Assembly (NCBI RefSeq): GCF_000244875.1
Contig: NC_016791.1
Location: 4,221,001 to 4,285,000 of the forward strand
Direction of reading: 5' to 3'
DNA from: Clostridium sp. BNL1100
GTDB lineage: Bacteria > Bacillota > Clostridia > Acetivibrionales > DSM-1351
DNA: 64,000 nucleotides
Under the pieces are notes generated by a model. The model was not told the DNA's origin and did not search any database. It saw only the letters and a list, made by a program, of their open reading frames with translations. Shown one piece after another: positions 1 to 64,000 of this stretch (position 1 is the stretch's first letter; the number at the start of each line of letters is the position of its first letter). The position numbers and the translations under genes were made by a program.

Positions 1-2563
1 ATTCTGTTTTAAGCTGATTTATAAAGTTATCTCCCTCAACCGGATTTTGGTGATACATGTCAAACCCTACCATATCAACGTATTCATCACCGGGATAGCG
101 TTTTCCATAGTCTGCCACGCTTTCTGCATCACTACTGGGGCCGTATACATATATAAAATTGTGAACTCCCTTTGTATCACGGAGGTATTCAACGGTGTAT
201 TTATAAAGATTTTTATATGCTTCCTGGTCACAGAAGGCAGCTCCCCACCAGAACCAGCTTCCAGTACATTCATGGAAAGGCCTGAACAGAACCGAGATAT
301 TTTTCTGCTCCAGACTTTTAGCATATTCCGCTATCATATCAAGGTATGCGTTATACAAATAGTTCAAGTCCTGCCCCGGCATTATCCTTGTAACTACATC
401 CCCGGTTGTGGTATTCGGAGTATAACCTGAAAAGTTATATGTGCCGTCTGATAGTATTCCAACCTTGTTCTGGTCTGTAGAACCCGGTACATTGTTTTCA
501 ACTCTTTGGTCTATTACATCAAAATTAGGCATGTGAGCTGACAAAGTAATAATAGCTCCCTGCCCTGCAGCTGCCTCGGTCATTTCCGCACAAGCTGCCA
601 CACGCTGTGAAAGTGGCTGATTCCACGTTCCCAACTCATTTCCCGTAATAGAAAGTGTATCCACTCCCACAACAGCTGATATTGAACCGGTAACATCCTT
701 GGTATCCGAATTTGAATAGGCAGGATTCCCTGCTTTGTGATGAGTATCATTCTGATGTCCGAACAATACACTGTCGGATTTGCCCACTGCTTCTAAATAC
801 GCATAAAGCTTTACAGCAGCAGGAATTGCTTCGTCATCAACCATTTTCACCTGTTCCGGGGTTGTAACGGTAGAACCGTTTGCCGTAATTGAATCTTCGC
901 TTACACTGATAGCTTCTTGTGCTTCGGGCTTGAGAGTAGCATTTACATATATGTTTTCCTGACTCTTCTGACTGAATGTAATATTGTCTATGTACATAGG
1001 TCCCACATAATTTGTACTTGAACCCACTATTCCCAGTATGAAGTTGTCAACTGAATTTTTAGTACTTGCAAATTCAATTTCTGCCGTTACCTTTTTTAAA
1101 CCGTTTCCGTAGTCCTCGGCTTTACTAAGGCTTATATCTGTATTTGCTTGTATTATACCTGCTGACAGCTTTGCCTTGAATGAACCGGATGTCATATTTT
1201 GGGGATTATAAATAAAGTCAAACTTGAAATTATTATATCCGTTAAGTTCCTTTGCTGCCCCAAAAGAGTAAAGAACTTTTGCTTCACTCCAGCCTGATGA
1301 TGAGTTTTGTGAATAGTCAAGGTCCAGCTGCATTGAACCGTTTCCAACTGACGTATTATGACTAATTTTTACACCGCCGCTGTATTCGTAGCCGTCTATA
1401 GTAGACCAGCCGTCTACATCCTTAGCATTATCAAAGGTGTAAGTTACAGGGTCTACCTGTGGTATTTCAGGTTCAGGCTCCTCTTCATTGGAAATACCGT
1501 TTATCATCTTTACATTATCAAGATAAATTTTCCCCGTATAGTCGCATCTGCTTCCTGCGAGGCATGGAACTATTGACTTTATTCCTTGGACAGCCTCAAT
1601 CTCTGAACCAAAAGGAATGGAGACATGGGCCGTCAAGTAACCTTTTCCTGAATTCTTAAACTGATTTATTCCTATATCAGCAATGTTAGGCGACTGTGTC
1701 CATGTCCATGAACTGCCCATTTTTGTAACTGCCTGTGCTTTCAGAAGCCCATTGTAGGTACTTCCCTCCGGCAAAAGAAGGTCAAAACTCATAGTTGCTC
1801 CCTCGTAAACATTATCGTTGTAATTAAAACCCAAATCTGTCTGGAATACGGTAGTCCAATCACTTTCAGGATTTCCGACAGCATCATATTCCAATGCTTT
1901 TGTATCCCCTACACTTACTGCAGTTTCATCATTTTCAAAATCATTTGTGTAGATTTCACTGCCTGTTTGTGTGGAAGGAGTACCGTTTACAAGCTTTACA
2001 TTATCGAGATAAATTTTTCCCGTGTAGTCAATTCTGCTTCCTGCCAGACACGGAACTATTGACTTTATTTCTTGTACAGCCTCTATTTCCGAGCCAAACG
2101 GAATAGATACATGAGCTGTCATATATCCTTTGCCTGAATCAGAAAACTCATTTATGCCTATCTCTGAAATAACAGGCGACTGTGTCCATGTCCATGAACT
2201 TCCCATTTTAGTAACGGCCTGTGCTTTTAGTAGTCCGTTGTAGGTGCTTCCTTCCGGCAAAAGAAGGTCAAAACTCATAACAGCTCCCTCGTACACTTTA
2301 TCAGTGTAAGTAAAGCCTAAGTCTGCCTGGAATATAGTACTCCAGTCGCTGTCGGGACTTCCAACCGCATCGTATTCCAATGCTTTTGTATCTCCTATTG
2401 TTACTGCGTTGGAATCCTCCTCAAAATTGTTCTCATAAATCACGTTTGTTTGTTCTTCATTTGCTGCGGATACCTGATTAGACAGGCTAAAAGGTAAAAT
2501 TGTCGTAAAAATAGCCAAGGATAATGAGAAAGCCAGTAATTTTTGAAAGTTTCTTCTAATCAT
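1..2563 (-). CDS. Secreted modular GH26 beta-mannanase, 3' end cut by window edge
   Basis: The reading frame is open from the ATG at 2563 to base 1, 854 codons, and is truncated. Residues 1-34 form a Sec signal peptide ending near VSAANEE. Two near-identical modules follow (about residues 55-190 and 215-355), then a third beta-sandwich-like module (about 378-537) that may be a CBM23/27-like domain, then a GH26 catalytic domain from about residue 560. The motif FRPFHECTGSWFWWG carries the acid/base Glu765; the nucleophile Glu should lie beyond the window. GH26 enzymes of this type cleave beta-1,4-mannan outside the cell. The start has GGAGGG upstream and lies 33 bases after the permease gene, so it is probably the last gene of the transporter operon. 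Exact CBM families are inferred, not proven. Confidence 0.9.
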   Translation of the reverse strand, partial: MIRRNFQKLLAFSLSLAIFTTILPFSLSNQVSAANEEQTNVIYENNFEEDSNAVTIGDTKALEYDAVGSPDSDWSTIFQADLGFTYTDKVYEGAVMSFDLLLPEGSTYNGLLKAQAVTKMGSSWTWTQSPVISEIGINEFSDSGKGYMTAHVSIPFGSEIEAVQEIKSIVPCLAGSRIDYTGKIYLDNVKLVNGTPSTQTGSEIYTNDFENDETAVSVGDTKALEYDAVGNPESDWTTVFQTDLGFNYNDNVYEGATMSFDLLLPEGSTYNGLLKAQAVTKMGSSWTWTQSPNIADIGINQFKNSGKGYLTAHVSIPFGSEIEAVQGIKSIVPCLAGSRCDYTGKIYLDNVKMINGISNEEEPEPEIPQVDPVTYTFDNAKDVDGWSTIDGYEYSGGVKISHNTSVGNGSMQLDLDYSQNSSSGWSEAKVLYSFGAAKELNGYNNFKFDFIYNPQNMTSGSFKAKLSAGIIQANTDISLSKAEDYGNGLKKVTAEIEFASTKNSVDNFILGIVGSSTNYVGPMYIDNITFSQKSQENIYVNATLKPEAQEAISVSEDSITANGSTVTTPEQVKMVDDEAIPAAVKLYAYLEAVGKSDSVLFGHQNDTHHKAGNPAYSNSDTKDVTGSISAVVGVDTLSITGNELGTWNQPLSQRVAACAEMTEAAAGQGAIITLSAHMPNFDVIDQRVENNVPGSTDQNKVGILSDGTYNFSGYTPNTTTGDVVTRIMPGQDLNYLYNAYLDMIAEYAKSLEQKNISVLFRPFHECTGSWFWWGAAFCDQEAYKNLYKYTVEYLRDTKGVHNFIYVYGPSSDAESVADYGKRYPGDEYVDMVGFDMYHQNPVEGDNFINQLKTE
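1490..2440 (-). repeat. Tandem duplicated module in the mannanase gene
   Basis: Two direct copies about 486 bases apart (162 codons, in frame). For example GGAACTATTGACTTTA starts at 1566 and again at 2052. The protein copies differ at scattered residues only, which indicates a recent in-frame duplication of a probable carbohydrate-binding module. Confidence 0.85.
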
Positions 2564-2596
2564 TTTTCAGCCCTCCGTATTTAATTATTTTTTGAC

Positions 2597-3433
2597 TTAC
2601 ATTTTTACAGAACCTCCGGTAAATCCGTTGTAGAAGTATTTTTGCAGTGAGATAAAAGCTATGAGTGTCGGGATAATAGCTATTATAACGCCTGCGCATA
2701 TTACCTCCCAACGTCCGCCGTAAGGCCCCTGGAATCTATAAAGAGATGTTGAAACTGTGCCAAGGCTACTTTTGGGCATATACAGCAAAGGAGTATAAAA
2801 GTCATTGTATACGCCTGTTCCCTTTATAATGACAACAGTAGCAATGGCCGGCTTTAAAAGGGGCAATATTATCTTCCTGTATATCGTAAAATATGATGCA
2901 CCCTCAATCATTGCCGATTCATCAAGAGCAACAGATATATTAGAAATAAACTGTATGAAAATGTATATTGAAATTATGTCTGTGCCTACACCCAGAATCA
3001 TAGGTGCCAATCTGGTATTTTGAAGGTGCAGTACATTTATTACCTTGTAGGTGGCAACCTGTGTGGTTATTCCGGGTATCAGTGTAGCCAGCAAGAAAGC
3101 TCCCACCACCAGTCCGCTGCCTTTAAATTTGAATCGGTCTAAAACGTACGCCACCATAGTACCTATTATTATTGCACCGAAAAGAACCACTGCCATAATG
3201 ATAACGGTATTGATAAATCCTCTAAGCATACCTCCGTCTGAAAATGCATTGTGAAAGTTGCTGAAGTTCAACCAGTTTTTGGGTGGCATCAATGGATTGG
3301 AATTGGCATATTCGCTGGATGTTTTAAAGGATATGAAAAAGACTACAACTATAGGAAGTAATGCGATAAACGAAGCAATTACCAAGGTTATATACTTTAA
3401 AATATCAAATATATTAATTCTTTTAGAAGCCAT
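2597..3433 (-). CDS. Sugar ABC transporter permease (MalG/CUT1 type)
   Basis: A 278-residue inner-membrane protein with six predicted hydrophobic segments and the permease EAA loop (EGASYFTIYRKIILPLLKP, about residues 180-200) that docks the ATPase. It ends in the typical short hydrophilic tail GGSVKM. Its ATG shares one base with the stop of the upstream permease gene (TAATG), so the two are translationally coupled. By context it helps import mannan oligosaccharides released by the neighbouring GH26 enzyme. No ATP-binding subunit is encoded in the window; CUT1 importers of Firmicutes often share an MsmX-type ATPase encoded elsewhere. Confidence 0.93.
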   Translation of the reverse strand: MASKRINIFDILKYITLVIASFIALLPIVVVFFISFKTSSEYANSNPLMPPKNWLNFSNFHNAFSDGGMLRGFINTVIIMAVVLFGAIIIGTMVAYVLDRFKFKGSGLVVGAFLLATLIPGITTQVATYKVINVLHLQNTRLAPMILGVGTDIISIYIFIQFISNISVALDESAMIEGASYFTIYRKIILPLLKPAIATVVIIKGTGVYNDFYTPLLYMPKSSLGTVSTSLYRFQGPYGGRWEVICAGVIIAIIPTLIAFISLQKYFYNGFTGGSVKM

Positions 3434-4320
3434 TATGCATTCGCCTCCTTGTCATCGCCAAATAATTTCTTTTGAAGCAGTGTTGTGAAAACAACAATTA
3501 CCAGAAGTACTACTCCCATGGCAGAAGCAAGGCCGTACTTACGCCATTTAAACGCGGCCTCAACAGTTCTTATAACAAAGGTCATACTGCCGTTTGAACC
3601 TCCAGTCATTATGTACGGTACCTCAAAGGCACTGATTGACCCGCTTATTGAAAGAATTACATTCAATTCGATAACTCGTTTTATGGAAGGCAAGGTTACA
3701 TACCAAAACTGCTGAAATCTGTTTGCACCATCAATTTCGGTAGCTTCATACATTTCGTCAGGTACAGACTGTATTGCCCCTGAAAAGAGAATGAAGTTAT
3801 ATCCGAAAAACCTCCATATTGAAACCGCAACAAGAGAGAAGTTAATTATGTTGGGGTTTCCCAACCACTTTTGAGTAAATGCACCAAGTCCGATAGCCGT
3901 CATCAGGCTGTCCATTGTTCCTTCGGGCCTGAAAAACAGCATAAACATAAAACTGACTGCAACACCGTTTAATAGGTAAGGAAAGAATAGTACTCCTTTG
4001 AAAAAGCTTTTAAATCGAACTTTATAACTTAATATAGATGAAAAATACAGGGCAAGACCAATTTGAATCACTGAACCTCCAAGGTAATACAAACTGTTCT
4101 TGAATACTATAAAGTTTTCCTGCTGTGAAAATAAATCAACATAGTTTCGCATGCCTACAAACTCTTTGGTTTTAGAAATGCCGTCCCATTTTGTCAGGCT
4201 GTAATAGAAAAGGTTTAATGCAGGAAAATATGAAAAAACAGCTAAAAGAGCTAGGGGAATTACAAGAAATGCTACAATAATAATTCTTTTTTGAACCTTG
4301 TAGCTTAGCTTTGAGAACAT
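3433..4320 (-). CDS. Sugar ABC transporter permease (MalF/CUT1 type)
   Basis: A 295-residue polytopic membrane protein. It has the extended N-terminal region of MalF-type permeases (residues 1-60, LFYYSLTKWDG) and a degenerate EAA loop (EATEIDGANRFQQFWYVTLP, about residues 205-225). GGAGGTGCAAT precedes the ATG. It pairs with the downstream permease and the upstream binding protein to form a carbohydrate importer, probably for manno-oligosaccharides given the surrounding enzymes; the substrate is inferred from context only. Confidence 0.93.
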   Translation of the reverse strand: MFSKLSYKVQKRIIIVAFLVIPLALLAVFSYFPALNLFYYSLTKWDGISKTKEFVGMRNYVDLFSQQENFIVFKNSLYYLGGSVIQIGLALYFSSILSYKVRFKSFFKGVLFFPYLLNGVAVSFMFMLFFRPEGTMDSLMTAIGLGAFTQKWLGNPNIINFSLVAVSIWRFFGYNFILFSGAIQSVPDEMYEATEIDGANRFQQFWYVTLPSIKRVIELNVILSISGSISAFEVPYIMTGGSNGSMTFVIRTVEAAFKWRKYGLASAMGVVLLVIVVFTTLLQKKLFGDDKEANA

Positions 4321-4374
4321 ATTGCACCTCCGATCTATTCAACTCGGATAAAATATGATAGGTTTTTTAATTCC

Positions 4375-4411
4375 AAACAATAAGGGGAAAATATTTTCCC
4401 CCTTATTGTTT
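4375..4411 (-). promoter_or_regulatory. Intercistronic hairpin between binding-protein and permease genes
   Basis: AAACAATAAGGGG pairs with CCCCTTATTGTTT around an AT loop, apart from one unpaired C. No T-run follows on the minus strand, so it looks less like a terminator than like an mRNA-stabilising or partial-attenuation hairpin that keeps binding protein in excess over the permeases. The role is inferred. Confidence 0.6.
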
Positions 4412-4451
4412 AAACTATATATTTTAGGATTCTAGGATTACCGAGATTTGA

Positions 4452-5846
4452 TTACTTGCCTATAGTACCTTCTTTTATGAGCTTCGCTCTTGTATCAGCC
4501 CATTTTTTATTAAGGCCGTTCATTATATCATCATATGTACCCTTTTTGTTGCCTAATGCTGTATCTACAATATCCTTCTTAAAGTTTTCATTCCATAAAC
4601 CTACTTCAGATTCTTTATCTATAGCATCCAGCCATCCGTTTTCATTCTTGGTTCCGTCGTTTATTGCTCCCTTGTCTATAAGGAGTGTAACGCCCATATC
4701 CTGAAAGTTCTTTAAAGTATCGGGATATGCCGAACCTTTAAGGGACGGTATAAGACCTTCATTCTGAGCATAGTTTGATTCATCAAGGAACCACCATAAA
4801 AATGCCTTTGCAGCTTCTATGTTTTTGCTGTTCTTACTTATACACAGTTTGTAATCGCCTGCGGCCTGTGTATACATTTTTCCGTCAATACTATACGGGA
4901 ATGGCATGTAGGACACATCATCAGGGTTTTTAGCCTTTGATTTTATCTGTGGAATTGCCCAAGAGCCAAGAGGCATTGTTGCAATTTTGCCATCAGCCAG
5001 CAGTTGCTTTGAACTTTCCCAGTCAGTAGTCATTGGATCGTCCTCAACCAACTTTTGACTTACAACATCAAATAAATATTTATAAACTATATAGTGAGGT
5101 TTTCCCTTTGCAAACGGGTCATCCTCATGAAGCATTACCTGATTTGTATATGTATCGCTGCCGGACACACTGTCTATGTAACCTTCCCATGCATTAAGAG
5201 CCCAACTGTCCTTGTAGTTCGTATATAATGGAATAGCATCTGTTTTGTCTTTGATGAGTTTCAAATCTGCAAGGAATTCATCCTCGGTTTTGGGAAGAGT
5301 CGTAATACCCGCTTTTGTAAATACACTCTTGTTATATACAATACCCTGTCCGTTTCCGTTAGGTGGAATTCCGTATGTATCCTCTCCAACATATCTGTCC
5401 TGAACGAAATCATACTTCTTTTCCAACTCTGCTTTTTTCCCTAATGGAATGAAAAAGCTTGGAAGATCCGCATCTTTCATCTTTGCAGACATAAATAAAA
5501 CATCGCCGTATTCGTTGGAATTCATGCGGATTGCAAGATCACCTTCGTAGTCCTTTGATGTTTCAATATTCACCTTTATGTTAGGATACTTTTTATTGAA
5601 TTCTCCAATATAATATTTCCAGTTTTTCTCGTAGCTGTCCAGTTCCATATCAGTTCTTGTGTTGTAGAACAATATTTCGCCTTTAATGTCCTTGGCTGCG
5701 GAAGTTGTACCTGCTGCAGTTGATGATGCCGATGAGTTAGAACCGGTATCGTTAGAACTATCTTGCGAGCCGCATGCAGTAAAAGCGGTGGCTAGCATTG
5801 CCAGACTTAGGACTAATGGTGCAATCCTATTTTTAATCATTTTCAT
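4452..5846 (-). CDS. Extracellular solute-binding lipoprotein of the sugar ABC transporter
   Basis: 464 residues. A lipoprotein signal (residues 1-26) ends in FTAC-G, giving a lipidated Cys26, followed by a Ser/Asn/Thr-rich linker and a family 1 extracellular binding domain (ILFYNTRTDMELDSYEKNW onward). It would capture oligosaccharides at the outer membrane face and hand them to the two downstream permeases. It is the first gene of the operon, with its own sigmaA-type promoter (5906-5934) and a LacI-type operator between promoter and gene. Sugar specificity cannot be read from sequence; mannan oligosaccharides are most likely by context. Confidence 0.93.
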   Translation of the reverse strand: MKMIKNRIAPLVLSLAMLATAFTACGSQDSSNDTGSNSSASSTAAGTTSAAKDIKGEILFYNTRTDMELDSYEKNWKYYIGEFNKKYPNIKVNIETSKDYEGDLAIRMNSNEYGDVLFMSAKMKDADLPSFFIPLGKKAELEKKYDFVQDRYVGEDTYGIPPNGNGQGIVYNKSVFTKAGITTLPKTEDEFLADLKLIKDKTDAIPLYTNYKDSWALNAWEGYIDSVSGSDTYTNQVMLHEDDPFAKGKPHYIVYKYLFDVVSQKLVEDDPMTTDWESSKQLLADGKIATMPLGSWAIPQIKSKAKNPDDVSYMPFPYSIDGKMYTQAAGDYKLCISKNSKNIEAAKAFLWWFLDESNYAQNEGLIPSLKGSAYPDTLKNFQDMGVTLLIDKGAINDGTKNENGWLDAIDKESEVGLWNENFKKDIVDTALGNKKGTYDDIMNGLNKKWADTRAKLIKEGTIGK

Positions 5847-5878
5847 TCCCCCTTATAATATTGGTAATGCGAATAAGG

Positions 5879-5889
5879 TTAACGTTTAA
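5879..5889. promoter_or_regulatory. LacI-type operator for the transporter operon
   Basis: TTAACGTTTAA, a near-palindrome about 17 bases downstream of the -10 box of the transporter promoter. It matches the perfect TTAACGTTAA found at 6037 and 7250. Confidence 0.6.
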
Positions 5890-5905
5890 GTTCAGATTTA
5901 ATTAA

Positions 5906-5934
5906 ATTATATATTGGCATGAATTAATTGTCAA
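5906..5934 (-). promoter_or_regulatory. SigmaA-type promoter of the transporter-mannanase operon
   Basis: On the minus strand TTGACA (5934-5929) and TATAAT (5911-5906) are separated by 17 bases, an exact consensus match. Such a strong promoter with an operator just downstream suggests control mainly by repression. Confidence 0.8.
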
Positions 5935-6036
5935 CATTGTCAAAATTATTTATTTGTGGAAAATTGACATAAGTCTGCCAATGCGAGCCTTATATTTGTG
6001 CAATATATCTAAAAAACAGTCACTTTGTACATCCAA

Positions 6037-6046
6037 TTAACGTTAA
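6037..6046. promoter_or_regulatory. Upstream LacI-type operator
   Basis: TTAACGTTAA, a perfect 10-base palindrome about 160 bases upstream of the 5879 site. The pair could allow looping by a dimeric or tetrameric LacI protein. Confidence 0.6.
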
Positions 6047-6060
6047 GTTACGGGACTAAA

Positions 6061-6107
6061 CAAAATAAAAAAATTGCATGGAATGCCCATGCAATTTTTT
6101 TATTTTG
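6061..6107 (-). terminator. Terminator after the LacI gene
   Basis: An A-tract, ATTGCATGG stem, short loop, CCATGCAAT and a T-tract form a symmetrical hairpin 37 bases after the LacI stop. It could work in both directions. Confidence 0.85.
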
Positions 6108-6143
6108 TTTATAATATTAAGTATGATTTAAGGTTGTACCTGC

Positions 6144-7157
6144 TTACCCATTAATTTTTTTAACAGAATCCCTGTATATAATCCGTCCCTTTATGGTAGA
6201 CCGGCCCGTAGTACTCCCGTTCTCTTTTTTTACCTTATCAAGGATTGATTTAACTGCTGTTCCCGCTATTTCTTCCACATCTACCTCAACAGTTGTAATC
6301 TGGGGGTCAGATATTGTGGCATATATATCGTTGTCAAACCCTACTACGGAAAAATCTTCCGGTATGTGAAAGCCCATTTCCTTCAGCTTTATTATAAGAT
6401 TATATGCCACTCCGTCACAGTTGCATACAAAAGCGGTAGGCATATCTTTGGGAAACTTAAACTCAATATATTTTCCATGTTGGTCCCTGTCACATATTAC
6501 ATAATCTTCCCTTAATTTTATACCATGCTCTAAAAGTGATTTGCACACTCCGAGATACCTGTCCTGTATACTACTGGTTGCATATATATCACCAACAAAA
6601 GCTATATTAACATGTCCGTTTTTTATAAGGTAATTCGTTAATTCATAAGCCCCTGAATAATTGTCCACCGTTATTGAATCAACATTTGTATTTTCATCGT
6701 AAAAATCCAGAAAAACCGCGGGTATTTCAATCTTCTGCAGTGCCTTAATATATGCTTTATTTACCTGTCCCAGTACAATAAGTCCGTCTACCTTCTTGTC
6801 ATAATAAAACTTGGGCAGAACAACGTTATTTTCATCGTCAGAGTTTAGTACCTGCAGAATTGCACAATACTGATGTCTCTCCATTATCTGGGAAAGATGT
6901 TTAAAAACACTAAAATAATACGACTTATCGTCCCCCAAAAAATGTTCAGGGATAATTACTCCTATATTATATGACAGTCCATCCCTCATGGATTTTGCCA
7001 TCATATTGTACCTGTAGCCCATTTTATCTGCTAAATCTTTTATTTTTAGTTTAAGTTCGTCACTGACACCGTCCTTATCATTTAGTGCTTTAGAAACTGT
7101 GACAATGCTGACATTTAATTCCCTGGCGATATTCTTCATTGATATGCTACTTTTCAT
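6144..7157 (-). CDS. LacI-family transcriptional regulator 1
   Basis: 337 residues from the ATG at 7157, chosen because GAGGTGA lies five bases upstream; an ATG 15 bases earlier has no good site. The N-terminal helix-turn-helix (SMKNIARELNVSIVTVSKAL, residues 7-26) and hinge are followed by a periplasmic-binding-like sugar sensor with the usual LacI motifs (GVIIPE, FVGD, VVGFDN). It probably binds TTAACGTTAA palindromes seen at its own promoter and at the transporter and GH130 operon promoters. Inducer is probably a mannan-derived sugar (inference). Confidence 0.93.
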   Translation of the reverse strand: MKSSISMKNIARELNVSIVTVSKALNDKDGVSDELKLKIKDLADKMGYRYNMMAKSMRDGLSYNIGVIIPEHFLGDDKSYYFSVFKHLSQIMERHQYCAILQVLNSDDENNVVLPKFYYDKKVDGLIVLGQVNKAYIKALQKIEIPAVFLDFYDENTNVDSITVDNYSGAYELTNYLIKNGHVNIAFVGDIYATSSIQDRYLGVCKSLLEHGIKLREDYVICDRDQHGKYIEFKFPKDMPTAFVCNCDGVAYNLIIKLKEMGFHIPEDFSVVGFDNDIYATISDPQITTVEVDVEEIAGTAVKSILDKVKKENGSTTGRSTIKGRIIYRDSVKKING

Positions 7158-7249
7158 AATCTCACCTCTCATGACACCTGACAGTATTATGTATCTTTTG
7201 CGGTCGATTATTATTTTACTATAATTTATTGGGTTTTGTCATCAGTAGA

Positions 7250-7259
7250 TTAACGTTAA
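7250..7259. promoter_or_regulatory. LacI-type operator before regulator 1
   Basis: Perfect palindrome TTAACGTTAA directly downstream of the -10 box of the regulator 1 promoter, suggesting autorepression or cross-control by regulator 2. Confidence 0.65.
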
Positions 7260-7269
7260 CTTAATCTAA

Positions 7270-7298
7270 ATTACATATTTATTTGAATTTTTTGTCAA
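7270..7298 (-). promoter_or_regulatory. Promoter of LacI regulator 1
   Basis: TTGACA (7298-7293), 17-base spacer, TGTAAT (7275-7270) on the minus strand. The operator at 7250-7259 falls at the expected transcription start. Confidence 0.7.
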
Positions 7299-7318
7299 TT
7301 GCAGTTACTATGAGTTCA

Positions 7319-8335
7319 TTATCTTCGTTTAACTGACTTTCTTTTAACAAGACAGGCCGACAGTAATATCTTTTCTGTCGGTTTAATTTCATGTTCCAGT
7401 TTTTCTATAAGCCTACAGACTGCCCTTTTTCCCATAAGCTCTTTCTGCACTCTCATTGTTGTTAATTCCGGGGTAACATTTCCGGCATTTTCTATATCGT
7501 CAAATCCGATTACCGAAATTTCATCCGGCACCGATATGCCCATATTTTTAAGCACTTTCAAAAATACTATAGCCTCTGCATCATTACAGCAGAAAAATGC
7601 ATCCGGCAGTCCTGCCTTTACTTTCATTTCGCAGATTAAAGCCTCTATATCTTTTTTAGGCAGTTCTTCAAGCTTTTTACCTATAATTGAGAATACTTCC
7701 TTAAATTCAATTCCCCTGTCTCCCAAAGCTTTTAAAAAACCCTGATACCTGTCATAAAAGCTTATTGATGCGGAGATATCACCCAAAAAGCCTATTTTGG
7801 TATGTCCGCAGTCTATAAGATGCTCCGTGGCAGCATAACCTCCTGAATGGTTGTCCGTTAGTATGCAATCCATTGCAAGGTTGTCAAAATAATTATCTAC
7901 CATTACCACAGGGAGATCATATCCTATTATACAGTTTATTGTTTTATGTGATATTCTACCCAGAGTAATTATCCCCGAAACCATGCCGTCTTTTACACAG
8001 TTGGGTGTCTCGAAGCCTTCGTCGTTCTCGTCATAATAATGTATTATTGTGTTAAAGTTATTTTTCTTTGCTTCGTCTTCTATTCCAAGCTGAACATAAC
8101 TAAAGAACCCAATGGAATCCCTCGTGCTTTTTGCAATAATAAGACAAAGGTTGCGGGCCATTATGCTTTTACGAACAGACGCTTTGTATCTGTAGCCCAT
8201 TCCATTCGCCGTCTGTTCAATTAAATTTCTGGTATTTTCACTTATACCGGGCATACCTCTGAGTGCCAGAGACACTGTATTTTTAGAGATACCGAGTTTC
8301 TCTGCAATGTTATCCATCGTTACTTTTTTGGGCAT
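7319..8335 (-). CDS. LacI-family transcriptional regulator 2
   Basis: 338 residues; GGAGGAATT precedes the ATG. The helix-turn-helix TMDNIAEKLGISKNTVSLAL (residues 6-25) is followed by the ligand-binding core with LDRYQGF-like and VIGFDDIEN motifs typical of the family. It is a distinct paralogue of regulator 1, sharing domain layout but with a different recognition helix (KNTVSLAL against IVTVSKAL), so the two may recognise different operators or inducers. It is transcribed away from the GH130 operon, whose operator-bearing control region lies directly upstream. Confidence 0.93.
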   Translation of the reverse strand: MPKKVTMDNIAEKLGISKNTVSLALRGMPGISENTRNLIEQTANGMGYRYKASVRKSIMARNLCLIIAKSTRDSIGFFSYVQLGIEDEAKKNNFNTIIHYYDENDEGFETPNCVKDGMVSGIITLGRISHKTINCIIGYDLPVVMVDNYFDNLAMDCILTDNHSGGYAATEHLIDCGHTKIGFLGDISASISFYDRYQGFLKALGDRGIEFKEVFSIIGKKLEELPKKDIEALICEMKVKAGLPDAFFCCNDAEAIVFLKVLKNMGISVPDEISVIGFDDIENAGNVTPELTTMRVQKELMGKRAVCRLIEKLEHEIKPTEKILLSACLVKRKSVKRR

Positions 8336-8454
8336 AATTCCTCCACAAGCAGTTAATGAAAGAATTATAGCATAACTGCTTATGCTTTTAAAGGCAATTT
8401 GTAATATTACAAATTACATTATATTTACTTTACTTTAAGTTAATAATTTAGTAT

Positions 8455-8475
8455 TATAATGTTACAAACGTTAAG
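8455..8475 (+). promoter_or_regulatory. -10 box and operator of the GH130 operon
   Basis: TATAAT at 8455-8460 is followed by AAACGTTAAG at 8466-8475, a partial match to TTAACGTTAA. No convincing -35 box lies 16-18 bases upstream, so an activator or an extended element may be needed. Confidence 0.5.
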
Positions 8476-8555
8476 TTTAGGTTAAAGTAATAATTATTCT
8501 CGCTTTTCTTTTCCCTTGGATATTTTGTAATATTACTTTTATGGAGGTATCCGCT

Positions 8556-9566
8556 ATGTCAATTATCGGTAAGACTTTAAAGAACATTCCCTGGCAAGAT
8601 AAACCTCTCGGTTGCAGCAGTGTTATATGGAGACATGAAGGGAATCCTATTATCGGTTGGAACCCTACACCCAGAACAGCCAGAATATATAATAGTTCGG
8701 TAGTTCCCTGGAATTCAGGTTTTGCAGGTATTTTCAGAGCAGATCATAAAGACGGCAAAGCTCGTATTCACGTTGGATTTAGCAGTGATGGAGTTAATTG
8801 GAATGTAGAGGATGCTCCTATAGTATGGCACGACGTGGAGGGTAATCTGTATGAGCCGAATTATTCTTATGACCCTCGTCTGGTAGAATTGGACGGTACA
8901 TATTATATTGTATGGTGCACAGACTTTGGAGGGGCCTCACTTGGGTTAGGCATGACTAAAGATTTCAAGCATTTTACACGTCTGGAAAATCCCTTTATAC
9001 CTTTTAACCGTAACGGTGTATTGTTCCCACGCAAGATTAAAGGAAAGTATCTACTCCTAAGCAGACCCAGTGACTCAGGCCATACTCCTTTCGGAGACAT
9101 TTTTATTAGTGAGAGTCCCGACCTTGTTCATTGGGGTTGTCACAGACGGGTAATGCAAAAAGGCGGTTCAGGATGGTGGCAAAGCGTTAAAATAGGAGCA
9201 GGGGCAGTACCTATTGAAACAACTGACGGCTGGCTCCTTTTTTACCATGGTGTTACAGGAACCTGCAATGGATTTGTATATAGTTTCGGAGCGGCAATTC
9301 TGGATATTGTTAACCCTTCTAAGGTTCTTTATCGCACAAAGGATTATCTTCTTACACCTGAAATGTCCTATGAAACAACAGGATTTGTACCTAATGTAGT
9401 GTTCCCTTGTGCTGCTCTCCATGATGCTGAAAGCGGCAGAATTGCTATATATTATGGTGCCGCCGACACATATTCCGCTCTGGCTTACGCTAATGCGGAT
9501 GAATTGATAAGCTTCATTAAGTCCAACTCTGAATTACTGCCGGGAGATGCGGAGGAATACAGATAA
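8556..9566 (+). CDS. GH130 beta-1,4-mannooligosaccharide phosphorylase
   Basis: 336 residues from the ATG at 8556, preceded by GGAGGTATCC; an ATG 15 bases earlier overlaps that site. The sequence follows the GH130 five-bladed propeller fold with the conserved YDPRL segment (about residues 108-112) carrying the proton-donor Asp, and SRPSDSG for phosphate/sugar contacts. GH130 enzymes phosphorolyse beta-mannosides to alpha-mannose-1-phosphate. This shorter form most likely acts on mannooligosaccharides longer than two; a mannosyl-GlcNAc phosphorylase is the main alternative. It has no signal peptide, so it works in the cytoplasm on imported sugars. Confidence 0.88.
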   Translation: MSIIGKTLKNIPWQDKPLGCSSVIWRHEGNPIIGWNPTPRTARIYNSSVVPWNSGFAGIFRADHKDGKARIHVGFSSDGVNWNVEDAPIVWHDVEGNLYEPNYSYDPRLVELDGTYYIVWCTDFGGASLGLGMTKDFKHFTRLENPFIPFNRNGVLFPRKIKGKYLLLSRPSDSGHTPFGDIFISESPDLVHWGCHRRVMQKGGSGWWQSVKIGAGAVPIETTDGWLLFYHGVTGTCNGFVYSFGAAILDIVNPSKVLYRTKDYLLTPEMSYETTGFVPNVVFPCAALHDAESGRIAIYYGAADTYSALAYANADELISFIKSNSELLPGDAEEYR

Positions 9567-9589
9567 CTTAATTGAGGAGGCGTGAAGTT

Positions 9590-10798
9590 ATGGATGGTAA
9601 ATTGATTAATTATATGGTTGAAGAACTGGAATCCGAACTTAAGGATGACATATTACAGTTTTGGATTGATAACGCCGTTGATAAAGACAATGGCGGGTTT
9701 TACGGATACATATCATCTGACCTTACCATTGACAAAACCCATGAAAAGGCAGCAGTGCTAAATGCCAGGATTTTATGGACATATTCTAAGGCTTATAGTC
9801 TTTACAAGAAAGAAAAGTATCTTTTCATGGCTAAACGTGCTTATGATTATATTTCTGACTTTTTTATTGATAAAGTAAATTCAGGAGTATACTGGCTTTT
9901 GGATTACAAGGGTAATGTCCTCAATTCAAAAAAACAGACTTATGCCCTTGCTTTTGCTATCTACGGTTTGTCTGAATTTTACCTTGCAACAGGCAGAAAG
10001 GATAGTCTTGTCAAGGCAATAGAACTATACAAAGCTTTGGAATCCAATGCTTGCGATTCTGTAAACAAGGGATATTACGAGGCCCGTAGTTTTAACTGGC
10101 AGACTCTAGAGGACGTATCCCTAAGCCCTGCTGATATGAACGTCTCAAAATCAATGAACACCCACCTCCATATTATGGAGGCCTATACAAACCTATACAG
10201 AGCTTGGAAGGATGACGGGCTGAAATCTAATCTTGAAGAAATTATCAATATTACAATTAATCATATAATAAACCCTGAAAAACACTGTTTTAATTTGTTC
10301 TTTGATGAAAAATGGAATCCTGTTTCCGAGAAAGTATCCTTCGGACATGATATTGAGGGCAGCTGGCTTTTATACGAGGCAGCGGAAGTCACAGGTAACA
10401 AAGAACTAATCGAAAAGGTTCGTGAAATCTCCCTTTCTATGGCTCAAAGAGTTTTTCAAAAAGGAATTGATAAGGAAAACGGAGGCCTTTTTTATGAGCA
10501 GGACAAAGATGTTATTGAAACCTTCAAAGACTGGTGGCCACAGGCAGAAGCAGTTGTGGGATTCTCCAATGCATATCAGCTGACAGGAAACGACTCTTTT
10601 ATGATTGAAGCTTTTAATATGTGGAACTTTATTAAATCACACATTATTGACAAGGTTAACGGCGAATGGTTCTGGGGGACATCCCCAGACGGATTAACTA
10701 TTACAAAGGGTGAAAAAGCAGGCCCTTGGAAATGTCCTTACCACAACAGCAGAATGTGTTTTGAAATTATACAGAGATTCAAGAAGCAAAATGTCTAA
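9590..10798 (+). CDS. Cellobiose 2-epimerase (AGE superfamily)
   Basis: 402 residues, cytoplasmic. The start at 9590 follows GAGGAGGCGTGAAGTT; an in-frame TTG 18 bases upstream overlaps this site. It has the (alpha/alpha)6-barrel motifs of the AGE family with catalytic His residues: NTHLHIMEAYTNLYRAW (about 189-206), FGHDIEGSWLLYEA (about 248-261), WWPQAEAVVGF (about 311-321). The enzyme epimerises the reducing-end sugar of beta-1,4 disaccharides. Placed between two GH130 genes, it should turn mannobiose into 4-O-beta-mannosylglucose for the next gene product, the known mannan pathway of Bacteroides fragilis and Ruminococcus albus. N-acylglucosamine 2-epimerase is a less likely reading. Confidence 0.9.
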   Translation: MDGKLINYMVEELESELKDDILQFWIDNAVDKDNGGFYGYISSDLTIDKTHEKAAVLNARILWTYSKAYSLYKKEKYLFMAKRAYDYISDFFIDKVNSGVYWLLDYKGNVLNSKKQTYALAFAIYGLSEFYLATGRKDSLVKAIELYKALESNACDSVNKGYYEARSFNWQTLEDVSLSPADMNVSKSMNTHLHIMEAYTNLYRAWKDDGLKSNLEEIINITINHIINPEKHCFNLFFDEKWNPVSEKVSFGHDIEGSWLLYEAAEVTGNKELIEKVREISLSMAQRVFQKGIDKENGGLFYEQDKDVIETFKDWWPQAEAVVGFSNAYQLTGNDSFMIEAFNMWNFIKSHIIDKVNGEWFWGTSPDGLTITKGEKAGPWKCPYHNSRMCFEIIQRFKKQNV

Positions 10799-10822
10799 AT
10801 AATTCTTATCCGGAGGTTCTTT

Positions 10823-12019
10823 ATGGTTTTTGATGAAAGACTGAATTATCTTGTTCAGAAATATAACGAATTGATTAAAAGAAAAAACGTAATTGAAGAA
10901 GGCGGAAACGGTATATATGATAAATATAAATATCCTGTTATAACCAAGGACCATACTCCTCTTTTCTGGAGATATGACCTTAACAAGACTGCCAATCCCT
11001 GTCTGATGGAACGAATTGGTGTCAACTGTGCTTTCAATCCGGGTGCCATTGAGCTGAATGGGAAAATATATCTTGTAGTACGTGTTGAAGGTAACGACAG
11101 AAAATCTTTTTTTGCTGTGGCTGAGAGTAAAAATGGAATAGACAATTTTACTTTCTGGGATTACCCTGTAGTTATGCCTGAAACAGAAAATCCTGATATT
11201 AATGTTTACGACATGAGGCTTGTACAACATGAGGACGGTTGGATTTACGGTCTTTTCTGTACAGAGAGAAAAGACCCTGATGCCCCTTTCGGTGACACTT
11301 CAAGTGCGGTAGCTGCATGCGGTATTGCCAGAACCAGAGATTTAAAATCTTGGGAGCGTTTGCCGGATTTAAAAACATCATCTCCACAGCAGAGAAATGT
11401 AGTCCTTCACCCTGAATTTATAAATGGAAGATACGCCCTTTACACACGGCCTCAGGACGGATTTATTGAAACGGGAAAGGGCGGCGGAATTGGGTTTGGT
11501 TACACGGACAGCATGGAAAATGCAGTTATAGACGAAGAAATATTAATGGAATGTAAGGAGTATCACACTATAAAAGAAGTCAAAAACGGTGAGGGGCCTG
11601 CTCCTATAAAGACAGAAAGAGGCTGGCTCCACATCGCTCACGGTGTCAGGAATACTGCGGCCGGACTAAGATATGTTGTTTATGCCTTCCTTTCGGATCT
11701 TGAACATCCTGAAATTGTGACCCATCGTCCGGGCGGTTTTCTTATTGCCCCTGAAGGTGAAGAAAGAATCGGGGATGTTTCAAATGTGGTCTTCTGCAAC
11801 GGTGTTGTAGCAAGACAAAGCGGGGATGTACTTATTTACTACGCTTCCTCCGATACGCGATGTCATGTGGCTACTACCACTATCGACAGGCTGTTGGACT
11901 ATGTTATTAATACCCCCGAAGACCCTTTGAAATCCTATGCCTGTGTACAGCAGAGGATTGACCTGATTTCAAGGAACCTTAAGCTCATTAATTCACCGGG
12001 TTCGAATATTAAAATATGA
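10823..12019 (+). CDS. GH130 4-O-beta-D-mannosyl-D-glucose phosphorylase
   Basis: 398 residues; GGAGGTTCTTT precedes the ATG. Length and motifs ([20 protein letters not shown], about residues 69-88; [27 protein letters not shown]) fit the GH130_1 mannosylglucose phosphorylases, with the general-acid Asp in VYDMRL. It would convert mannosylglucose plus phosphate to mannose-1-phosphate and glucose, saving ATP. It differs from the other GH130 protein in the operon by a longer N-terminal and C-terminal helix region, which helps oligomerise such enzymes. Subfamily call is from recalled motifs, not a search. Confidence 0.9.
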
Positions 12020-12055
12020 CTTTTATTATTTAATTTATTAAATGTGGAGGGTAAT

Positions 12056-13012
12056 ATGAATCTGACCCACGGCGATATGCCTATGAATGAATTGGAAAAG
12101 TATCAGGGTTGCAGTCCCTGTCCGTCAGACTTTGATGTTTTCTGGGATAAATCGCTGCAGGAGATGTGTTCTGTCAAGCCTGATATTGAACTTATTCCCA
12201 ATAATTTTATAAATGTGCCTTTTGCAGAGCTTTTCGACCTGTACTTTACAGGAACAGGCGGAGCCAGAATACATGCCAAATATGTGCGGCCAAAGAATTA
12301 TACAAAGCCTTGTCCGGCTGTTCTAAAATTTCACGGTTATGCATGGAATTCAGGTGATTGGACAGACAAACTGGCATATGCGACAATGGGGTATTGTGTT
12401 GCAGCCCTGGACTGTCGAGGTCAGGGAGGACTTTCGGAGGATAAATCCTGCATAAAAGGCCCTACCCTTAGAGGTCATATAATAAGAGGGTTAAATGATA
12501 AACCTGATAAGATGTTATTCCGACAGATATATCTTGACACTGCACAGCTTGCAAATATTGTAATGAGCTTTCCTGAGGTTGACGAAAGCAGTGTTTCTGC
12601 TACGGGCGAATCTCAAGGAGGCGCATTGGCACTGGTTTGCGGAGCTTTGGAACCACGCATTAAAAAAATTGCTCCTGTTCATCCGTACCTTAGTGATTTT
12701 AAACGCTACTGGTATCTTGATGCTCAAGATGAGCTAATAGAGTATTTCCGTTTTTTTGACCCGTTGCACAAGAGTGAAGATGAAGTATTCAATAAACTCG
12801 GATATATCGATATACAGAATCTTATGAAGCGAATTAAGGGTGAGGTTATGTTTACTACCGGACTTATGGACGAGGTTTGTCCTCCCTCAACACAGTTTGC
12901 AGCATACAATAAAATAACCTCTCCCAAGAATATGCTGTTGTACCATGACTATGCCCATGAATTTTACCCTCAGCTAAATGACTACATCTTTAAATTTATA
13001 TGTAGTGCTTAA
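12056..13012 (+). CDS. CE7 acetyl esterase (acetylxylan/cephalosporin-C deacetylase family)
   Basis: 318 residues from the ATG at 12056 (GGAGGGTAAT upstream). It has the alpha/beta-hydrolase triad layout of CE7: the family signature DCRGQGG (about residue 120), nucleophile elbow GESQGG (about 184-189), Asp in LMDEVCPP and His in YHDYAHEF. CE7 enzymes are intracellular and remove acetyl groups from short oligosaccharides, so here it probably clears acetyl groups from imported acetyl-manno-oligosaccharides before phosphorolysis. It is the last gene of the operon, and its stop overlaps the end of the convergent YcgQ-like gene by four bases. Confidence 0.92.
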   Translation: MNLTHGDMPMNELEKYQGCSPCPSDFDVFWDKSLQEMCSVKPDIELIPNNFINVPFAELFDLYFTGTGGARIHAKYVRPKNYTKPCPAVLKFHGYAWNSGDWTDKLAYATMGYCVAALDCRGQGGLSEDKSCIKGPTLRGHIIRGLNDKPDKMLFRQIYLDTAQLANIVMSFPEVDESSVSATGESQGGALALVCGALEPRIKKIAPVHPYLSDFKRYWYLDAQDELIEYFRFFDPLHKSEDEVFNKLGYIDIQNLMKRIKGEVMFTTGLMDEVCPPSTQFAAYNKITSPKNMLLYHDYAHEFYPQLNDYIFKFICSA

Positions 13013-13734
13013 TAAGGGTAAACCAGTTCATTTTCCGGCTTCTGTGCAGGAGTAACTGATATTCCGTAGAGTATGGGCATTTCCTTCTTCATATGGGGCT
13101 CGTACTCTATTTTTATTTTGGCTGTAACGTAAACCCACTCACCGTTTTTCCATTTTTCCGCATCCCTATATTTGCATATGAATCCATATGGCACAAGGTC
13201 TGCGGCGCAGCACACCATTGACATCCGGGCAGGAATAAACTCATTCCTGCTAAATCCGTCCATCCGGAAAACAGTACCTTTGACTCTCACAGTCTTATTG
13301 TCGTATTTGTCTGGATTTTCACAAGCATCAGTGTACCATTTTAAATATTCATCATCGCTTATATTAACTATATCGGTGTCATTCTTCAACTGTGTTTCAG
13401 GTAAATTTCTGTCCCGTTCATGTTGTATTTGCCCGGTATTAGCCTTGATACCGGAGCTGTCGACAGGAGCTGCCGGGGTTATAGTGCCTGCAAGTAGCGG
13501 AATAGCCAGAATAATACAAGGGAGCATATTATTTCTGCGTTTTGGCTTGAATAAACCCGGCACCAGAGATAATGCAATAATTATAACTCCTACTACAGAA
13601 ACCCAGATGTATTTTACTATGTGTATGTTAACATAATACTTGATTTTATCTGTTATAACAGCATGGGTGAGTAAAGTCGCAACTAAAAATAAAATTATTA
13701 TCTGTACAAGAACCTCTCCGTTTATTTTTTTCAT
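13009..13734 (-). CDS. YcgQ-like membrane protein (TIGR03943/DUF1980 family)
   Basis: 241 residues: two N-terminal hydrophobic helices (about 8-27 and 40-60), a third near 70-85, then a soluble C-terminal domain with a GTVFRMDGFSRNEFIPARMS segment and CCAADLVPYGF, conserved in the family. The family is found beside permeases of the YcgR type, as here (23 bases from the permease gene). The pair is linked to metal, especially zinc, stress in several Firmicutes, which fits the Fur-like and CobW-like neighbours. Molecular function is not established. Confidence 0.82.
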   Translation of the reverse strand: MKKINGEVLVQIIILFLVATLLTHAVITDKIKYYVNIHIVKYIWVSVVGVIIIALSLVPGLFKPKRRNNMLPCIILAIPLLAGTITPAAPVDSSGIKANTGQIQHERDRNLPETQLKNDTDIVNISDDEYLKWYTDACENPDKYDNKTVRVKGTVFRMDGFSRNEFIPARMSMVCCAADLVPYGFICKYRDAEKWKNGEWVYVTAKIKIEYEPHMKKEMPILYGISVTPAQKPENELVYPY

Positions 13735-13757
13735 AATATTATCAATCCCACTTCCCG

Positions 13758-15284
13758 TCAGCTAAAAAATGCTGCTGCTATTGAGAAAATAAAAACCGCA
13801 ATAACTATAAGTATTGTAACTAGTTCTACCAGAAATCTCTTTTTGAAACCAGCCAAGAGCATCATTATATTTTTTAAATCAAGCATAGGCCCCATTACCA
13901 TATAGCATACTACCGAGTACATGGGAAAGCTGTAGGAAAAGCCTCTTGCAATAAACGCATTGGAAGTTGAACATACCGACATAAATACAGCTGCCCCTAA
14001 CATTACCAGCAGTTCCAAGTATCGGCTTATCCCCGTTGTCGAAAGCAGCTCCCTCGATAGAAACGTCTGTAAAAGAGAGGTTACAAATGCTCCTACTACT
14101 ATGTAACTGCCCACATTGAAAAATTCCATTCCTGCATGTCTTACAAGCATTCCAAGTTTACCGACAAATCCCTCTTGTGAAAAATCCCCAATATACCCAC
14201 CTGAGCATGGTGTTTCCAGAACCGTCTCATTTACGGCATATTCTTTTGTAACTCCTGCAAATTTCACTATCAGTCCCACCGACAGTGCTATCACAACACC
14301 TAATCCTACTCTCACAAATACAACTTCCGGTTTATTGGGAAAGGCATAGTATGTAGACATAATTACAACAGGATTTACAACAGGTGCACTTAACAAAAAT
14401 GTCAATACATAGTATAGGGGAACTCCCTTTCTGGCAAGTCTTGAACATATTGGGGCCATTGCACAATCGCATACGGGAAAGAAAATTCCCAGAATCACAG
14501 CTGCGGGGAAACCCGCCAATTTAAAACGGCTAAACACTTTAACTATTTTTTTGTCGGAAACAAATACCTGTAGGAAGGATGAAATAAATATACCTATTAA
14601 TATAAACGGAAGGGCCTGAATCAGAATACTCAGAAAAATGGTTATAAAGGCAGAGCTTGTATTTTTAACTGATATAAAAAACAGGTACAGTACAAATAGC
14701 GCCAGTAATAAAAGACCACTGAAAGCTTTATTTTTATTTTGTGGAATTTTATAATCATTTTTAAAATATACAACTTGGGCTTGCCTGTTTACTGCCTTTA
14801 TGGCTCTTTTAATATTTGTTTTCTCCACCGACCCCAAGGATTTGTCACGGTTTAAGATAACAATATCGCTGTTTGAAATCTGCTCCGTCATTATTGATTT
14901 CATATTGTTCAGATACAATGCAAAATTGGAAGCATCCGCAATAAAAAATATATTGCTTATACGACAGTCCGGAGGCAGCCTTATGCTTAAAAATTCTCCT
15001 ATAGGCCATGTTCCGTTATATTCTATAAAAATCCGGGCCGGGTCATGTTCCTCAATAATGGAATTTATGAAGCTTCTGTCAAGCATATGTATATCGTTAA
15101 TATTAATTAATACTGTATTATACCTTTTGAGTGTACTTTCCCGGTATTCCTCAAATCCCTGCTCAAAGCATATCAATACAGTTTTTTTACTATTTGTGCA
15201 ATGCTGACTTTTTAATAGGTTTTGTATGAATGTGGTCTTGCCGGCTTCAAGGAATCCCCCAATTATACTTAATTGTATACTCAC
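13758..15284 (-). CDS. Fusion of CobW-like GTPase and YcgR-type permease (DUF318)
   Basis: 508 residues if it starts at the GTG at 15284, two bases after the stop of the upstream GTPase gene with GGGAG in front; an earlier in-frame ATG would overlap that gene widely. Residues 1-175 resemble CobW/G3E GTPases with a P-loop GGFLEAGKTT (9-18) and NRDKS in place of NKxD, but no CXCC metal motif. Residues from about 190 form eight or so membrane helices of the YcgR-type permease with FFPVCDCAMAP near 265. Separate genes are usual, so the fusion suggests a GTPase-gated transporter, possibly for metal. The transported substrate is unknown. Confidence 0.8.
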   Translation of the reverse strand: MSIQLSIIGGFLEAGKTTFIQNLLKSQHCTNSKKTVLICFEQGFEEYRESTLKRYNTVLININDIHMLDRSFINSIIEEHDPARIFIEYNGTWPIGEFLSIRLPPDCRISNIFFIADASNFALYLNNMKSIMTEQISNSDIVILNRDKSLGSVEKTNIKRAIKAVNRQAQVVYFKNDYKIPQNKNKAFSGLLLLALFVLYLFFISVKNTSSAFITIFLSILIQALPFILIGIFISSFLQVFVSDKKIVKVFSRFKLAGFPAAVILGIFFPVCDCAMAPICSRLARKGVPLYYVLTFLLSAPVVNPVVIMSTYYAFPNKPEVVFVRVGLGVVIALSVGLIVKFAGVTKEYAVNETVLETPCSGGYIGDFSQEGFVGKLGMLVRHAGMEFFNVGSYIVVGAFVTSLLQTFLSRELLSTTGISRYLELLVMLGAAVFMSVCSTSNAFIARGFSYSFPMYSVVCYMVMGPMLDLKNIMMLLAGFKKRFLVELVTILIVIAVFIFSIAAAFFS

Positions 15285-15286
15285 AT

Positions 15287-16219
15287 TTAAACTCCCGTAA
15301 AAAGTTTTTTCAGTTCCCCGGTGTTGAGTTTTTCGCCGATAACGCAAATACGTCCCGTATAGTCCGGCAAGCAAGGCTTGACGCTGATTTCTCCCGGCAC
15401 AAAGTCAAACTGTATCCAGTTGTTTTTCTCTAATGGAATTATACCTTTTGACCTAAGTATATCCCCATACAATGATTTATTCGAAAGGGACTTTAGTATA
15501 CTGCGTATCCCTTCATCGGTATAGAGTTTATGAGTTTCAACACCCCAGCTCTGGAACATTTTATCTGTCTCTGTATGCCTATGCAGCCCGTTCTCTGACG
15601 GAATTTCTATATTTAAACCTCCGCCCTGTTCTGCTAGAGAAATAATATCCTCACCCTTTAATTTCGACCAATCGGTTGTTACAATATTGGCTTCAGCGTT
15701 GCGTTTCTGAATATCATTTACTACTTTAGAAAGCTTATCTTGCTCCATCATTTGTGTTCTGCTTAAAATAACAGTTTTTGCATTTTTAATCTGGTCCTGA
15801 AAAAATTCTCCGAAGTTGTTTACATAAATTATATATTTAACTGCATCTACAACAGCTATACACATATTTACACCGACCTCTGCCTGCTTTTCCATCTTCC
15901 CGCAGGCCTCCAGGACCCCTGAAAGCTTGCCTACACCGGAGGGTTCAATAATAATCCTGTCAGGCGTATATTCCCTTAGAACTTCCTTGAGAGCCGTAGA
16001 GAAATCCCCTACCAATGAACAGCAAATACAGCCTGAATTGATTTCCTTTATCTCTATGCCTGAATCCCTTAGAATTCCGCCGTCAATTCCTATTTCACCA
16101 AACTCATTTTCTATTATAACAACTTTTTCTGAGCCTAATTTTTCTTTCAAAAGCTTTTTTATTAACGTTGTCTTTCCTGCGCCAAGAAAGCCCGAAACAA
16201 TGTCTATTTTAACAGCCAT
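15287..16219 (-). CDS. CobW/COG0523 (G3E) GTPase, probable metallochaperone
   Basis: 310 residues. The P-loop SGFLGAGKTTL (9-19), the metal-binding GCICCSL (about 63-69), and the C-terminal CobW_C domain with EKNNWIQFDFVPG are visible. COG0523 proteins deliver metal, often zinc, to apo-enzymes under limitation and use GTP hydrolysis. The gene leads an operon with the GTPase-permease fusion and the YcgQ-like gene and is divergent from a Fur/Zur-type regulator, which supports zinc homeostasis. NKxD is represented by LSRTQMM, so nucleotide specificity is uncertain. Confidence 0.88.
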   Translation of the reverse strand: MAVKIDIVSGFLGAGKTTLIKKLLKEKLGSEKVVIIENEFGEIGIDGGILRDSGIEIKEINSGCICCSLVGDFSTALKEVLREYTPDRIIIEPSGVGKLSGVLEACGKMEKQAEVGVNMCIAVVDAVKYIIYVNNFGEFFQDQIKNAKTVILSRTQMMEQDKLSKVVNDIQKRNAEANIVTTDWSKLKGEDIISLAEQGGGLNIEIPSENGLHRHTETDKMFQSWGVETHKLYTDEGIRSILKSLSNKSLYGDILRSKGIIPLEKNNWIQFDFVPGEISVKPCLPDYTGRICVIGEKLNTGELKKLFTGV

Positions 16220-16348
16220 ATGATATGCTCCCCCTTTAATTAATTATATTCACCTACTTCTAATTAATGATTATCCGGCCGGTCATTGACATATAATCCT
16301 ACAGTGAGCTATATTATATTTGAAAATGCATTAACAGGAGCAGCTATT
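16220..16348. promoter_or_regulatory. Divergent control region between GTPase operon and Fur-like gene
   Basis: A 129-base AT-rich spacer with TAATTAATTATATT and TAATTAATGATTATC, the latter resembling half of a Fur/Zur box. A binding site for the neighbouring regulator is likely but cannot be fixed by eye. Confidence 0.35.
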
Positions 16349-16759
16349 ATGGATAAAAATGTTCTAAAATCCTCAGATTTGAAAACCACTAAACGCCGTA
16401 TGGCTATACTTGCAGTACTGGAGAATTCTACTGTACCCATGACGGCTGAAGATATTTATTCAAACGTTATAAACGATGTCCATATGAGCCTTTCGACTGC
16501 TTACAGAACCCTAGGGACTCTTTCTGAAAAAGGGATTCTTTTAAAGAATCTTAGTCAGGACGGCAAAACATATTATCAGATAAACAGACATCAGCACAAA
16601 CACCAGCTGGTATGCACCTTGTGTAATGAAACCGTACCAATTGATGATTGTCCCTTATCAAATATTGAAAAAAGCCTCATTAAACAAACCGGGTTCACCA
16701 TAACAGGTCATAGCCTGGAATTTTCGGGTATATGCCCTAAATGTGCCAAACATACTTAA
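16349..16759 (+). CDS. Fur-family metal regulator, probably Zur-like
   Basis: 136 residues from the ATG at 16349 (GGAGCAGCTATT upstream); an earlier ATG lacks a binding site. It has the Fur winged helix (TKRRMAILAVLENSTVPMTAEDIY onward in the first 60 residues), the regulatory His cluster INRHQHKHQLVCTLC, and two CXXC pairs (CTLC near 90 and CPKC near the C terminus) that hold structural zinc. It is divergent from the CobW GTPase and permease genes, the classical layout for a zinc-uptake regulator controlling a zinc-limitation operon. Fur or PerR roles cannot be excluded by sequence alone. Confidence 0.87.
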   Translation: MDKNVLKSSDLKTTKRRMAILAVLENSTVPMTAEDIYSNVINDVHMSLSTAYRTLGTLSEKGILLKNLSQDGKTYYQINRHQHKHQLVCTLCNETVPIDDCPLSNIEKSLIKQTGFTITGHSLEFSGICPKCAKHT

Positions 16760-16768
16760 CATGATGAC

Positions 16769-17326
16769 TTAACGGTTAGCTACCTTCCATTCTTCCAAAA
16801 GGATTCCGTAGTTTTTTTCATCATCCCAACTTCCGTATTTAAATCTTACCTTGCGTAGCTCACCTTCCAAGCTCATACCCACCTTCTTCATAATTCCTTC
16901 TGATTTAAGGTTGTTTGAATTACATCTGGCAGATATCTTGTGAAGTCCAAGCCTTGTAAAGCCAAATTCTATCAATGCATTTGCAAGTTCTGTTGCAAAA
17001 CCTTTGCCCCAATATTCAGGCAACAAGAAATATCCTATCTCTCCGCAGCCCCCTGAATTATTCCTGCTATGTATCTGTATGTCTGCAAAGCCTATAAATT
17101 CATTTTCCTCTTTGGAAAAAACCGCAAAGGCATAGGAGCCGTCTTTATTAACAGCATCTCCTCTATTTATAAATCCTTCGAAAAAAGTATATGCACTTTC
17201 TTCACTACTTATTTTATCTATCCATGCATATCTCATTATCGTTTCATTTGAAAATACAGAATAGAATAATGGAAAATCTTCATGTGTAAAGAATCTGAAG
17301 TTGAGACGTTCACTTGATATTTTCAT
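16769..17326 (-). CDS. GNAT N-acetyltransferase (RimJ/RimL-like)
   Basis: 185 residues with GGGAGGATAAG before the ATG. The acyl-CoA-binding motif A is seen as GEIGYFLLPEYWGKGFATEL (about residues 95-114), followed by KISARCNSNNLKSEGIMKKV (about 133-152), as in acetyltransferases that modify ribosomal proteins, antibiotics or small amines. It is a stand-alone gene, convergent with the Fur-like gene and ending nine bases from it. The substrate cannot be told. Confidence 0.9.
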   Translation of the reverse strand: MKISSERLNFRFFTHEDFPLFYSVFSNETIMRYAWIDKISSEESAYTFFEGFINRGDAVNKDGSYAFAVFSKEENEFIGFADIQIHSRNNSGGCGEIGYFLLPEYWGKGFATELANALIEFGFTRLGLHKISARCNSNNLKSEGIMKKVGMSLEGELRKVRFKYGSWDDEKNYGILLEEWKVANR

Positions 17327-17437
17327 CTTATCCTCCCAAAGTTGTATACTTGACTAATATATTTTATTACACAATTATATATTCATTTTGTCTAGTAGTA
17401 ACATTAATATTATGAAATATTTTTTCAAAATTGCCCT

Positions 17438-17467
17438 TTGAGATTTTAAGTTTTAAAATGTTATAAT
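17438..17467 (+). promoter_or_regulatory. Promoter of the CarD-like gene pair
   Basis: TTGAGA at 17438-17443, an 18-base spacer and TATAAT at 17462-17467, 84 bases before the first CarD-like gene. Confidence 0.55.
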
Positions 17468-17550
17468 TTAAGTAAGGGCTAAAACCCGCTATACAGTATG
17501 TATACGAGACTTAGCCAAATACTTTTTATTTTAGAGGTAGAAGGAGTTAT

Positions 17551-18087
17551 ATGTTTTCAGTCGGTGACAATATTATATATGGAAATCATGGTATTTGTAA
17601 GATTGAGGGAATACAGGATATGACGATTGATTCAAACACTCGTCCTTACTATGTTTTAAAGCCTGTTTTCGAAAACAGTTCTACCATTTATTTCCCTGTA
17701 GGGAATGAAACAGCTGAACAAAAGGTGCGACGTATACTCTCACTTGAAGAAATTTATTCCTTGATCAGGGAAATGCCTGACGAAGATACAATCTGGATTG
17801 AGAATGAGAACGAAAGAAAAGAATCCTATAAAAATATTCTGACAGGTTCTGACCGATCTGCCCTTGTGAAACTCATCAAGACCCTCTACCTTAGAGATCA
17901 GGACTTGAAAAAGACAGGGAAAAAGCTGCATGTTTCTGACGAAAAGTTTTTAAAAGATGCTGAAAAAACCCTTTATGATGAGTTTGTTTTTGTTCTGGAT
18001 ATTAAGCGAGAAGAAGTAATTCCTTTCATCACAGAGCAGATTGAAATCAATACAAAGAAGCAAGAAGAAGGTGATGGAATTGTTTAA
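17551..18087 (+). CDS. CarD-like transcriptional regulator 1
   Basis: 178 residues, AGAAGGAGTTAT before the ATG. The N-terminal CarD_CdnL/TRCF RNA-polymerase-interacting domain (FSVGDNIIYGNHGICKIEGI, residues 2-21, and IYFPVGNE near 51-58) is followed by a helical C-terminal region with LYLRDQDLKKTGKKLHVSD, the part that binds upstream promoter DNA in CdnL proteins. Such proteins stabilise open promoter complexes. It overlaps the next, related gene by 14 bases, so the two are translationally coupled. Confidence 0.9.
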   Translation: MFSVGDNIIYGNHGICKIEGIQDMTIDSNTRPYYVLKPVFENSSTIYFPVGNETAEQKVRRILSLEEIYSLIREMPDEDTIWIENENERKESYKNILTGSDRSALVKLIKTLYLRDQDLKKTGKKLHVSDEKFLKDAEKTLYDEFVFVLDIKREEVIPFITEQIEINTKKQEEGDGIV

Positions 18088-18541
18088 TGTCGGTGAATAT
18101 GTCCTCTGTGTACGGGGTGGTGTTTGGAAGGTCATTGATGTCAATGGGAATGAGTATCACTTACAAAAGCATGAATCCGAGGAAATTATAACTATCCCTG
18201 TTTCTGATACTAAGGAAATTGTAAGGGGAGTATCTTCCAAGGAAAAGATATTGGACGTGATTAAACGTGTTGGCTTTATTACTACCATTAAAGCCCCCAA
18301 TGATAAGATTCGCAAAGAGTTTTATGAAGATGCCTTAAATGAGTTTGACGAAATTGAATGGGTAAAGGTTATTAAGTCTGTCTATTTGAGGCAGCAGGAC
18401 GGGCGGTTGATGGAAGGTGAACTGGAACACGCTGATAAGGCAAAAAATTATTTTCATGGAGAAATATCCGTAGTTTTGGGAATACCCATGGGCGAAGTTG
18501 AAGGGTACATCTCGTCCGCTGTTTCTGATGATGGATGGTGA
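18074..18541 (+). CDS. CarD-like transcriptional regulator 2 (divergent paralogue)
   Basis: 155 residues from the ATG at 18074, with AAGAAGAAGG upstream inside the previous gene. The start MELFNVGEYVLCVRGGVWKV keeps the CarD beta-strand pattern but lacks the usual YPxHG segment, and the C-terminal half (VYLRQQDGRLMEGELEHADK) parallels that of regulator 1. Residue spacing is shorter, about 23 fewer than its partner. The pair may form a heterodimer or a diverged duplicate; neither is shown by sequence. A 14-base overlap with regulator 1 fixes co-expression. Confidence 0.8.
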   Translation: MELFNVGEYVLCVRGGVWKVIDVNGNEYHLQKHESEEIITIPVSDTKEIVRGVSSKEKILDVIKRVGFITTIKAPNDKIRKEFYEDALNEFDEIEWVKVIKSVYLRQQDGRLMEGELEHADKAKNYFHGEISVVLGIPMGEVEGYISSAVSDDGW

Positions 18542-18738
18542 GTAAGGACAGTATGCTTCTTGGAACGCAAAAGGACAAAATTTAGAAACATAGACGAGAA
18601 AACGCTGGATGACGGCTCTATCATTGTAAAAATAAAAAAGCAGCTTAACGATTACAATGTAGGTATATAGTTATGTTTAATATAAAGTGTTGATTAATAA
18701 TCTTCGTAACAAAACCATCCGGTACTTTATGTCCTTAC
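18542..18738 (+). other. Gene-fragment-like stretch after the CarD pair
   Basis: The frame of regulator 2 stays open after its TGA for another 42 codons to a TAG at 18668, and the tail (FRNIDEKTLDDGSIIVKIKK) looks coding. A TTG inside it with AAGGA upstream could start a 36-residue ORF. I do not recognise it; it may be a decayed gene end. The rest of the gap shows nothing clear. Confidence 0.3.
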
Positions 18739-19608
18739 TTACCGGTTAGTCTCATATAACTGCAACCCGTATTTAATATCTTTCTTCAGAATAAAAAAAC
18801 GGAAAAGCCAGTTTCCCTTAATGATATCTTTACCATAGAAACGAATATCTTGTTTCCGTGTCTGCGGAGAGAGTTCCACACTGACACCAATTGCTTCTTT
18901 CACATCGCAGTCGATTGTCTCACAATTCCTGCCATATATTTTAGTCTTACCATTCATTGTAAAGCCGGCCTTTGCCATCAGTTCTCCCATTTTACCGGGC
19001 ATATATTCCAGTTTACCTGTACTGTTTACATATACCACAGGAACACCGAACGCTTTCTCATAACTTTCGCAAAAGAAATCATTGGTATTTTCCTCTTCAT
19101 CCGGTTTATTTGGATCGGCAGGACAGCCGTGTGGAAAGAGGATCATAGATATTTCTTTGTCTTTGATATTGTTATAAAAATGCTTTCTTTTGGCGTCGTA
19201 ACAAATTGCGACAGCTATATTTCCAAAGGGAGTGTTTATGACACTTTCAAAGGCTTCCCTTTTGAATACTGCCGATTCTCCTTCCGATTTCGTCACAATA
19301 CCATAAACCTTGTCTTTGCCGGCAAAAAGATAACGGTTGTAATACTCTCCTTTTTCCTTATCAAGATATCCGACGCCAATGCAGGTATTATATTTCTGTG
19401 CCATCTGCATGGCCCATGCCGATGTATCACGTCCACAGGAATCCGCATATTGCCACATCTCCTGGCTTGCCATATAGCTGCATATAGCCAGCTCTGGCAA
19501 AACTACAAAATCAGGAGCTGGAAGAGCGGCAATCAGCAACTCTATATACCGTTTTCGTTCTTCAATTCCTTTTATATCATTGTTAAGCTATAACGCAAAA
19601 GTTCTCAT
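18739..19608 (-). pseudogene. Nitrilase/carbon-nitrogen hydrolase family gene with amber codon 7
   Basis: The frame from the ATG at 19608 reads MRTFAL, then TAG (19588-19590), then LNNDIKGIEERKRYIE and an intact body to 18739. The body has the nitrilase triad: Glu in FVVLPELAICSY, Lys in the TKSEGESAVFKRE region, Cys in NIAVAICYDAKR. Without the stop the protein would be 289 residues, a normal family size. Either it is a recent nonsense mutant, or translation starts at the TTG at 19539 (266 residues, losing strand 1 and its MRTFAL start). The enzyme class hydrolyses amides or nitriles; substrate unknown. Confidence 0.7.
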
Positions 19609-19747
19609 AGTCCTCTCTTCCAAACCACAAAGCACCAATGTCCATGGGCGCAAGATACAAATCAAGCTGTTCGACTGTAATATTATCACATAAGTTATTT
19701 TTGTACCAGAACCCTCTTCGACCTAAACCTTTAAACAAATTCGTATA
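19583..19747 (-). pseudogene. C-terminal remnant of an unidentified gene overlapping the nitrilase start
   Basis: An open frame of 54 codons without a clear start ends at TAA 19583-19585 and reads LGRRGFWYKNNLCDN then DIGALWFGREDYENFCVIA. It overlaps the nitrilase start in another frame by 26 bases. The polar, patterned sequence looks coding; I suspect it is the end of a lost upstream gene. Not recognised. Confidence 0.35.
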
Positions 19748-19759
19748 TCAAATATTACA

Positions 19760-21196
19760 TTAATCTTCGGATGGTTGTTTACAACCTTCTATCAATTCAT
19801 CCCTAACTTTATTAAGAAGATTCTCCATAGCACTTCTATGAACTGAAGGCTTATAATAACCAACTGCTAGCGTTATTATGCCATTATAAGTTGTTGCAAT
19901 AAGGAGAATTCCGGGTGCACGTATAACTGGCGGGAGAATATGTGCGTCAGTAACGGTATGTTCGCCAAATTTGATTGGTGATTTAGATACAAAGCCAAGG
20001 TTTGCGAATACTATACTACACTTATCAGTGAAATCAAAAAAAGGATTATACGAAACCATATCAGCAAGTAGTGATAAGGCTTTAAAATCGTTAATGTATT
20101 GGTAGAAATTCAAACTTTCAACATATTCTGCCCATACAGCATCTTCTAATCCCATGCGACCGTCTTTTAATTTTTTTGTCTCAGACATCACCCTGGATAA
20201 GGTTTCTGAGAAAGATTCACGCTTTTTCCTGGCTATCGTTGTTATATGTCCGCCGGAAAAATTTCTTATTGCCTCAGTTTTTTGATCAGGAAGATAGCGA
20301 CGCAAGTCATGTGTTATAGGAATATCTACCGGCACGCCATATGAAGGTTTGGATATTTTAAACATAGCCCTATAGACAGCAGTAAGAATCAAATCATTGA
20401 TTGTTGCCCCTCTCGCTTTTGAATAGCTTTTCATTTCTTCAAGCTGACCGTTTGGAAGCTTGCAGACAACAAACCGGGTAGCACCGATCTGGTTGTTTCT
20501 CCATGGAAATTTCCACAATTGATGCGCTGTTTTTTGTTTATAATACGAAATTGCTTCTGAGGCATCAATATCTAATGCTTTATACAGTCTAATCCGGTCA
20601 TTTTTATTTGGTATATGTTGTATTGGAATATAATCGGTGCTTTCTTTATCGATTTGAGAGTAAATATCCGCAAGAAGTAAAAAGTATTCCTTCGCACCAG
20701 TACCGTCACAGCATACATGGCTGACTTTCATACACAAAGTATCGGTGGGTCCGGATCGTATTAATTTCACCTTGGCCATAGGTCCTTTATTCAGATCCAA
20801 AGGGATATCTAGAAATTTTTCAACAGCTAAATCTGGATTATCAGTTTCCTCAAATGTACAAAATTCAACACAGTCAAAGTCATTTATACGCTTCCAATAG
20901 GGATGAGTGCTTTTAACAAAACAGCAACCGAAAACAGGCTCAACATCAAATGACAATCTTACTGCTTTTAATAGTTTATCAAAATCCAGTCTGCCATCGA
21001 GCTTCATTACCACTTGTGTCTGAGAATTTGCAATTCTGTAACGAGCAATATAGTTATATATATCCTGCCCATCAGCTGGTATACAATCTAAACTATTTTT
21101 TGTTTCTTTACGCTTCGCCTTATTTACTCCAATAAATTTTGAAAATTTATTTATAATTTTGTCAGGCGGAGGAGATAATGGAATCTTTACTTTCAT
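19760..21196 (-). CDS. Condensation-domain/alcohol O-acetyltransferase-like acyltransferase
   Basis: 478 residues. The active-site motif HxxxDG is present as HVCCDG (His160, Asp164), in the fold shared by NRPS condensation domains, PapA-type and wax-ester/DGAT acyltransferases. Downstream KARGATINDLILTAVYRAM (about 270-290) and DIPITHDLRRYLP are typical of the stand-alone alcohol-acetyltransferase-like branch. Such enzymes transfer an acyl group from CoA or a carrier to an alcohol or amine. It is divergent from an acyl-CoA ligase across a 375-base spacer, which could supply its acyl donor. Product unknown. Confidence 0.85.
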   Translation of the reverse strand: MKVKIPLSPPPDKIINKFSKFIGVNKAKRKETKNSLDCIPADGQDIYNYIARYRIANSQTQVVMKLDGRLDFDKLLKAVRLSFDVEPVFGCCFVKSTHPYWKRINDFDCVEFCTFEETDNPDLAVEKFLDIPLDLNKGPMAKVKLIRSGPTDTLCMKVSHVCCDGTGAKEYFLLLADIYSQIDKESTDYIPIQHIPNKNDRIRLYKALDIDASEAISYYKQKTAHQLWKFPWRNNQIGATRFVVCKLPNGQLEEMKSYSKARGATINDLILTAVYRAMFKISKPSYGVPVDIPITHDLRRYLPDQKTEAIRNFSGGHITTIARKKRESFSETLSRVMSETKKLKDGRMGLEDAVWAEYVESLNFYQYINDFKALSLLADMVSYNPFFDFTDKCSIVFANLGFVSKSPIKFGEHTVTDAHILPPVIRAPGILLIATTYNGIITLAVGYYKPSVHRSAMENLLNKVRDELIEGCKQPSED

Positions 21197-21571
21197 GTTA
21201 AATCGCTCCCATCAATTATATTTAAATATTTTGGACTTCCTATCACCATGAAGTTTAAATAGTTAACCAGTAATTTATATTATGTAAATATATATGTATA
21301 TGTTACATTGTCAAACTTTTTTAATTTTGAAAATGGACTTTTCTAAGGTATATTGTTCTGCTTTGCCTTGTAAGAAATAATTTTGATAAGTTAAAGGTAA
21401 TAATTTCTGAACTCAGTTTACACTTTTTAATTTATGTAAACATATTATGATTATATATTAACCTTAATTTGATAAGCAAAGATTGACGTTGAATTTTCAG
21501 TAAAAATCCATGAGAATATTTTGATAGATATAAAAAAAGTGATGAAAGATGTGAATTTTGGAGGCGAATAT
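21197..21571. promoter_or_regulatory. Divergent control region between acyltransferase and ligase genes
   Basis: A 375-base AT-rich spacer. On the minus strand TTGACA (21313-21308 region, read from TTTGACAATGTAACAT) is followed by several TATATT-like boxes. The sequence GTAAATATATATGTATATGTTAC is an imperfect palindrome that could bind a regulator. No reading frame of note lies here except weak starts just before the ligase. Confidence 0.35.
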
Positions 21572-23251
21572 ATGCTATATTGGGATCCGACAAATGAGTG
21601 TATGTCTCGGAATGAAAAGGAGGATTTTTCAAAAGAAACAATTGGCGGTATCATTGACAGAATGTGTATCAAATATGAAAACAATGAAGCCATAGTCTAT
21701 AGGGATAAAAATGTTCGGTATTCTTACAGAGATTTTATGAAAATGTATGATGGTATAGCAAAAGGGTTATTGAAACTGGGGATAAAGAAAGGAGACCATT
21801 TATCAATTTGGTCATTGAACAGTCCAGAATGGATTGCACTTCAAATTGCGACCGCCAAAATTGGGGCAGTTCTTGTATGTATTAACATAGATTACAGTAA
21901 GCATGAACTTGAATTTAATTTAAAACATTCAAATTCAAAAGCTCTCTTTTTCTCAAAAGGATATAATGGAAACAATTATGCCGATTCCGTGTATTCTATA
22001 TGCCCAGAACTCAAATATTGTTTCCAAGGAAAGTTATCAAGTAAAGCCCTTCCTGATATGAAGAGTGTTATAAGTTTAGATGGTGAAGATAAAAATTTGA
22101 TGTCTCTTCAGAATCTTATCGAAATGGGCAGAGATGTGTCCGATGAAGAATTACTTGAAAGAAGTAAATCATTAGAATGTTATGATACAACAAATATTCA
22201 GTACACTTCAGGTACTACAGGAAATCCTAAAGCCGTAATGTCCACGCATTACAATATCATTAATAATGCTATCATTTCAGGGAAAAACCTTGATTATTCT
22301 GAGAAAGACAGATTACTTGTATGTCTCCCCCTCTTTCATGTAATGGGATGTGTTTTAAGTGCTATTCAATGTTTGTTATATGGCTCAACAATAGTTCTTG
22401 TGGACAGATTTCAAACAACAAAAGTTCTTGAATATTTAGATAAAGAAAAGTGTACAGGATTAAATGGAGTCCCTACTATGTTTAAATTTCTTCTTTCCCA
22501 TCCAGACTTTTACAACTTCAATTTATCTAATCTTCGAAAAGGCATGATTGCTGGCTCTTATTGCCCACCTGACCTCATGAAGGAAATAATGGATAAAATG
22601 AACATGAATGAACTCTGTATCGTTTATGGGCAAACAGAAGCTATGGGAATAACACAAACTCTCATTTCTGACCCTTTTGATAAGAGAATAAGCACTGTAG
22701 GGCGGGGTATGTTCGGAACAGAAATAAAAATAATAAATCCTGCTACTGGAAAAGAAGTACCTAATGGTGTAGAGGGAGAGCTTATCACTAAAACAGAATA
22801 TATCATGAAGGGATACTACAAAAACCAAGAGGCTACACAAAAGAGTATAGACAAAGATGGATGGCTACACACTGGAGATTTAGCTATTAAAGATGAGGAC
22901 GGCTATTGCAAGATTATCGGCAGAATCAAAGATATAATCATCAGAGGTGGTGAAAATATATCAGCTAAAGAAATCGAAGAGTTATTAGTAAAGCATGAAT
23001 CTATAAAAGAAGCCGCAGTCGTAGGTGTTCCTGACAAAAATCTTGGAGAGGAGATATGTGCTTTTTTAATTATTGAAGATAAACATACTTTATCAAGGGA
23101 GGATGTTGTATCATTTATTCAAGATAATCTTGCAAAGTATAAAATCCCTAAATATATCGAATTTGTAACGGAATTTCCTACTACGACAAGCGGAAAGATT
23201 AAAAAATTCATGTTAAAAGATTATGCCATTGAAAAATATAGTCTTAAATAG
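21572..23251 (+). CDS. AMP-dependent acyl-CoA synthetase/ligase
   Basis: 559 residues from the ATG at 21572, chosen because TTTTGGAGGCGAA precedes it. All ANL-superfamily motifs are present: phosphate loop QYTSGTTGNPKAVMSTHYN (about 210-228), YGQTEAMG (A5, about 350), GWLHTGDLAIKDEDGYCKII (A7), and GKIKKF with the catalytic Lys near the C terminus. It activates a carboxylic acid as acyl-AMP and, most likely, loads it on CoA. Family branch resembles medium/long-chain fatty acyl-CoA ligases. It faces the condensation-type acyltransferase, suggesting joint work. Confidence 0.92.
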   Translation: MLYWDPTNECMSRNEKEDFSKETIGGIIDRMCIKYENNEAIVYRDKNVRYSYRDFMKMYDGIAKGLLKLGIKKGDHLSIWSLNSPEWIALQIATAKIGAVLVCINIDYSKHELEFNLKHSNSKALFFSKGYNGNNYADSVYSICPELKYCFQGKLSSKALPDMKSVISLDGEDKNLMSLQNLIEMGRDVSDEELLERSKSLECYDTTNIQYTSGTTGNPKAVMSTHYNIINNAIISGKNLDYSEKDRLLVCLPLFHVMGCVLSAIQCLLYGSTIVLVDRFQTTKVLEYLDKEKCTGLNGVPTMFKFLLSHPDFYNFNLSNLRKGMIAGSYCPPDLMKEIMDKMNMNELCIVYGQTEAMGITQTLISDPFDKRISTVGRGMFGTEIKIINPATGKEVPNGVEGELITKTEYIMKGYYKNQEATQKSIDKDGWLHTGDLAIKDEDGYCKIIGRIKDIIIRGGENISAKEIEELLVKHESIKEAAVVGVPDKNLGEEICAFLIIEDKHTLSREDVVSFIQDNLAKYKIPKYIEFVTEFPTTTSGKIKKFMLKDYAIEKYSLK

Positions 23252-23309
23252 GATGGCTCTGATTCAAATACTTCAAAATCAATATACTCATAACCAGAAA
23301 GCTAGTCTT

Positions 23310-23457
23310 TTAAGCTATTATACCCATTATCTTGTTTATAAACTCAATCTCTAAGGGACACATTGAATTTCTTCAAGCTGTCCCTTTCGAATCATATGCA
23401 TTATTTCAATTCCTGCTATTGTCTTTCCAAAAGAGTCAACCGCTCGATACAAACATC
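23310..23457 (-). mobile_element. IS6/IS240-type transposase remnant (internally deleted, frameshifted)
   Basis: On the minus strand LYRAVDS joins directly to FGKTIAGIEIMHMIRKGQLE and, after a one-base shift, EIEFINKIMGIIA and a stop. YRAVD belongs to the catalytic core and GIEIMHMIRKGQ to the C terminus of IS6-family transposases, so more than 100 codons between them are missing. No terminal repeats are seen. Confidence 0.65.
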
Positions 23458-23501
23458 AGTCTTTACCTTTATTCCTTAACGCTTTAAATTTTTGAAAGAA
23501 C

Positions 23502-23963
23502 TCAATCAAATCTTTGTGCCTGCTCCAGAGCGTTCTCGAGTGCCTTGAGATGTGTTTTGGAGGTAAGTGTGGCACCGCTTATAACATCTACCTGAAGTGT
23601 CTGGAATTTAATCACATTGTCAAATACATTCTCCATACTTTGCCCACCTTTTAAAATTACTGGTTTTCCTTCCTTATCCACGGCTCCTTTCAATATTTTG
23701 ATATTGGATATATCCCCCTTGGATATTATTACCTCAACTTTTGTATCCCTGAAATGAGACTTTGTACCTTTATATTCACCGATATAGGTTCCATTGCGAA
23801 GGTTCTTAAGGTCTATAGACGTAAATGAAAGCTCTCCGATTTCACGCCGTCCAGGTGCGTCTACGAGAATTCCTCCCACTGATCCGACTACAATTACTGC
23901 TACAATAATCAGTATTATAATCCACACTTTGCTTCTCCCCTTTCTTTTCTCAATTCTGCTCAT
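23502..23963 (-). CDS. FMN-binding domain protein, membrane anchored
   Basis: 153 residues from the ATG at 23963 (AAAGGAGCACGC upstream, overlapping the ApbE stop). A basic start and one hydrophobic segment (about 12-32) anchor it with the domain outside. The flavin-attachment motif is the SGATLTS segment near residue 128, where Thr in S(T)GAT-type motifs is covalently linked to FMN; the domain follows the NqrC/RnfG FMN-binding pattern. The preceding gene encodes ApbE, the transferase that attaches FMN, so the two form a maturation pair in extracytoplasmic electron transfer. Confidence 0.88.
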   Translation of the reverse strand: MSRIEKRKGRSKVWIIILIIVAVIVVGSVGGILVDAPGRREIGELSFTSIDLKNLRNGTYIGEYKGTKSHFRDTKVEVIISKGDISNIKILKGAVDKEGKPVILKGGQSMENVFDNVIKFQTLQVDVISGATLTSKTHLKALENALEQAQRFD

Positions 23964-23977
23964 TTTGCGTGCTCCTT

Positions 23978-24937
23978 TCATATTATGTTTACTTCAATTC
24001 CCTCAGCAGTTTGATAACACTCTTTTAAGCCTTGTGTAATAAAAACCTGCTGACGATTATCCACCAGAACCGCTTCTGCTCCGGGAAAATGTTCCAAGTA
24101 TTCAATTCCTTTATCAATGCCTGCTACAAATATTGCAGTAGACAATGCATCCGCAATCATTGCGTTATCATTAACCACAGTAACGCTGATTAAGCCTGAT
24201 TCAGCAGGATATCCAGTGACTGGATTTAAGATGTGATGCCTCCTCGTACCCGTACTGTCAATAAAATACCGCTCGTAATCACCTGAGGTAACCACTGCTT
24301 TGCTGATTACCTTTACTGCGCCAAGCAGGCAATTATCCCGCCTGGGATGCCGGATACCAACGCTCCACGGAGAACCGTCAGATTTTTTCCCAAGCGTGGA
24401 TACATTTCCTCCAATATTGATAAAAGCTGAGGAAACACCATGCTCTTGAAGTATTTCTATAAAGCGGTCACTGGCATAACCTTTTCCGATGCCGCCTAAA
24501 TCAATTGACTGTCCCGCTTTCCGAAGACTGGCCGTATTATCTTGTGAATTCAACAGCAAATCGCGGAAATTGACCTTAAATAGAGCACTCTGAATTTTTG
24601 CTTCCTCCGGTACATGGAATGAGTGCTTATAATCCCATAGATCAATCAAAGGTCCTAATGTTATATCAAACAAATCCTGTGAGATTTCAGAAAGCAGGAG
24701 GGCAAATGACAGGACCTCATAAGTTTCATAGCTGATTTTTACGCGCCCTTTTCCCGCAAACATATTGATCTTGCTTATCTCGCTGTCCGGTATAAAGCGA
24801 CTTAGTTTATTCTCCAGTCGTGAAAGCTCCGCTTTTGCATCAGCAACTGCCAATTCTGCCTTTTGACCAAATACCCTATATGTAATATCAGTATTCATAC
24901 CAACGCTGCTGGCCTCTGTAACTGCGAATTGTAACAT
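23978..24937 (-). CDS. apbE: FAD:protein FMN transferase
   Basis: 319 residues; GGAAGGAGGCTCAAT precedes the ATG. ApbE motifs are present: MNTDITYRVFG at the start, GGIGKGYASDRF (about 165-176), INIGGNVSTLG, and the metal-site DALSTAIFVAG (about 261-271). The enzyme splits FAD and links FMN covalently to Thr in target proteins, here very probably the FMN-binding protein encoded next, whose start overlaps this stop. No signal peptide or lipobox is evident, which is unusual as many Gram-positive ApbE proteins are exported lipoproteins. Confidence 0.92.
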   Translation of the reverse strand: MLQFAVTEASSVGMNTDITYRVFGQKAELAVADAKAELSRLENKLSRFIPDSEISKINMFAGKGRVKISYETYEVLSFALLLSEISQDLFDITLGPLIDLWDYKHSFHVPEEAKIQSALFKVNFRDLLLNSQDNTASLRKAGQSIDLGGIGKGYASDRFIEILQEHGVSSAFINIGGNVSTLGKKSDGSPWSVGIRHPRRDNCLLGAVKVISKAVVTSGDYERYFIDSTGTRRHHILNPVTGYPAESGLISVTVVNDNAMIADALSTAIFVAGIDKGIEYLEHFPGAEAVLVDNRQQVFITQGLKECYQTAEGIEVNII

Positions 24938-24969
24938 ATTGAGCCTCCTTCCGATTAAAACTGCGCAAT

Positions 24970-24996
24970 TGAATGAACGTTTTTTTATTCGTTCAC
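24970..24996. promoter_or_regulatory. TetR operator before apbE
   Basis: A 27-base inverted repeat, TGAATGAACG-T/A core-CGTTCAC, with the same layout and most of the same bases as the site at 25618-25644. It lies between the TetR stop and the apbE start. Confidence 0.7.
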
Positions 24997-25008
24997 TTTC
25001 TGTCCCGA

Positions 25009-25033
25009 AAAAACTGCTCTTCTATTCAGAGCA
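25009..25033 (-). terminator. Terminator overlapping the end of the TetR gene
   Basis: CTGCTCT and AGAGCAG stem followed by TTTTTT on the minus strand; the stem includes the last codons of the regulator. apbE therefore needs its own promoter or readthrough. Confidence 0.7.
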
Positions 25034-25618
25034 GTCCATCAGGCCTTTCATAATTAGAGTAGTCATAATCTCCAAAAGCTGTGGAAAGTATTCAAGTCCG
25101 ATTTCTTCCTTATGGGTATCTACGTTTATTATAGCGGCAAAAATCATCATAATCATTTTATTGTCGATGTCTTTACGTATTTTCCCTTGGGCTTGCCATT
25201 CCTTCACAAGCTCAAGAAAGCTGTCATACAGAAAATCAACCGCTCCAAGCCCGTTTTCCTCACGATAAAGCTTTTCTATTTTTTCAAAAACACTTTTGTT
25301 ATACCATTCCTTTAAAATGGGATTTGTGTTAGTGCCTTCAGCATTCAGCGCTAGCATTTGCCCCACGACCTCCAACGGACTCCGGGTTAAATCAAGCGAC
25401 TGCAAACTGTGTTTTTTTAACTTAGCGTTTTCTTCCAGAAAAATATCCATGAAAAGTTTCTCTTTTGACGGATAATATTTATAAAACGTTCCTACAGCCA
25501 TTCCAGCCTTTTGTGTAATCTCAGATATGTTTGTATCTTTAAAACCTTTATTGCTAAACAATTCTTTCGCACAATCGTATATTAACGTCTTTTTATCTTC
25601 CACAATCATCTTCTCCAT
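25022..25618 (-). CDS. TetR-family transcriptional regulator
   Basis: 198 residues. The N-terminal TetR helix-turn-helix is clear: DCAKELFSNKGFKDTNISEI and TQKAGMAVGTFYKYYPSKEK (about residues 14-57). The C-terminal ligand domain is unassigned. A second ATG nine bases downstream (GGAG four bases before it) is an alternative start. Its start codon lies within a 27-base inverted repeat also found before apbE, so it probably represses itself and the apbE/FMN-binding genes. Inducer unknown. Confidence 0.9.
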   Translation of the reverse strand: MEKMIVEDKKTLIYDCAKELFSNKGFKDTNISEITQKAGMAVGTFYKYYPSKEKLFMDIFLEENAKLKKHSLQSLDLTRSPLEVVGQMLALNAEGTNTNPILKEWYNKSVFEKIEKLYREENGLGAVDFLYDSFLELVKEWQAQGKIRKDIDNKMIMMIFAAIINVDTHKEEIGLEYFPQLLEIMTTLIMKGLMDCSE

Positions 25619-25644
25619 GAATGAATATTTTTATTTTCATTCAC
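25618..25644. promoter_or_regulatory. TetR operator at its own start codon
   Basis: Inverted repeat TGAATGAAT-AT core-TTCATTCAC, 27 bases. Same half-sites and spacing as 24970-24996. Confidence 0.7.
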
Positions 25645-26356
25645 AATATAGCACCTATAATTTGATTTGTCAATATGGCTTAGAACAAATACTTTAAAAT
25701 CAATATAACTTTTTATTTTAATGTAATATTATTACAGAATTGATTTTTGCACCATAACCCTAAAATATACCCCTATTCACCAATACAAGTATATTTTCTG
25801 ATGTTCCTACCGGCCAGCCCGAAAATTTTATTTTGTCTCCCTCTTTACTCATTCGAAATAAATTATTTTTGATTTTTATATATGGAAAAAATCCATAACA
25901 GTAGTCACCAAGTAGTAGTAGCCTAGCGGAACAACAAAAAATACTGCCTTTTTGGAAACTATATTTGCAAATATAAAGGTTAAGAATGAAATGCATATTC
26001 CATAGATTCCTATCATTACAATGTTCTATTTTTACGATTATTCCTTTATTGCGTGTACAAATATAACATTTATGTATATTTTGCAATTATTAACAATAAG
26101 TTCTGCACCTATAATAATTGATTTAACTAGCCATTATAAAAGAGTATTTGGAGTTTCGGACCTTTCAACACATAAATAAAGCCCCGTTTATAAAACGGAG
26201 CTTTATAAAAATAATTTAATAAGAGGAAAAAACAAAATGAAAAAAAGTTTATGTATTTATATTAACAGCACAATATTAATAAATAATTTATAAACAATGA
26301 ACTTTTTGTAAACTCCTATAATTTTATCTCATGGACGCAGACCTGCATGGCTTTAT
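25645..26356. other. Long AT-rich gap with traces of a small membrane protein
   Basis: About 710 bases without a convincing gene. On the minus strand 25876-26016 encodes 46 residues with two hydrophobic stretches (FLTFIFANIVSKKAVFFVVP) but no good ribosome binding site; it may be a decayed gene. A longer overlapping frame at 25760-26086 has Cys/His-rich random-looking content. A terminator hairpin sits at 26176-26206. Confidence 0.4.
26176..26206 (-). terminator. Terminator of the ger operon
   Basis: AAAGCCCCGTTT pairs with AAACGGAGCTTT (one mismatch), with T-rich flanks, 150 bases beyond the last germination gene. Confidence 0.7.
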
Positions 26357-27463
26357 TCAATTAGAGGGCTGTAATTTCTTTTTTCTAGAAAATATTTTTC
26401 TGGCTTCAATTACTATAAAAGTTGTAACAGGAAGAATTACCTGAAAAATAATAGCATAATATTTATAAAAATTATTTGACCAGTCAAACATTTCTGAAGT
26501 GTTACTATAAACTATTACTGATAAAATCGACATAGCAAGCCCCAGCAGCGCCACTATATGCCTATAGCTTTTTAATCCCAGCAAATGTGCTACACCAATA
26601 CTCGTACTGTACAAGCATATGTTACTTTTAATAAAACCTGCAAAAAGAAAAACCGTTGCAACAGTTATCTCTAACCTTTGTAGGAAATCACCTATGTTTA
26701 CCAGTCGCACGGAAGCATATGTCGGGAAAAAGATAACTTCTATATTAGGTACTCCTATAGACAAAAGTGTACGAACAGAAACCATCAATATAGATATTCC
26801 GCTTATTAGTAAACTTAAAAAATAAACTTTATAAACGCTCTTTTGTTCCCTGAGGTGGCTGAGAACTGCTAAAAAAATTATAGTCTCTGCAAAAGGAAAT
26901 GCTTCTACGGAGAATGCACTGTCAATAACTGGCCTCATTCCATAATAAAGTACAGGTTTCAGGTTCTTAAAATTCAATAAAGGTGCGAATAATAGGGTAA
27001 CTGTGAAAACTACGAACAAAGTGAACGGGAGCATTATAGCTGTCCACCTGCAAATTACTTCAATACCTGCTTTCACAGCCCATATACATAAAAAAATCAT
27101 AAATAAGCCAACAATGTTCTGGGGAGTTTTAGGTAGTGAAACAGTTACTATAAACTCTGTAAAATTTCTAATTACAAGTGAACCAAGATGAAAAGAGTAC
27201 CAAATAAACATCAAGGACATAATCTTTCCTATTACTTTACCAAAAACATTATCAAAAATCTCATATATATTTTTCCCGGGATATAACATTTGAATCTTGC
27301 TATAAAGTAATAGAATAGGAACACTCATCAGCATTGATATTAAAATTGCAAGCCAGACATCATGTTTGGCAGATCCTCCTGCACCAAGCACAAGTGTACT
27401 GCCTAATGTGTACATAATCATTACGGCTGAAGCTTGCTTTTGAGAAACCAGCTCTTTGCTCAT
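26357..27463 (-). CDS. Spore germination permease (GerKB/GerAB type)
   Basis: 368 residues with ten predicted membrane helices, an APC-superfamily transporter of the endospore germination family (SKELVSQKQASAVMIMYTLG start, typical of GerAB/KB). It forms the germinant-binding or transport subunit of a GerA-type receptor in the spore inner membrane. It is last in a four-gene minus-strand operon: A, C, small D-like, B. Germinant (amino acid or sugar) cannot be predicted. Confidence 0.92.
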   Translation of the reverse strand: MSKELVSQKQASAVMIMYTLGSTLVLGAGGSAKHDVWLAILISMLMSVPILLLYSKIQMLYPGKNIYEIFDNVFGKVIGKIMSLMFIWYSFHLGSLVIRNFTEFIVTVSLPKTPQNIVGLFMIFLCIWAVKAGIEVICRWTAIMLPFTLFVVFTVTLLFAPLLNFKNLKPVLYYGMRPVIDSAFSVEAFPFAETIIFLAVLSHLREQKSVYKVYFLSLLISGISILMVSVRTLLSIGVPNIEVIFFPTYASVRLVNIGDFLQRLEITVATVFLFAGFIKSNICLYSTSIGVAHLLGLKSYRHIVALLGLAMSILSVIVYSNTSEMFDWSNNFYKYYAIIFQVILPVTTFIVIEARKIFSRKKKLQPSN

Positions 27464-27492
27464 ATTTTCTTCCCTCCTGCATTACCAAAGAA

Positions 27493-27717
27493 TTAATTTC
27501 TATCTAAATTCCAAATCATAATAACCAACTCCTTTAGATATTTGGAGAGACTCGGAATTCTTATATCTAATGCGATTACTAACGCACTGAAATATACCAG
27601 TACGGAAAATGAGACAAGCAACCAGAAAACAGGTCGTTTATTTATTTTAAATATTTGGTTAAGATCCTTTATGACATAGAAAACTATAATAATGCTGAAC
27701 AATAAAAAGTATGTCAT
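27493..27717 (-). CDS. Small two-helix membrane protein of the ger operon (D-subunit-like)
   Basis: 74 residues with hydrophobic segments at about 2-15 and 30-50. It lies between the C- and B-subunit genes, four bases after the former. Small two-helix D subunits are known in some GerA-type operons and tune receptor activity; assignment rests on size and position. Confidence 0.7.
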   Translation of the reverse strand: MTYFLLFSIIIVFYVIKDLNQIFKINKRPVFWLLVSFSVLVYFSALVIALDIRIPSLSKYLKELVIMIWNLDRN

Positions 27718-27721
27718 CTTC

Positions 27722-28855
27722 TTAGTCTCCTATCATAATTTTTTTGGAAAGTAACCCTGAGTTACTTATCTTAACATCAACATTTACGTTCACAGGAACA
27801 TTCTTGAAAATAGTATCCCAGTCAGGATTTATTTTCTTCCATAACTCCGGGATGTCCTGCCTTACACTCCTACCAAAGCCAAAAATATCAATTCCATATT
27901 CATTTTGGACTGCTTTTATAACATTTTTAACCCTACTTTGCAATGTCTTTTGCGCTTCAATTTGTATTTTGTCTATGTCCTTCACATTTTGAAATTTAGT
28001 AAAATCAATTTCACTAATGGAGACTTTTGTTTTAATATTTATTTCAAAGTGCAACTTCCCATTAGTGTATACAGGTTTTAATTTGGTTTTATTCCTTATA
28101 ATTTTTAATGTAATATCGCTATCATTTACAACAAATAGGCCTCCCTTAATTTTGTTCATTACAAAAAGAAAGTATTTAGTATCTTCCTGGTCGAACATAT
28201 ACTCAAGCTTGTCCTTATTAAAAACTGCTGTACCTAATAGCTGTGATGTCTCCTGCCCCGAGTTTTCCGTTAATCCTACCACCGGCATTACCGGTGAGAT
28301 ACCCGATTCTCCTAAAGAATTTATAAACTCATATATTTCAACTTTTGGGGACTTCTCCAATTCTTTTTCAAGATCAAGCATCTTATTTAGTTCATAAGAA
28401 CGGACTTCAGTTGTAATACTTTGCGAATCCAGTATTTCCTCTGCGGTATTTTCTTTAGAAACCAGAATATCAATTGTTAACCTGAATTCAGGATCCCTGC
28501 TAAATACATCAAGAATTTGTACTATACCTTCCTTGGCAACATCTTTACTTATAATAAGAATCTCAGTGTGACCCCAATAAAGTTTATTGGCATTAAAACT
28601 AATTGCATTGCGTACAGCATCAACTATAGAGGCTCCGTAGCATTCCAGTTTCTTAGAGTGTACTTTTGCTTCTACTCCTCCAGTTTTTAAATCAATAATT
28701 TCAATACTCAACTTATATTTACCGTCAGAGGTTTTGTCAATTGCGGCTCCTGATACTATTGACATATTGTTTATTTCTCTATAATTCCAACATCCTGTAC
28801 AAAAAATGCCAAGTACATTAAGCATTAATAGAGCACAAAATAATCTTTTAATCAT
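27722..28855 (-). CDS. Ger(x)C-family germination lipoprotein
   Basis: 377 residues. Lipoprotein signal with lipobox IFCTGC-W (Cys22), then the three-domain GerAC/KC body (SIVSGAAIDKTSDGKYKLSI near 33-52; C-terminal LQSRVKNVIKAVQNEYGIDIFG, an amphipathic region conserved in the family). It is the outer-face subunit of the receptor. Its ATG overlaps the stop of the A-subunit gene by four bases. Confidence 0.93.
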   Translation of the reverse strand: MIKRLFCALLMLNVLGIFCTGCWNYREINNMSIVSGAAIDKTSDGKYKLSIEIIDLKTGGVEAKVHSKKLECYGASIVDAVRNAISFNANKLYWGHTEILIISKDVAKEGIVQILDVFSRDPEFRLTIDILVSKENTAEEILDSQSITTEVRSYELNKMLDLEKELEKSPKVEIYEFINSLGESGISPVMPVVGLTENSGQETSQLLGTAVFNKDKLEYMFDQEDTKYFLFVMNKIKGGLFVVNDSDITLKIIRNKTKLKPVYTNGKLHFEINIKTKVSISEIDFTKFQNVKDIDKIQIEAQKTLQSRVKNVIKAVQNEYGIDIFGFGRSVRQDIPELWKKINPDWDTIFKNVPVNVNVDVKISNSGLLSKKIMIGD

Positions 28856-30405
28856 TTTTTTCTCCCTATCGCTTGTCTCTTCATATTATCGGTAGAAATC
28901 AATTTAGGTCTTTTTTTCATATTCCATAATGGAGCTCTTATTATAGTATCTTTTAATTCATATGGGTTCATAGAAGTTAAATATAACAAATAGGGAACCC
29001 CAAAGGACCGCATCTCGCACAGATGTAATAAAGCGCCGGTAATACCGAAAATCAGACCATAAAAACCTAAAAATGCAGATAATAAAAGAAAAATAACTCT
29101 ACAAATAATAGCCGCTCCTTGAATTTTTGGAATCATAAGACTGGTAATTCCCGAAATTGCTACTACAATAACAATAGGGGCGCTCACAATTTTTGCTTCT
29201 ACAGATGCCTGACCTAATACTAATGCGCCAACTATACTAAGTGCCTGTCCTATATTGGTTGGCATTCGGGTACCGGTTTCTCTCAATATTTCAAAGACAA
29301 TTAAAAGCAACATTATCTCGACTATAGTCGGAAAAGGCACTCCCTGCCTCGCAGCTGATATACTTATCAGCAAGGGTGTAGGTATCATTTCCTGATGAAA
29401 AGTCATAAGGGCTACGTATATCGCCGGGACACTTACTGTCAGTATAAACCCTAGTATTCTTAGTATTCTGCTTATTGATGAGAAGTAATAATTTATATAG
29501 TAGTCCTCGTTAACCTGAAAGTATTCAATAAACAAGTGAGGAGCTGTAAGTGCAACAGGAGTTCCATCTACAATAATAGCTATTCTCCCTTCCAACAGTT
29601 TTCCTACAACAACATCAGGCCGTTCAGTGCTTCCCACTGTTTTGAAAGGCGAATATGGTTCATCATCAATAAGTTCTCCTATATAACCGGCTGCAAGCAC
29701 ACCGTCAATTTTGATGCTCTTGAGTCTCGCTTCCACTTCATTTAAAATTTTATGGTTTACCAAACTATCCAAATAACAAATGCATATCTTTGTATTAGTC
29801 TTGGTGCCCAAATTCATAAACTTAAATTTTAGATCCGGGGTTTCCAATCTTTTTCGCAGCAATGACAAATTAATCATTAAAGGCTCTGTAAACCCTTCTC
29901 TCGGACCTCTTATAAGTTTCTCGGATTCCGGTTCTTGAATAGCTCTGCTCTTTACTCCAATCGAACTGATAATCAATGCCTCGGAGGAATCCTCAAGCAA
30001 CAAAACAGTATCACCTTTTAATATTGAATTTGTTAATAAATTTACATCTGAACTTTTCTTGATATTATCCGATGTAATTACTCTATTCTGAAATTGATTT
30101 AAGGTGTCATTATTATTTTTTAAGTTGTTATCCTGCATAATCGGCCGGAGTATAGTTTCGCTGACTACAGTAGTGTCAATCATTTCCTCCATAAAAAGAA
30201 CGCAGCATTTTATTGACTTATTGTATTGGTTCTCAACATTTCTTATAATTAAGGTGTCATCATCTCGAAAGATATTCCTGAACAGGTCTATATTTTTTGA
30301 TAATGTTGATGAAATGCTGCCTGCTTTAGACTTTTCTCCGTTTGCAACGGATTTATTTTTAGCATTATTTTTATCTCTTTTCCATAAGCCCAATATAATC
30401 ACCAT
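28852..30405 (-). CDS. GerA-family spore germination protein (GerKA type)
   Basis: 517 residues: a Lys-rich cytoplasmic N-terminal domain with VRGPREGFTEPLMINLSLLR near 164-185 (a family signature), and a C-terminal half with about five helices, including ATRPERP-like PVGSTERPDVVVGKLLEG and MPTNIGQALSIVGALVLGQA. It is the A subunit of a GerA-type receptor and first in the operon. Ribosome binding upstream of the ATG at 30405 is weak. An amphipathic oligomerising N-terminal region is present as in other GerAA proteins. Confidence 0.93.
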   Translation of the reverse strand: MVIILGLWKRDKNNAKNKSVANGEKSKAGSISSTLSKNIDLFRNIFRDDDTLIIRNVENQYNKSIKCCVLFMEEMIDTTVVSETILRPIMQDNNLKNNNDTLNQFQNRVITSDNIKKSSDVNLLTNSILKGDTVLLLEDSSEALIISSIGVKSRAIQEPESEKLIRGPREGFTEPLMINLSLLRKRLETPDLKFKFMNLGTKTNTKICICYLDSLVNHKILNEVEARLKSIKIDGVLAAGYIGELIDDEPYSPFKTVGSTERPDVVVGKLLEGRIAIIVDGTPVALTAPHLFIEYFQVNEDYYINYYFSSISRILRILGFILTVSVPAIYVALMTFHQEMIPTPLLISISAARQGVPFPTIVEIMLLLIVFEILRETGTRMPTNIGQALSIVGALVLGQASVEAKIVSAPIVIVVAISGITSLMIPKIQGAAIICRVIFLLLSAFLGFYGLIFGITGALLHLCEMRSFGVPYLLYLTSMNPYELKDTIIRAPLWNMKKRPKLISTDNMKRQAIGRKK

Positions 30406-30483
30406 GTCCGTAAATTTTTATTATTGTATGTAACATAAACAAAATTATTCTGTAGGTTATTAGACATATTTATTGAGAACGAC

Positions 30484-30518
30484 AAAAAAACTTCCAAAGT
30501 TAAACCTTGGAAGTTTTT
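30484..30518 (-). terminator. Terminator of the initiator tRNA gene
   Basis: AACTTCCAAGG and CTTTGGAAGTT stem followed by seven T on the minus strand, beginning seven bases after the CCA end. Confidence 0.85.
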
Positions 30519-30524
30519 CATTCA

Positions 30525-30600
<76 letters not shown>

Positions 30601-30843
30601 ATGACTGTATTTATAAGTATGCTCAGCAGTTAGAAGTTTTATTCATTACCGCCGACAACTATTATAATTTAACACATTACTTTTAAAATTGCAAGTATTA
30701 TTTTAATAGAATTTTAAATTCAATAAAAGGAGACAATATTCTAAATAAATTTACAAAAAGTATATACATTTTACACAATAATGTTATTTAATTATATATG
30801 GCTAGGCCTTTTTAATAGTTATTTACACATAGGAGGATTTAAA

Positions 30844-31467
30844 ATGATTAAAAACCTTTTTAAAAAAACTGCATTTTTCATAATTACCGGACTTATATTT
30901 ACCGTCTTACTTTCGGGCTGCGGTAAGCCGGGTTCACAGGGAAGTTCAAACCAGCCTTCAGGTCATCCCAAAATTCAGTTTGAGATGGAAAATGGAGATA
31001 AGATGACTTTTGAGCTTTATCCGGAATACGCTCCCGAAACCGTAAAAAACTTTGTATCGTTAGCCGAATCCGGTTTTTATAATGGCTTGACCTTCCACAG
31101 AATAATAAAGGGATTTATGGTACAGGGCGGTGACCCAAATGGTAACGGGTCAGGAGGCTCGGACAAGAACATAAAAGGTGAATTCAGCTCAAATGGGTTT
31201 ACGCAAAACACATTAAACCACACCAAAGGTATTATATCTATGGCAAGAAGCGGTGATCCTGATTCTGCATCCAGTCAGTTCTTTATAATGGATGGAACAG
31301 CAGCCACCCTTGACGGCGAATATGCGGCATTCGGCAAACTGACAAGTGGTGAAGAAACCTTGGACAAGATAGCCAATACCCCTGTAGAATTAGATCCGAA
31401 TTCAGGTGAAGTTTCACACCCGACTGAAAAAGTAATTATTAAAACAGTAACAGTCCTTGAAAAATAA
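30844..31467 (+). CDS. Cyclophilin-type peptidylprolyl isomerase lipoprotein
   Basis: 207 residues from the ATG at 30844 (AGGAGGATTTAAA upstream). Lipobox LLSGC-G at residue 22-27, a short Ser/Gly linker, then a single-domain cyclophilin: FHRIIKGFMVQGGDPNGNG holds catalytic Arg and Gln, followed by GIISMARSGDPDSASSQFFI. It should speed prolyl folding of exported proteins at the cell surface. Monocistronic, with a strong terminator just after. Confidence 0.94.
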   Translation: MIKNLFKKTAFFIITGLIFTVLLSGCGKPGSQGSSNQPSGHPKIQFEMENGDKMTFELYPEYAPETVKNFVSLAESGFYNGLTFHRIIKGFMVQGGDPNGNGSGGSDKNIKGEFSSNGFTQNTLNHTKGIISMARSGDPDSASSQFFIMDGTAATLDGEYAAFGKLTSGEETLDKIANTPVELDPNSGEVSHPTEKVIIKTVTVLEK

Positions 31468-31472
31468 TTCTT

Positions 31473-31525
31473 AAAGCATATTATCGAAGAACATATAATA
31501 ATTTTTCGATTAATATGCTTTTTTA
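31473..31525 (+). terminator. Terminator after the cyclophilin gene
   Basis: AAAGCATATTATCGAA and TTCGATTAATATGCTTT form a long stem followed by TTTTTT. Confidence 0.85.
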
Positions 31526-31637
31526 TTTCTTTATCTTTTAACTTGTATTTATGATAATATTTCTATAAAATAACATTAAATACTCCAGTTTCTAAAACTG
31601 GTAATAGTAGTACTGATTTGTAAAGTGGGGTTTTAAC

Positions 31638-33236
31638 ATGAATATTTCCAAACAGCTCGATGTAGCACCCTTTCATAGTGACTTTGCTAATTGTTTAGAA
31701 GAATGTATGATTTCTGTATCAAATTTCTACCATCGAGATTATATTTTAATGTATTCCCAAGCATGGGGATTTTGGTTTGATATTAATAACTATAAAATAA
31801 AAGGTACAGGTAATTCAATAAAGGACGACAGAGGCAATGTATACGATCTTTATCAACACTATCACGGTATTAATATAACTTTTGATCATAATAATAATCC
31901 TCAAGAAGTAATTAATATTATAACCAGTCATATTATGGTGGATAATCCCATCGGAATATTTATGGACACTTTCTATTATTCCTGGGACCCAAATAAGAAC
32001 CAACATGGAAAACACTGGTTCCTCATAACTGGTGTTGATTCGGAAAAAGAAGCTTTTTACTGCACTGACCCCTATTTTTTGCAAAAAGATGCCATACTTG
32101 GTTTCAATGATTTTATAAATGGATATCTTGGAGTATTGTTTACTTTTGAAATAACCAATGCTGAAATATTTGACTACGATTGGAAAGAGCTTATGTTAAC
32201 CTTTTCAAAAAGGCTTAACGGTGAAAACGGTGGGAAAAATATTTTCAGCAGTATGGAAGATTTTGCAGCTAGTGTTGAAGACGGATTTTGTATAGAAAAA
32301 GAAACCGCTTTAATCAGAAGAGTTATCGACATGCCTTACTACGTTAACCTTCAATCCGTAAATCGAGGAAGGCTTCAATATGCAAGATTTCTTGAACATA
32401 CAGCAGCAAAGTACGATGTCCCCGAATTACTCCCCATTTCCGAAAAACTTAAGCAGGTAAGCTATAAATGGGATGTGTTGAGAGGAATTTTAACTAAGGC
32501 TATTCTGACTAAAAATGAGGCAATTATTAAATCTAAAATCCCACCTCATATCAGAGAAATCGCAAGCATTGAAAAAGAAAATCTAAATCTTCTGATTAAA
32601 ACCGCATCAGGTACTTCACACGCTAATAACAATATCTTAAAGAAATTTGAAAGGGTATCTAATATACCGGAAAATATAAATTTCAACAGCTATTCTTATA
32701 TAGATTTATCAAATTACTTCAATAATAAGGGTTTTGGAGAATTGTTGGACGAAACCGGCAAATCGAACCTGAATGGTGCAGGAATGTTTTTTGTTTCTGA
32801 TGATATTCCTTCTGAAGATATATGGGAAGTTGATAACATGAAATTTAAGTTCCCGAAGGTAGTTGAAAGCCAATTTGATAATATTTCATGTTCCGGTCAG
32901 GAACTGGAATTTTATCCCACCGATTGCAGCAATATAATGTTGCTTGGAACGGCAGACTTCGGAAGTTTTAAGGAATCAATAACTCTCAGATTTATTGATG
33001 GCAGTACCGAAGAAATAAATATAGGCTTTACAGAGTTGGTTTTTGCCCCTCTGTATGGTGAATCTGTCGCATGGGAGGGTAGGGCCTGCGAACGTCTTGA
33101 CGGCAAAATACAGGTTCATAATTCCAAAGTAAAAATATTTGCAAAAACCTATAAGTTGAACAATCCCGGTGTGGTAAGAGGTATTTCCCTTCCCTACCTT
33201 CCCAATATGCATATATTCGCTATTACAATGGTATAA
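31638..33236 (+). CDS. BtrH N-terminal-like (papain-fold) protein with C-terminal beta-sandwich
   Basis: 532 residues, no signal peptide. The first 170 residues match the BtrH_N/C39-like pattern: a Cys in FANCLEECMISVSNFY (Cys19), His in GKHWFLITGVD (about 118-128) and Asp in YCTDPYFL, a possible Cys-His-Asp triad. In butirosin synthesis BtrH transfers an acyl group from a carrier protein. The middle is helical; residues 415-532 look like a beta-sandwich carbohydrate- or ligand-binding domain ending in HIFAITMV. No synthesis gene cluster is next to it, so its substrate is unknown. GTGGGG lies before the ATG. Confidence 0.65.
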   Translation: MNISKQLDVAPFHSDFANCLEECMISVSNFYHRDYILMYSQAWGFWFDINNYKIKGTGNSIKDDRGNVYDLYQHYHGINITFDHNNNPQEVINIITSHIMVDNPIGIFMDTFYYSWDPNKNQHGKHWFLITGVDSEKEAFYCTDPYFLQKDAILGFNDFINGYLGVLFTFEITNAEIFDYDWKELMLTFSKRLNGENGGKNIFSSMEDFAASVEDGFCIEKETALIRRVIDMPYYVNLQSVNRGRLQYARFLEHTAAKYDVPELLPISEKLKQVSYKWDVLRGILTKAILTKNEAIIKSKIPPHIREIASIEKENLNLLIKTASGTSHANNNILKKFERVSNIPENINFNSYSYIDLSNYFNNKGFGELLDETGKSNLNGAGMFFVSDDIPSEDIWEVDNMKFKFPKVVESQFDNISCSGQELEFYPTDCSNIMLLGTADFGSFKESITLRFIDGSTEEINIGFTELVFAPLYGESVAWEGRACERLDGKIQVHNSKVKIFAKTYKLNNPGVVRGISLPYLPNMHIFAITMV

Positions 33237-33247
33237 GGAGCTTAATG

Positions 33248-33505
33248 CTAACTCTTTCCGTCCTTGTACCCTTCTATGTATAAAGCCTTGAATACTAATT
33301 CGGATATATCGTTGTTCAATTTATCGTATATTTCCAGAAGTCTTAGCTTGTCGTCACGTAAATCATTGGCTATCCGCTTTCTGGTTTCAATTAATTGATT
33401 CTGAAGTTCCATATAACTTATATTCAGACATTCTCTATTGCATACGGAAGTGATCCTGCCTTCTATGATATTATCAATTAATTTACCCCTGCTTTGGTCT
33501 CCCAT
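33248..33505 (-). CDS. Small unknown helical protein behind a LexA-type box
   Basis: 85 residues from the ATG at 33505 (TTTGGAGGTAAAAGGCTG upstream). It is charged and helical, with heptad-like LQNQLIETRKRIANDLRDD and an ending GYKDGKS; I do not recognise it. A sigmaA-type promoter with a perfect GAACATATGTTC box immediately precedes it, so it is probably DNA-damage induced. Its place at the end of the tail gene cluster invites the idea of an induction factor or a regulator of lysis, but this is inference. Confidence 0.7.
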   Translation of the reverse strand: MGDQSRGKLIDNIIEGRITSVCNRECLNISYMELQNQLIETRKRIANDLRDDKLRLLEIYDKLNNDISELVFKALYIEGYKDGKS

Positions 33506-33560
33506 CAGCCTTTTACCTCCAAATTCAATTAGTACTCGCACCTATTCCTTGTCATAAATA

Positions 33561-33572
33561 GAACATATGTTC
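33561..33572. promoter_or_regulatory. LexA/DinR (SOS) box
   Basis: GAACATATGTTC, a perfect palindrome equal to the Firmicute LexA core GAAC-N4-GTTC, ten bases downstream of the -10 box for the small gene at 33505. The palindrome extends to AAATAGAACATATGTTCTATTT. Confidence 0.8.
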
Positions 33573-33581
33573 TATTTATAT

Positions 33582-33610
33582 AGTATAATACTGTTCTTAA
33601 TTTCATTCAA
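33582..33610 (-). promoter_or_regulatory. Promoter of the SOS-controlled small gene
   Basis: TTGAAT (33610-33605), 17-base spacer, TATACT (33587-33582) on the minus strand. Confidence 0.65.
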
Positions 33611-33656
33611 CCCCTTTTCCATTGTTTATTTTTAAATACAATTATGGTAAACTCTG

Positions 33657-33827
33657 CTATGCTTTATTAAGCTTTACCGCAAAGAAAAATGAAACCGACA
33701 TTGTAGTCAAAGGTATTATTTCCTTAGCCTCCAGCTTTCCTCTAACAATGAACCCGATTAATGCTCCTACCAGAACAAAGGTAACTATTGTTTTTACATC
33801 AATTAGCTTTGCTATTTTCTCTTTCAT
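33657..33827 (-). CDS. Small holin-like membrane protein
   Basis: 56 residues, starting with GAGGAGAACGGAT before the ATG at 33827. Its ATG overlaps the endolysin stop by four bases (ATGA). The sequence has one clear hydrophobic segment (IVTFVLVGALIGFIVRG, about 14-30) and a second weaker one (TTMSVSFFFAV). Size, topology and coupling to the endolysin suggest a holin or holin partner alongside XhlA. Confidence 0.75.
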   Translation of the reverse strand: MKEKIAKLIDVKTIVTFVLVGALIGFIVRGKLEAKEIIPLTTMSVSFFFAVKLNKA

Positions 33828-34522
33828 ATCCGTTCTCCTCTCATTCTCTCAACTATGTTCATCACAAAATCCGGGAAATATTGTTCTGTTTTAAGCTTCT
33901 GCAGCCATATTTCAGGGTTTTTCTGAGTAATTCGAACAGTTTCCTCTGCTGATTCAAAGTTATTACCCAGTATCCTTTGGCATATTTTAACCATTTCTTG
34001 TGCTTTCCCTTTTGTTTTGGAGCCTACTATACCATCTACCGTAAGTCCCGTCACTGCTTGAAATTCTTTAACCGTCATGTCTTTTTTCACTCCCTTTAAA
34101 ACATTGTCCCTTATTGCTTCCTTTTGTAATAGGCTTAACCCGTTGTGTTCCAAAAGCTGAACATGCCATGGTTCATAGCTCATGGGTTTAACAAGTCCGT
34201 ATTTTTTCAGTTCCTCATTCTCAAGCAATTTGAACCAATTGTCGCAGATATCCATTGCAATACAGTAGCAATGATTGCTTTTGCCATATGCAGCAGCAAG
34301 GCACTCTCCGTTTTTACTGTACACAGAGCCATCTTCTCTCTGTCGACTGTCGGGATTACCTACCAAGACCTCTTTTGCTATAGTCTTCTGCTTCTCCACA
34401 CTCCTGTAGCCCGAGGTACAGAGGCAGTCCCGGCCTTTTGCAATACACAATATATTAATTGCATTTATTAGTTTTGGGTACACATAGGATTCGTCCTGAT
34501 ATTTAAACTTTACACAAGGCAT
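33824..34522 (-). CDS. Endolysin: M15 peptidase with peptidoglycan-binding C terminus
   Basis: 232 residues. The VanY/M15 zinc motifs are present: SNHCYCIAMDICDNW (first His and Asp, about residues 82-96) and EPWHVQLLEH (second His near 119). After them DMTVKEFQAVTGLTVDGIVG resembles half of a PG_binding_1 domain. Such enzymes cut cross-links in peptidoglycan (L-Ala-D-Glu or D-Ala-D-Ala type). It ends the tail gene cluster with XhlA and the small membrane gene as the lysis cassette that would release particles. No signal peptide, as expected for holin-dependent lysis. Confidence 0.88.
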   Translation of the reverse strand: MPCVKFKYQDESYVYPKLINAINILCIAKGRDCLCTSGYRSVEKQKTIAKEVLVGNPDSRQREDGSVYSKNGECLAAAYGKSNHCYCIAMDICDNWFKLLENEELKKYGLVKPMSYEPWHVQLLEHNGLSLLQKEAIRDNVLKGVKKDMTVKEFQAVTGLTVDGIVGSKTKGKAQEMVKICQRILGNNFESAEETVRITQKNPEIWLQKLKTEQYFPDFVMNIVERMRGERI

Positions 34523-34533
34523 GTTATCTCATC

Positions 34534-34788
34534 TCACTTTCCTGCAAATTTTAAAGCCCCTACTATAGCCCCAATTACTGTTATTGCGGTAGTGAGTGCT
34601 TTGATAAGCTCCAGTACAATCGGAGACCATGTTTTGGTTTCTGCTTCATTTCTCTTTTTGATATCTGTTTTTATTTCCATCAAATCCTCTTTTATTTCCT
34701 TAACGTACACTTTTGTCTCGGTGTGGTTTTGCTCCAGCGTTCTGATTCTTTCCTCATTTATACAACGATAGCCACACTCTCCAGTCAT
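34534..34788 (-). CDS. xhlA: XhlA-like haemolysin/holin-associated protein
   Basis: 84 residues from the ATG at 34788 (GGGAGGTTTGCCA upstream). It has a coiled-coil N-terminal half (RIRTLEQNHTETKVYVKEIK) and a C-terminal hydrophobic segment (LTTAITVIGAIVGALKFAG), exactly the XhlA plan of PBSX. XhlA acts with a holin and endolysin in host lysis. It is the first gene of the lysis group, placed just after a strong terminator. Confidence 0.85.
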   Translation of the reverse strand: MTGECGYRCINEERIRTLEQNHTETKVYVKEIKEDLMEIKTDIKKRNEAETKTWSPIVLELIKALTTAITVIGAIVGALKFAGK

Positions 34789-35111
34789 TGGCAAACCTCC
34801 CTTTCTACATGGCATAAAGCCAAAAAAGGATTACCCGGCTGTGGGTAATCCTTTTTTCGTTAAATCTGTACTATCCAGTTCTAGTAGTGCTGTTTGTACA
34901 GCTCTTTACAGCAATCTTTTACTCTATAGATTTCCTTTAATCTCCAGGCAAATGAATCATAAATTTTGTTAGCCATTTTACGAAATTTATTCTTGCGGCT
35001 AGTTGACTATTTGAATTACCGTGTTTCATTTTATAGTTTCAAATATGGGGAATATTCTCAAATAAAATTAAAAGACAATGTATTACTATTATTTGAATGA
35101 TATATCCCTTT
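34789..35111 (-). other. Gap between fibre gene and lysis genes
   Basis: Holds the 34822-34857 terminator and two overlapping short ATG frames without ribosome binding sites: 34937-35029 (30 residues, QLAARINFVKWLTKFMIHLP) and 34881-34976 (31 residues, DSFAWRLKEIYRVKDC). Both are possible small proteins but unsupported. The position is where PBSX has the small xkdW/xkdX genes; no match to those is seen. Confidence 0.35.
34822..34857 (-). terminator. Strong terminator between tail structural and lysis genes
   Basis: AAAAAAGGATTACCC, loop, GGGTAATCCTTTTTT: a 15-base perfect stem-loop with T-runs in both directions. It lies 34 bases upstream of the XhlA start, so lysis expression would need readthrough or antitermination or its own promoter. 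Confidence 0.85.
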
Positions 35112-36035
35112 TCATTCAAAAGCAACATAATCACATGCTATCCAATAGTCATTTGTTGTAGCATAAAATGTCACATAAAAACCCGTTGCAGATATGTAAA
35201 AATCTGTACTGCTTGTACTTATTAAATTTTCTCCAAATGATGAACCATATTTCCCGTACATATAAAAGCCTTTAACGTTGTTACGACTATAAAAAGGGGT
35301 GTCCACAAGTACTATATATTGAAATAGAGACACTGGACTTGTTCTTACACCGTAAATATAAACAAGCCTGGGTTTAAATGGAAGACCATAGATACTCACC
35401 CCTGTATATCCATTAGAAGCATATCCAGCATTAAAAGTACCACTTACCCATCTTTTATTAGTATTTGTCCCTACAAGTTGTTGTCCATTAGCATACGCGA
35501 TTTTACTAAGCATAATATCTGCTGCTGTTGCTGTTGCATCGCTAGTATAAGTCCCAATCTGTATACCGTTTTCTGTTCCGAAAGGAATCCCCACTTTCAC
35601 ATCGTTTGGGTTATTTGTACCATATTCACCCCCTTCACCCAATAACTGAAAATTTTCTCCATCCCGTATAAAAGAATAAATGCCTGCCTTTGGTTTAAAA
35701 TCTTCACCACTGGGTTTTTTTAAGCTTCTTGCTAATCCATCAGATGGAATATTCAAAGTGGCTGGTCCTGTGGCAATAGTATTAAATTTAACGCTGAATT
35801 TTGAACCGTCTAAAATAGTTTTTTCAAACTCAATTGTATATGCATTACCGTTATTAACTGTGGTACCCAAATGTGGGACATGGCTCTGTGTATCCCCCTC
35901 ATGCCCCTCCAGCTCCGTCTCAATCTTCTTAATCTGTGTATCAATAATATCCATATTCCCGTTATGATCCTCAATGTTATAGAAATCCTCCTGGGATGGC
36001 TTTTTTAAATTGTAGTTAACCGTATTTACTGCCAT
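35112..36035 (-). CDS. Tail fibre / receptor-binding protein
   Basis: 307 residues. Residues 1-45 (NTVNYNLKKPSQEDFYNIED) match the N-terminal attachment region common to tail fibre proteins of Clostridium phages; the middle is rich in Gly/Thr, and the end (GYTGVSIYGLPFKPRLVYIYG, NVKGFYMYG) looks like a beta-structured C-terminal tip. It lies two bases after the YmfQ-type gene. It is short for a full receptor-binding protein, and no separate chaperone gene follows. Target specificity is unknown. Confidence 0.75.
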   Translation of the reverse strand: MAVNTVNYNLKKPSQEDFYNIEDHNGNMDIIDTQIKKIETELEGHEGDTQSHVPHLGTTVNNGNAYTIEFEKTILDGSKFSVKFNTIATGPATLNIPSDGLARSLKKPSGEDFKPKAGIYSFIRDGENFQLLGEGGEYGTNNPNDVKVGIPFGTENGIQIGTYTSDATATAADIMLSKIAYANGQQLVGTNTNKRWVSGTFNAGYASNGYTGVSIYGLPFKPRLVYIYGVRTSPVSLFQYIVLVDTPFYSRNNVKGFYMYGKYGSSFGENLISTSSTDFYISATGFYVTFYATTNDYWIACDYVAFE

Positions 36036-36037
36036 AT

Positions 36038-36589
36038 TTAAAACACCTCGCTTCTTAATTGTTCATGTTTGTACTCTCTCAATTGGACGTGGGTATAGCT
36101 ACCCAAAGCAGAATTTTGTTTGTAGAGCAAGCTCAAATCAATATACATGTTGACCGGTACAATTCTTTTCAACAGCTTTTCCACCTCGGCAAGCATGGAC
36201 TTAGCCGTTAGTGCCACTCTAACAACAAGCTTGTATTCATAATTTCTTAAATCAAGTGAGTAGCCCGAATCACCACATAACGTTTCAAGCTGCTGCGCCA
36301 GTTTTTTGTAAGTGTAGGGCAGCTTTTCATTGAGTCTGGTCAAAATTCTGAATTTTCTCACCTCAAGACTGTCAGAGCCTTTTGGATTTATTTTAAGGAT
36401 TGCTTCCCAACGCTTTACCCCGTTTTCGGTGGAATCGTTTATAAACTGCTCCTTCATAACATTGTCAAGCCTGCCCCAAAGGGCCCGGATTTCAGGATTT
36501 TCAGAAGCTGCAAGCGCTTGGAATTCCCTGAAATCCTGTAAAAACTCCGGCAGATAGTTCAAAATATTGACTTCCCTATCCAATGACAT
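36038..36589 (-). CDS. YmfQ/DUF2313-type baseplate protein (XkdU position)
   Basis: 183 residues from the ATG at 36589, which lies inside the end of the baseplate J gene (14-base overlap). The motif LPEFLQDFREFQALAASENPE and KRWEAILKINPKGSDSLEVR are those of YmfQ-type proteins (gpI-like, Mu gp48 family) that link baseplate wedge to fibres. An upstream in-frame ATG exists but has no binding site. Confidence 0.85.
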   Translation of the reverse strand: MSLDREVNILNYLPEFLQDFREFQALAASENPEIRALWGRLDNVMKEQFINDSTENGVKRWEAILKINPKGSDSLEVRKFRILTRLNEKLPYTYKKLAQQLETLCGDSGYSLDLRNYEYKLVVRVALTAKSMLAEVEKLLKRIVPVNMYIDLSLLYKQNSALGSYTHVQLREYKHEQLRSEVF

Positions 36590-37631
36590 CACCCCTGACC
36601 GGAATAGCATCTTTATCAAGCATCAGATTTTGCTCTATACCATTGATTTTTGTCCCTGATATGTCCACAATCCCTTCAATCTCCAACAAACGGGTTTCAA
36701 TCTGGCTTATCCTGACTATAAGGTTTTCGCTGTCTGCCCACGCTTTACTTAGCTCATTAAAATAATTATCGATAACCGTGTCCACATACCCCTTTACGTC
36801 CTCCCAATTCCAGGCTTCATGGTATGTCAGGTTTATCGTTATGTTAACTTTCTGTTCCGTAACCCCTATAACCGTAACTACATGCCCGATAGGTGCAAAT
36901 CCTACACCTTCACCTTGACTGTTTAAAGGGTCTATCTGGATTTGAAGACTGTCAATTAAATCACTTGAAGGCTTTTGAAACTGGGAGCTTATAACCACAA
37001 GTTTAACCGTACCCCCACCATTCCAAACCGGATATACCTTAATACCCCCAACTCCTTGAAGTTGATTTACCTTTTCCTTATAGTCGGACATATTACCCCC
37101 AAAAGCCTGTGAATCCAAGGTTGCAAAATATCTTGCTCTTAGTTGTTCCGTATCCTCTTCATCCTCTCCCGAAATAAGAAGTTCGGTAATTTCCGCTTTT
37201 GTCAGTCCCTCAATGTAGTCCACGGGAATCAACATTCCGAAATATCTGTTTCCTTCTGCTCCGGCAGTTTCGCATTTGAGCTTGAAATCACAGTCTTTTA
37301 TTTTTTCGGTAACAACATAATTAAGGTTTCCCAGAGAGAATCTTGAACCCAGCGGAACATTAATATTAAATACACCTTTTAAAGTCGCATTGGTAGCTTC
37401 AGTCGGAACAATTCCACGTTCTGCAGCCCTTTTAATTAAAAAATCCCTTGACGCTGAATCGGCAAAGGTTTCATTCAATATTACATCTGCTTCAATATAC
37501 ATTTGGGCCAATTCGGTAGCAGCCGGAGCCAACGTATCAAAAATAACCGAGCCTTCCCGTTTGTCAATCGTATCCGGAACCCGGTCCAACATCCTTTTCA
37601 AAAGCACCTCATAGGTTATATTTTCATACAT
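36576..37631 (-). CDS. xkdT: Baseplate J-like wedge protein
   Basis: 351 residues. Signature of gpJ/XkdT: MLDRVPDTIDKREGSVIFDT at the start and KEKVNQLQGVGGIKVYPVWN near 180, and the C-terminal domain (NITINLTYHEAWNWEDVKGY). Phage P2 gpJ homologues form the baseplate wedge of contractile tails. It begins directly after the XkdS stop. Confidence 0.92.
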   Translation of the reverse strand: MYENITYEVLLKRMLDRVPDTIDKREGSVIFDTLAPAATELAQMYIEADVILNETFADSASRDFLIKRAAERGIVPTEATNATLKGVFNINVPLGSRFSLGNLNYVVTEKIKDCDFKLKCETAGAEGNRYFGMLIPVDYIEGLTKAEITELLISGEDEEDTEQLRARYFATLDSQAFGGNMSDYKEKVNQLQGVGGIKVYPVWNGGGTVKLVVISSQFQKPSSDLIDSLQIQIDPLNSQGEGVGFAPIGHVVTVIGVTEQKVNITINLTYHEAWNWEDVKGYVDTVIDNYFNELSKAWADSENLIVRISQIETRLLEIEGIVDISGTKINGIEQNLMLDKDAIPVRGDVIG

Positions 37632-38033
37632 TTAAACCATCACCACCTTTTCAATATCAGCAGTACCTTCCATAGTGTATGCAGTAAATCTGACCAAAAC
37701 CTGACGTTTGTTTGATTCAAAATAAAAGTCTCCCACATCAGTAATCCTGTCGTCCTCCTGCAAAGCCTCACGAATTCTGTTTTCTATTTCTGAATACACA
37801 AATGCAGCCGATTCACCAAAAAGGTCTGTTAATTCAATCCCGTAATCCCAGCTATAAATCAAATATTGGAATTTTTGGGTATTCAGTATTTTATAAATTG
37901 CCTGCTTAACCGCCTCAATCCCGTCAACTGAACCTCCGATTCTCATTTCCTCAAGATTCATTTTATAGGTTTTGCCCGGCTGCTGACGGATTTCAAAATC
38001 AGCCTGTAAATCATCATTTAAAGTTGGAATCAT
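37632..38033 (-). CDS. xkdS: XkdS-like baseplate protein (DUF2634)
   Basis: 133 residues. Length and the segments KTYKMNLEEMRIGGSVDGIE and YSWDYGIELTDLFGESAAFV fit the DUF2634/gp25-like wedge family. The ATG overlaps the previous stop by four bases. Confidence 0.88.
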   Translation of the reverse strand: MIPTLNDDLQADFEIRQQPGKTYKMNLEEMRIGGSVDGIEAVKQAIYKILNTQKFQYLIYSWDYGIELTDLFGESAAFVYSEIENRIREALQEDDRITDVGDFYFESNKRQVLVRFTAYTMEGTADIEKVVMV

Positions 38034-38338
38034 TCCTTCACCACCTTATCAAAAACAAGGTATTTTTGCCCGCCCTGCAGCTGAATCATTATCACACTGT
38101 CACCCGCTGTCAATCCGTTATAAACTGTAAATTTCCTTTTCCCCCCCAGTTCATCCGATATTTCCACCACATGTTCCTTTACATTATTGGTCAATATCAA
38201 ATGAGCCTCCTTTAAAATCAGCTTTTGATCAATACTGATTGCAAGGGGAGCGGTACTTAGAACATTCCCAAAAACAACGGTTGTAGGTTTTGAATCATTC
38301 ACCGCATCTATTGCCGCCATCTTGATAATTTCAACCAT
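38030..38338 (-). CDS. xkdR: XkdR-like protein (DUF2577)
   Basis: 102 residues from the ATG at 38338, which overlaps the XkdQ stop region (CCTAATATGG). DUF2577 features: VFGNVLSTAPLAISIDQKLI and AGDSVIMIQLQGGQKYLVFD, an OB-fold-like hub or spike-adapter protein. Another ATG 18 bases upstream lies inside xkdQ without a site. Confidence 0.87.
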   Translation of the reverse strand: MVEIIKMAAIDAVNDSKPTTVVFGNVLSTAPLAISIDQKLILKEAHLILTNNVKEHVVEISDELGGKRKFTVYNGLTAGDSVIMIQLQGGQKYLVFDKVVKE

Positions 38339-38339
38339 A

Positions 38340-39296
38340 TTAGGCAACAAAATCACCGCCCCTCAATGTGATATCCATATAATGCTGGTTGCTCTTAAAG
38401 GTGTGTTTTACGGTCTCCACAAGCATGTAGTTCTGAACTTTTATATCTCCAAGCTCCAACCAGACCGGGATGAGGCATCCCCCTCTGACTCTGATATCTC
38501 CTATTGCATTGGAAACAGAAAGGTTTCGGGTTTTTTTGTTATACAGTTTGAGAAGTCCGTCAGCTTTGGCTTTAGCATTAGTATTCTGATTAACCTTCTC
38601 GTAATATTGAAGAAGTCCCCACGCAGCAATGTTATTACTGTCTTTTGCCTCATAAATTTCACGCTTCTTTGTTTTGTCATTATCATAAGCCAGTTTTATA
38701 AGGTTGTAAGTATTTGAGTCAATAGACGAGGTATAATCAAAATCCTCAGCTGTACTCTTTTCGATAAGAACGTCAAGTTTCATGGAATCAATACTCTTTA
38801 AGCTAATAGCACCAAAGTCATCAAACAGAACATACATCTTATTCCTGTTCTGCATTGTAATATCAAGGGCACTTTGAATCATATCCATTAATGTCTTGTT
38901 ATCCTCAACTCTGGTTTCAATCACATAACCTGTATCTTCAATTGTTCCGGTTAACAGTTGGAAGTCATCCGCCAACTTTTTTACTATCTGACTTGCCGTG
39001 CGGTTTTCAAATACCTTTGTGTCTTTATTTTTGAGATACCTCAACTGGTCGTATGCAGTAACCTTTATAATCTGGTCACTGCTACGCTTTTTAGTGAAAA
39101 TATGGCCATTGAAGACCTTTGTATTGTCTACCTTTAGTTGCACTAAGTTGCCTTCCTGAAAGCTTATAATTTCATCTTTTACCACTAAAAATTCCAGTTT
39201 ACCCGGGATACCTTTTCTGGAAGTCTCCCATGTTATTTCATCCTCAATGCAAGGCAAATACACATTAGAACCATTCTGAATCTTTAATTCAACCAA
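38340..39296 (-). CDS. xkdQ: XkdQ-like tail hub protein
   Basis: 318 residues related to gpD/gp27 hub proteins (EGNLVQLKVDNTKVFNGHIF, VTAYDQLRYLKNKDTKVFEN). In contractile tails this trimer connects the tube to the baseplate. It overlaps the LysM gene by eight bases. The C-terminal domain ends HTFKSNQHYMDITLRGGDFVA. Confidence 0.88.
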   Translation of the reverse strand: MVELKIQNGSNVYLPCIEDEITWETSRKGIPGKLEFLVVKDEIISFQEGNLVQLKVDNTKVFNGHIFTKKRSSDQIIKVTAYDQLRYLKNKDTKVFENRTASQIVKKLADDFQLLTGTIEDTGYVIETRVEDNKTLMDMIQSALDITMQNRNKMYVLFDDFGAISLKSIDSMKLDVLIEKSTAEDFDYTSSIDSNTYNLIKLAYDNDKTKKREIYEAKDSNNIAAWGLLQYYEKVNQNTNAKAKADGLLKLYNKKTRNLSVSNAIGDIRVRGGCLIPVWLELGDIKVQNYMLVETVKHTFKSNQHYMDITLRGGDFVA

Positions 39297-39936
39297 GCTT
39301 AATCACCTGCCCTACTTTTATAAGGTTAGGATTTTTGATTCCGTTCAGCTTGGCTATCTGAGGGTACTTTGAGCCGTCACCCAGATATTTTTTACATATT
39401 GCCCAGAGGGTGTCTCCTTTTTTTACTTTATAGATTTTAGGTTTGACCGGAGTGGATTTCTTACTGCCTCCTGTGGGTTTAACGCCTTCTACCGGATATT
39501 TTAATGCGGTACATTGCTTATACTGTTTGAGGGTAACAGAAACGGTATAATCAAGACCATTTCCTGCATCCTCTGTTATGCTGTACTCTTCAAGAGAAAC
39601 CCAAGTATTTGTTATTTTACGGACAAATTTATCCTTAAAGGATATCTCTTCTTCGATATACAGCTTAAATGGTTTACAATCGGTTTTTAAACGGCTGAAA
39701 TGGTCCAGATAATATTTGGGATTTACAAATTCCTTATTAGGGTAGTCTGCAAAAGGGTAATTTACCTGTGGAATGAGCAATTCAAAGGAAAACTCAGTTA
39801 ATCCCGGAGCTTTTAGTATACTTGCTTCACTGCCGTCAATCAGGCTAACGGTTTTATTCTGGTTCTTGATTTTTGTTTCAAACTTTGAAGGGGCAACAGG
39901 CATCTGAACACCTCCCAGCCAGATTTTATAAGGCAT
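39289..39936 (-). CDS. xkdP: XkdP-like LysM tail protein
   Basis: 215 residues: an N-terminal domain (about 1-160) of the gp53-like type and a C-terminal LysM domain (IYKVKKGDTLWAICKKYLGD, about 168-213). LysM in tail adaptors binds peptidoglycan or other sugars during penetration. It begins one base inside the stop of the tape-measure gene (TGATG). Confidence 0.9.
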   Translation of the reverse strand: MPYKIWLGGVQMPVAPSKFETKIKNQNKTVSLIDGSEASILKAPGLTEFSFELLIPQVNYPFADYPNKEFVNPKYYLDHFSRLKTDCKPFKLYIEEEISFKDKFVRKITNTWVSLEEYSITEDAGNGLDYTVSVTLKQYKQCTALKYPVEGVKPTGGSKKSTPVKPKIYKVKKGDTLWAICKKYLGDGSKYPQIAKLNGIKNPNLIKVGQVIKLG

Positions 39937-41909
39937 CAGTTATACACCCCCTCTGCTGCTACCGACATTGTTTCATAAACCTTCTGCTCCATATATGAAA
40001 CAATCCCGTCCAAATCAAGGTTACTGTTGACATTGTTATGATTAGTCATATCCACCTTGATTTCTGCAGTAGTAAATTTATTTACTACCTCCTGTTCGGC
40101 TATATCCCTCATGTACTTCAAATCCTCTTCGGAAACTTGCATTGAATCCTTCATGGCACCTGTGTTAGCAGCAGTATTGGCAATATGATTTTTCATATCG
40201 CTATCTGCAATACCGCCGACTTTAGCGGAAGCAGGATTTTTCAATGAGTTATATCCGGGTACATTGAAATTTGAAGCTGATTTGTCCTTTTTAGCAGCCT
40301 GAGCCTTTACATTCTCAATGTTGTCTTGTCTTTTTTGTAAATCTGCACCCGCCTCGACTTGACGTTTAAGTATATCAACGTCATGTTGCTGTTTTATTGA
40401 AACTACGTTCTGTTTGTACTGCTCAAGGTCTGCCTCTCTGGCTGTCTTTTCGGCTTCGTTCTGGATTTTTGTCTGTGTTCCGAAATTAACATGACCTACA
40501 GCTTTTATGGACACTCCCGGAAGATTATTCAGCAATCCAATAAACTTATTGATAATATCAACTGCGCCGTTTACCATGTTCTGTAAAATGGTGAGTACAC
40601 CCACCTTCATATCTCCCATGAAATTCTGAATTGCAACCCCTGCCGACTTCATCCCCAACATCATTAAATTCCAGAGATCAATAACCCAGTACACACCTGT
40701 AAAAAATGAAATTTTTAGAACATCCCACAAAATGAGCATAGCATTGACCACAATCATCCAAGCAACATGAATTCCGCCTACTGACTGAATCCATTTATAA
40801 ATAAGACCTATTATTACTCCTATAACCAATGCAATCCAAAACAGTGGAGAAGTGAACAAGGATGTATTCAACCCATCTTGTGCTATTTTCTGCATAGTTG
40901 TAGCTATAGTCGAAATACCAAGCCCTATTGCATAAGCACCTGCTGCCGCAGCAATCCCCCAGAAAATAGGTGCGATTGTTGCCCAGTTATTATAAACCCA
41001 CGTAGCAGCGTTTGCTATTGCCTGCAATACGGGAATAAATGCTTCAAACAACGTATTTTTAATAGTTGAACCTATTTGTTGAAAGGTTACCGGCATTGTG
41101 GCAAACTTTGCATTAATTTGGTCAGAAGCGCTTAATACAGAGTTTTTCAAAACTTCTGCCGAAACACCTTTTCCGTCAATAAGCTGCTGCTGAGATTGTC
41201 CCGTGTATTTTGAAACTGCCTGCCCCAGTGCAGGTGCGCTTTGGAACACAGATGCCATGTCCTCTCCCTTCAGATTTCCGGAAACCATTGCATCAGTTAT
41301 TTTATCAATGCCCTTTGTAGCCTCACCTGACTCAGCCCCCGCAAAAGACTTGTTCATCAGTTCGGTAAAGCCAAGGATTTCATTATTATCTTTAAACTTA
41401 CCTTTAGCTGAAAGCCCAAGCTTTGTTACAGTTGCAGCTGTACTGTCATAACCACTCCTTGAATTATTGGCAGCAGAATAAACTCTATGCTGTAATTCTC
41501 CTGTGCTTTGACGTTTATCAGTCATCATTGAAAGGCTGGCATTCTGATTTGAGTATTTATCAACCAATGCCATACCTGACTTTATGTTAGATGAAAAGTC
41601 TTTAACCTTTCCCACCATTTCAGTAAATGAAAGCTTTTTTGTTCCCTGTGACTTCTTTTCTAATTTTTCAATGGATTCACCAATTGAGTCGATAGACTCC
41701 TTAACTTGATCCTGAACTGCATAAAATTCCCTTGCAATTAGCTTCGCCACATTTGCAATTTCCCTGAATCCACTCATATTAAAGGGTTTTTTTAACTGAT
41801 TCTGAAGCTCCTCAGTTTTATCTATGATTTCTATCACAGGCTTTACAACCGTACTCAATGCGGTTGTAGTCCCACCCATCAACTGTAGTGAATTTGCTAC
41901 TGTAGCCAT
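39936..41909 (-). CDS. xkdO: Tape-measure protein
   Basis: 657 residues. A coiled-coil N-terminal half, a central conserved tape-measure domain (GEATKGIDKITDAMVSGNLK; SVFQSAPALGQAVSKYTGQS), three to four hydrophobic helices around 300-420, and a Lys/Gln-rich helix. Its length fixes tail length; at about 1.5 angstroms per residue it suggests a tail near 100 nm, an estimate from the helical rule only. A ribosome site GGTAGGTGATATAA precedes the ATG; the MITE-like element ends about 20 bases upstream. Confidence 0.88.
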   Translation of the reverse strand: MATVANSLQLMGGTTTALSTVVKPVIEIIDKTEELQNQLKKPFNMSGFREIANVAKLIAREFYAVQDQVKESIDSIGESIEKLEKKSQGTKKLSFTEMVGKVKDFSSNIKSGMALVDKYSNQNASLSMMTDKRQSTGELQHRVYSAANNSRSGYDSTAATVTKLGLSAKGKFKDNNEILGFTELMNKSFAGAESGEATKGIDKITDAMVSGNLKGEDMASVFQSAPALGQAVSKYTGQSQQQLIDGKGVSAEVLKNSVLSASDQINAKFATMPVTFQQIGSTIKNTLFEAFIPVLQAIANAATWVYNNWATIAPIFWGIAAAAGAYAIGLGISTIATTMQKIAQDGLNTSLFTSPLFWIALVIGVIIGLIYKWIQSVGGIHVAWMIVVNAMLILWDVLKISFFTGVYWVIDLWNLMMLGMKSAGVAIQNFMGDMKVGVLTILQNMVNGAVDIINKFIGLLNNLPGVSIKAVGHVNFGTQTKIQNEAEKTAREADLEQYKQNVVSIKQQHDVDILKRQVEAGADLQKRQDNIENVKAQAAKKDKSASNFNVPGYNSLKNPASAKVGGIADSDMKNHIANTAANTGAMKDSMQVSEEDLKYMRDIAEQEVVNKFTTAEIKVDMTNHNNVNSNLDLDGIVSYMEQKVYETMSVAAEGVYN

Positions 41910-41930
41910 TTATATCACCTACCTTTATGA

Positions 41931-42079
41931 AAAAGGGGTTGTTACAAAACCGAAAGTTTTTTGTTTTAACACATGTACTCCCGTATAAAATTATATCAAT
42001 GATTGCTTCCATTGATACAATTTATACTTTGAGTACAGGTTAAACAAGATAAAAATTAATTTTGCGACAACCCCTTTTA
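41931..42079 (-). mobile_element. MITE-like foldback element A (short form)
   Basis: About 149 bases bounded by inverted ends AAAAGGGGTTGTTACAAAA and TTTTGCGACAACCCCTTTT. Its minus strand aligns along its length to the outer arms of the element at 62137-62447 (shared CAATCATTGATATAATTTTA and AGTATAAATTGTATCAATGG), but lacks the 160-base centre. It sits between the chaperone frameshift ORF and the tape-measure gene and carries no ORF. Confidence 0.75.
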
Positions 42080-42082
42080 TTT

Positions 42083-42265
42083 TTACCTCTTTTTTGGCTT
42101 GTTTTTGTTCATTTCCTTTTTATCGTTTTCAATCTTAATCTGAATAGCCGCAGTTATAAAGGCCCTTTCTTCTCTTGGAAGCTTCAAAAACTCACCGGGT
42201 GTTATATGAAATTTGTGAAGGCAATAGTATGCAATATTAGCATCGCTGTCGCCTTCGTTAATTAG
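42083..42265 (-). CDS. Frameshift extension of tail assembly chaperone (gpGT-like)
   Basis: 60 codons from 42265 to a TAA at 42083-42085, with no ATG/GTG/TTG start of its own. The frame is -1 relative to XkdN and opens exactly at the slippery heptamer A AAA AAC that ends XkdN. The product (LINEGDSDANIAYYCLHKFH; KLPREERAFITAAIQIKIEN) resembles the T part of lambda-type tail chaperones. A shifted ribosome would make a fusion of about 202 residues. Position before the tape measure is the usual one. Confidence 0.8.
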   Translation of the reverse strand, partial: LINEGDSDANIAYYCLHKFHITPGEFLKLPREERAFITAAIQIKIENDKKEMNKNKPKKR

Positions 42266-42690
42266 TTTTTTGCTTCGTCTACCATATCTTCCATAGTAAC
42301 GTCAAAGCCGTTAACCTCTTGGATTTTAGCCAGATAATCGGCATATTCTCCCGGCTTTAGCATGGTTTTAAGAAGAGTATCCTCACCCATGCAGCCATAG
42401 CTGTTCTGCAGCTCCGCATTATGTAAATCAGGGTAAACAGTACATCTCGCAGCAAGCTTTCCAAGGTAAGCATTGTAGTCGGTTTCGGGAGTATACTGGT
42501 TTTTCTTGCCCGGAATCTGCACCTTGCGAGTACATGCCTTTCTTATGGCTTCATCCTCCTCCGAAGTAATAGAGCAGATTTCCCACTCCACAGGCGCCCC
42601 GTTTTCATCTACAAACCTCTTTGATGCAACATATTTTACATTCTCATTGTCTAACACATTTTGCCTTAAAAAAGAACTTAATCCACTCAT
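42262..42690 (-). CDS. xkdN: XkdN-like tail assembly chaperone (gpG-like)
   Basis: 142 residues (SGLSSFLRQNVLDNENVKYV start; MVDEAKN end). It resembles XkdN/DUF6096-type chaperones that hold the tape measure during tail assembly. The last codons GCA AAA AAC TAA contain the slippery sequence that leads into the following frame. Both short and extended products are usually needed in a fixed ratio. Confidence 0.88.
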   Translation of the reverse strand: MSGLSSFLRQNVLDNENVKYVASKRFVDENGAPVEWEICSITSEEDEAIRKACTRKVQIPGKKNQYTPETDYNAYLGKLAARCTVYPDLHNAELQNSYGCMGEDTLLKTMLKPGEYADYLAKIQEVNGFDVTMEDMVDEAKN

Positions 42691-42712
42691 ATTAGTAACA
42701 CCCTTTCCTTAT

Positions 42713-43189
42713 TTAACATTCCATTCCGGGAAGTACGGAGAATTTTTCGTGTATTTCAAAATCTTCAAAAGTAAAGTCCATGTCTTCATCCAGATATTCT
42801 GCATCAGCATCAAACTTTGTAAGTATTCCGCCATCAACATTGCAGCCCTTTAAAATAACTGTCTGCCTTCCTGCGCTGGAACTTGAATCTTCATTTGTTA
42901 CCTGAATATCAAAATATATATCCTCGCCTGTGTCCTTGTATCTTGCCAGCAAATCTCTGAAAATAGAGGTATTGTAATGGAAGGTGGCAGAGCCGGTTCC
43001 CTTCCAGCCCGTAGCCTTGTTACCTTTTCCCGTTCTGCCCAGAATAGGTACTTCACTCTTGGTTTTTTCAACCTTTGCTTCAAGATTTATAGCCTGCATA
43101 AAATTATATCTTTTATCCTCAATAGTAACGTAACATTCCGCCAAGGATGCACTTAACGCATCCTTTCCATTCATTGTCTGCATATTCAT
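42713..43189 (-). CDS. xkdM: Tail tube protein
   Basis: 158 residues of the XkdM family (MQTMNGKDALSASLAECYVT, KTKSEVPILGRTGKGNKATG, GTGSATFHYNTSIFRDLLA). It forms the inner tube of the contractile tail. Either ATG 43189 or ATG 43183 may start it; AAGGAGCGG favours the second by spacing. Encoded 15 bases after the sheath gene. Confidence 0.93.
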   Translation of the reverse strand: MNMQTMNGKDALSASLAECYVTIEDKRYNFMQAINLEAKVEKTKSEVPILGRTGKGNKATGWKGTGSATFHYNTSIFRDLLARYKDTGEDIYFDIQVTNEDSSSSAGRQTVILKGCNVDGGILTKFDADAEYLDEDMDFTFEDFEIHEKFSVLPGMEC

Positions 43190-43204
43190 CCGCTCCTTTT
43201 TTTA

Positions 43205-44506
43205 TTATTGTACAACTGTGGTCATATAAAGCTGTTCCATAGAATTCATAATGGTAACAGCATCCTGAATTACAATTGCCCTTTTGCTGTCTCCCTTTGA
43301 AATAACAACATCTTCAGGCTTAAAGTTTTCAATGGCTCTTATGCTTTGAAGCTCCTGATGATGCTTTACAACATCATTCCAGAAGGAAATTCTTCCGGCT
43401 GCGTCATTTGGAACATTACCGTTGTATTTAGTGTTAAACAGAACGGCAATATCGTTTGCAATCTGATCAAGAACCCTGATTGTCTGATTTCTTCCGAAAT
43501 CGCTGTTCTTGTCATCAGTGTAAGATACATAACTGTTGATATCCTCAAGTATACGGATGTCATCTCCAACCCTGTGAAGAATAAATTTACCTTCTGAAAC
43601 GGCAGCTTCAAGTTCACTTTGTCTGAAATCAGCATTAACTGTAAACTCTCCGTCATATACCTTGTTTGTATTGCTCTTATTTACAGGGCAGCCTGCTGAC
43701 ATACCCGTTACCCAGTAAACTAATACTGACGGAGTTATCTCTACTGCAACATCATTTTGAACATTGATAACACCTTCATAATCTGCCGGTGTTCTGTAAA
43801 GGACAGTCTGGAACTTAACTCCCGACTCATCCCTCATTCTTTTTGTGAACTCAACAAACAAGTCTGTTACCTCAGGCGATGTTTCCAGACATCCAAGAGT
43901 ATTAAAGGAATAGGACTCAATCTTGTCAAGAAACGTTTGGTAGTCCTCTACGGTAATATTTTCGCCGTTGGTTCCGCCAATCAGTTGTATTCCGCTTGTT
44001 AATGCAATTTCACCAACAATAAAATCAACAAAATCATTGGGAACCATTTCAGCCATGCTTGAAACCGTTTGGGAATCTACTCTGGTTGCTCCCAGGAATG
44101 TCTGTACATCAAATCTGTTTGCATCGTTGCCATGCTGTGCAATAACAATTTTGAGATCATTTCCTCTGGTTCCCGCATATTTTGCAGTAGCATATTTACA
44201 TGCCGCCTTTTGTCCTTTATTGAGCTTATAAAAATATCCGGCTCTTATATGTCTGAACAAATCTCTGAGTCCTTTTAATTTCTCATCCTTTAAGTCATAG
44301 CCGAAAAGCTTCAGAGAATTCTTCTGGAAGCTGTCTGCTTCAACCTTGAAAACCTCTCCGTCAACGCCCCAGTCAAGAACCAGTGGCATTGCAGCATACC
44401 CCCTTTCGCTAAGTGTTGCGGTTGCCCTTGATGTACTTACAAAATTAATGTAGCTTCCGGGTAAAGCCTTGTTTTGTTTTAAAAAAGTGCCTCCTCCAAG
44501 TGCCAT
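43205..44506 (-). CDS. xkdK: Contractile tail sheath protein
   Basis: 433 residues from the ATG at 44506 (GAAAGGTGAATTTC upstream). Start ALGGGTFLKQNKALPGSYIN and the segments KFILHRVGDDIRILEDINSY and YVSYTDDKNSDFGRNQTIRV are signatures of XkdK-type sheaths. Presence of a sheath shows the tail is contractile (myovirus or R-type). An upstream ATG (44527) lacks a good site. Confidence 0.94.
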   Translation of the reverse strand: MALGGGTFLKQNKALPGSYINFVSTSRATATLSERGYAAMPLVLDWGVDGEVFKVEADSFQKNSLKLFGYDLKDEKLKGLRDLFRHIRAGYFYKLNKGQKAACKYATAKYAGTRGNDLKIVIAQHGNDANRFDVQTFLGATRVDSQTVSSMAEMVPNDFVDFIVGEIALTSGIQLIGGTNGENITVEDYQTFLDKIESYSFNTLGCLETSPEVTDLFVEFTKRMRDESGVKFQTVLYRTPADYEGVINVQNDVAVEITPSVLVYWVTGMSAGCPVNKSNTNKVYDGEFTVNADFRQSELEAAVSEGKFILHRVGDDIRILEDINSYVSYTDDKNSDFGRNQTIRVLDQIANDIAVLFNTKYNGNVPNDAAGRISFWNDVVKHHQELQSIRAIENFKPEDVVISKGDSKRAIVIQDAVTIMNSMEQLYMTTVVQ

Positions 44507-44621
44507 GAAATTCACCTTTCCTTTCAAAAATTTTGTTTATTAAATTATCAACCTCATCAAAGAATACATTTTATAAATCTGCTCCTTCGAAAAGATTGGT
44601 ATTTCTAATATTGCTGATTTG

Positions 44622-45056
44622 TTACTCCTGTTTAAGGCCGCCTTCCACAGCTATATTTCCCATAGGTTCCTCTGACGGTGTTTCCTTATAAACATAGAAA
44701 TTGTAATTTACGTAAAAAAGCAGTACACCCTCGACAACCTCGCAGCTCATTTTGGAACCTCTGAACAAATCTGCTTCCATTAAAATGGATTCCAGAGTAT
44801 CATAGAGGCGATCCGCAACCTGACAAATTTCTGTATTCTTGTTTGCGGTTGCGGGACAATACTTAATAGTAAATCGTTGCTCTCTGTAGTACCTCTTTCC
44901 TGTTATCTGCTTCTGAGTGAAATTATTAAGAGAAATAAAAAAGCAAGGTGATGTCAGCCCCTGCTCTGCCTCTTCTTTATATACTGCAATAGAACTTCCA
45001 AAATCTTGGGTTAGTTTAGTTGCAATTGCATCAATTACCTCAATAAGAATAATAAT
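44622..45056 (-). CDS. Tail terminator-like protein with non-standard start
   Basis: 144 codons in frame from the ATT triplet at 45056 to TAA 44622-44624. Sequence IEVIDAIATKLTQDFGSSIA and KEEAEQGLTSPCFFISLNNF fits phage tail terminator proteins (DUF6838-like). There is no ATG, GTG or TTG between the upstream in-frame stop and residue 95. GGGAGGG lies right before ATT ATT ATT. Either ATT is used, or translation enters by +1 shift from a 15-codon ATG ORF (45040-45087) with an excellent GAGGAGGTATTTGT site, or a start codon was lost. Family recognition is by recalled motif. Confidence 0.65.
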   Translation of the reverse strand: MIILIEVIDAIATKLTQDFGSSIAVYKEEAEQGLTSPCFFISLNNFTQKQITGKRYYREQRFTIKYCPATANKNTEICQVADRLYDTLESILMEADLFRGSKMSCEVVEGVLLFYVNYNFYVYKETPSEEPMGNIAVEGGLKQE

Positions 45057-45087
45057 CCCTCCCTGCTGTTTGAATTTTAATTAACAT
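45040..45087 (-). CDS. 15-codon ORF at the head of the tail operon
   Basis: ATG at 45087 with the best ribosome site of the cluster, reading MLIKIQTAGRDYYSY and a TGA that overlaps the start region of the tail terminator gene. It may be a leader peptide, the true N terminus of the terminator joined by a frameshift, or the stub of a deleted gene. Confidence 0.4.
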   Translation of the reverse strand: MLIKIQTAGRDYYSY

Positions 45088-45099
45088 ACAAATACCTCC

Positions 45100-45183
45100 T
45101 CACATCTTTTCATTTAATGGGAACAAAAAAGGAGCCGGAATATTATCCGCCCCCCATTCAACTTCAAGTTCCTTTTGAAATAT
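45100..45183 (-). pseudogene. Possible C-terminal stub of a lost phage gene
   Basis: A 27-codon open stretch without start, IFQKELEVEWGADNIPAPFL and on to a TGA followed at once by GAGGAGG of the next ORF. Spacing is that of a normal gene end in a phage operon, so it may mark the deletion of head genes. Confidence 0.3.
45119..45167 (-). promoter_or_regulatory. Possible late promoter and operator of the tail operon
   Basis: Minus-strand TTGAAG (45167-45162), 16-base spacer, TAATAT (45145-45140), followed by TTGTTCCC (plus GGGAACAA, 45119-45126), the same octamer found three times upstream of the regulator genes. The promoter is weak; the octamer match is exact. Confidence 0.45.
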
Positions 45184-45206
45184 TTAGTTGTCTCTTTCTA
45201 CAAATA

Positions 45207-45662
45207 CTATTTTACATCATATATACTGGTATTGGTTGGTATTGTTTTTAGAAATTTATCATGTTTTTTTCTTACGGTCTCCCATGAGTAGCTCATACAT
45301 TCTCCGGTCTGCTCCCAGGTCAATCCGTCTATGTAGCGGTAAACCATTATCTGTCTTACAGTGCTGTCCTCAATACTTTCTATGAATTCATAGGTCTTGT
45401 TAATTTTTCCCATAAGGCTTTGTGTTTTGATTCTAATTCGTACTCCAATCTCATTCCTCTCTTTAATACATTCCTCAGACATTTCCTCACGGCCTGTAAT
45501 TGTAAATGATTTTGGCAAATATGGGAATTGTGCCATACTTCCTCTTACCTTATCAGTTACAATCGTTTCGTTGTCTCCATAGCTTAACTCCTGAAGTTTT
45601 TCATTTAGCTGCTTTATTTCTTTCTTTAGCTTAATTATCTGACTTAACTCTTCTTTTATCAT
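45207..45662 (-). CDS. ArpU/sigma-70 region-4-like phage activator
   Basis: 151 residues, AAAAGGAGAGTAAT before the ATG. N-terminal coiled coil (LSQIIKLKKEIKQLNEKLQE) and a C-terminal helix-turn-helix (QIMVYRYIDGLTWEQTGECM, SYSWETVRKKHDKFLKTI) like region 4 of sigma factors and the ArpU/DUF1492 late-gene regulators of Firmicute phages. It lies at the head of the tail operon in the same direction, so it likely switches on the structural genes. The ArpU type in enterococci controls autolysin export, the alternative. Confidence 0.85.
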   Translation of the reverse strand: MIKEELSQIIKLKKEIKQLNEKLQELSYGDNETIVTDKVRGSMAQFPYLPKSFTITGREEMSEECIKERNEIGVRIRIKTQSLMGKINKTYEFIESIEDSTVRQIMVYRYIDGLTWEQTGECMSYSWETVRKKHDKFLKTIPTNTSIYDVK

Positions 45663-45698
45663 ATTACTCTCCTTTTTATATAATCTAGCGCCGTGTTA

Positions 45699-45715
45699 TT
45701 CCCATTCGGGAACAA
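45699..45715. promoter_or_regulatory. Operator-like site 1 with TTCCC/GGGAA palindrome
   Basis: TTCCCATTCGGGAACAA between the activator start and its promoter. Contains the octamer GGGAACAA (45708-45715). Confidence 0.55.
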
Positions 45716-45749
45716 CTTGTTTAAAACAAATCTATAATTAAACGTACTT

Positions 45750-45778
45750 AATATAATCTTGTCTCTTATTGGGAACAA
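45750..45778 (-). promoter_or_regulatory. Activator promoter overlapping operator-like site 2
   Basis: TTGTTC (45778-45773), 17-base spacer, TATATT (45755-45750) on the minus strand. The -35 box is part of GGGAACAA at 45771-45778, so a bound repressor would block it. Confidence 0.6.
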
Positions 45779-45839
45779 TAAAATAATATCACCCGGACTT
45801 ACCAATGTCAATAAAAAGTCTCCAAATGGAAAATAAAAT

Positions 45840-45867
45840 TTGCATTTGGGAACAAAAGTTGTATAAT
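45840..45867 (+). promoter_or_regulatory. Regulator promoter containing operator-like site 3
   Basis: TTGCAT at 45840-45845, 16-base spacer, TATAAT at 45862-45867. GGGAACAA (45848-45855) lies within the spacer, fitting autorepression. Confidence 0.65.
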
Positions 45868-45900
45868 ATAATTGTTACGACTTACGCAGGAGGGTTTAAA

Positions 45901-46227
45901 ATGGCATCTATCAATGAAAGAATAAAAGAGTTAAGAACATCTCTGGGTTTTTCAGTTGATGAATTTGCAAAAATACTTGGTATTCATAGAAGTTCCGTTT
46001 ATAGATATGAAGGAGAAAATGAAAAAGAGACTAGAGATGTCCCTATGAATTTGGCTATATTAATTTCCGAAAAGTTCAACGTAAGCCTCGATTGGCTTGG
46101 AGGACTAACCGATACAAAGCAACCTGAGTTAAGTACAAACGAGATTACAGAAGTGTATGCTTCTCTAAATGAGGAAGCCAAAAAAGAATTATTTAACTAT
46201 GCAAATTATTTAAAAAATAAAATGTAG
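45901..46227 (+). CDS. Cro/CI-type helix-turn-helix repressor
   Basis: 108 residues from the ATG at 45901 (GCAGGAGGGTTTAAA). The HTH_XRE domain is LRTSLGFSVDEFAKILGIHR followed by SSVYRYEGENEKETRDVP (about residues 11-50). There is no LexA-like protease domain, so it cannot respond to RecA by self-cleavage; induction must go through another factor. It is divergent from the activator and probably represses it and itself through GGGAACAA sites. Confidence 0.88.
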   Translation: MASINERIKELRTSLGFSVDEFAKILGIHRSSVYRYEGENEKETRDVPMNLAILISEKFNVSLDWLGGLTDTKQPELSTNEITEVYASLNEEAKKELFNYANYLKNKM

Positions 46228-46300
46228 AAAGTACATTTTAAAATTGTTTACATAACAAGTATTATATAAATGCTTTGCTTTTTTCAGAATAAAAATAAAT

Positions 46301-46330
46301 AAAGGATTGAGATTATATCTCAATCCTTTA
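46301..46330. terminator. Bidirectional terminator between repressor and tRNA-Leu
   Basis: AAAGGATTGAGATT and AATCTCAATCCTTT stem with T-rich flanks. It serves the tRNA on the minus strand and the repressor gene on the plus strand. Confidence 0.8.
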
Positions 46331-46332
46331 TT

Positions 46333-46421
46333 TGGTGCCGAAGACCGGAATCGAACCGGTACGGGAGGTTAGTCCCGCAGGATTTTAAGTCCTGTGCGTC
46401 TGCCAGTTCCGCCACTTCGGC
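46333..46421 (-). tRNA. tRNA-Leu (UAA)
   Basis: 89 bases with encoded CCA; anticodon TAA in GGACTTAAAATCC. A long variable arm (GCGGGACTAACCTCCCGT) marks a class II tRNA, and acceptor GCCGAAG pairs with CTTCGGC. Confidence 0.95.
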
Positions 46422-46514
46422 ATATCAAAATCAACCGGCGACTAGCTTATTATAATACTATATCATGTCAGGTGTCAACACCTATTTGTCCAAATTTTTA
46501 ATAAGTCATACAGT

Positions 46515-46946
46515 TTAGTATTGTGCAGACTTTCTATATCCACTGCTGCCGCGTTTGGATTCAACACTTTTTTTCAGGTCATGTAATTTTTCATCGCTGT
46601 CCTTCATGAATTTTGCCAAGCGGTCTTCAAAGGAAGCGTTAGATGAATTGTTTTTCCCTGTGTTCCAGTCAACCTCTACCGGCGGCCTGGATTTAACTAT
46701 AGTGGGATTTTCTTCCATAGCTTTTTTAATTGACAGGCTTACCTTACCATTTGTATCAATAGATAAAACCTTTACTTTTACCATCTGATTTTCTTTAAGA
46801 TGAGCACTGACATCTTTAACGTATTCTTGAGCTACTTCAGAAATGTGAACAAGTCCTGTTTTTCCTTCGGGTAGTTGGACAAATGCCCCAAATGCTGTAA
46901 TACCAGTCACTTTACCCTCAACTATCTTACCTACTTCTAGTGGCAT
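46515..46946 (-). CDS. S1-domain RNA-binding protein (YabR-like)
   Basis: 143 residues from the ATG at 46946 (GAGGAGGATTTCTTATTTT upstream). A single S1 domain fills residues 3-75 (GKIVEGKVTGITAFGAFVQL, GKTGLVHISEVAQEYVKDV), followed by a basic, low-complexity tail. Position after divIC matches yabR of B. subtilis. Such proteins bind RNA or ribosomes; the precise role is not known. Confidence 0.9.
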   Translation of the reverse strand: MPLEVGKIVEGKVTGITAFGAFVQLPEGKTGLVHISEVAQEYVKDVSAHLKENQMVKVKVLSIDTNGKVSLSIKKAMEENPTIVKSRPPVEVDWNTGKNNSSNASFEDRLAKFMKDSDEKLHDLKKSVESKRGSSGYRKSAQY

Positions 46947-47065
46947 AAAATAAGAAATCCTCCTCAACAACAGCCATAGATAAGCAATCATAATGTACAG
47001 AATATTGTACATTGCTTAAAAGCAATTCGATTATATATCATATAATATAATCCGTCAAGCAATAG

Positions 47066-47344
47066 TTACTTATTGGTGTCTATGTAAATTTTCTCACCGT
47101 CTTTAACATACCCAAGCTTATCTCTTGCAATCTTTTCAGCAAACTCCTCTGTATTTATCAGAGACTTTTGTTTCTCCAGCTGCTGCTTTTTTACTTCCTC
47201 AGAATGAATATTTGCTTTTAAAGCAGATAACTTTGAATTACCTACCTCCAACAACGACTGTTGATGGTATACGGTATATGCAAAGTAGCAAAAAGCAGCA
47301 ATTAATATGAATGTCCATACAGTGAATTTCTTTCGTTTTTTCAT
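47066..47344 (-). CDS. divIC: Septum formation initiator (DivIC/FtsB)
   Basis: 92 residues: short cytoplasmic tail, one transmembrane helix (VWTFILIAAFCYFAYTVY, about 9-26), a coiled coil and an extracytoplasmic end DKLGYVKDGEKIYIDTNK typical of DivIC. It takes part in the FtsL-DivIB divisome complex. Confidence 0.9.
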   Translation of the reverse strand: MKKRKKFTVWTFILIAAFCYFAYTVYHQQSLLEVGNSKLSALKANIHSEEVKKQQLEKQKSLINTEEFAEKIARDKLGYVKDGEKIYIDTNK

Positions 47345-47420
47345 TGTCTTTCCTCGTAAGATATAATCTTTGATATGTTTATTTGTTATATTCTATATGT
47401 CGGCTAAAACTCCTTCAACA

Positions 47421-47960
47421 TTAAGTCTTTTTTCGAACTTTTCTTATAAATCTGCCCCAAACCTTCACCTTTTTAATTCTATTACTTGCTGCCCCTTTTG
47501 CCTTATGAGCCGCTTTTCCCAAAATCCGGAATAATAGTCTGCCCAATTTCCCAAAACATCGTCCGACAAACCTTAACGGTACTGATAAAATTTTAAAAAG
47601 TAATCTGAAAGGATAAGTTACCACCTTCCATATAAAAAGTAATACTTTTTTTATAAAATTAATAACCATCATTGAAGAGGCAATTACAATCCTGCTAAAA
47701 AGAGACAAATATAAAGTGACTCCAAGTATATTTCCGAGAAATATAAAACCTCTCATCTGTCCATCATTACTGTTATATACGGTTAAAAACACTATAATTG
47801 CGGACAGCAGCCAGTAAATTATGTCCTCTAAGCTTAGTATTATAACGTTTGTCTTAATTGCTCTTCTTTTTATTCTAAGAATATCATATAAAAAAGCTAA
47901 AATTCCACCTGCCAAAACAGCATAAAAAAATATGTATACCTGTTCAACAATTAAACTCAT
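47421..47960 (-). CDS. yabQ: Spore cortex biosynthesis protein YabQ
   Basis: 179 residues. The first 100 residues carry four hydrophobic helices (YIFFYAVLAGGILAFLYDIL start), the rest is strongly basic (GRCFGKLGRLLFRILGKAAH, KVKVWGRFIRK). YabQ is a mother-cell membrane protein needed for cortex formation. Lies between yabP and divIC as in B. subtilis. Confidence 0.9.
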   Translation of the reverse strand: MSLIVEQVYIFFYAVLAGGILAFLYDILRIKRRAIKTNVIILSLEDIIYWLLSAIIVFLTVYNSNDGQMRGFIFLGNILGVTLYLSLFSRIVIASSMMVINFIKKVLLFIWKVVTYPFRLLFKILSVPLRFVGRCFGKLGRLLFRILGKAAHKAKGAASNRIKKVKVWGRFIRKVRKKT

Positions 47961-47983
47961 TAGCTACCACAAGCCTTTATATT

Positions 47984-48268
47984 TTATTTAAACATTTTAC
48001 CGAAAAAGGACTTAGACTTGCCGGTTTCCCCATCACTGTATTCAAGTGAGAAAATATCTCCATCCACAACAAGCTCATTAGAATCAAGGTTCAGCTTGTT
48101 AATATGCAGTTCTGTACCCCTGATAATAAGAACACCTAAATCAGTTACAGCTATAATACTTTCTTCATTAAAGCTCTCTACGTCAACCACCCCGGTTACA
48201 CATAACTTCTCCCTGTTATCAAGAGTTATAATTTGATTCATAGGTTTTATAGTTTTTTTCTCTTCCAT
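47984..48268 (-). CDS. yabP: Sporulation protein YabP
   Basis: 94 residues with the family core QIITLDNREKLCVTGVVDVE and TDLGVLIIRGTELHINKLNL. YabP, with YqfC relatives, is a small sporulation protein of the cortex/coat stage. Ends FFGKMFK. Same order as in B. subtilis. Confidence 0.9.
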   Translation of the reverse strand: MEEKKTIKPMNQIITLDNREKLCVTGVVDVESFNEESIIAVTDLGVLIIRGTELHINKLNLDSNELVVDGDIFSLEYSDGETGKSKSFFGKMFK

Positions 48269-48343
48269 AAATCCAGCCTCCCTATTGTATCTTGCATAAA
48301 TCCCATTAATTATATATGCCTGTACAACATGAAAAAGAACATT

Positions 48344-48388
48344 AAAAAAGGATTTAATCCACCTCTTACAGTTGATTAAACCCTTTAT
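48344..48388 (-). terminator. Terminator after rqcP
   Basis: AAGGGTTTAATC and GATTAAATCCTTTTTT form a stem with a T-run on the minus strand, just after the rqcP stop. Confidence 0.65.
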
Positions 48389-48398
48389 ATTTTAATGT

Positions 48399-48638
48399 TT
48401 ATTTTAACATGTACATTTCCTTTGCATCATCTTTTGCAACATGTTCGGTTATGCGTGTTATTTCTATTTTAGTTATGTTATTTCCAAATTGAATTTCAAC
48501 TATATCCCCGACTTTTACTTCTGAACCGGGCTTGGCTACTCTATCATTTATCTTAACACGCCCTTGCTCACAAACCTCATTGGCAACTGTCCGCCTTTTT
48601 ATTAGTCTGCTGACTTTTAAATATTTGTCTATTCTCAT
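48399..48638 (-). CDS. rqcP: S4-domain ribosome quality-control protein RqcP
   Basis: 79 residues from the ATG at 48638 (TGGAGGGTCAAA upstream). S4 RNA-binding domain: MRIDKYLKVSRLIKRRTVAN, KPGSEVKVGDIVEI. RqcP (YabO) binds stalled 50S-peptidyl-tRNA and helps RqcH add Ala tails. Position next to yabP agrees. Confidence 0.9.
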   Translation of the reverse strand: MRIDKYLKVSRLIKRRTVANEVCEQGRVKINDRVAKPGSEVKVGDIVEIQFGNNITKIEITRITEHVAKDDAKEMYMLK

Positions 48639-48776
48639 TTTGACCCTCCACATTTCTGATATGTATCCGTATTGGCAGCTATACCAAAATCAATTGTCCG
48701 GTAATTCATAAAAGGAAATACAAGTTCAACGGGGGAAGCGTGACATTTTGCTCCCCTTGCTGAAACTTGCTGGGTA

Positions 48777-49052
48777 CTATTTGTTAATCATTTCCTTTAA
48801 GTCCTTGCCAGCCTTAAATACAGGAGCTTTACTCTCCGGAATATTTATTTCTTCCATTGTTTGTGGGTTTCTGCCTTTTCTGGCTGCTCTCTGTTTTACT
48901 TCGAATGATCCAAAGCCAATAAGCTGAACCTTGTCTCCACTGGTTAACGCTTCTTCTACGCTTTCCAGCATTGCATTTAAAGCTTTATCTGAGTCTTTTT
49001 TTGAAAGGCCTGACTTCTCTGCCATTTTGTCTACCAATTCCGATTTATTCAT
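48777..49052 (-). CDS. hup: HU-family DNA-binding protein
   Basis: 91 residues, a full HU: MNKSELVDKMAEKSGLSKKD start, IGFGSFEVKQRAARKGRNPQ beta arm with conserved Arg and Pro, PVFKAGKDLKEMINK end. HU bends and packs DNA. In B. subtilis hbs lies elsewhere; here it is between mazG and rqcP. Confidence 0.95.
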   Translation of the reverse strand: MNKSELVDKMAEKSGLSKKDSDKALNAMLESVEEALTSGDKVQLIGFGSFEVKQRAARKGRNPQTMEEINIPESKAPVFKAGKDLKEMINK

Positions 49053-49088
49053 TAGTAATTCCTCCCATTTGGTTACTACACTATGATT

Positions 49089-49883
49089 TTATCCATTTTC
49101 CTCACATTTATTCATTTTGGCCTCATTCCACAATTCATCCATCTCAGAAAGAGTCATATCATTTAAATCTTTTCCAAGTTCCGCTGATTTCTTCTCTATA
49201 TACTCGAATCTTTTTATAAATTTATTGGTAGATTGGGTTAGTGATAATTCGGGATGAACTTTGCAAAAACGAGATAAATTAACTACTGAAAAAAACACAT
49301 CGCCCATTTCTTCTTCAATTCCGGCTTTATTCGAAATTTTTACTTCCTGTTCCAATTCGTCTATTTCTTCTCTAATTTTAGCAAAAACATCTGATGTGTT
49401 ATCCCAGTCAAATCCCACTTGCGCCGCCTTTTGCTGAACCTTATAGCTCCGCATAAGTGCAGGCAGATTTTTAGGAACATCCTGAAGTACTGAGGCTTGG
49501 TTTACCAGCCCCTTTTCCTTTTTCTTTATTTCCTCCCAGTTCTCAAGAACCTCGTCGGAGGTATCGGCCTTTACATTTCCAAATACGTGAGGGTGACGGT
49601 GAATAAGCTTGTCACAAATTCCGTTGATTACATCCTCCATGGTAAAATCTTCGTTCTCTGCAGCTATAACTCCATGAAAGACAACTTGTAAAAGTACGTC
49701 TCCAAGTTCTTCAACCATCTTCTTTTTATCGTTTAAATCAACTGCTTCAAGGTACTCATAAGTTTCCTCAATAAAATACCTCTTTAAACTTTCATAGGTC
49801 TGCTCACGATCCCACGGACAACCGTTCTCGCTCCGCAGAGTCTTCATAATATCTATTAATCTATCCAGTTTACCTTCATTCAT
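49089..49883 (-). CDS. mazG: Nucleoside triphosphate pyrophosphohydrolase MazG
   Basis: 264 residues with two MazG domains. The first has the metal-binding motif EETYEYLEAVDLNDKKKMVE and EELGDVLLQVVFH; the second has EEEMGDVFFSVVNLSRF. It removes aberrant dNTPs. It lacks the N-terminal methylase part found in B. subtilis YabN. RWD-type start LDRLIDIMKTLRSENGCPWD is standard. Confidence 0.95.
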   Translation of the reverse strand: MNEGKLDRLIDIMKTLRSENGCPWDREQTYESLKRYFIEETYEYLEAVDLNDKKKMVEELGDVLLQVVFHGVIAAENEDFTMEDVINGICDKLIHRHPHVFGNVKADTSDEVLENWEEIKKKEKGLVNQASVLQDVPKNLPALMRSYKVQQKAAQVGFDWDNTSDVFAKIREEIDELEQEVKISNKAGIEEEMGDVFFSVVNLSRFCKVHPELSLTQSTNKFIKRFEYIEKKSAELGKDLNDMTLSEMDELWNEAKMNKCEENG

Positions 49884-50005
49884 ATTAATTCTCCAATTGC
49901 CTGTACGCAGCGTTTGTGTATTTTCCTTTTCTTGTTATTATACTACATTTTCAGCATTATAACCATTACAGGTGCAAATGAAAACTAATATATGTTCAAT
50001 TATTA

Positions 50006-50377
50006 TCAAAGAGCCCCTTCTTCCAAATCTTCTATTTCCGGTTCATCGAACTCTCTTTGCTTAGCGTCGGCAAAAAACACCCTGTCTGCAACAACTTCCG
50101 TAACATAGTGCCTGTTTTTTTCTTCATCCTCCCAAACTCTGGTATGTATGCTTCCCTGAAGGGCTATACGATGGCCCTTTGAAAAGTATTTGCTTGCAAA
50201 CTCTGCGGTTTTTCCCCATGTAACAACCGGTATAAAATCTGCCGTTTTATCATTTGTTACCTTTCTGGGGTCTCTATCTACGGCCAATGTAAATGATCCC
50301 ACCGCTCTCATTTTTTTGGTTGTGTACCTCAGATCAACATCTTTTGTTAACCTACCTACAAGACTGACATTATTCAT
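50006..50377 (-). CDS. ssb: Single-stranded DNA-binding protein with atypical tail
   Basis: 123 residues from the ATG at 50377 (AAAGGAGGATTTTTTT). The OB-fold (NNVSLVGRLTKDVDLRYTTK; FTLAVDRDPRKV, WGKTAEFASKYFSKGHRIAL) is complete, but the linker is very short and the acidic tip DDDIPF is replaced by EDLEEGAL. That tip recruits partner proteins, so this may be a second SSB like SsbB rather than the main one. Confidence 0.9.
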   Translation of the reverse strand: MNNVSLVGRLTKDVDLRYTTKKMRAVGSFTLAVDRDPRKVTNDKTADFIPVVTWGKTAEFASKYFSKGHRIALQGSIHTRVWEDEEKNRHYVTEVVADRVFFADAKQREFDEPEIEDLEEGAL

Positions 50378-50735
50378 AAAAAAATCCTCCTTTGTTCCAT
50401 TTATATAGGAACTAATTTTTATTACAGCAACCATTTCTCACGCTGCTATAGATATGTAATGCCGGACTTGTGAAAATAAGGTTGACATGTTCAAAGCTGT
50501 TAATGAAATATTAACGAAACGAAAAAATCTAAGAATTGTTACTTTAATTTGAATTTTAAAAAATTAAGAAACTTTTGATAAAAAAGAAATTTTTTAGAAA
50601 ATTTACTTACAAAGAAATTATATATTTTACAATACTACCTGTCAACTGTTAATATAAAAGGGAGGATTTATAATCCCCCCTAAATAAAACCAACCGATTA
50701 TATTTAAACCTAAAAATAACCTATTTACCTATACA
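50378..50735 (-). other. Intergenic region between ssb and spoVT
   Basis: 358 bases. It holds the spoVT terminator (50660-50680) and an AT-rich upstream region of ssb; the minus-strand stretch before ssb likely contains its promoter but no box pair stands out. No ORF. Confidence 0.5.
50660..50680 (-). terminator. Terminator of spoVT
   Basis: GGGAGGATT and AATCCCCCC stem with short loop and T-rich downstream, about 55 bases after the spoVT stop. Confidence 0.65.
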
Positions 50736-51290
50736 CTATTGTTCCATTTGTTTTCCTAAAAATCCTGCTGCTGATTGTGCGAGTTTTGCTTCAACTTCTC
50801 CCATTCTTACATTTGCATCCGTAGAAAGCATTATTACTGCTCCTATAGGATCACCTTCTGAAATGATTGGCGAAACAACCTGGGAGGTATATTTTCTTTC
50901 ACCATTTTCTTCTGCCAAAATTGAAATTGACTTTTCTTCAGGAGATTTTATAAGTAGTGTTGTTTTCTCCTCTATAGTTTTCTCAACATCAGAGCTAAGT
51001 TGCTTTTCAAGAAATTCTTTTTTTGATGCACCTGATACAGCAATTACTGTGTCTCTGTCAGTAATACAGGTAATGTGCCCGCTAGTCTTGTGCAGTGACT
51101 CTGCGTACTGTGTTGCAAAATCGCTGAGTTCTCCAATCGGAGAATATTTCTTTAAAATAACCTCCCCTTCCTTATCTGTAAATATTTCCAGAGGATCGCC
51201 CTCTCTAATTCTCAAGGTTCTTCTTATTTCTTTTGGTATTACAACTCTTCCTAAATCGTCTATACGTCTAACTATCCCAGTTGCTTTCAA
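50736..51290 (-). CDS. spoVT: Stage V sporulation regulator SpoVT (AbrB family)
   Basis: 184 residues. N-terminal swapped-hairpin AbrB domain MKATGIVRRIDDLGRVVIPK EIRRT (positions 1-25 in part) and C-terminal GAF domain (about 55-180). SpoVT tunes sigmaG-dependent gene expression in the forespore and spore resistance. TTAAGGAGGTAATATACTT lies before the ATG. Confidence 0.95.
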   Translation of the reverse strand: MKATGIVRRIDDLGRVVIPKEIRRTLRIREGDPLEIFTDKEGEVILKKYSPIGELSDFATQYAESLHKTSGHITCITDRDTVIAVSGASKKEFLEKQLSSDVEKTIEEKTTLLIKSPEEKSISILAEENGERKYTSQVVSPIISEGDPIGAVIMLSTDANVRMGEVEAKLAQSAAGFLGKQMEQ

Positions 51291-51410
51291 AGTATATTAC
51301 CTCCTTAATAGGTTATTTTAGTCTTATTATTGTTTTGTTGATGATTTTTTATACATAATTGGTAGTACAATTAGATACCAACCATTTTCTAGATATATTT
51401 CAGAGTTGTA

Positions 51411-51470
51411 AAAAGGGACTGAGTGCACATTTATTCGTTGTGCATTCAGTCCCTTATATTTTTTTATAAA
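51411..51470. terminator. Bidirectional terminator after the PrsA-type gene
   Basis: AAGGGACTGAGTGCACA and TGTGCATTCAGTCCCTT form a 17-base stem with T-runs on both sides. Confidence 0.85.
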
Positions 51471-51491
51471 AAGTAGTGTATATTAGTATAT

Positions 51492-52583
51492 TTATTTGTA
51501 CAGGGTTTTGTCAATTTTTGCTAAAGCATCTTCATCTTTTTTAAGCGGGAATTCTTTCTTCCAGCTGTCTAATTTTTTTGTTAAGAATTCTTCGTTAAAT
51601 CTGGTATTCAGGATTGTTGACTTTATTTTGTCTTTAACATCATCAAACTTTGTTTCTTCTCTTTTTTCAAACTTCATAACATGATATCCGTATGAAGTTT
51701 CAACAACACCGGTATCTCCTGCTTTGTGGTTTGCAAATGCCCAATCTTCGAACTGTGACACCATTTCACCCTTACCGAAAGTATAAACACCTTTGTTATT
51801 TACAGTTCCGTCTTGACCCTTATCATCGGAGTTCTTCTCAGCAAGTGCCTGCATGTCAGCACCTTCCTGTGCTTGTTTCAGAAGGTTGTCTGCCTTTTCC
51901 TTAGCCTCTTTTTTCTTACCCTCAGTGAAGGCTGCACCTGTTTGCAAATCCTGTGTAGCAACGAGTATATGTGTTACAGTTACTTTATCGTAGTCAGCTT
52001 TATGCTCATCATATTGCTTCTTAATTTCATCGTCAGTTATTTTAACTTTGTTTCTTTCGCTTTCAATGTATTTCTGTGACAAAACAAGCTCTTTATAAAC
52101 TTCTTTGTAGTCAGCCAGAGATACACCATAATCATTTTTTAACTGCTTTTCGGCTTCTGCTCTGCTTCCGCCGGCATTCTGAATTCTTTGATCGATAGCT
52201 GATTCAATATTATCCAAGTCTGCTTTTTCAAGCTTGATACCGGCTTCTTTTGCCTTGATTAGCTGAATTTTGATTTCCTGGATACTGTCGAGTGTAGCTT
52301 TCTTGATCTGTTCTTTTGCTGTACTTCCTTGGTATTTCTGATTCCAATCAAACTTTGTAGGGTCTTGAGTTTGTGCGTTCTGAAGGAATGAACTCATATT
52401 GAACTTTGACAACACCAGATATTCCTGTTTCGTAATACTTAAATCCCCTACTTTTCCAACATCTCCTGAAGACATACTAAAAATAACGACTACAGCTATT
52501 ACCGCAACTACCAGTATAGCCGCAATAATTCCTATAATTAGCCCTTTTGATGTCTTTTTCACTTTAGCGTTTTCGTTTTCCAA
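51492..52583 (-). CDS. PrsA/SurA-like foldase with parvulin domain
   Basis: 363 residues. N-terminal membrane anchor (LIIGIIAAILVVAVIAVVVI, about 14-33) without a lipobox Cys, a SurA_N-like helical region, and a PPIC parvulin domain (KVTVTHILVATQ to GYHVMKFEKR, about 205-320). It would aid folding of secreted proteins. Located between spoVT and mfd, a place often held by a peptidylprolyl isomerase in clostridia. Confidence 0.93.
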   Translation of the reverse strand: MENENAKVKKTSKGLIIGIIAAILVVAVIAVVVIFSMSSGDVGKVGDLSITKQEYLVLSKFNMSSFLQNAQTQDPTKFDWNQKYQGSTAKEQIKKATLDSIQEIKIQLIKAKEAGIKLEKADLDNIESAIDQRIQNAGGSRAEAEKQLKNDYGVSLADYKEVYKELVLSQKYIESERNKVKITDDEIKKQYDEHKADYDKVTVTHILVATQDLQTGAAFTEGKKKEAKEKADNLLKQAQEGADMQALAEKNSDDKGQDGTVNNKGVYTFGKGEMVSQFEDWAFANHKAGDTGVVETSYGYHVMKFEKREETKFDDVKDKIKSTILNTRFNEEFLTKKLDSWKKEFPLKKDEDALAKIDKTLYK

Positions 52584-52667
52584 AGGTAATCTCTCCCCAT
52601 TTTTTTATTCAAAACCTAATTTGTAACCTGAATTTTACAAATTACTTTCGATTATAATTATATTCAA

Positions 52668-55600
52668 TTATACATTAGACTGCAATTTAATAATGTATTG
52701 TAACAAAATCTTAATATTTGCCAAATTTTCTCTGCTGGATGAATTTATTAATTTAAATGACAAATACGGGTTGCTGCTGGCATTAAGCATAATCCTTCTA
52801 GGGTATTTATCCATAAGCACTCCCAGATATTGCGACACTGTTGAAGCGGATTTACGCAGTGCAAACAATATTATATCGTCCTTCTGTGAAATGCCAATAA
52901 AGCCGCACTCCACAGCAAGTGCCTTGATATAAGCAATGTCCATTAGATTTTCAACTTCTTCCGGTATATCTCCGTACCTGTCTATTAACTCATCTCGTAA
53001 ATCAATTACATCATTTTCATTCTGTATTGCGGCAATTTTCTTATACATATCAATTTTTTGTTCTTCTGAGCTTATATATTCATCATCAATATATGCATTA
53101 ACATTCAAGTCAACTGCCATTTCCTCGTCAGTAGTGCGTACTTCCTTGCCACTCAGCTCCTGAACCGCTTCATCCAGCAGCTTGCAGTACATTTCGTAGC
53201 CAACTGTTTCCAGATGACCATGTTGCTCCGGCCCTAGCAAGTTTCCCGCTCCTCTTATTTCAAGATCCCGCATGGCTATTCTAAAGCCTGAACCAAATTC
53301 AGTAAATTCTTTTATAGCCTGGAGTCTTTTCTCCGCTACCTCCGACAGAACCTTATCCTTTTTATATGTGATATAGGCGTATGCAAGCCTGTTGGATCTT
53401 CCAACCCTTCCTCTTATCTGATAAAGCTGGGACAAGCCCATTCTGTCGGCATCTTCTACAATAATAGTATTAACATTTGGCATATCAAGCCCCGACTCTA
53501 TAATAGTAGTACATACAAGTACGTCATATTCCCCGTTTATAAAGCCGTACATTACATCTTCAAGTTCTTTTTCATTCATTTGTCCGTGGGCAACCGCAAC
53601 TCTGGCTTCAGGTATCATTGTCCTGATTTCCTGTGCTTTTATGTCAATACCCCTTACCCGGTTATACATGTAGAAAACCTGACCGTTTCTTGCCATTTCA
53701 CGGATTATACCATCACGGATAAGCTCCATATTATATTCCATAACATAGGTCTGCACCGGGTATCTTTCTTCCGGCGGATCCTCCAGAACACTTATATCCC
53801 TTATTCCAACCAACGACATGTGAAGTGTTCTGGGAATTGGCGTAGCTGTCAATGTTAGTACGTCAACATTCGGTTTTAGTGTTTTAAGCTTTTCTTTATG
53901 GGTTACTCCGAAGCGTTGTTCCTCATCAACTACCAGAAGCCCAAGATCCTTAAATTCAATATCCTTTTGCAGAAGCCTGTGTGTGCCAATAAGTATATCT
54001 GTATTTCCTGCCTTAACGGATTTTACAATTTTCTTCTGTTCTGTGGGAGTCCTGAATCTGCTCATGACGTCCACCGTTACCGGGAAGTCGCTCATCCTCT
54101 TCTTAAAGTTTTCATACAGCTGCTGGGCTAGAATAGTAGTAGGCGCAAGGTATGCTACCTGCTTTCCATCCATAACAGACTTAAATACAGCCCTTATTGC
54201 GACTTCCGTTTTGCCATAGCCTACATCTCCGCAAAGGAGTCTGTCCATCAGCCTTTCGGACTCCATATCCCTTTTTATTTCATCAATACACTTAAGCTGG
54301 TCGTCGGTTTCTTGGTATGGGAACAGCTCTTCAAACTGTCTTTGCCACACTGTGTCTTCACAGAAGGCATGACCTTTGGCAGACTGCCTTTGTGCATAAA
54401 GCTTTATCAGTTCTGCTGCAAGCTGCTGCAGAGATTCCTTTACACGGCTTTTTGTTTTGGCCCACTCAGTTCCACCAAGCCTATTGACCCTGGGCGTCTT
54501 ACCTTCAGATCCAATATATTTTTGGAGCAAATCCAGCTGGTTAGTGGGAATATAAAGGAAGTCTCCTTCCTGATACCGGATTTTAAGATAATCCCTTTTA
54601 ACTTCACCTACGCTGAGCTTTTCAATACCGATATACTGGCCTATACCGTGAGCCTGATGTACAACGAAGTCACCAACGTTGAGGTCAGAAAATGCCTTTA
54701 TTTTGTTGCCTGCTCTCTTTGCCTTTGCCTTTTTTATTCGTTTATCCTGTCCAAATACCTCAATATCACTTATTACAACAAAGGCCGCTGTAGGGTATTC
54801 AAAGCCTTTCTGTAAGCTACCGTGAGTTACAACAACCTCTCCGTTCTGTATCTTATACCCGGGATTATCTTTGTAACTGGACGAAATCTCATTTGTTGCA
54901 AGGGTTTCAACCAATCTGTGTCCTCTACCGCTGGGGCCTGAAAGAACTATAATTTTATATTCTTTTTTCCTGAGCTGTCCTATGTCGTCAACAAGTAAAT
55001 CTATATGGTTTTGGTAAGAGTTCCCTGATTTACAAGGTATTGATATCTGATTATACGGCCTGATAAGTGAGTTGTTGGATGAAATGGCGGACAATGTTAC
55101 CGTCCTCAAATTCAATATACGGTCTACTATAGAGTCTGTGGAAAAAGCCCATTCTGCTCCTTTAGGCAAAATACCGCCTTTCTCCAGAAGACTCTTTGCA
55201 AGCTCTTCATGTTCAAGCTGGACATTCTCAATTCTCTGGGTTATTCTCAGGGTTTCATCCAGTACAATTATTGATTCACTCTCAATGTAGTCAATTACGG
55301 AAGCAGGAGTTTCCAGAATATATGGGAGGTATCTGTCAATGCCGGGAAAATAGTGGTGCTCAATCAGATTATCAATATCTTCCTCAACACGCTTTGATAT
55401 ATTTTTAATACCTTCACTGTTGTCCTTCTGCTTCAGCTTTTTAACGTAGTCTGCCAAGTCTCTTTTTATCTTTGAAATTATTGCTTCCTTTGAAATTTCC
55501 TTGTAAACTACATCTCTTGCAGGGGCAATTCTACACTCATCAATTGAGTTTGTAGACCGCTGAGTTGTTTCGTCAAAGTACCTGATAGAATCAACATCGG

Positions 55601-56192
55601 TATCAAATAGTTCAATACGCACCGGGTGTTCGCTGTTTACCGCAAAAATATCTATAATCCCTCCACGGACAGCAAACTGGGCTTTGCCCTCAACAGTTTC
55701 AACTCTTTCATATCCATACAAAACAAGCTTTGAGATCAGTTCATCGAGTTCTATTTGTAAACCTACTGAGAAATCAATAACTCCCCCTCTAAAGAGTTCA
55801 ACAGGTGAAATCATCTGTATAAGTGCTTCAGCTGACATTACAATCAACTTGTAGTTTCCCTCTAAGCACCTCAGCAGGGTTTTTGTTCTCTGATATATAA
55901 TATCATTGCTTCTGGCTTCTATATTATATAGCATAGTCTCTTTGGGAGGGTAATACAGAACATCGTCCCCCAGAAAAAAGGCAAAATCCTCATAAGCCCT
56001 TCTGGCCTGCATTTCATTGTATGTTACGTACAGTCCTCTTCTCTGTAAATGAGTACATAGGGAATATATCAGATGCACCTTTTGTGAATCCGACGGCCCG
56101 ATAACCGATACAAGCCCTTTCCCCTCACGCACATTCGTTAAAAGGGTATTATATTCATCTATTTTCAAGAGAGGATCTGTAAAAAAGTTCAT
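52668..56192 (-). CDS. mfd: Transcription-repair coupling factor Mfd
   Basis: 1174 residues, usual size. In order: UvrB-homology N-terminal region, CarD-like RID domain (VGDFVVHQAHGIGQYIGIEK, about 500), helicase domain with GDVGYGKTEVAIRA (Walker A) and DEEQRFG (DEEQ), TRG motif and C-terminal TRCF domain. It pushes stalled RNA polymerase off lesions and recruits UvrA. It follows pth as in B. subtilis. Confidence 0.97.
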   Translation of the reverse strand: MNFFTDPLLKIDEYNTLLTNVREGKGLVSVIGPSDSQKVHLIYSLCTHLQRRGLYVTYNEMQARRAYEDFAFFLGDDVLYYPPKETMLYNIEARSNDIIYQRTKTLLRCLEGNYKLIVMSAEALIQMISPVELFRGGVIDFSVGLQIELDELISKLVLYGYERVETVEGKAQFAVRGGIIDIFAVNSEHPVRIELFDTDVDSIRYFDETTQRSTNSIDECRIAPARDVVYKEISKEAIISKIKRDLADYVKKLKQKDNSEGIKNISKRVEEDIDNLIEHHYFPGIDRYLPYILETPASVIDYIESESIIVLDETLRITQRIENVQLEHEELAKSLLEKGGILPKGAEWAFSTDSIVDRILNLRTVTLSAISSNNSLIRPYNQISIPCKSGNSYQNHIDLLVDDIGQLRKKEYKIIVLSGPSGRGHRLVETLATNEISSSYKDNPGYKIQNGEVVVTHGSLQKGFEYPTAAFVVISDIEVFGQDKRIKKAKAKRAGNKIKAFSDLNVGDFVVHQAHGIGQYIGIEKLSVGEVKRDYLKIRYQEGDFLYIPTNQLDLLQKYIGSEGKTPRVNRLGGTEWAKTKSRVKESLQQLAAELIKLYAQRQSAKGHAFCEDTVWQRQFEELFPYQETDDQLKCIDEIKRDMESERLMDRLLCGDVGYGKTEVAIRAVFKSVMDGKQVAYLAPTTILAQQLYENFKKRMSDFPVTVDVMSRFRTPTEQKKIVKSVKAGNTDILIGTHRLLQKDIEFKDLGLLVVDEEQRFGVTHKEKLKTLKPNVDVLTLTATPIPRTLHMSLVGIRDISVLEDPPEERYPVQTYVMEYNMELIRDGIIREMARNGQVFYMYNRVRGIDIKAQEIRTMIPEARVAVAHGQMNEKELEDVMYGFINGEYDVLVCTTIIESGLDMPNVNTIIVEDADRMGLSQLYQIRGRVGRSNRLAYAYITYKKDKVLSEVAEKRLQAIKEFTEFGSGFRIAMRDLEIRGAGNLLGPEQHGHLETVGYEMYCKLLDEAVQELSGKEVRTTDEEMAVDLNVNAYIDDEYISSEEQKIDMYKKIAAIQNENDVIDLRDELIDRYGDIPEEVENLMDIAYIKALAVECGFIGISQKDDIILFALRKSASTVSQYLGVLMDKYPRRIMLNASSNPYLSFKLINSSSRENLANIKILLQYIIKLQSNV

Positions 56193-56213
56193 TTCTGCAA
56201 CCTCCGGCTGTAA

Positions 56214-56783
56214 TTATTTATTAAAGTTGTTCATTGCCTTTTCCGGCCCGCTTTGTGCTATCATTATCGCCGCCTGTGCAGCTTTTTCAACGCTCTGGTC
56301 AATTACCTGCCTATCCTCTTTAGAAAATTTGCTAAGGACATAATCAGCCAAATCCCATTTTTCCGGTGCTCTGCCGATACCGATTCTCACTCTGGGAAAT
56401 CTGTCATCCTGCAGTTGGTAAATTATAGACTTCATGCCGTTGTGGGTTCCGGAACTGCCTTTGGGTCTTACTCTTATTTTGCCCGGTTCAAGATCAATAT
56501 CATCATATATTACCGTTAATCTTTCAATAGGCAGCTTGTACCAGTCAACTATTTCCCTGACACTTTCCCCACTAAGGTTCATAAAAGTCTGAGGCTTTAC
56601 AAGAATGGTTCTGACTCCCTCTATCTCACCTTCTCCGTATACCGCCTTAAAACCGATTTTGGAGAGTTTTATGTTGTACTTGGCTGAAATATAATCTATA
56701 GTATCAAAGCCAACGTTATGCCTTGTATTTTCAAATTTTGTGCCGGGGTTGCCAAGCCCCACAAGAAGATATACATCTCCCAT
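56214..56783 (-). CDS. pth: Peptidyl-tRNA hydrolase
   Basis: 189 residues. Motifs LLVGLGNPGTKFENTRHNVG (catalytic His20 region), LVKPQTFMNLSGESV, and GSSGTHNGMKSI are all present. Frees tRNA from dropped-off peptidyl-tRNA. In the same direction and 21 bases before mfd. Also called spoVC in B. subtilis. Confidence 0.97.
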   Translation of the reverse strand: MGDVYLLVGLGNPGTKFENTRHNVGFDTIDYISAKYNIKLSKIGFKAVYGEGEIEGVRTILVKPQTFMNLSGESVREIVDWYKLPIERLTVIYDDIDLEPGKIRVRPKGSSGTHNGMKSIIYQLQDDRFPRVRIGIGRAPEKWDLADYVLSKFSKEDRQVIDQSVEKAAQAAIMIAQSGPEKAMNNFNK

Positions 56784-56829
56784 CTGTGCTGCCTCCTGTC
56801 ATTTGCATATAATATATTCATGCCTAAAA

Positions 56830-56854
56830 GGGCGGTTCCTAAAAAGAACCGCCC
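56830..56854 (-). terminator. Terminator between prs and pth
   Basis: GGGCGGTTC-loop-GAACCGCCC followed by TTTTAG on the minus strand. Confidence 0.75.
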
Positions 56855-56881
56855 CGGAAAATCAAATTCTAAATATATGTG

Positions 56882-57841
56882 CTATATCTGAGTAAACAAT
56901 GTACTAATTGATATATCTCCATATATTCTCTCAATAGCTTCAGCAAATACTCCTGCTACAGACAAGGACTTAATCTTGTCAATTTTCTTTTCTTCGCTTA
57001 GTGTTATAGTATTTAATGTAACCAACTCTTTTATTGCCGATTCACTAATCCTTTGGATCGCAGGACCTGAAAGTACACCATGTGTGCAGCTTGCGTATAC
57101 TTCCTTTGCCCCAGCCTCTATCAGAGCATTCGCCCCGTTGACAATAGTTCCTCCGGTATCAATCATATCATCAACAAGGATTACTTTTTTATTTCTTATG
57201 TCACCTATTATATTCATTACTTCTGAAACATTTGCCTTAGGACGTCTCTTATCGATTATAGCCAGCGGACAATCCAGTCTTTCAGCAACTTTTCTGGACC
57301 TTGTAACACTGCCTACGTCAGGAGAAACGACTACAACATCCTCCATACTGTCAAATTTTTCCTTGAAATATTCAGCAATAATAGGAAGACCCAAAAGATG
57401 ATCCACAGGTATATCAAAAAATCCCTGTATCTGTGGAGCGTGCAAATCCATAGTAAGTATTCTGTCTGCTCCGGCTATTGTTAAAAGATTTGCAACAAGT
57501 TTGGCGGAAATAGGATCTCTTGCCCTTGCCTTTCTATCCTGTCTGGCGTACCCAAAGTACGGAATAACTGCTGTAATTCTGCCCGCTGAAGCTCTTTTTA
57601 CTGCATCAATCATAACCAAAAGCTCCATAAGGTTATCATTTATCGGCTGGCAAGTGGATTGAATGATAAACACATCTGAACCTCTTACTACTTCACCGAT
57701 ATTAACAGCTGTTTCTCCGTCACTAAACCTTCCAACATTCGCAATACCTACGGGTATTCCAATTTTTTCAGCTATTTCATCCGCTAAAGGCTTATTGGAA
57801 TTACCTGTGAATATTTTAATATCCTTTCCGTGCAGATTCAT
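56882..57841 (-). CDS. prs: Ribose-phosphate pyrophosphokinase (PRPP synthetase)
   Basis: 319 residues, class I. PRPP loop [20 protein letters not shown], flexible loop and [18 protein letters not shown] are intact, so it should be catalytic. Makes PRPP for nucleotide and amino acid synthesis. Gene order glmU-prs-pth-mfd agrees with B. subtilis (ctc absent). Confidence 0.97.
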
Positions 57842-57880
57842 TTCAATTCTCCTTTTTATTACATTTATATTATTGTGTGT

Positions 57881-59053
57881 TTATTTTCGCTTTAAATCCT
57901 TCTTTGTAACCCAATCCTGCTTTACCGTCTGCCTTTGACGTGCTATTGCCAGAGAATTTTCGGGTACTTCCTCCGTTATGGTGGAACCTGCGGCAATATA
58001 TGCATCATTTTTTACAACAACGGGCGATACAAGATTTACATTACATCCTATAAATGAATTATCTCCAACAATTGTCTTGTTTTTGTTCTTTCCGTCATAA
58101 TTTACAAAAACAACACCGCAACCTATATTAACATTTGAACCTACCTCAGCATCACCTACATATGTCAGATGTGAGATTTTAGTTCTGTCTCCGATGACTG
58201 ATTTTTTAATTTCAACGAAATCTCCGATTTTAACGTTCTTACCCACATTACTTCCCGGTCTCAGATATGCAAACGGTCCAACATGGGTATCATCTCCTAC
58301 GGAGCTGTCATATGCGACTGAATTTGCTACTTCAACATTATTTCCAATCCTACAGTTGACAATTCTTGAGTTAGGGCCAATTATAGAGCCCTCTCCGACA
58401 ACCGTATTTCCCTCTATTATGGTGTTGGGCATAATTACAGTATCCTCACCGATAACCGCACCTGCATCTATAAAAGTAGATGAAGGATCCATTACCGTAA
58501 CACCCGACAACATAACCTTTTTCAATATAGCGGATTTAACTTCCCCCATAGCAGTTGAAAGAGCTACCCTGTCATCTACCACGATAAATTGGGTTTTATC
58601 TTCCGAAGATATCTTGTTTTTATTTTGAAAGGATTGGAAAATCTGGGCAATGTTAAACTTTGAAAATGATTGAATACCTAATTCATTTAAACGGTCTAGA
58701 AAGTTCTTGCTTTTAAACACATAGACCGAAGCTTTCCCATTACAGGAAATAATAGCTGTCGTGTCGTTCCCCTCTGATGTATGTTTTTCCAGTAAATGTC
58801 TGAAAGTATCGGCCAGTATCAGCGGCTGGTCTCCCCAGTTGATTATAAAATTCTCCGAATTGCCGATTAAATCCTTAACTCTATCAATATCATCACAATG
58901 TATTGATTGAGCTTCACCTGTAATTTCGGCTAATGCAGACCCGGACCACTGCAGTACACTTTGACCGAGTATGCTATGGCTTTCAACAGGTTTTTTGGAT
59001 TTAAACGTGCTGCTATTACTGTCTGTAATGACTAATCCCACAATTTTATTCAT
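57881..59053 (-). CDS. glmU: GlmU-like GlcN-1-P acetyltransferase with degenerate uridylyltransferase domain
   Basis: 390 residues from the ATG at 59053 (GTGGGGGCTTAATA). The start NKIVGLVITDSNSSTFKSKK aligns to the GlmU N terminus but lacks LAAGxGTRM, the nucleotide-binding loop; QLGTAHA is also missing and the domain is about 55 residues shorter. GDQPLI and DDRVAL remain. From about 210 on, the left-handed beta-helix acetyltransferase half keeps LRPG, DFVEIKKS, SHLTYVGDAEVG and NYDGKNKNKTIVGD. It probably retains only acetyltransferase activity. An upstream in-frame ATG exists but reads into poorly conserved sequence. Confidence 0.85.
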   Translation of the reverse strand: MNKIVGLVITDSNSSTFKSKKPVESHSILGQSVLQWSGSALAEITGEAQSIHCDDIDRVKDLIGNSENFIINWGDQPLILADTFRHLLEKHTSEGNDTTAIISCNGKASVYVFKSKNFLDRLNELGIQSFSKFNIAQIFQSFQNKNKISSEDKTQFIVVDDRVALSTAMGEVKSAILKKVMLSGVTVMDPSSTFIDAGAVIGEDTVIMPNTIIEGNTVVGEGSIIGPNSRIVNCRIGNNVEVANSVAYDSSVGDDTHVGPFAYLRPGSNVGKNVKIGDFVEIKKSVIGDRTKISHLTYVGDAEVGSNVNIGCGVVFVNYDGKNKNKTIVGDNSFIGCNVNLVSPVVVKNDAYIAAGSTITEEVPENSLAIARQRQTVKQDWVTKKDLKRK

Positions 59054-59196
59054 TATTAAGCCCCCACTGTATTTTACAGGATATATTCTCTCATTTTTAT
59101 CAGATAATTTCAACCCGTTAATATAACTAAAATTTAGCTGGATTTTGTTTCCATTATATTCCACTAATGGAGTTATATAGTTTTAGAATAGCATTA

Positions 59197-59229
59197 AAAA
59201 AAAGATACCCGATTAAAGTATCTTTTTTA
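59197..59229 (-). terminator. Terminator of spoVG
   Basis: AAAAGATAC-loop-GTATCTTTT with T-run, 20 bases after the spoVG stop. Confidence 0.8.
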
Positions 59230-59248
59230 TTCTTGGAATCAATGCTTT

Positions 59249-59500
59249 TTATGAGTTCTTATAGCTTTCAAGAATAGCAGTTTGAAGTTTTTCTCTCGCC
59301 TCAGCATTTATAGGATGTGCGATATCTCTGAATTCACCGTCTGGTGTTTTCCTACTGGGCATTGCAATAAACAGGCCGCTCTGACTTTCGATTACTTTGA
59401 TGTCGTGTACAACAAACTCATTGTTGAATGTTACAGAAACTACTGCTTTCATTTTTCCTTCAGTTTCAATTTTTCTGATTCTGATATCCGTGATTTCCAT
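59249..59500 (-). CDS. spoVG: Septation/RNA-binding protein SpoVG
   Basis: 83 residues ([40 protein letters not shown]). SpoVG is a global nucleic-acid-binding regulator that affects septation and sporulation; usual length is 84-97. Preceded by GGAGGGTTCGCCAAT. Same order purR-spoVG-glmU as in B. subtilis, without yabJ. Confidence 0.95.
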
Positions 59501-59627
59501 ATTGGCGAACCCTCCAAGAAGTATTATGTTTTAGATACAATATTCGCCATAAATGCTAAAAATCCTTCTTTTTGTACATTATTTTTACATATTTTTGGTT
59601 TATTTTACATTGCCTATTATTTACCGA

Positions 59628-60440
59628 CTAAATATTTGGTTTAATGTCAATAGAATTGTTCTCCTGCATCTCAGATGTATTAAGTTTCATCAAGGAATAG
59701 TAATTTTCTACAAGTTTTTTATCAGGCAAACTTGTTTCTATCATAACTCCAATTCCAACTACTTCACTATCAAACTGGTTTGCCAATTCTATAATACCCT
59801 TTGAAGTCCCTCCGGCCTTCATAAAGTCATCTATAAACAGTATCTTTGAATTTCTCTTTAATGATTTCATCGGAAGTACCATTGTCTGTATTTTCTTTGC
59901 CGAGCCGGATGTATAGTTAATGTTTACAGATGCTCCGTCAGTGGCTTCATTATAGTGTCTTACTATTACCAGCGGAACATTAAGGTATTGTGCAGTTGCA
60001 AAAGCAATAGGTATACCCTTTGTTTCCACTGTAATTACACAATCCAGATCCAAACCTGAAAATCTGGTAGCAAACATCATTGCCATTTTGTTAACCCACT
60101 CGGGGTTATAGATGATATCCAGCATATATAAAAACCCGCCAGAGAGTATTCTATCCGGGTGAGATAATTCCTTTGCAAGTTCTTCCAATGTATTGTATAC
60201 AACCTTTTCACTCATAAATGGAATATATTTAACTCCGCCTGAAGCTCCTGATATAGTACAGATATTTCCCATTGAGTTCTTATTAAAGGTTTTTTGCAGT
60301 AATTCCAGGTCCTCGCTTATTGTAGATTTTGCAGAACCGAACATTTCCGAAAAATATCCAAGTGTAAATATCTTGTTCGGATTATCGCACAATGTTTTGA
60401 TTATAACAGAAATCCTTTCATTTCTTTGGATTTTATCCAT
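59628..60440 (-). CDS. purR: Purine operon repressor PurR
   Basis: 270 residues from the ATG at 60440 (GTGGGGAGATTTT). N-terminal winged helix (ERISVIIKTLCDNPNKIFTL) and a type I phosphoribosyltransferase domain with PRPP motif ILFIDDFMKAGGTSKGIIEL. It binds PRPP and DNA to repress purine synthesis. Length and architecture agree with B. subtilis PurR. Confidence 0.95.
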   Translation of the reverse strand: MDKIQRNERISVIIKTLCDNPNKIFTLGYFSEMFGSAKSTISEDLELLQKTFNKNSMGNICTISGASGGVKYIPFMSEKVVYNTLEELAKELSHPDRILSGGFLYMLDIIYNPEWVNKMAMMFATRFSGLDLDCVITVETKGIPIAFATAQYLNVPLVIVRHYNEATDGASVNINYTSGSAKKIQTMVLPMKSLKRNSKILFIDDFMKAGGTSKGIIELANQFDSEVVGIGVMIETSLPDKKLVENYYSLMKLNTSEMQENNSIDIKPNI

Positions 60441-60724
60441 AAAATCTCCCCACATCTTTAGTTTACATCATAGCTATTATACAATAATATAATGAATAAT
60501 AAAACTTAAATTACAATCATAATTCGGATTAAATCATTTTATCTAATATTTATCCCATATGCATCATACAATATGTAAAGGATATTTCCGCTGCAAATTG
60601 ATTAAATATATATATTCCTTTTACATTTAAATGAAAATATTGTATTATCTTTTTGAGTAGAACTTACTCTATATTGAATTCTTCAACTAATTTTTATTAG
60701 CAATACAACAAGGGAGTGTTTTCT

Positions 60725-62128
60725 TTGAATAATAATTCGAACATTTTAGATTCTGAAAAAATCAGGCGTGTCCATTTTATAGGAATTGGCGGATCCAGCA
60801 TGAGCGGTCTTGCTGAAATTCTTTTGGCAAAAGGCTACCATGTATCAGGTTCTGATATCAAGTCTTCCAATGCAACCCAGAAGCTTGAGGGCAAAGGAGC
60901 CGAAATATTTATAGGGCATCGTGCCGAAAATATTGCTGAGCCGGACCTGACTGTCTATACTGTTGCCGTTAAAGAGGATAATCCTGAAATGATCCGTTCA
61001 AAAGAGTTGGGTATCCCGGTCATAGATCGTGCCGAGCTTTTGGGACTCCTTATGAAAAAGCATTCCTTTGGTATAGCCGTTGCAGGTACTCACGGCAAAA
61101 CTACTACAACCTCAATGATAACAACAATAATGCTGGAGTCAAATACAGACCCTACGGCACATATCGGAGGCGAACTGGATTGCATAGGCGGTAATACACG
61201 CATCGGAGCTTCTGAATTTTTTATAACCGAAGCATGTGAATATTATGGAAGTTTCCTAAAATTTCATCCTTTTATGGCAGTAGTTTTAAACATCGAAGTA
61301 GATCATGTAGATTACTTCCGTGACTTGGAGCATATTAAGTCTACCTTTGGAGAATTTGTTGCTCTTGTTCCCAGAAATGGATATATTGTAGCCTGTGCTG
61401 ATGATGAAAATACTCTTTCTGTTGTCAGCAAGAGCGACTGTAATATTATAACTTATGGATTAAAAAACGCTGATGCAATGTGGACTGCAAAAGATATAAC
61501 TTACAACAGTATGGGCTGTGCTTCCTTTGAAGTATCTAAAGAGGGTATAAAAATGGGGGATATTTCTTTATCTGTTCCGGGCCCTCACAACGTAAGCAAT
61601 TCTCTTGCTGCTATTGCAGCAGCATACACTTGCGGTTGCAATATGGAAAACATAGCCTATGGCCTTTCGAGATTTGGCGGAAGCCATAAGCGCTTTGAAT
61701 TGAAAGGCTTGGTTGACAACATTAAGGTTATTGATGATTACGCACATCATCCGTCAGAAGTTCAAGCTACTCTAAATGCAGCTAAAAGCAGCGAGCATAA
61801 TAAAATATGGTGTGTGTTTCAGCCCCACACCTATACAAGAACAAGAGCCTTTTTGGATAAGTTTTCAGAATCCTTTGATGAGGCTGATAACATAATAATA
61901 ACCGATATTTACGCTGCCCGGGAAAAAGACCCCGGAGATATCCATTCCAGAATGCTTGCGGACAGGATTCGTGAGAAGGGCGGCAATGTAGTTTATATAA
62001 GTGATTTTCAGGACATAGCTGAGTATCTGGATAAAAATGCACAACCGGAAGATCTTATTCTCACAATGGGAGCAGGCGATATCGTAAGATGCGGAGAAAT
62101 GTTCTTGAATTTAAGAGCAAATAAGTAA
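60725..62128 (+). CDS. murC: UDP-N-acetylmuramate-L-alanine ligase
   Basis: 467 residues from a TTG at 60725, nine bases after GGGAG; a GTG at 60716 overlaps this site and is less likely. MurC motifs: HFIGIGGSSMSGLAEILLAK, GTHGKTTTTSMITTIM (ATP loop), EACEYYGSFLKF, and YAHHPSEVQATLNAAK in domain 3. Adds L-Ala to UDP-MurNAc in peptidoglycan synthesis. Divergent from purR; monocistronic. Confidence 0.96.
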   Translation: MNNNSNILDSEKIRRVHFIGIGGSSMSGLAEILLAKGYHVSGSDIKSSNATQKLEGKGAEIFIGHRAENIAEPDLTVYTVAVKEDNPEMIRSKELGIPVIDRAELLGLLMKKHSFGIAVAGTHGKTTTTSMITTIMLESNTDPTAHIGGELDCIGGNTRIGASEFFITEACEYYGSFLKFHPFMAVVLNIEVDHVDYFRDLEHIKSTFGEFVALVPRNGYIVACADDENTLSVVSKSDCNIITYGLKNADAMWTAKDITYNSMGCASFEVSKEGIKMGDISLSVPGPHNVSNSLAAIAAAYTCGCNMENIAYGLSRFGGSHKRFELKGLVDNIKVIDDYAHHPSEVQATLNAAKSSEHNKIWCVFQPHTYTRTRAFLDKFSESFDEADNIIITDIYAAREKDPGDIHSRMLADRIREKGGNVVYISDFQDIAEYLDKNAQPEDLILTMGAGDIVRCGEMFLNLRANK

Positions 62129-62136
62129 ATTTTTTT

Positions 62137-62447
62137 AAGGGGCTGTCGCAAAACTAATTTTTATTTTTCTAAACCTATACTCAGAGTATAAATTGTATCA
62201 ATGGAAGCTTGGTTAAAGATATTTGCAGACGTTTACCGGCGAACACGGATATTTTACCGGAAAATCTACACGATGTAGGTTTTAGCGAAACCATGAATCA
62301 TGGACGATGAATGTGAGCGACGGTAAAATATCCTATGATGAGCCGCTAGAAACTCTTGCAAATATCTTGGAAGCAATCATTGATATAATTTTATACGGGA
62401 GTCTGTGTTATAGCAGAAAAACTGTTTTGCGGCAACCCCTATTTATT
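62137..62447 (+). mobile_element. MITE-like foldback element B (long form)
   Basis: About 311 bases with inverted ends AGGGGCTGTCGCAAAAC and GTTTTGCGGCAACCCCT. The two halves are mostly complementary: AAGATATTTGCA/TGCAAATATCTT, GGATATTTTACCG/CGGTAAAATATCC, so the transcript folds into one long hairpin. Outer arms match element A at 41931-42079. Lies in the murC-fabZ convergent gap; no gene in it. Confidence 0.8.
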
Positions 62448-62462
62448 CTAGTAAAACTTTAC

Positions 62463-62891
62463 TTATGCCTTAGTCATTGCAAACTTGATTTCACCTTCCG
62501 CTGCAACTTTACCGTCTACACTTGCCTTAACCTTTGCCTTGGTAACTCCAAGCTTACTCATTAGAATCTCGGCTTCAAGGGTAAGAACATCCCCAGGCAT
62601 TACCTGATTTTTAAATTTCATAGCATCAATTCCGGCAAACACACCCAATTTCCCCTTGTTTTCTTCCAAAACAGCAACCGCTATCCCCGCAGCCTGTGCC
62701 AAAGCCTCTACTATCAATACTCCCGGCATTATTGGGTATTCCGGAAAATGTCCTTGAAAAAACGGCTCGTTAATGGAAACATTCTTTATGGCAACTACTT
62801 TTTTACCCGGCTCAAGTTCTATAACCTTATCAACCAGTAGAAACGGATATCTGTGGGGTAATAATTCCCTGACTTCTTTATTTGTAAGCAT
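62463..62891 (-). CDS. fabZ: 3-hydroxyacyl-ACP dehydratase FabZ
   Basis: 142 residues, hotdog fold: [20 protein letters not shown] with catalytic His, [20 protein letters not shown] with catalytic Glu. Third step of the fatty-acid elongation cycle. It is alone here rather than in a fab operon; its stop is about 16 bases from the foldback element. Ribosome site TGGAGGTTAT. Confidence 0.95.
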
Positions 62892-62996
62892 ATAACCTCC
62901 AATTTACTTTTTGATACATATAATTATGACTAGGTAATATATTCGACTATATAATTCAAAAATCCTTTTAGATATAAAATTTTACACCCTAACCGC

Positions 62997-64000
62997 TTAT
63001 TTAATCTTTACTATAAAACACCCTGCTACCGGCCTCTCAATACCTTCATAGGATGGTCTGTTCCGGAGGCTGCCATTTACTATCATCTGTGAAGAGGCTC
63101 CTCCGTCCAGCATTGCAGCATCCTTTACTCCTATCTTAACCAGATATTCACCCATTTCCTTACCTGTCATTCCTTCGCTGTATCCCGGCTGACGCCCATC
63201 TGAAACCATCATTAATATTTTGCCGTCTGTCTTAATACCGATAACCGTTCTAGGGTCTCGGTTGCTCAGAGTTCCCGCCCACCTGTCACGTTCAGGTACT
63301 ACTGATTTTCCATCTTTGACAAGCATACTTCCACATTCATATGCTTGGTAACTGTATCCTAAATACGGCTCTATCCTAATATTGACTGTATCTCCTGCTT
63401 TTAAACCCATTTTTTCAGGCAGCTTAGCTTTTTCGCCATAAAAGCTGATGACACTGGCACCTCTTTTTATGTTAACTTCTTTTGTATCCTCTACTATCGC
63501 CGATATTTCATTTTCTGTAATTATTATTGATGTATTTTTTACTTCAGCTCTGTTTGTATTTCCAAATTTGTCATTATATAAAACGACGTCGTTGCTTTTA
63601 CCTATTCTGTTCATCTCATTTATCTTGATTTTATTACCATTATGCTCTAGGGAGATATTAGTATAAAAAGTTTCAAATCTGGCACCTTTTTTGTCAACAA
63701 CGAGTACAGGACTTAGCCCCGTTGAAGCGGTAAGCATCTGTCCATCTATTGCAACCATGCCTGTGGGATCACCGAATTGATAGAAAAACCCTCCATTAAT
63801 TGCTGCATATGCCCCGTTCCTTTTACAAATATCAGATAATTTTTCAAAGCCAAAAATATTATCAAATGACAATGCTGGTTTGAATTCAACTCTCTCATCT
63901 CTTGGATCAAACTCCAGCGTATAAATTTCCTGCTTGTACCCGTTTATAATTTCTGTTGTATGCTTATATTGGACAGGTAAGGGCTGTACTGATTTTGACG
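62997..64000 (-). CDS. Phosphodiester glycosidase-family (NAGPA-like) protein, 5' part cut off
   Basis: The frame is open from 64000 to the stop at 62997, so the start lies outside the window. The NAGPA/phosphodiester glycosidase motifs are GAYAAINGGFFYQFGDPTG, RTVIGIKTDGKILMMVSDGR and DAAMLDGGASSQMIVNG. Members occur as exported proteins linked to wall polymers or polysaccharide processing; the visible part has no obvious membrane segment. A start at an internal ATG 63872 is unlikely since the conserved domain begins earlier. Confidence 0.88.
   Translation of the reverse strand, partial: SKSVQPLPVQYKHTTEIINGYKQEIYTLEFDPRDERVEFKPALSFDNIFGFEKLSDICKRNGAYAAINGGFFYQFGDPTGMVAIDGQMLTASTGLSPVLVVDKKGARFETFYTNISLEHNGNKIKINEMNRIGKSNDVVLYNDKFGNTNRAEVKNTSIIITENEISAIVEDTKEVNIKRGASVISFYGEKAKLPEKMGLKAGDTVNIRIEPYLGYSYQAYECGSMLVKDGKSVVPERDRWAGTLSNRDPRTVIGIKTDGKILMMVSDGRQPGYSEGMTGKEMGEYLVKIGVKDAAMLDGGASSQMIVNGSLRNRPSYEGIERPVAGCFIVKIK

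Follow-up and report, generated by a model that had tools for sequence, protein, structure and literature searches.

A predicted programmed −1 ribosomal frameshift in xkdN, the tail chaperone gene of a headless contractile-tail cluster in Clostridium sp. BNL1100

INTRODUCTION

The slip heptamer of phage lambda is G_GGA_AAG, and that of the bacterial dnaX gene is A_AAA_AAG, which works together with an upstream SD stimulator. In lambda, gpG and the G portion of gpGT are binding partners of the tape measure protein and T is that of the tube protein; frameshifting of this G/GT type, in which a −1 shift takes place at a low level close to where the first frame ends, has been widely conserved among long-tailed phages (PMC5009743). 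In lambda, as in the long-tailed phages surveyed by Xu, Hendrix and Duda (2004), the gene lies between those of the tube and the tape measure, and its extension is encoded in an overlapping −1 frame.

The xkdN gene of Clostridium sp. BNL1100, located in the 64,000-nt stretch of contig NC_016791.1 analysed here (the window), shares this arrangement, and its putative shift site occupies the same position. Unlike lambda gpG/gpGT, it belongs to the TAC_5 chaperone family, carries A_AAA_AAC with a directly adjacent 0-frame stop and a conserved 3′ stem-loop, and serves a contractile rather than a flexible tail. With XkdN and YqbN of the Bacillus subtilis PBSX and skin elements it has in common the Phage_TAC_5 family and the fold match to 3klu, whereas for those no frameshift extension is annotated as part of a joined chaperone gene in any of the phage records examined, and the corresponding PHROGs are families of unknown function. 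Bacterial dnaX and the IS3-type −1 cassettes also resemble it in having an A-rich heptamer with a stem a few nucleotides downstream; in contrast to dnaX, the 30 nt preceding the xkdN heptamer showed no clear SD stimulator on visual inspection. A tentative AAAAAAC site has been given for a Paenibacillus larvae phage, in its tail assembly genes, and the available part of that report mentions neither TAC_5 membership nor a downstream stem (PMC6003738). In the open-access papers searched, neither frameshifting nor a stimulatory stem was found for XkdN, and no priority is claimed. Tail chaperone frameshifting is known in many phages; what is new here is the conserved hairpin and its absence at variants with a run of nine A (A9).

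RESULTS

The gene order around xkdN is sheath, tube, chaperone and tape measure (Table 1), so that the TAC_5 gene stands between the tube and tape measure genes, and further downstream follow LysM, YQBQ-like, DUF2577, sheath initiator, baseplate J, Mu gp48-like and VanY/peptidoglycan-binding genes. Between ∼33.8 and 45.7 kb we observed only tail, baseplate and lysis-type genes plus one sigma-like gene, and no head or packaging genes, which points to a tail-only contractile cluster, either a tailocin or PBSX-like. As judged from its genes, namely sheath, tube, baseplate and lysis functions without those for head or packaging, the cluster can be described as R-type tailocin-like. It holds the only TAC_5 gene of the genome, which is a single 4.6 Mb contig, and the closest named relatives in the homologue searches were Ruminiclostridium.

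Table 1. Coordinates in the window of the features discussed in the text
Feature	Position	Strand	Evidence
Tail sheath protein, XkdK type	43205..44527	−	PF04984 and PF17482
Tail tube protein, XkdM type	42713..43189	−	PF09393, E 1.2e-53
xkdN tail assembly chaperone, 0-frame product, G-like, 142 aa	42262..42690	−	PF08890 Phage_TAC_5, phrog_389, fold
Slippery heptamer A_AAA_AAC	42265..42271	−	Sequence; in phase in 90/98 homologous loci, other slippery A-runs in 7
0-frame stop TAA, directly 3′ of the heptamer	42262..42264	−	Sequence; adjacent or one codon off in nearly all homologues
Putative 3′ stimulatory stem-loop, set off from the heptamer by 8 nt; arms GAAGGCGA (42256-42249) and TTGCCTTC (42224-42217)	42217..42256	−	Folding, covariation in homologues
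−1 frame extension, T-like, 60 codons and stop, without own start codon	42083..42265	−	Relatives, PHROG matches, substitution pattern
Tape measure protein, 657 aa	39936..41909	−	PF20155, E 6.4e-26, and phrog_1068

The gap from the extension stop to the tape measure gene contains a palindromic element of ∼150 bp (41931–42078, ends GGGGTTGT..CAAAA), which has ∼40 full or partial matches in the genome and looks like a MITE; at another locus (L127), a 2 kb element that carries two IS3-like transposase frames is bordered by similar ends. A close relative (L002) does not carry this palindromic element and has a terminator-like hairpin (AGGCACTCC..GGGGTGCCTTTTT, at ∼4610–4650) in the gap before its tape measure gene, where it could reduce expression of the tape measure compared with that of the tube and chaperone; such a hairpin after the extension is not general, being present in 3 of 54 loci.

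Profile searching scored xkdN at 172.7 bits against PF08890 Phage_TAC_5 (cut-off 27) and matched it to phrog_389 with an E-value of 2.7e-50, and the predicted fold (mean pLDDT 86) matches YqbN, PDB 3klu (E 1.2e-9, TM 0.92 by target). The sequence-only reading had described a gene ending in GCA AAA AAC TAA with the heptamer at 42271–42265 in the correct phase before the stop, a −1 frame open for 60 codons and devoid of a start codon, and a product of about 202 residues, and each of these points was reproduced. The −1 frame begins CTA ATT AAC GAA (CTA at 42265–42263), contains no ATG, GTG or TTG in its first 20 codons and ends at a TAA stop (42085–42083), so that the predicted fusion comprises 202 aa with the junction ...DEAKN-LINEGD... 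and the tryptic junction peptide NLINEGDSDANIAYYCLHK. The extension is predicted as three helices and matches PHROG families of unknown function, with E-values down to 6e-8. In-phase placement of a slippery heptamer shortly before the first frame ends, together with an overlapping −1 frame that lacks its own start, constitutes the anatomy of the lambda-type G/GT genes.

Within the AT-rich window itself, such a motif is not exceptional: AAAAAACTRA occurs twice against 1.65 expected by shuffling, that is, at chance level, and for 10 of the 44 AAAAAAC sites on the two strands, the −1-shifted frame stays open over 60 codons or more. Calling the frameshift from the window alone was therefore rejected, whereas conservation across homologues goes far beyond chance. 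We compared 98 homologous loci, found in Bacillota genomes and in phages; the sources were genome contigs, viral contigs, other genomes and phage records. A_AAA_AAC was found in phase in 90 of them, A_AAA_AAG in two (L034, L115), A_AAA_AAT in one (L107) and an A9 run in four (L079, L083, L084, L110), while the one left, phage EJ-1, has a single-frame fusion; hence an in-phase slippery A-run is kept in 97 of the 98. The extension lies in the −1 frame at all loci except EJ-1, where it is fused, and L077, a split locus, and two loci (L030 and L107) have a premature stop within it. For the exact codon choice that spells A_AAA_AAC in 49 loci of <60% protein identity, conditioned on the amino acids and local codon usage, log10 P was −58.9 (∼1e-59), a figure to be read as an order of magnitude only, as the loci are partly dependent.

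In EJ-1 (L053:2498-3094, NC_005294.1), ORF55 covers chaperone and extension in one frame by virtue of one extra A upstream. As the heptamer string persists in this phage and its stem is strong (z −4.9), the single frame could possibly be a natural fusion arising from recent mutation, or a sequencing error. Homologues lacking the heptamer and having a normal start for the second frame, which would speak for a separate gene, were sought and not found, with the in-frame fusion of EJ-1 as the sole exception to the in-phase A-run. The conservation check proposed along with the original G/GT-type interpretation thus came out in its favour, which is further supported by the −1 extension and the scarcity of starts.

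The second frame itself is coding. The extension protein is conserved across loci down to ∼20–30% identity, and its conservation starts right at the heptamer, with L-I at positions 1–2. Comparison of the extensions of the window and a relative (L003) yielded 5, 6 and 23 differences at −1-frame codon positions 1, 2 and 3, respectively, a third-position excess that marks the −1 frame as coding and, at the level of substitution patterns, both frames as being under purifying selection. Two phage genomes, phiCDKH02 (L049:2501-2941) and PVJ1 (L059:2501-2899), have the XkdN-like gene annotated as ‘portal protein’, apparently a propagated misannotation.

Downstream of the heptamer we identified a stem-loop, which was absent from the sequence-only reading and strengthens the case for frameshifting. 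The window stem-loop has an MFE of −17.3 kcal/mol and a z of −1.95 versus synonymous recodings. Across homologues, the 70 nt after the heptamer gave a mean z of −2.9 against dinucleotide shuffles, compared with −0.5 for an upstream control. Because the region is coding, folding was also assessed against synonymous recodings that used local codon usage, and among 54 loci the mean z was −2.59, with 43 below −1.65 (t-test p 4e-18). In 37 of 53 loci, the first base to pair lies 6–9 nt beyond the heptamer, and the 5′-arm pairing probability climbs sharply there, exceeding the synonymous control, while the distance to the 3′ arm varies by lineage, suggesting that the stem was rebuilt more than once. 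An Rfam search returned no real match.

Covariation was analysed in 15 relatives having alanine at extension residue 15. In this set, 90.5% of the cells pair, and double changes occurred at two pairs, from G-C to C-G in six and from G-C to A-U in four. A conserved leucine codon is the reverse complement of extension codon 4 in 12 of the 15 (GAG:CTC, CAA:TTG, CAG:CTG); as the leucine remains unchanged while its codon tracks the partner, protein constraint alone is an insufficient explanation. The covariation score was reached by 0 of 500 shuffles and was lost when the partner was slid, and the leucine-codon match had a permutation p of 7e-5, both figures being somewhat inflated by shared ancestry. 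The stem class of the window itself hardly varies (94.7% of the cells pair) and displayed no compensatory changes; the covariation comes from a sister class. Overall, the alignments and folding indicate a stem-loop that appears to be conserved, selected and helpful to slippage, and A_AAA_AAC, a spacer of 8 nt and the stem at 42256–42217, with structure constraint throughout the family, together form a canonical −1 cassette.

Slip-site variants differ in their structure. At the A9 loci the run stands directly before TAG and no stem follows, and these four together with L115 (A_AAA_AAG) have no excess structure (z −0.4 to +1.0); the other A_AAA_AAG locus, L034, has slight structure (z −1.2), and at the A_AAA_AAT locus the stem is strong (z −4.3). 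In Escherichia coli, A_AAA_AAC is a far weaker site than A_AAA_AAG (PMC5009743), for which reason strong or long runs may need no stem, a lead drawn from small numbers and from A9 loci of few lineages. We tentatively propose, as a possibility falling short of an even chance, that within the TAC_5 family there is a trade-off between the strength of the slip site and RNA structure: A_AAA_AAC would be kept with a stem at +7/8, whereas A9 members, and perhaps those with A_AAA_AAG, would have dropped the stem, and A9 members may reach the same fusion by transcriptional slippage, for which these four loci are candidates.

DISCUSSION

With the anatomy, the conservation, the codon constraint and the RNA structure constraint all seen directly, we infer that xkdN very probably undergoes a programmed −1 ribosomal frameshift. 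Ribosomes would decode GCA AAA AAC and mostly terminate at the TAA, giving the 142-aa chaperone, while a minority, aided by the stem-loop that meets the ribosome 7–8 nt downstream of the heptamer, would slip one base back to AAA AAA, resume at CTA and read 60 further codons into the 202-aa fusion. The adjacent stop may tune the ratio of the two products via release factor competition. On the model of lambda gpG and gpGT, the short form may be expected to coat the tape measure protein, and the extension to attract tube subunits before dissociating from the completed tail.

Against this reading we counted the weakness of A_AAA_AAC in E. coli, the lack of compensatory changes in the window's stem class and the one-frame fusion of EJ-1. 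The fusion might instead arise by transcriptional slippage, with RNA polymerase adding an A in the A-run and ribosomes then reading one frame. The A9 loci, which occupy the same place and have no stem, are as polymerase slippage would predict; in the window, however, the run is A6 followed by C, which is short for efficient transcriptional slippage and below the ∼9 or more expected of such a homopolymer, and both the phase requirement and a stem conserved at +7/8 suit ribosomal slippage. We consider transcriptional slippage very unlikely for the window.

A separate gene, with its own start or translated by reinitiation after the adjacent stop, would be in keeping with the 29 of 52 loci having some ATG, GTG or TTG in the early −1 frame, but the positions of these codons are not conserved, a start-like codon accompanied by an SD-like 4-mer, itself weak, occurs in only 3 of the 52 divergent loci, the window lacks early start codons altogether and protein conservation starts at the heptamer. 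Moreover, the open stretch of the −1 frame starts only 15 nt (median) before the heptamer, too little space there for a start of its own. Independent translation of the second frame was rejected as neither starts nor SD sites are conserved, and we judge it even less probable than slippage by the polymerase. Loss of function is conceivable in a cluster without head genes, and EJ-1 offers a single-frame version, from which the −1 frame could be regarded as a C-terminus broken off by an indel, without any programmed event. Such decay is contradicted by the recurrence of this break at the heptamer in almost 100 loci, by purifying selection acting on the two frames and by selection for the RNA stem; it was rejected on the conservation in 98 loci and the third-position-dominated change, and we give it next to no credence.

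The programmed ribosomal frameshift thus favoured corrects the annotation of a large family, as most of the phage records examined give the XkdN-like gene without its extension, which sits in PHROGs as fragments of unknown function. It also adds a conserved, putatively stimulatory hairpin to a phage chaperone family, and so would provide a handle on how the chaperone-to-fusion ratio is set in headless contractile particles, in which tail length control is still required.
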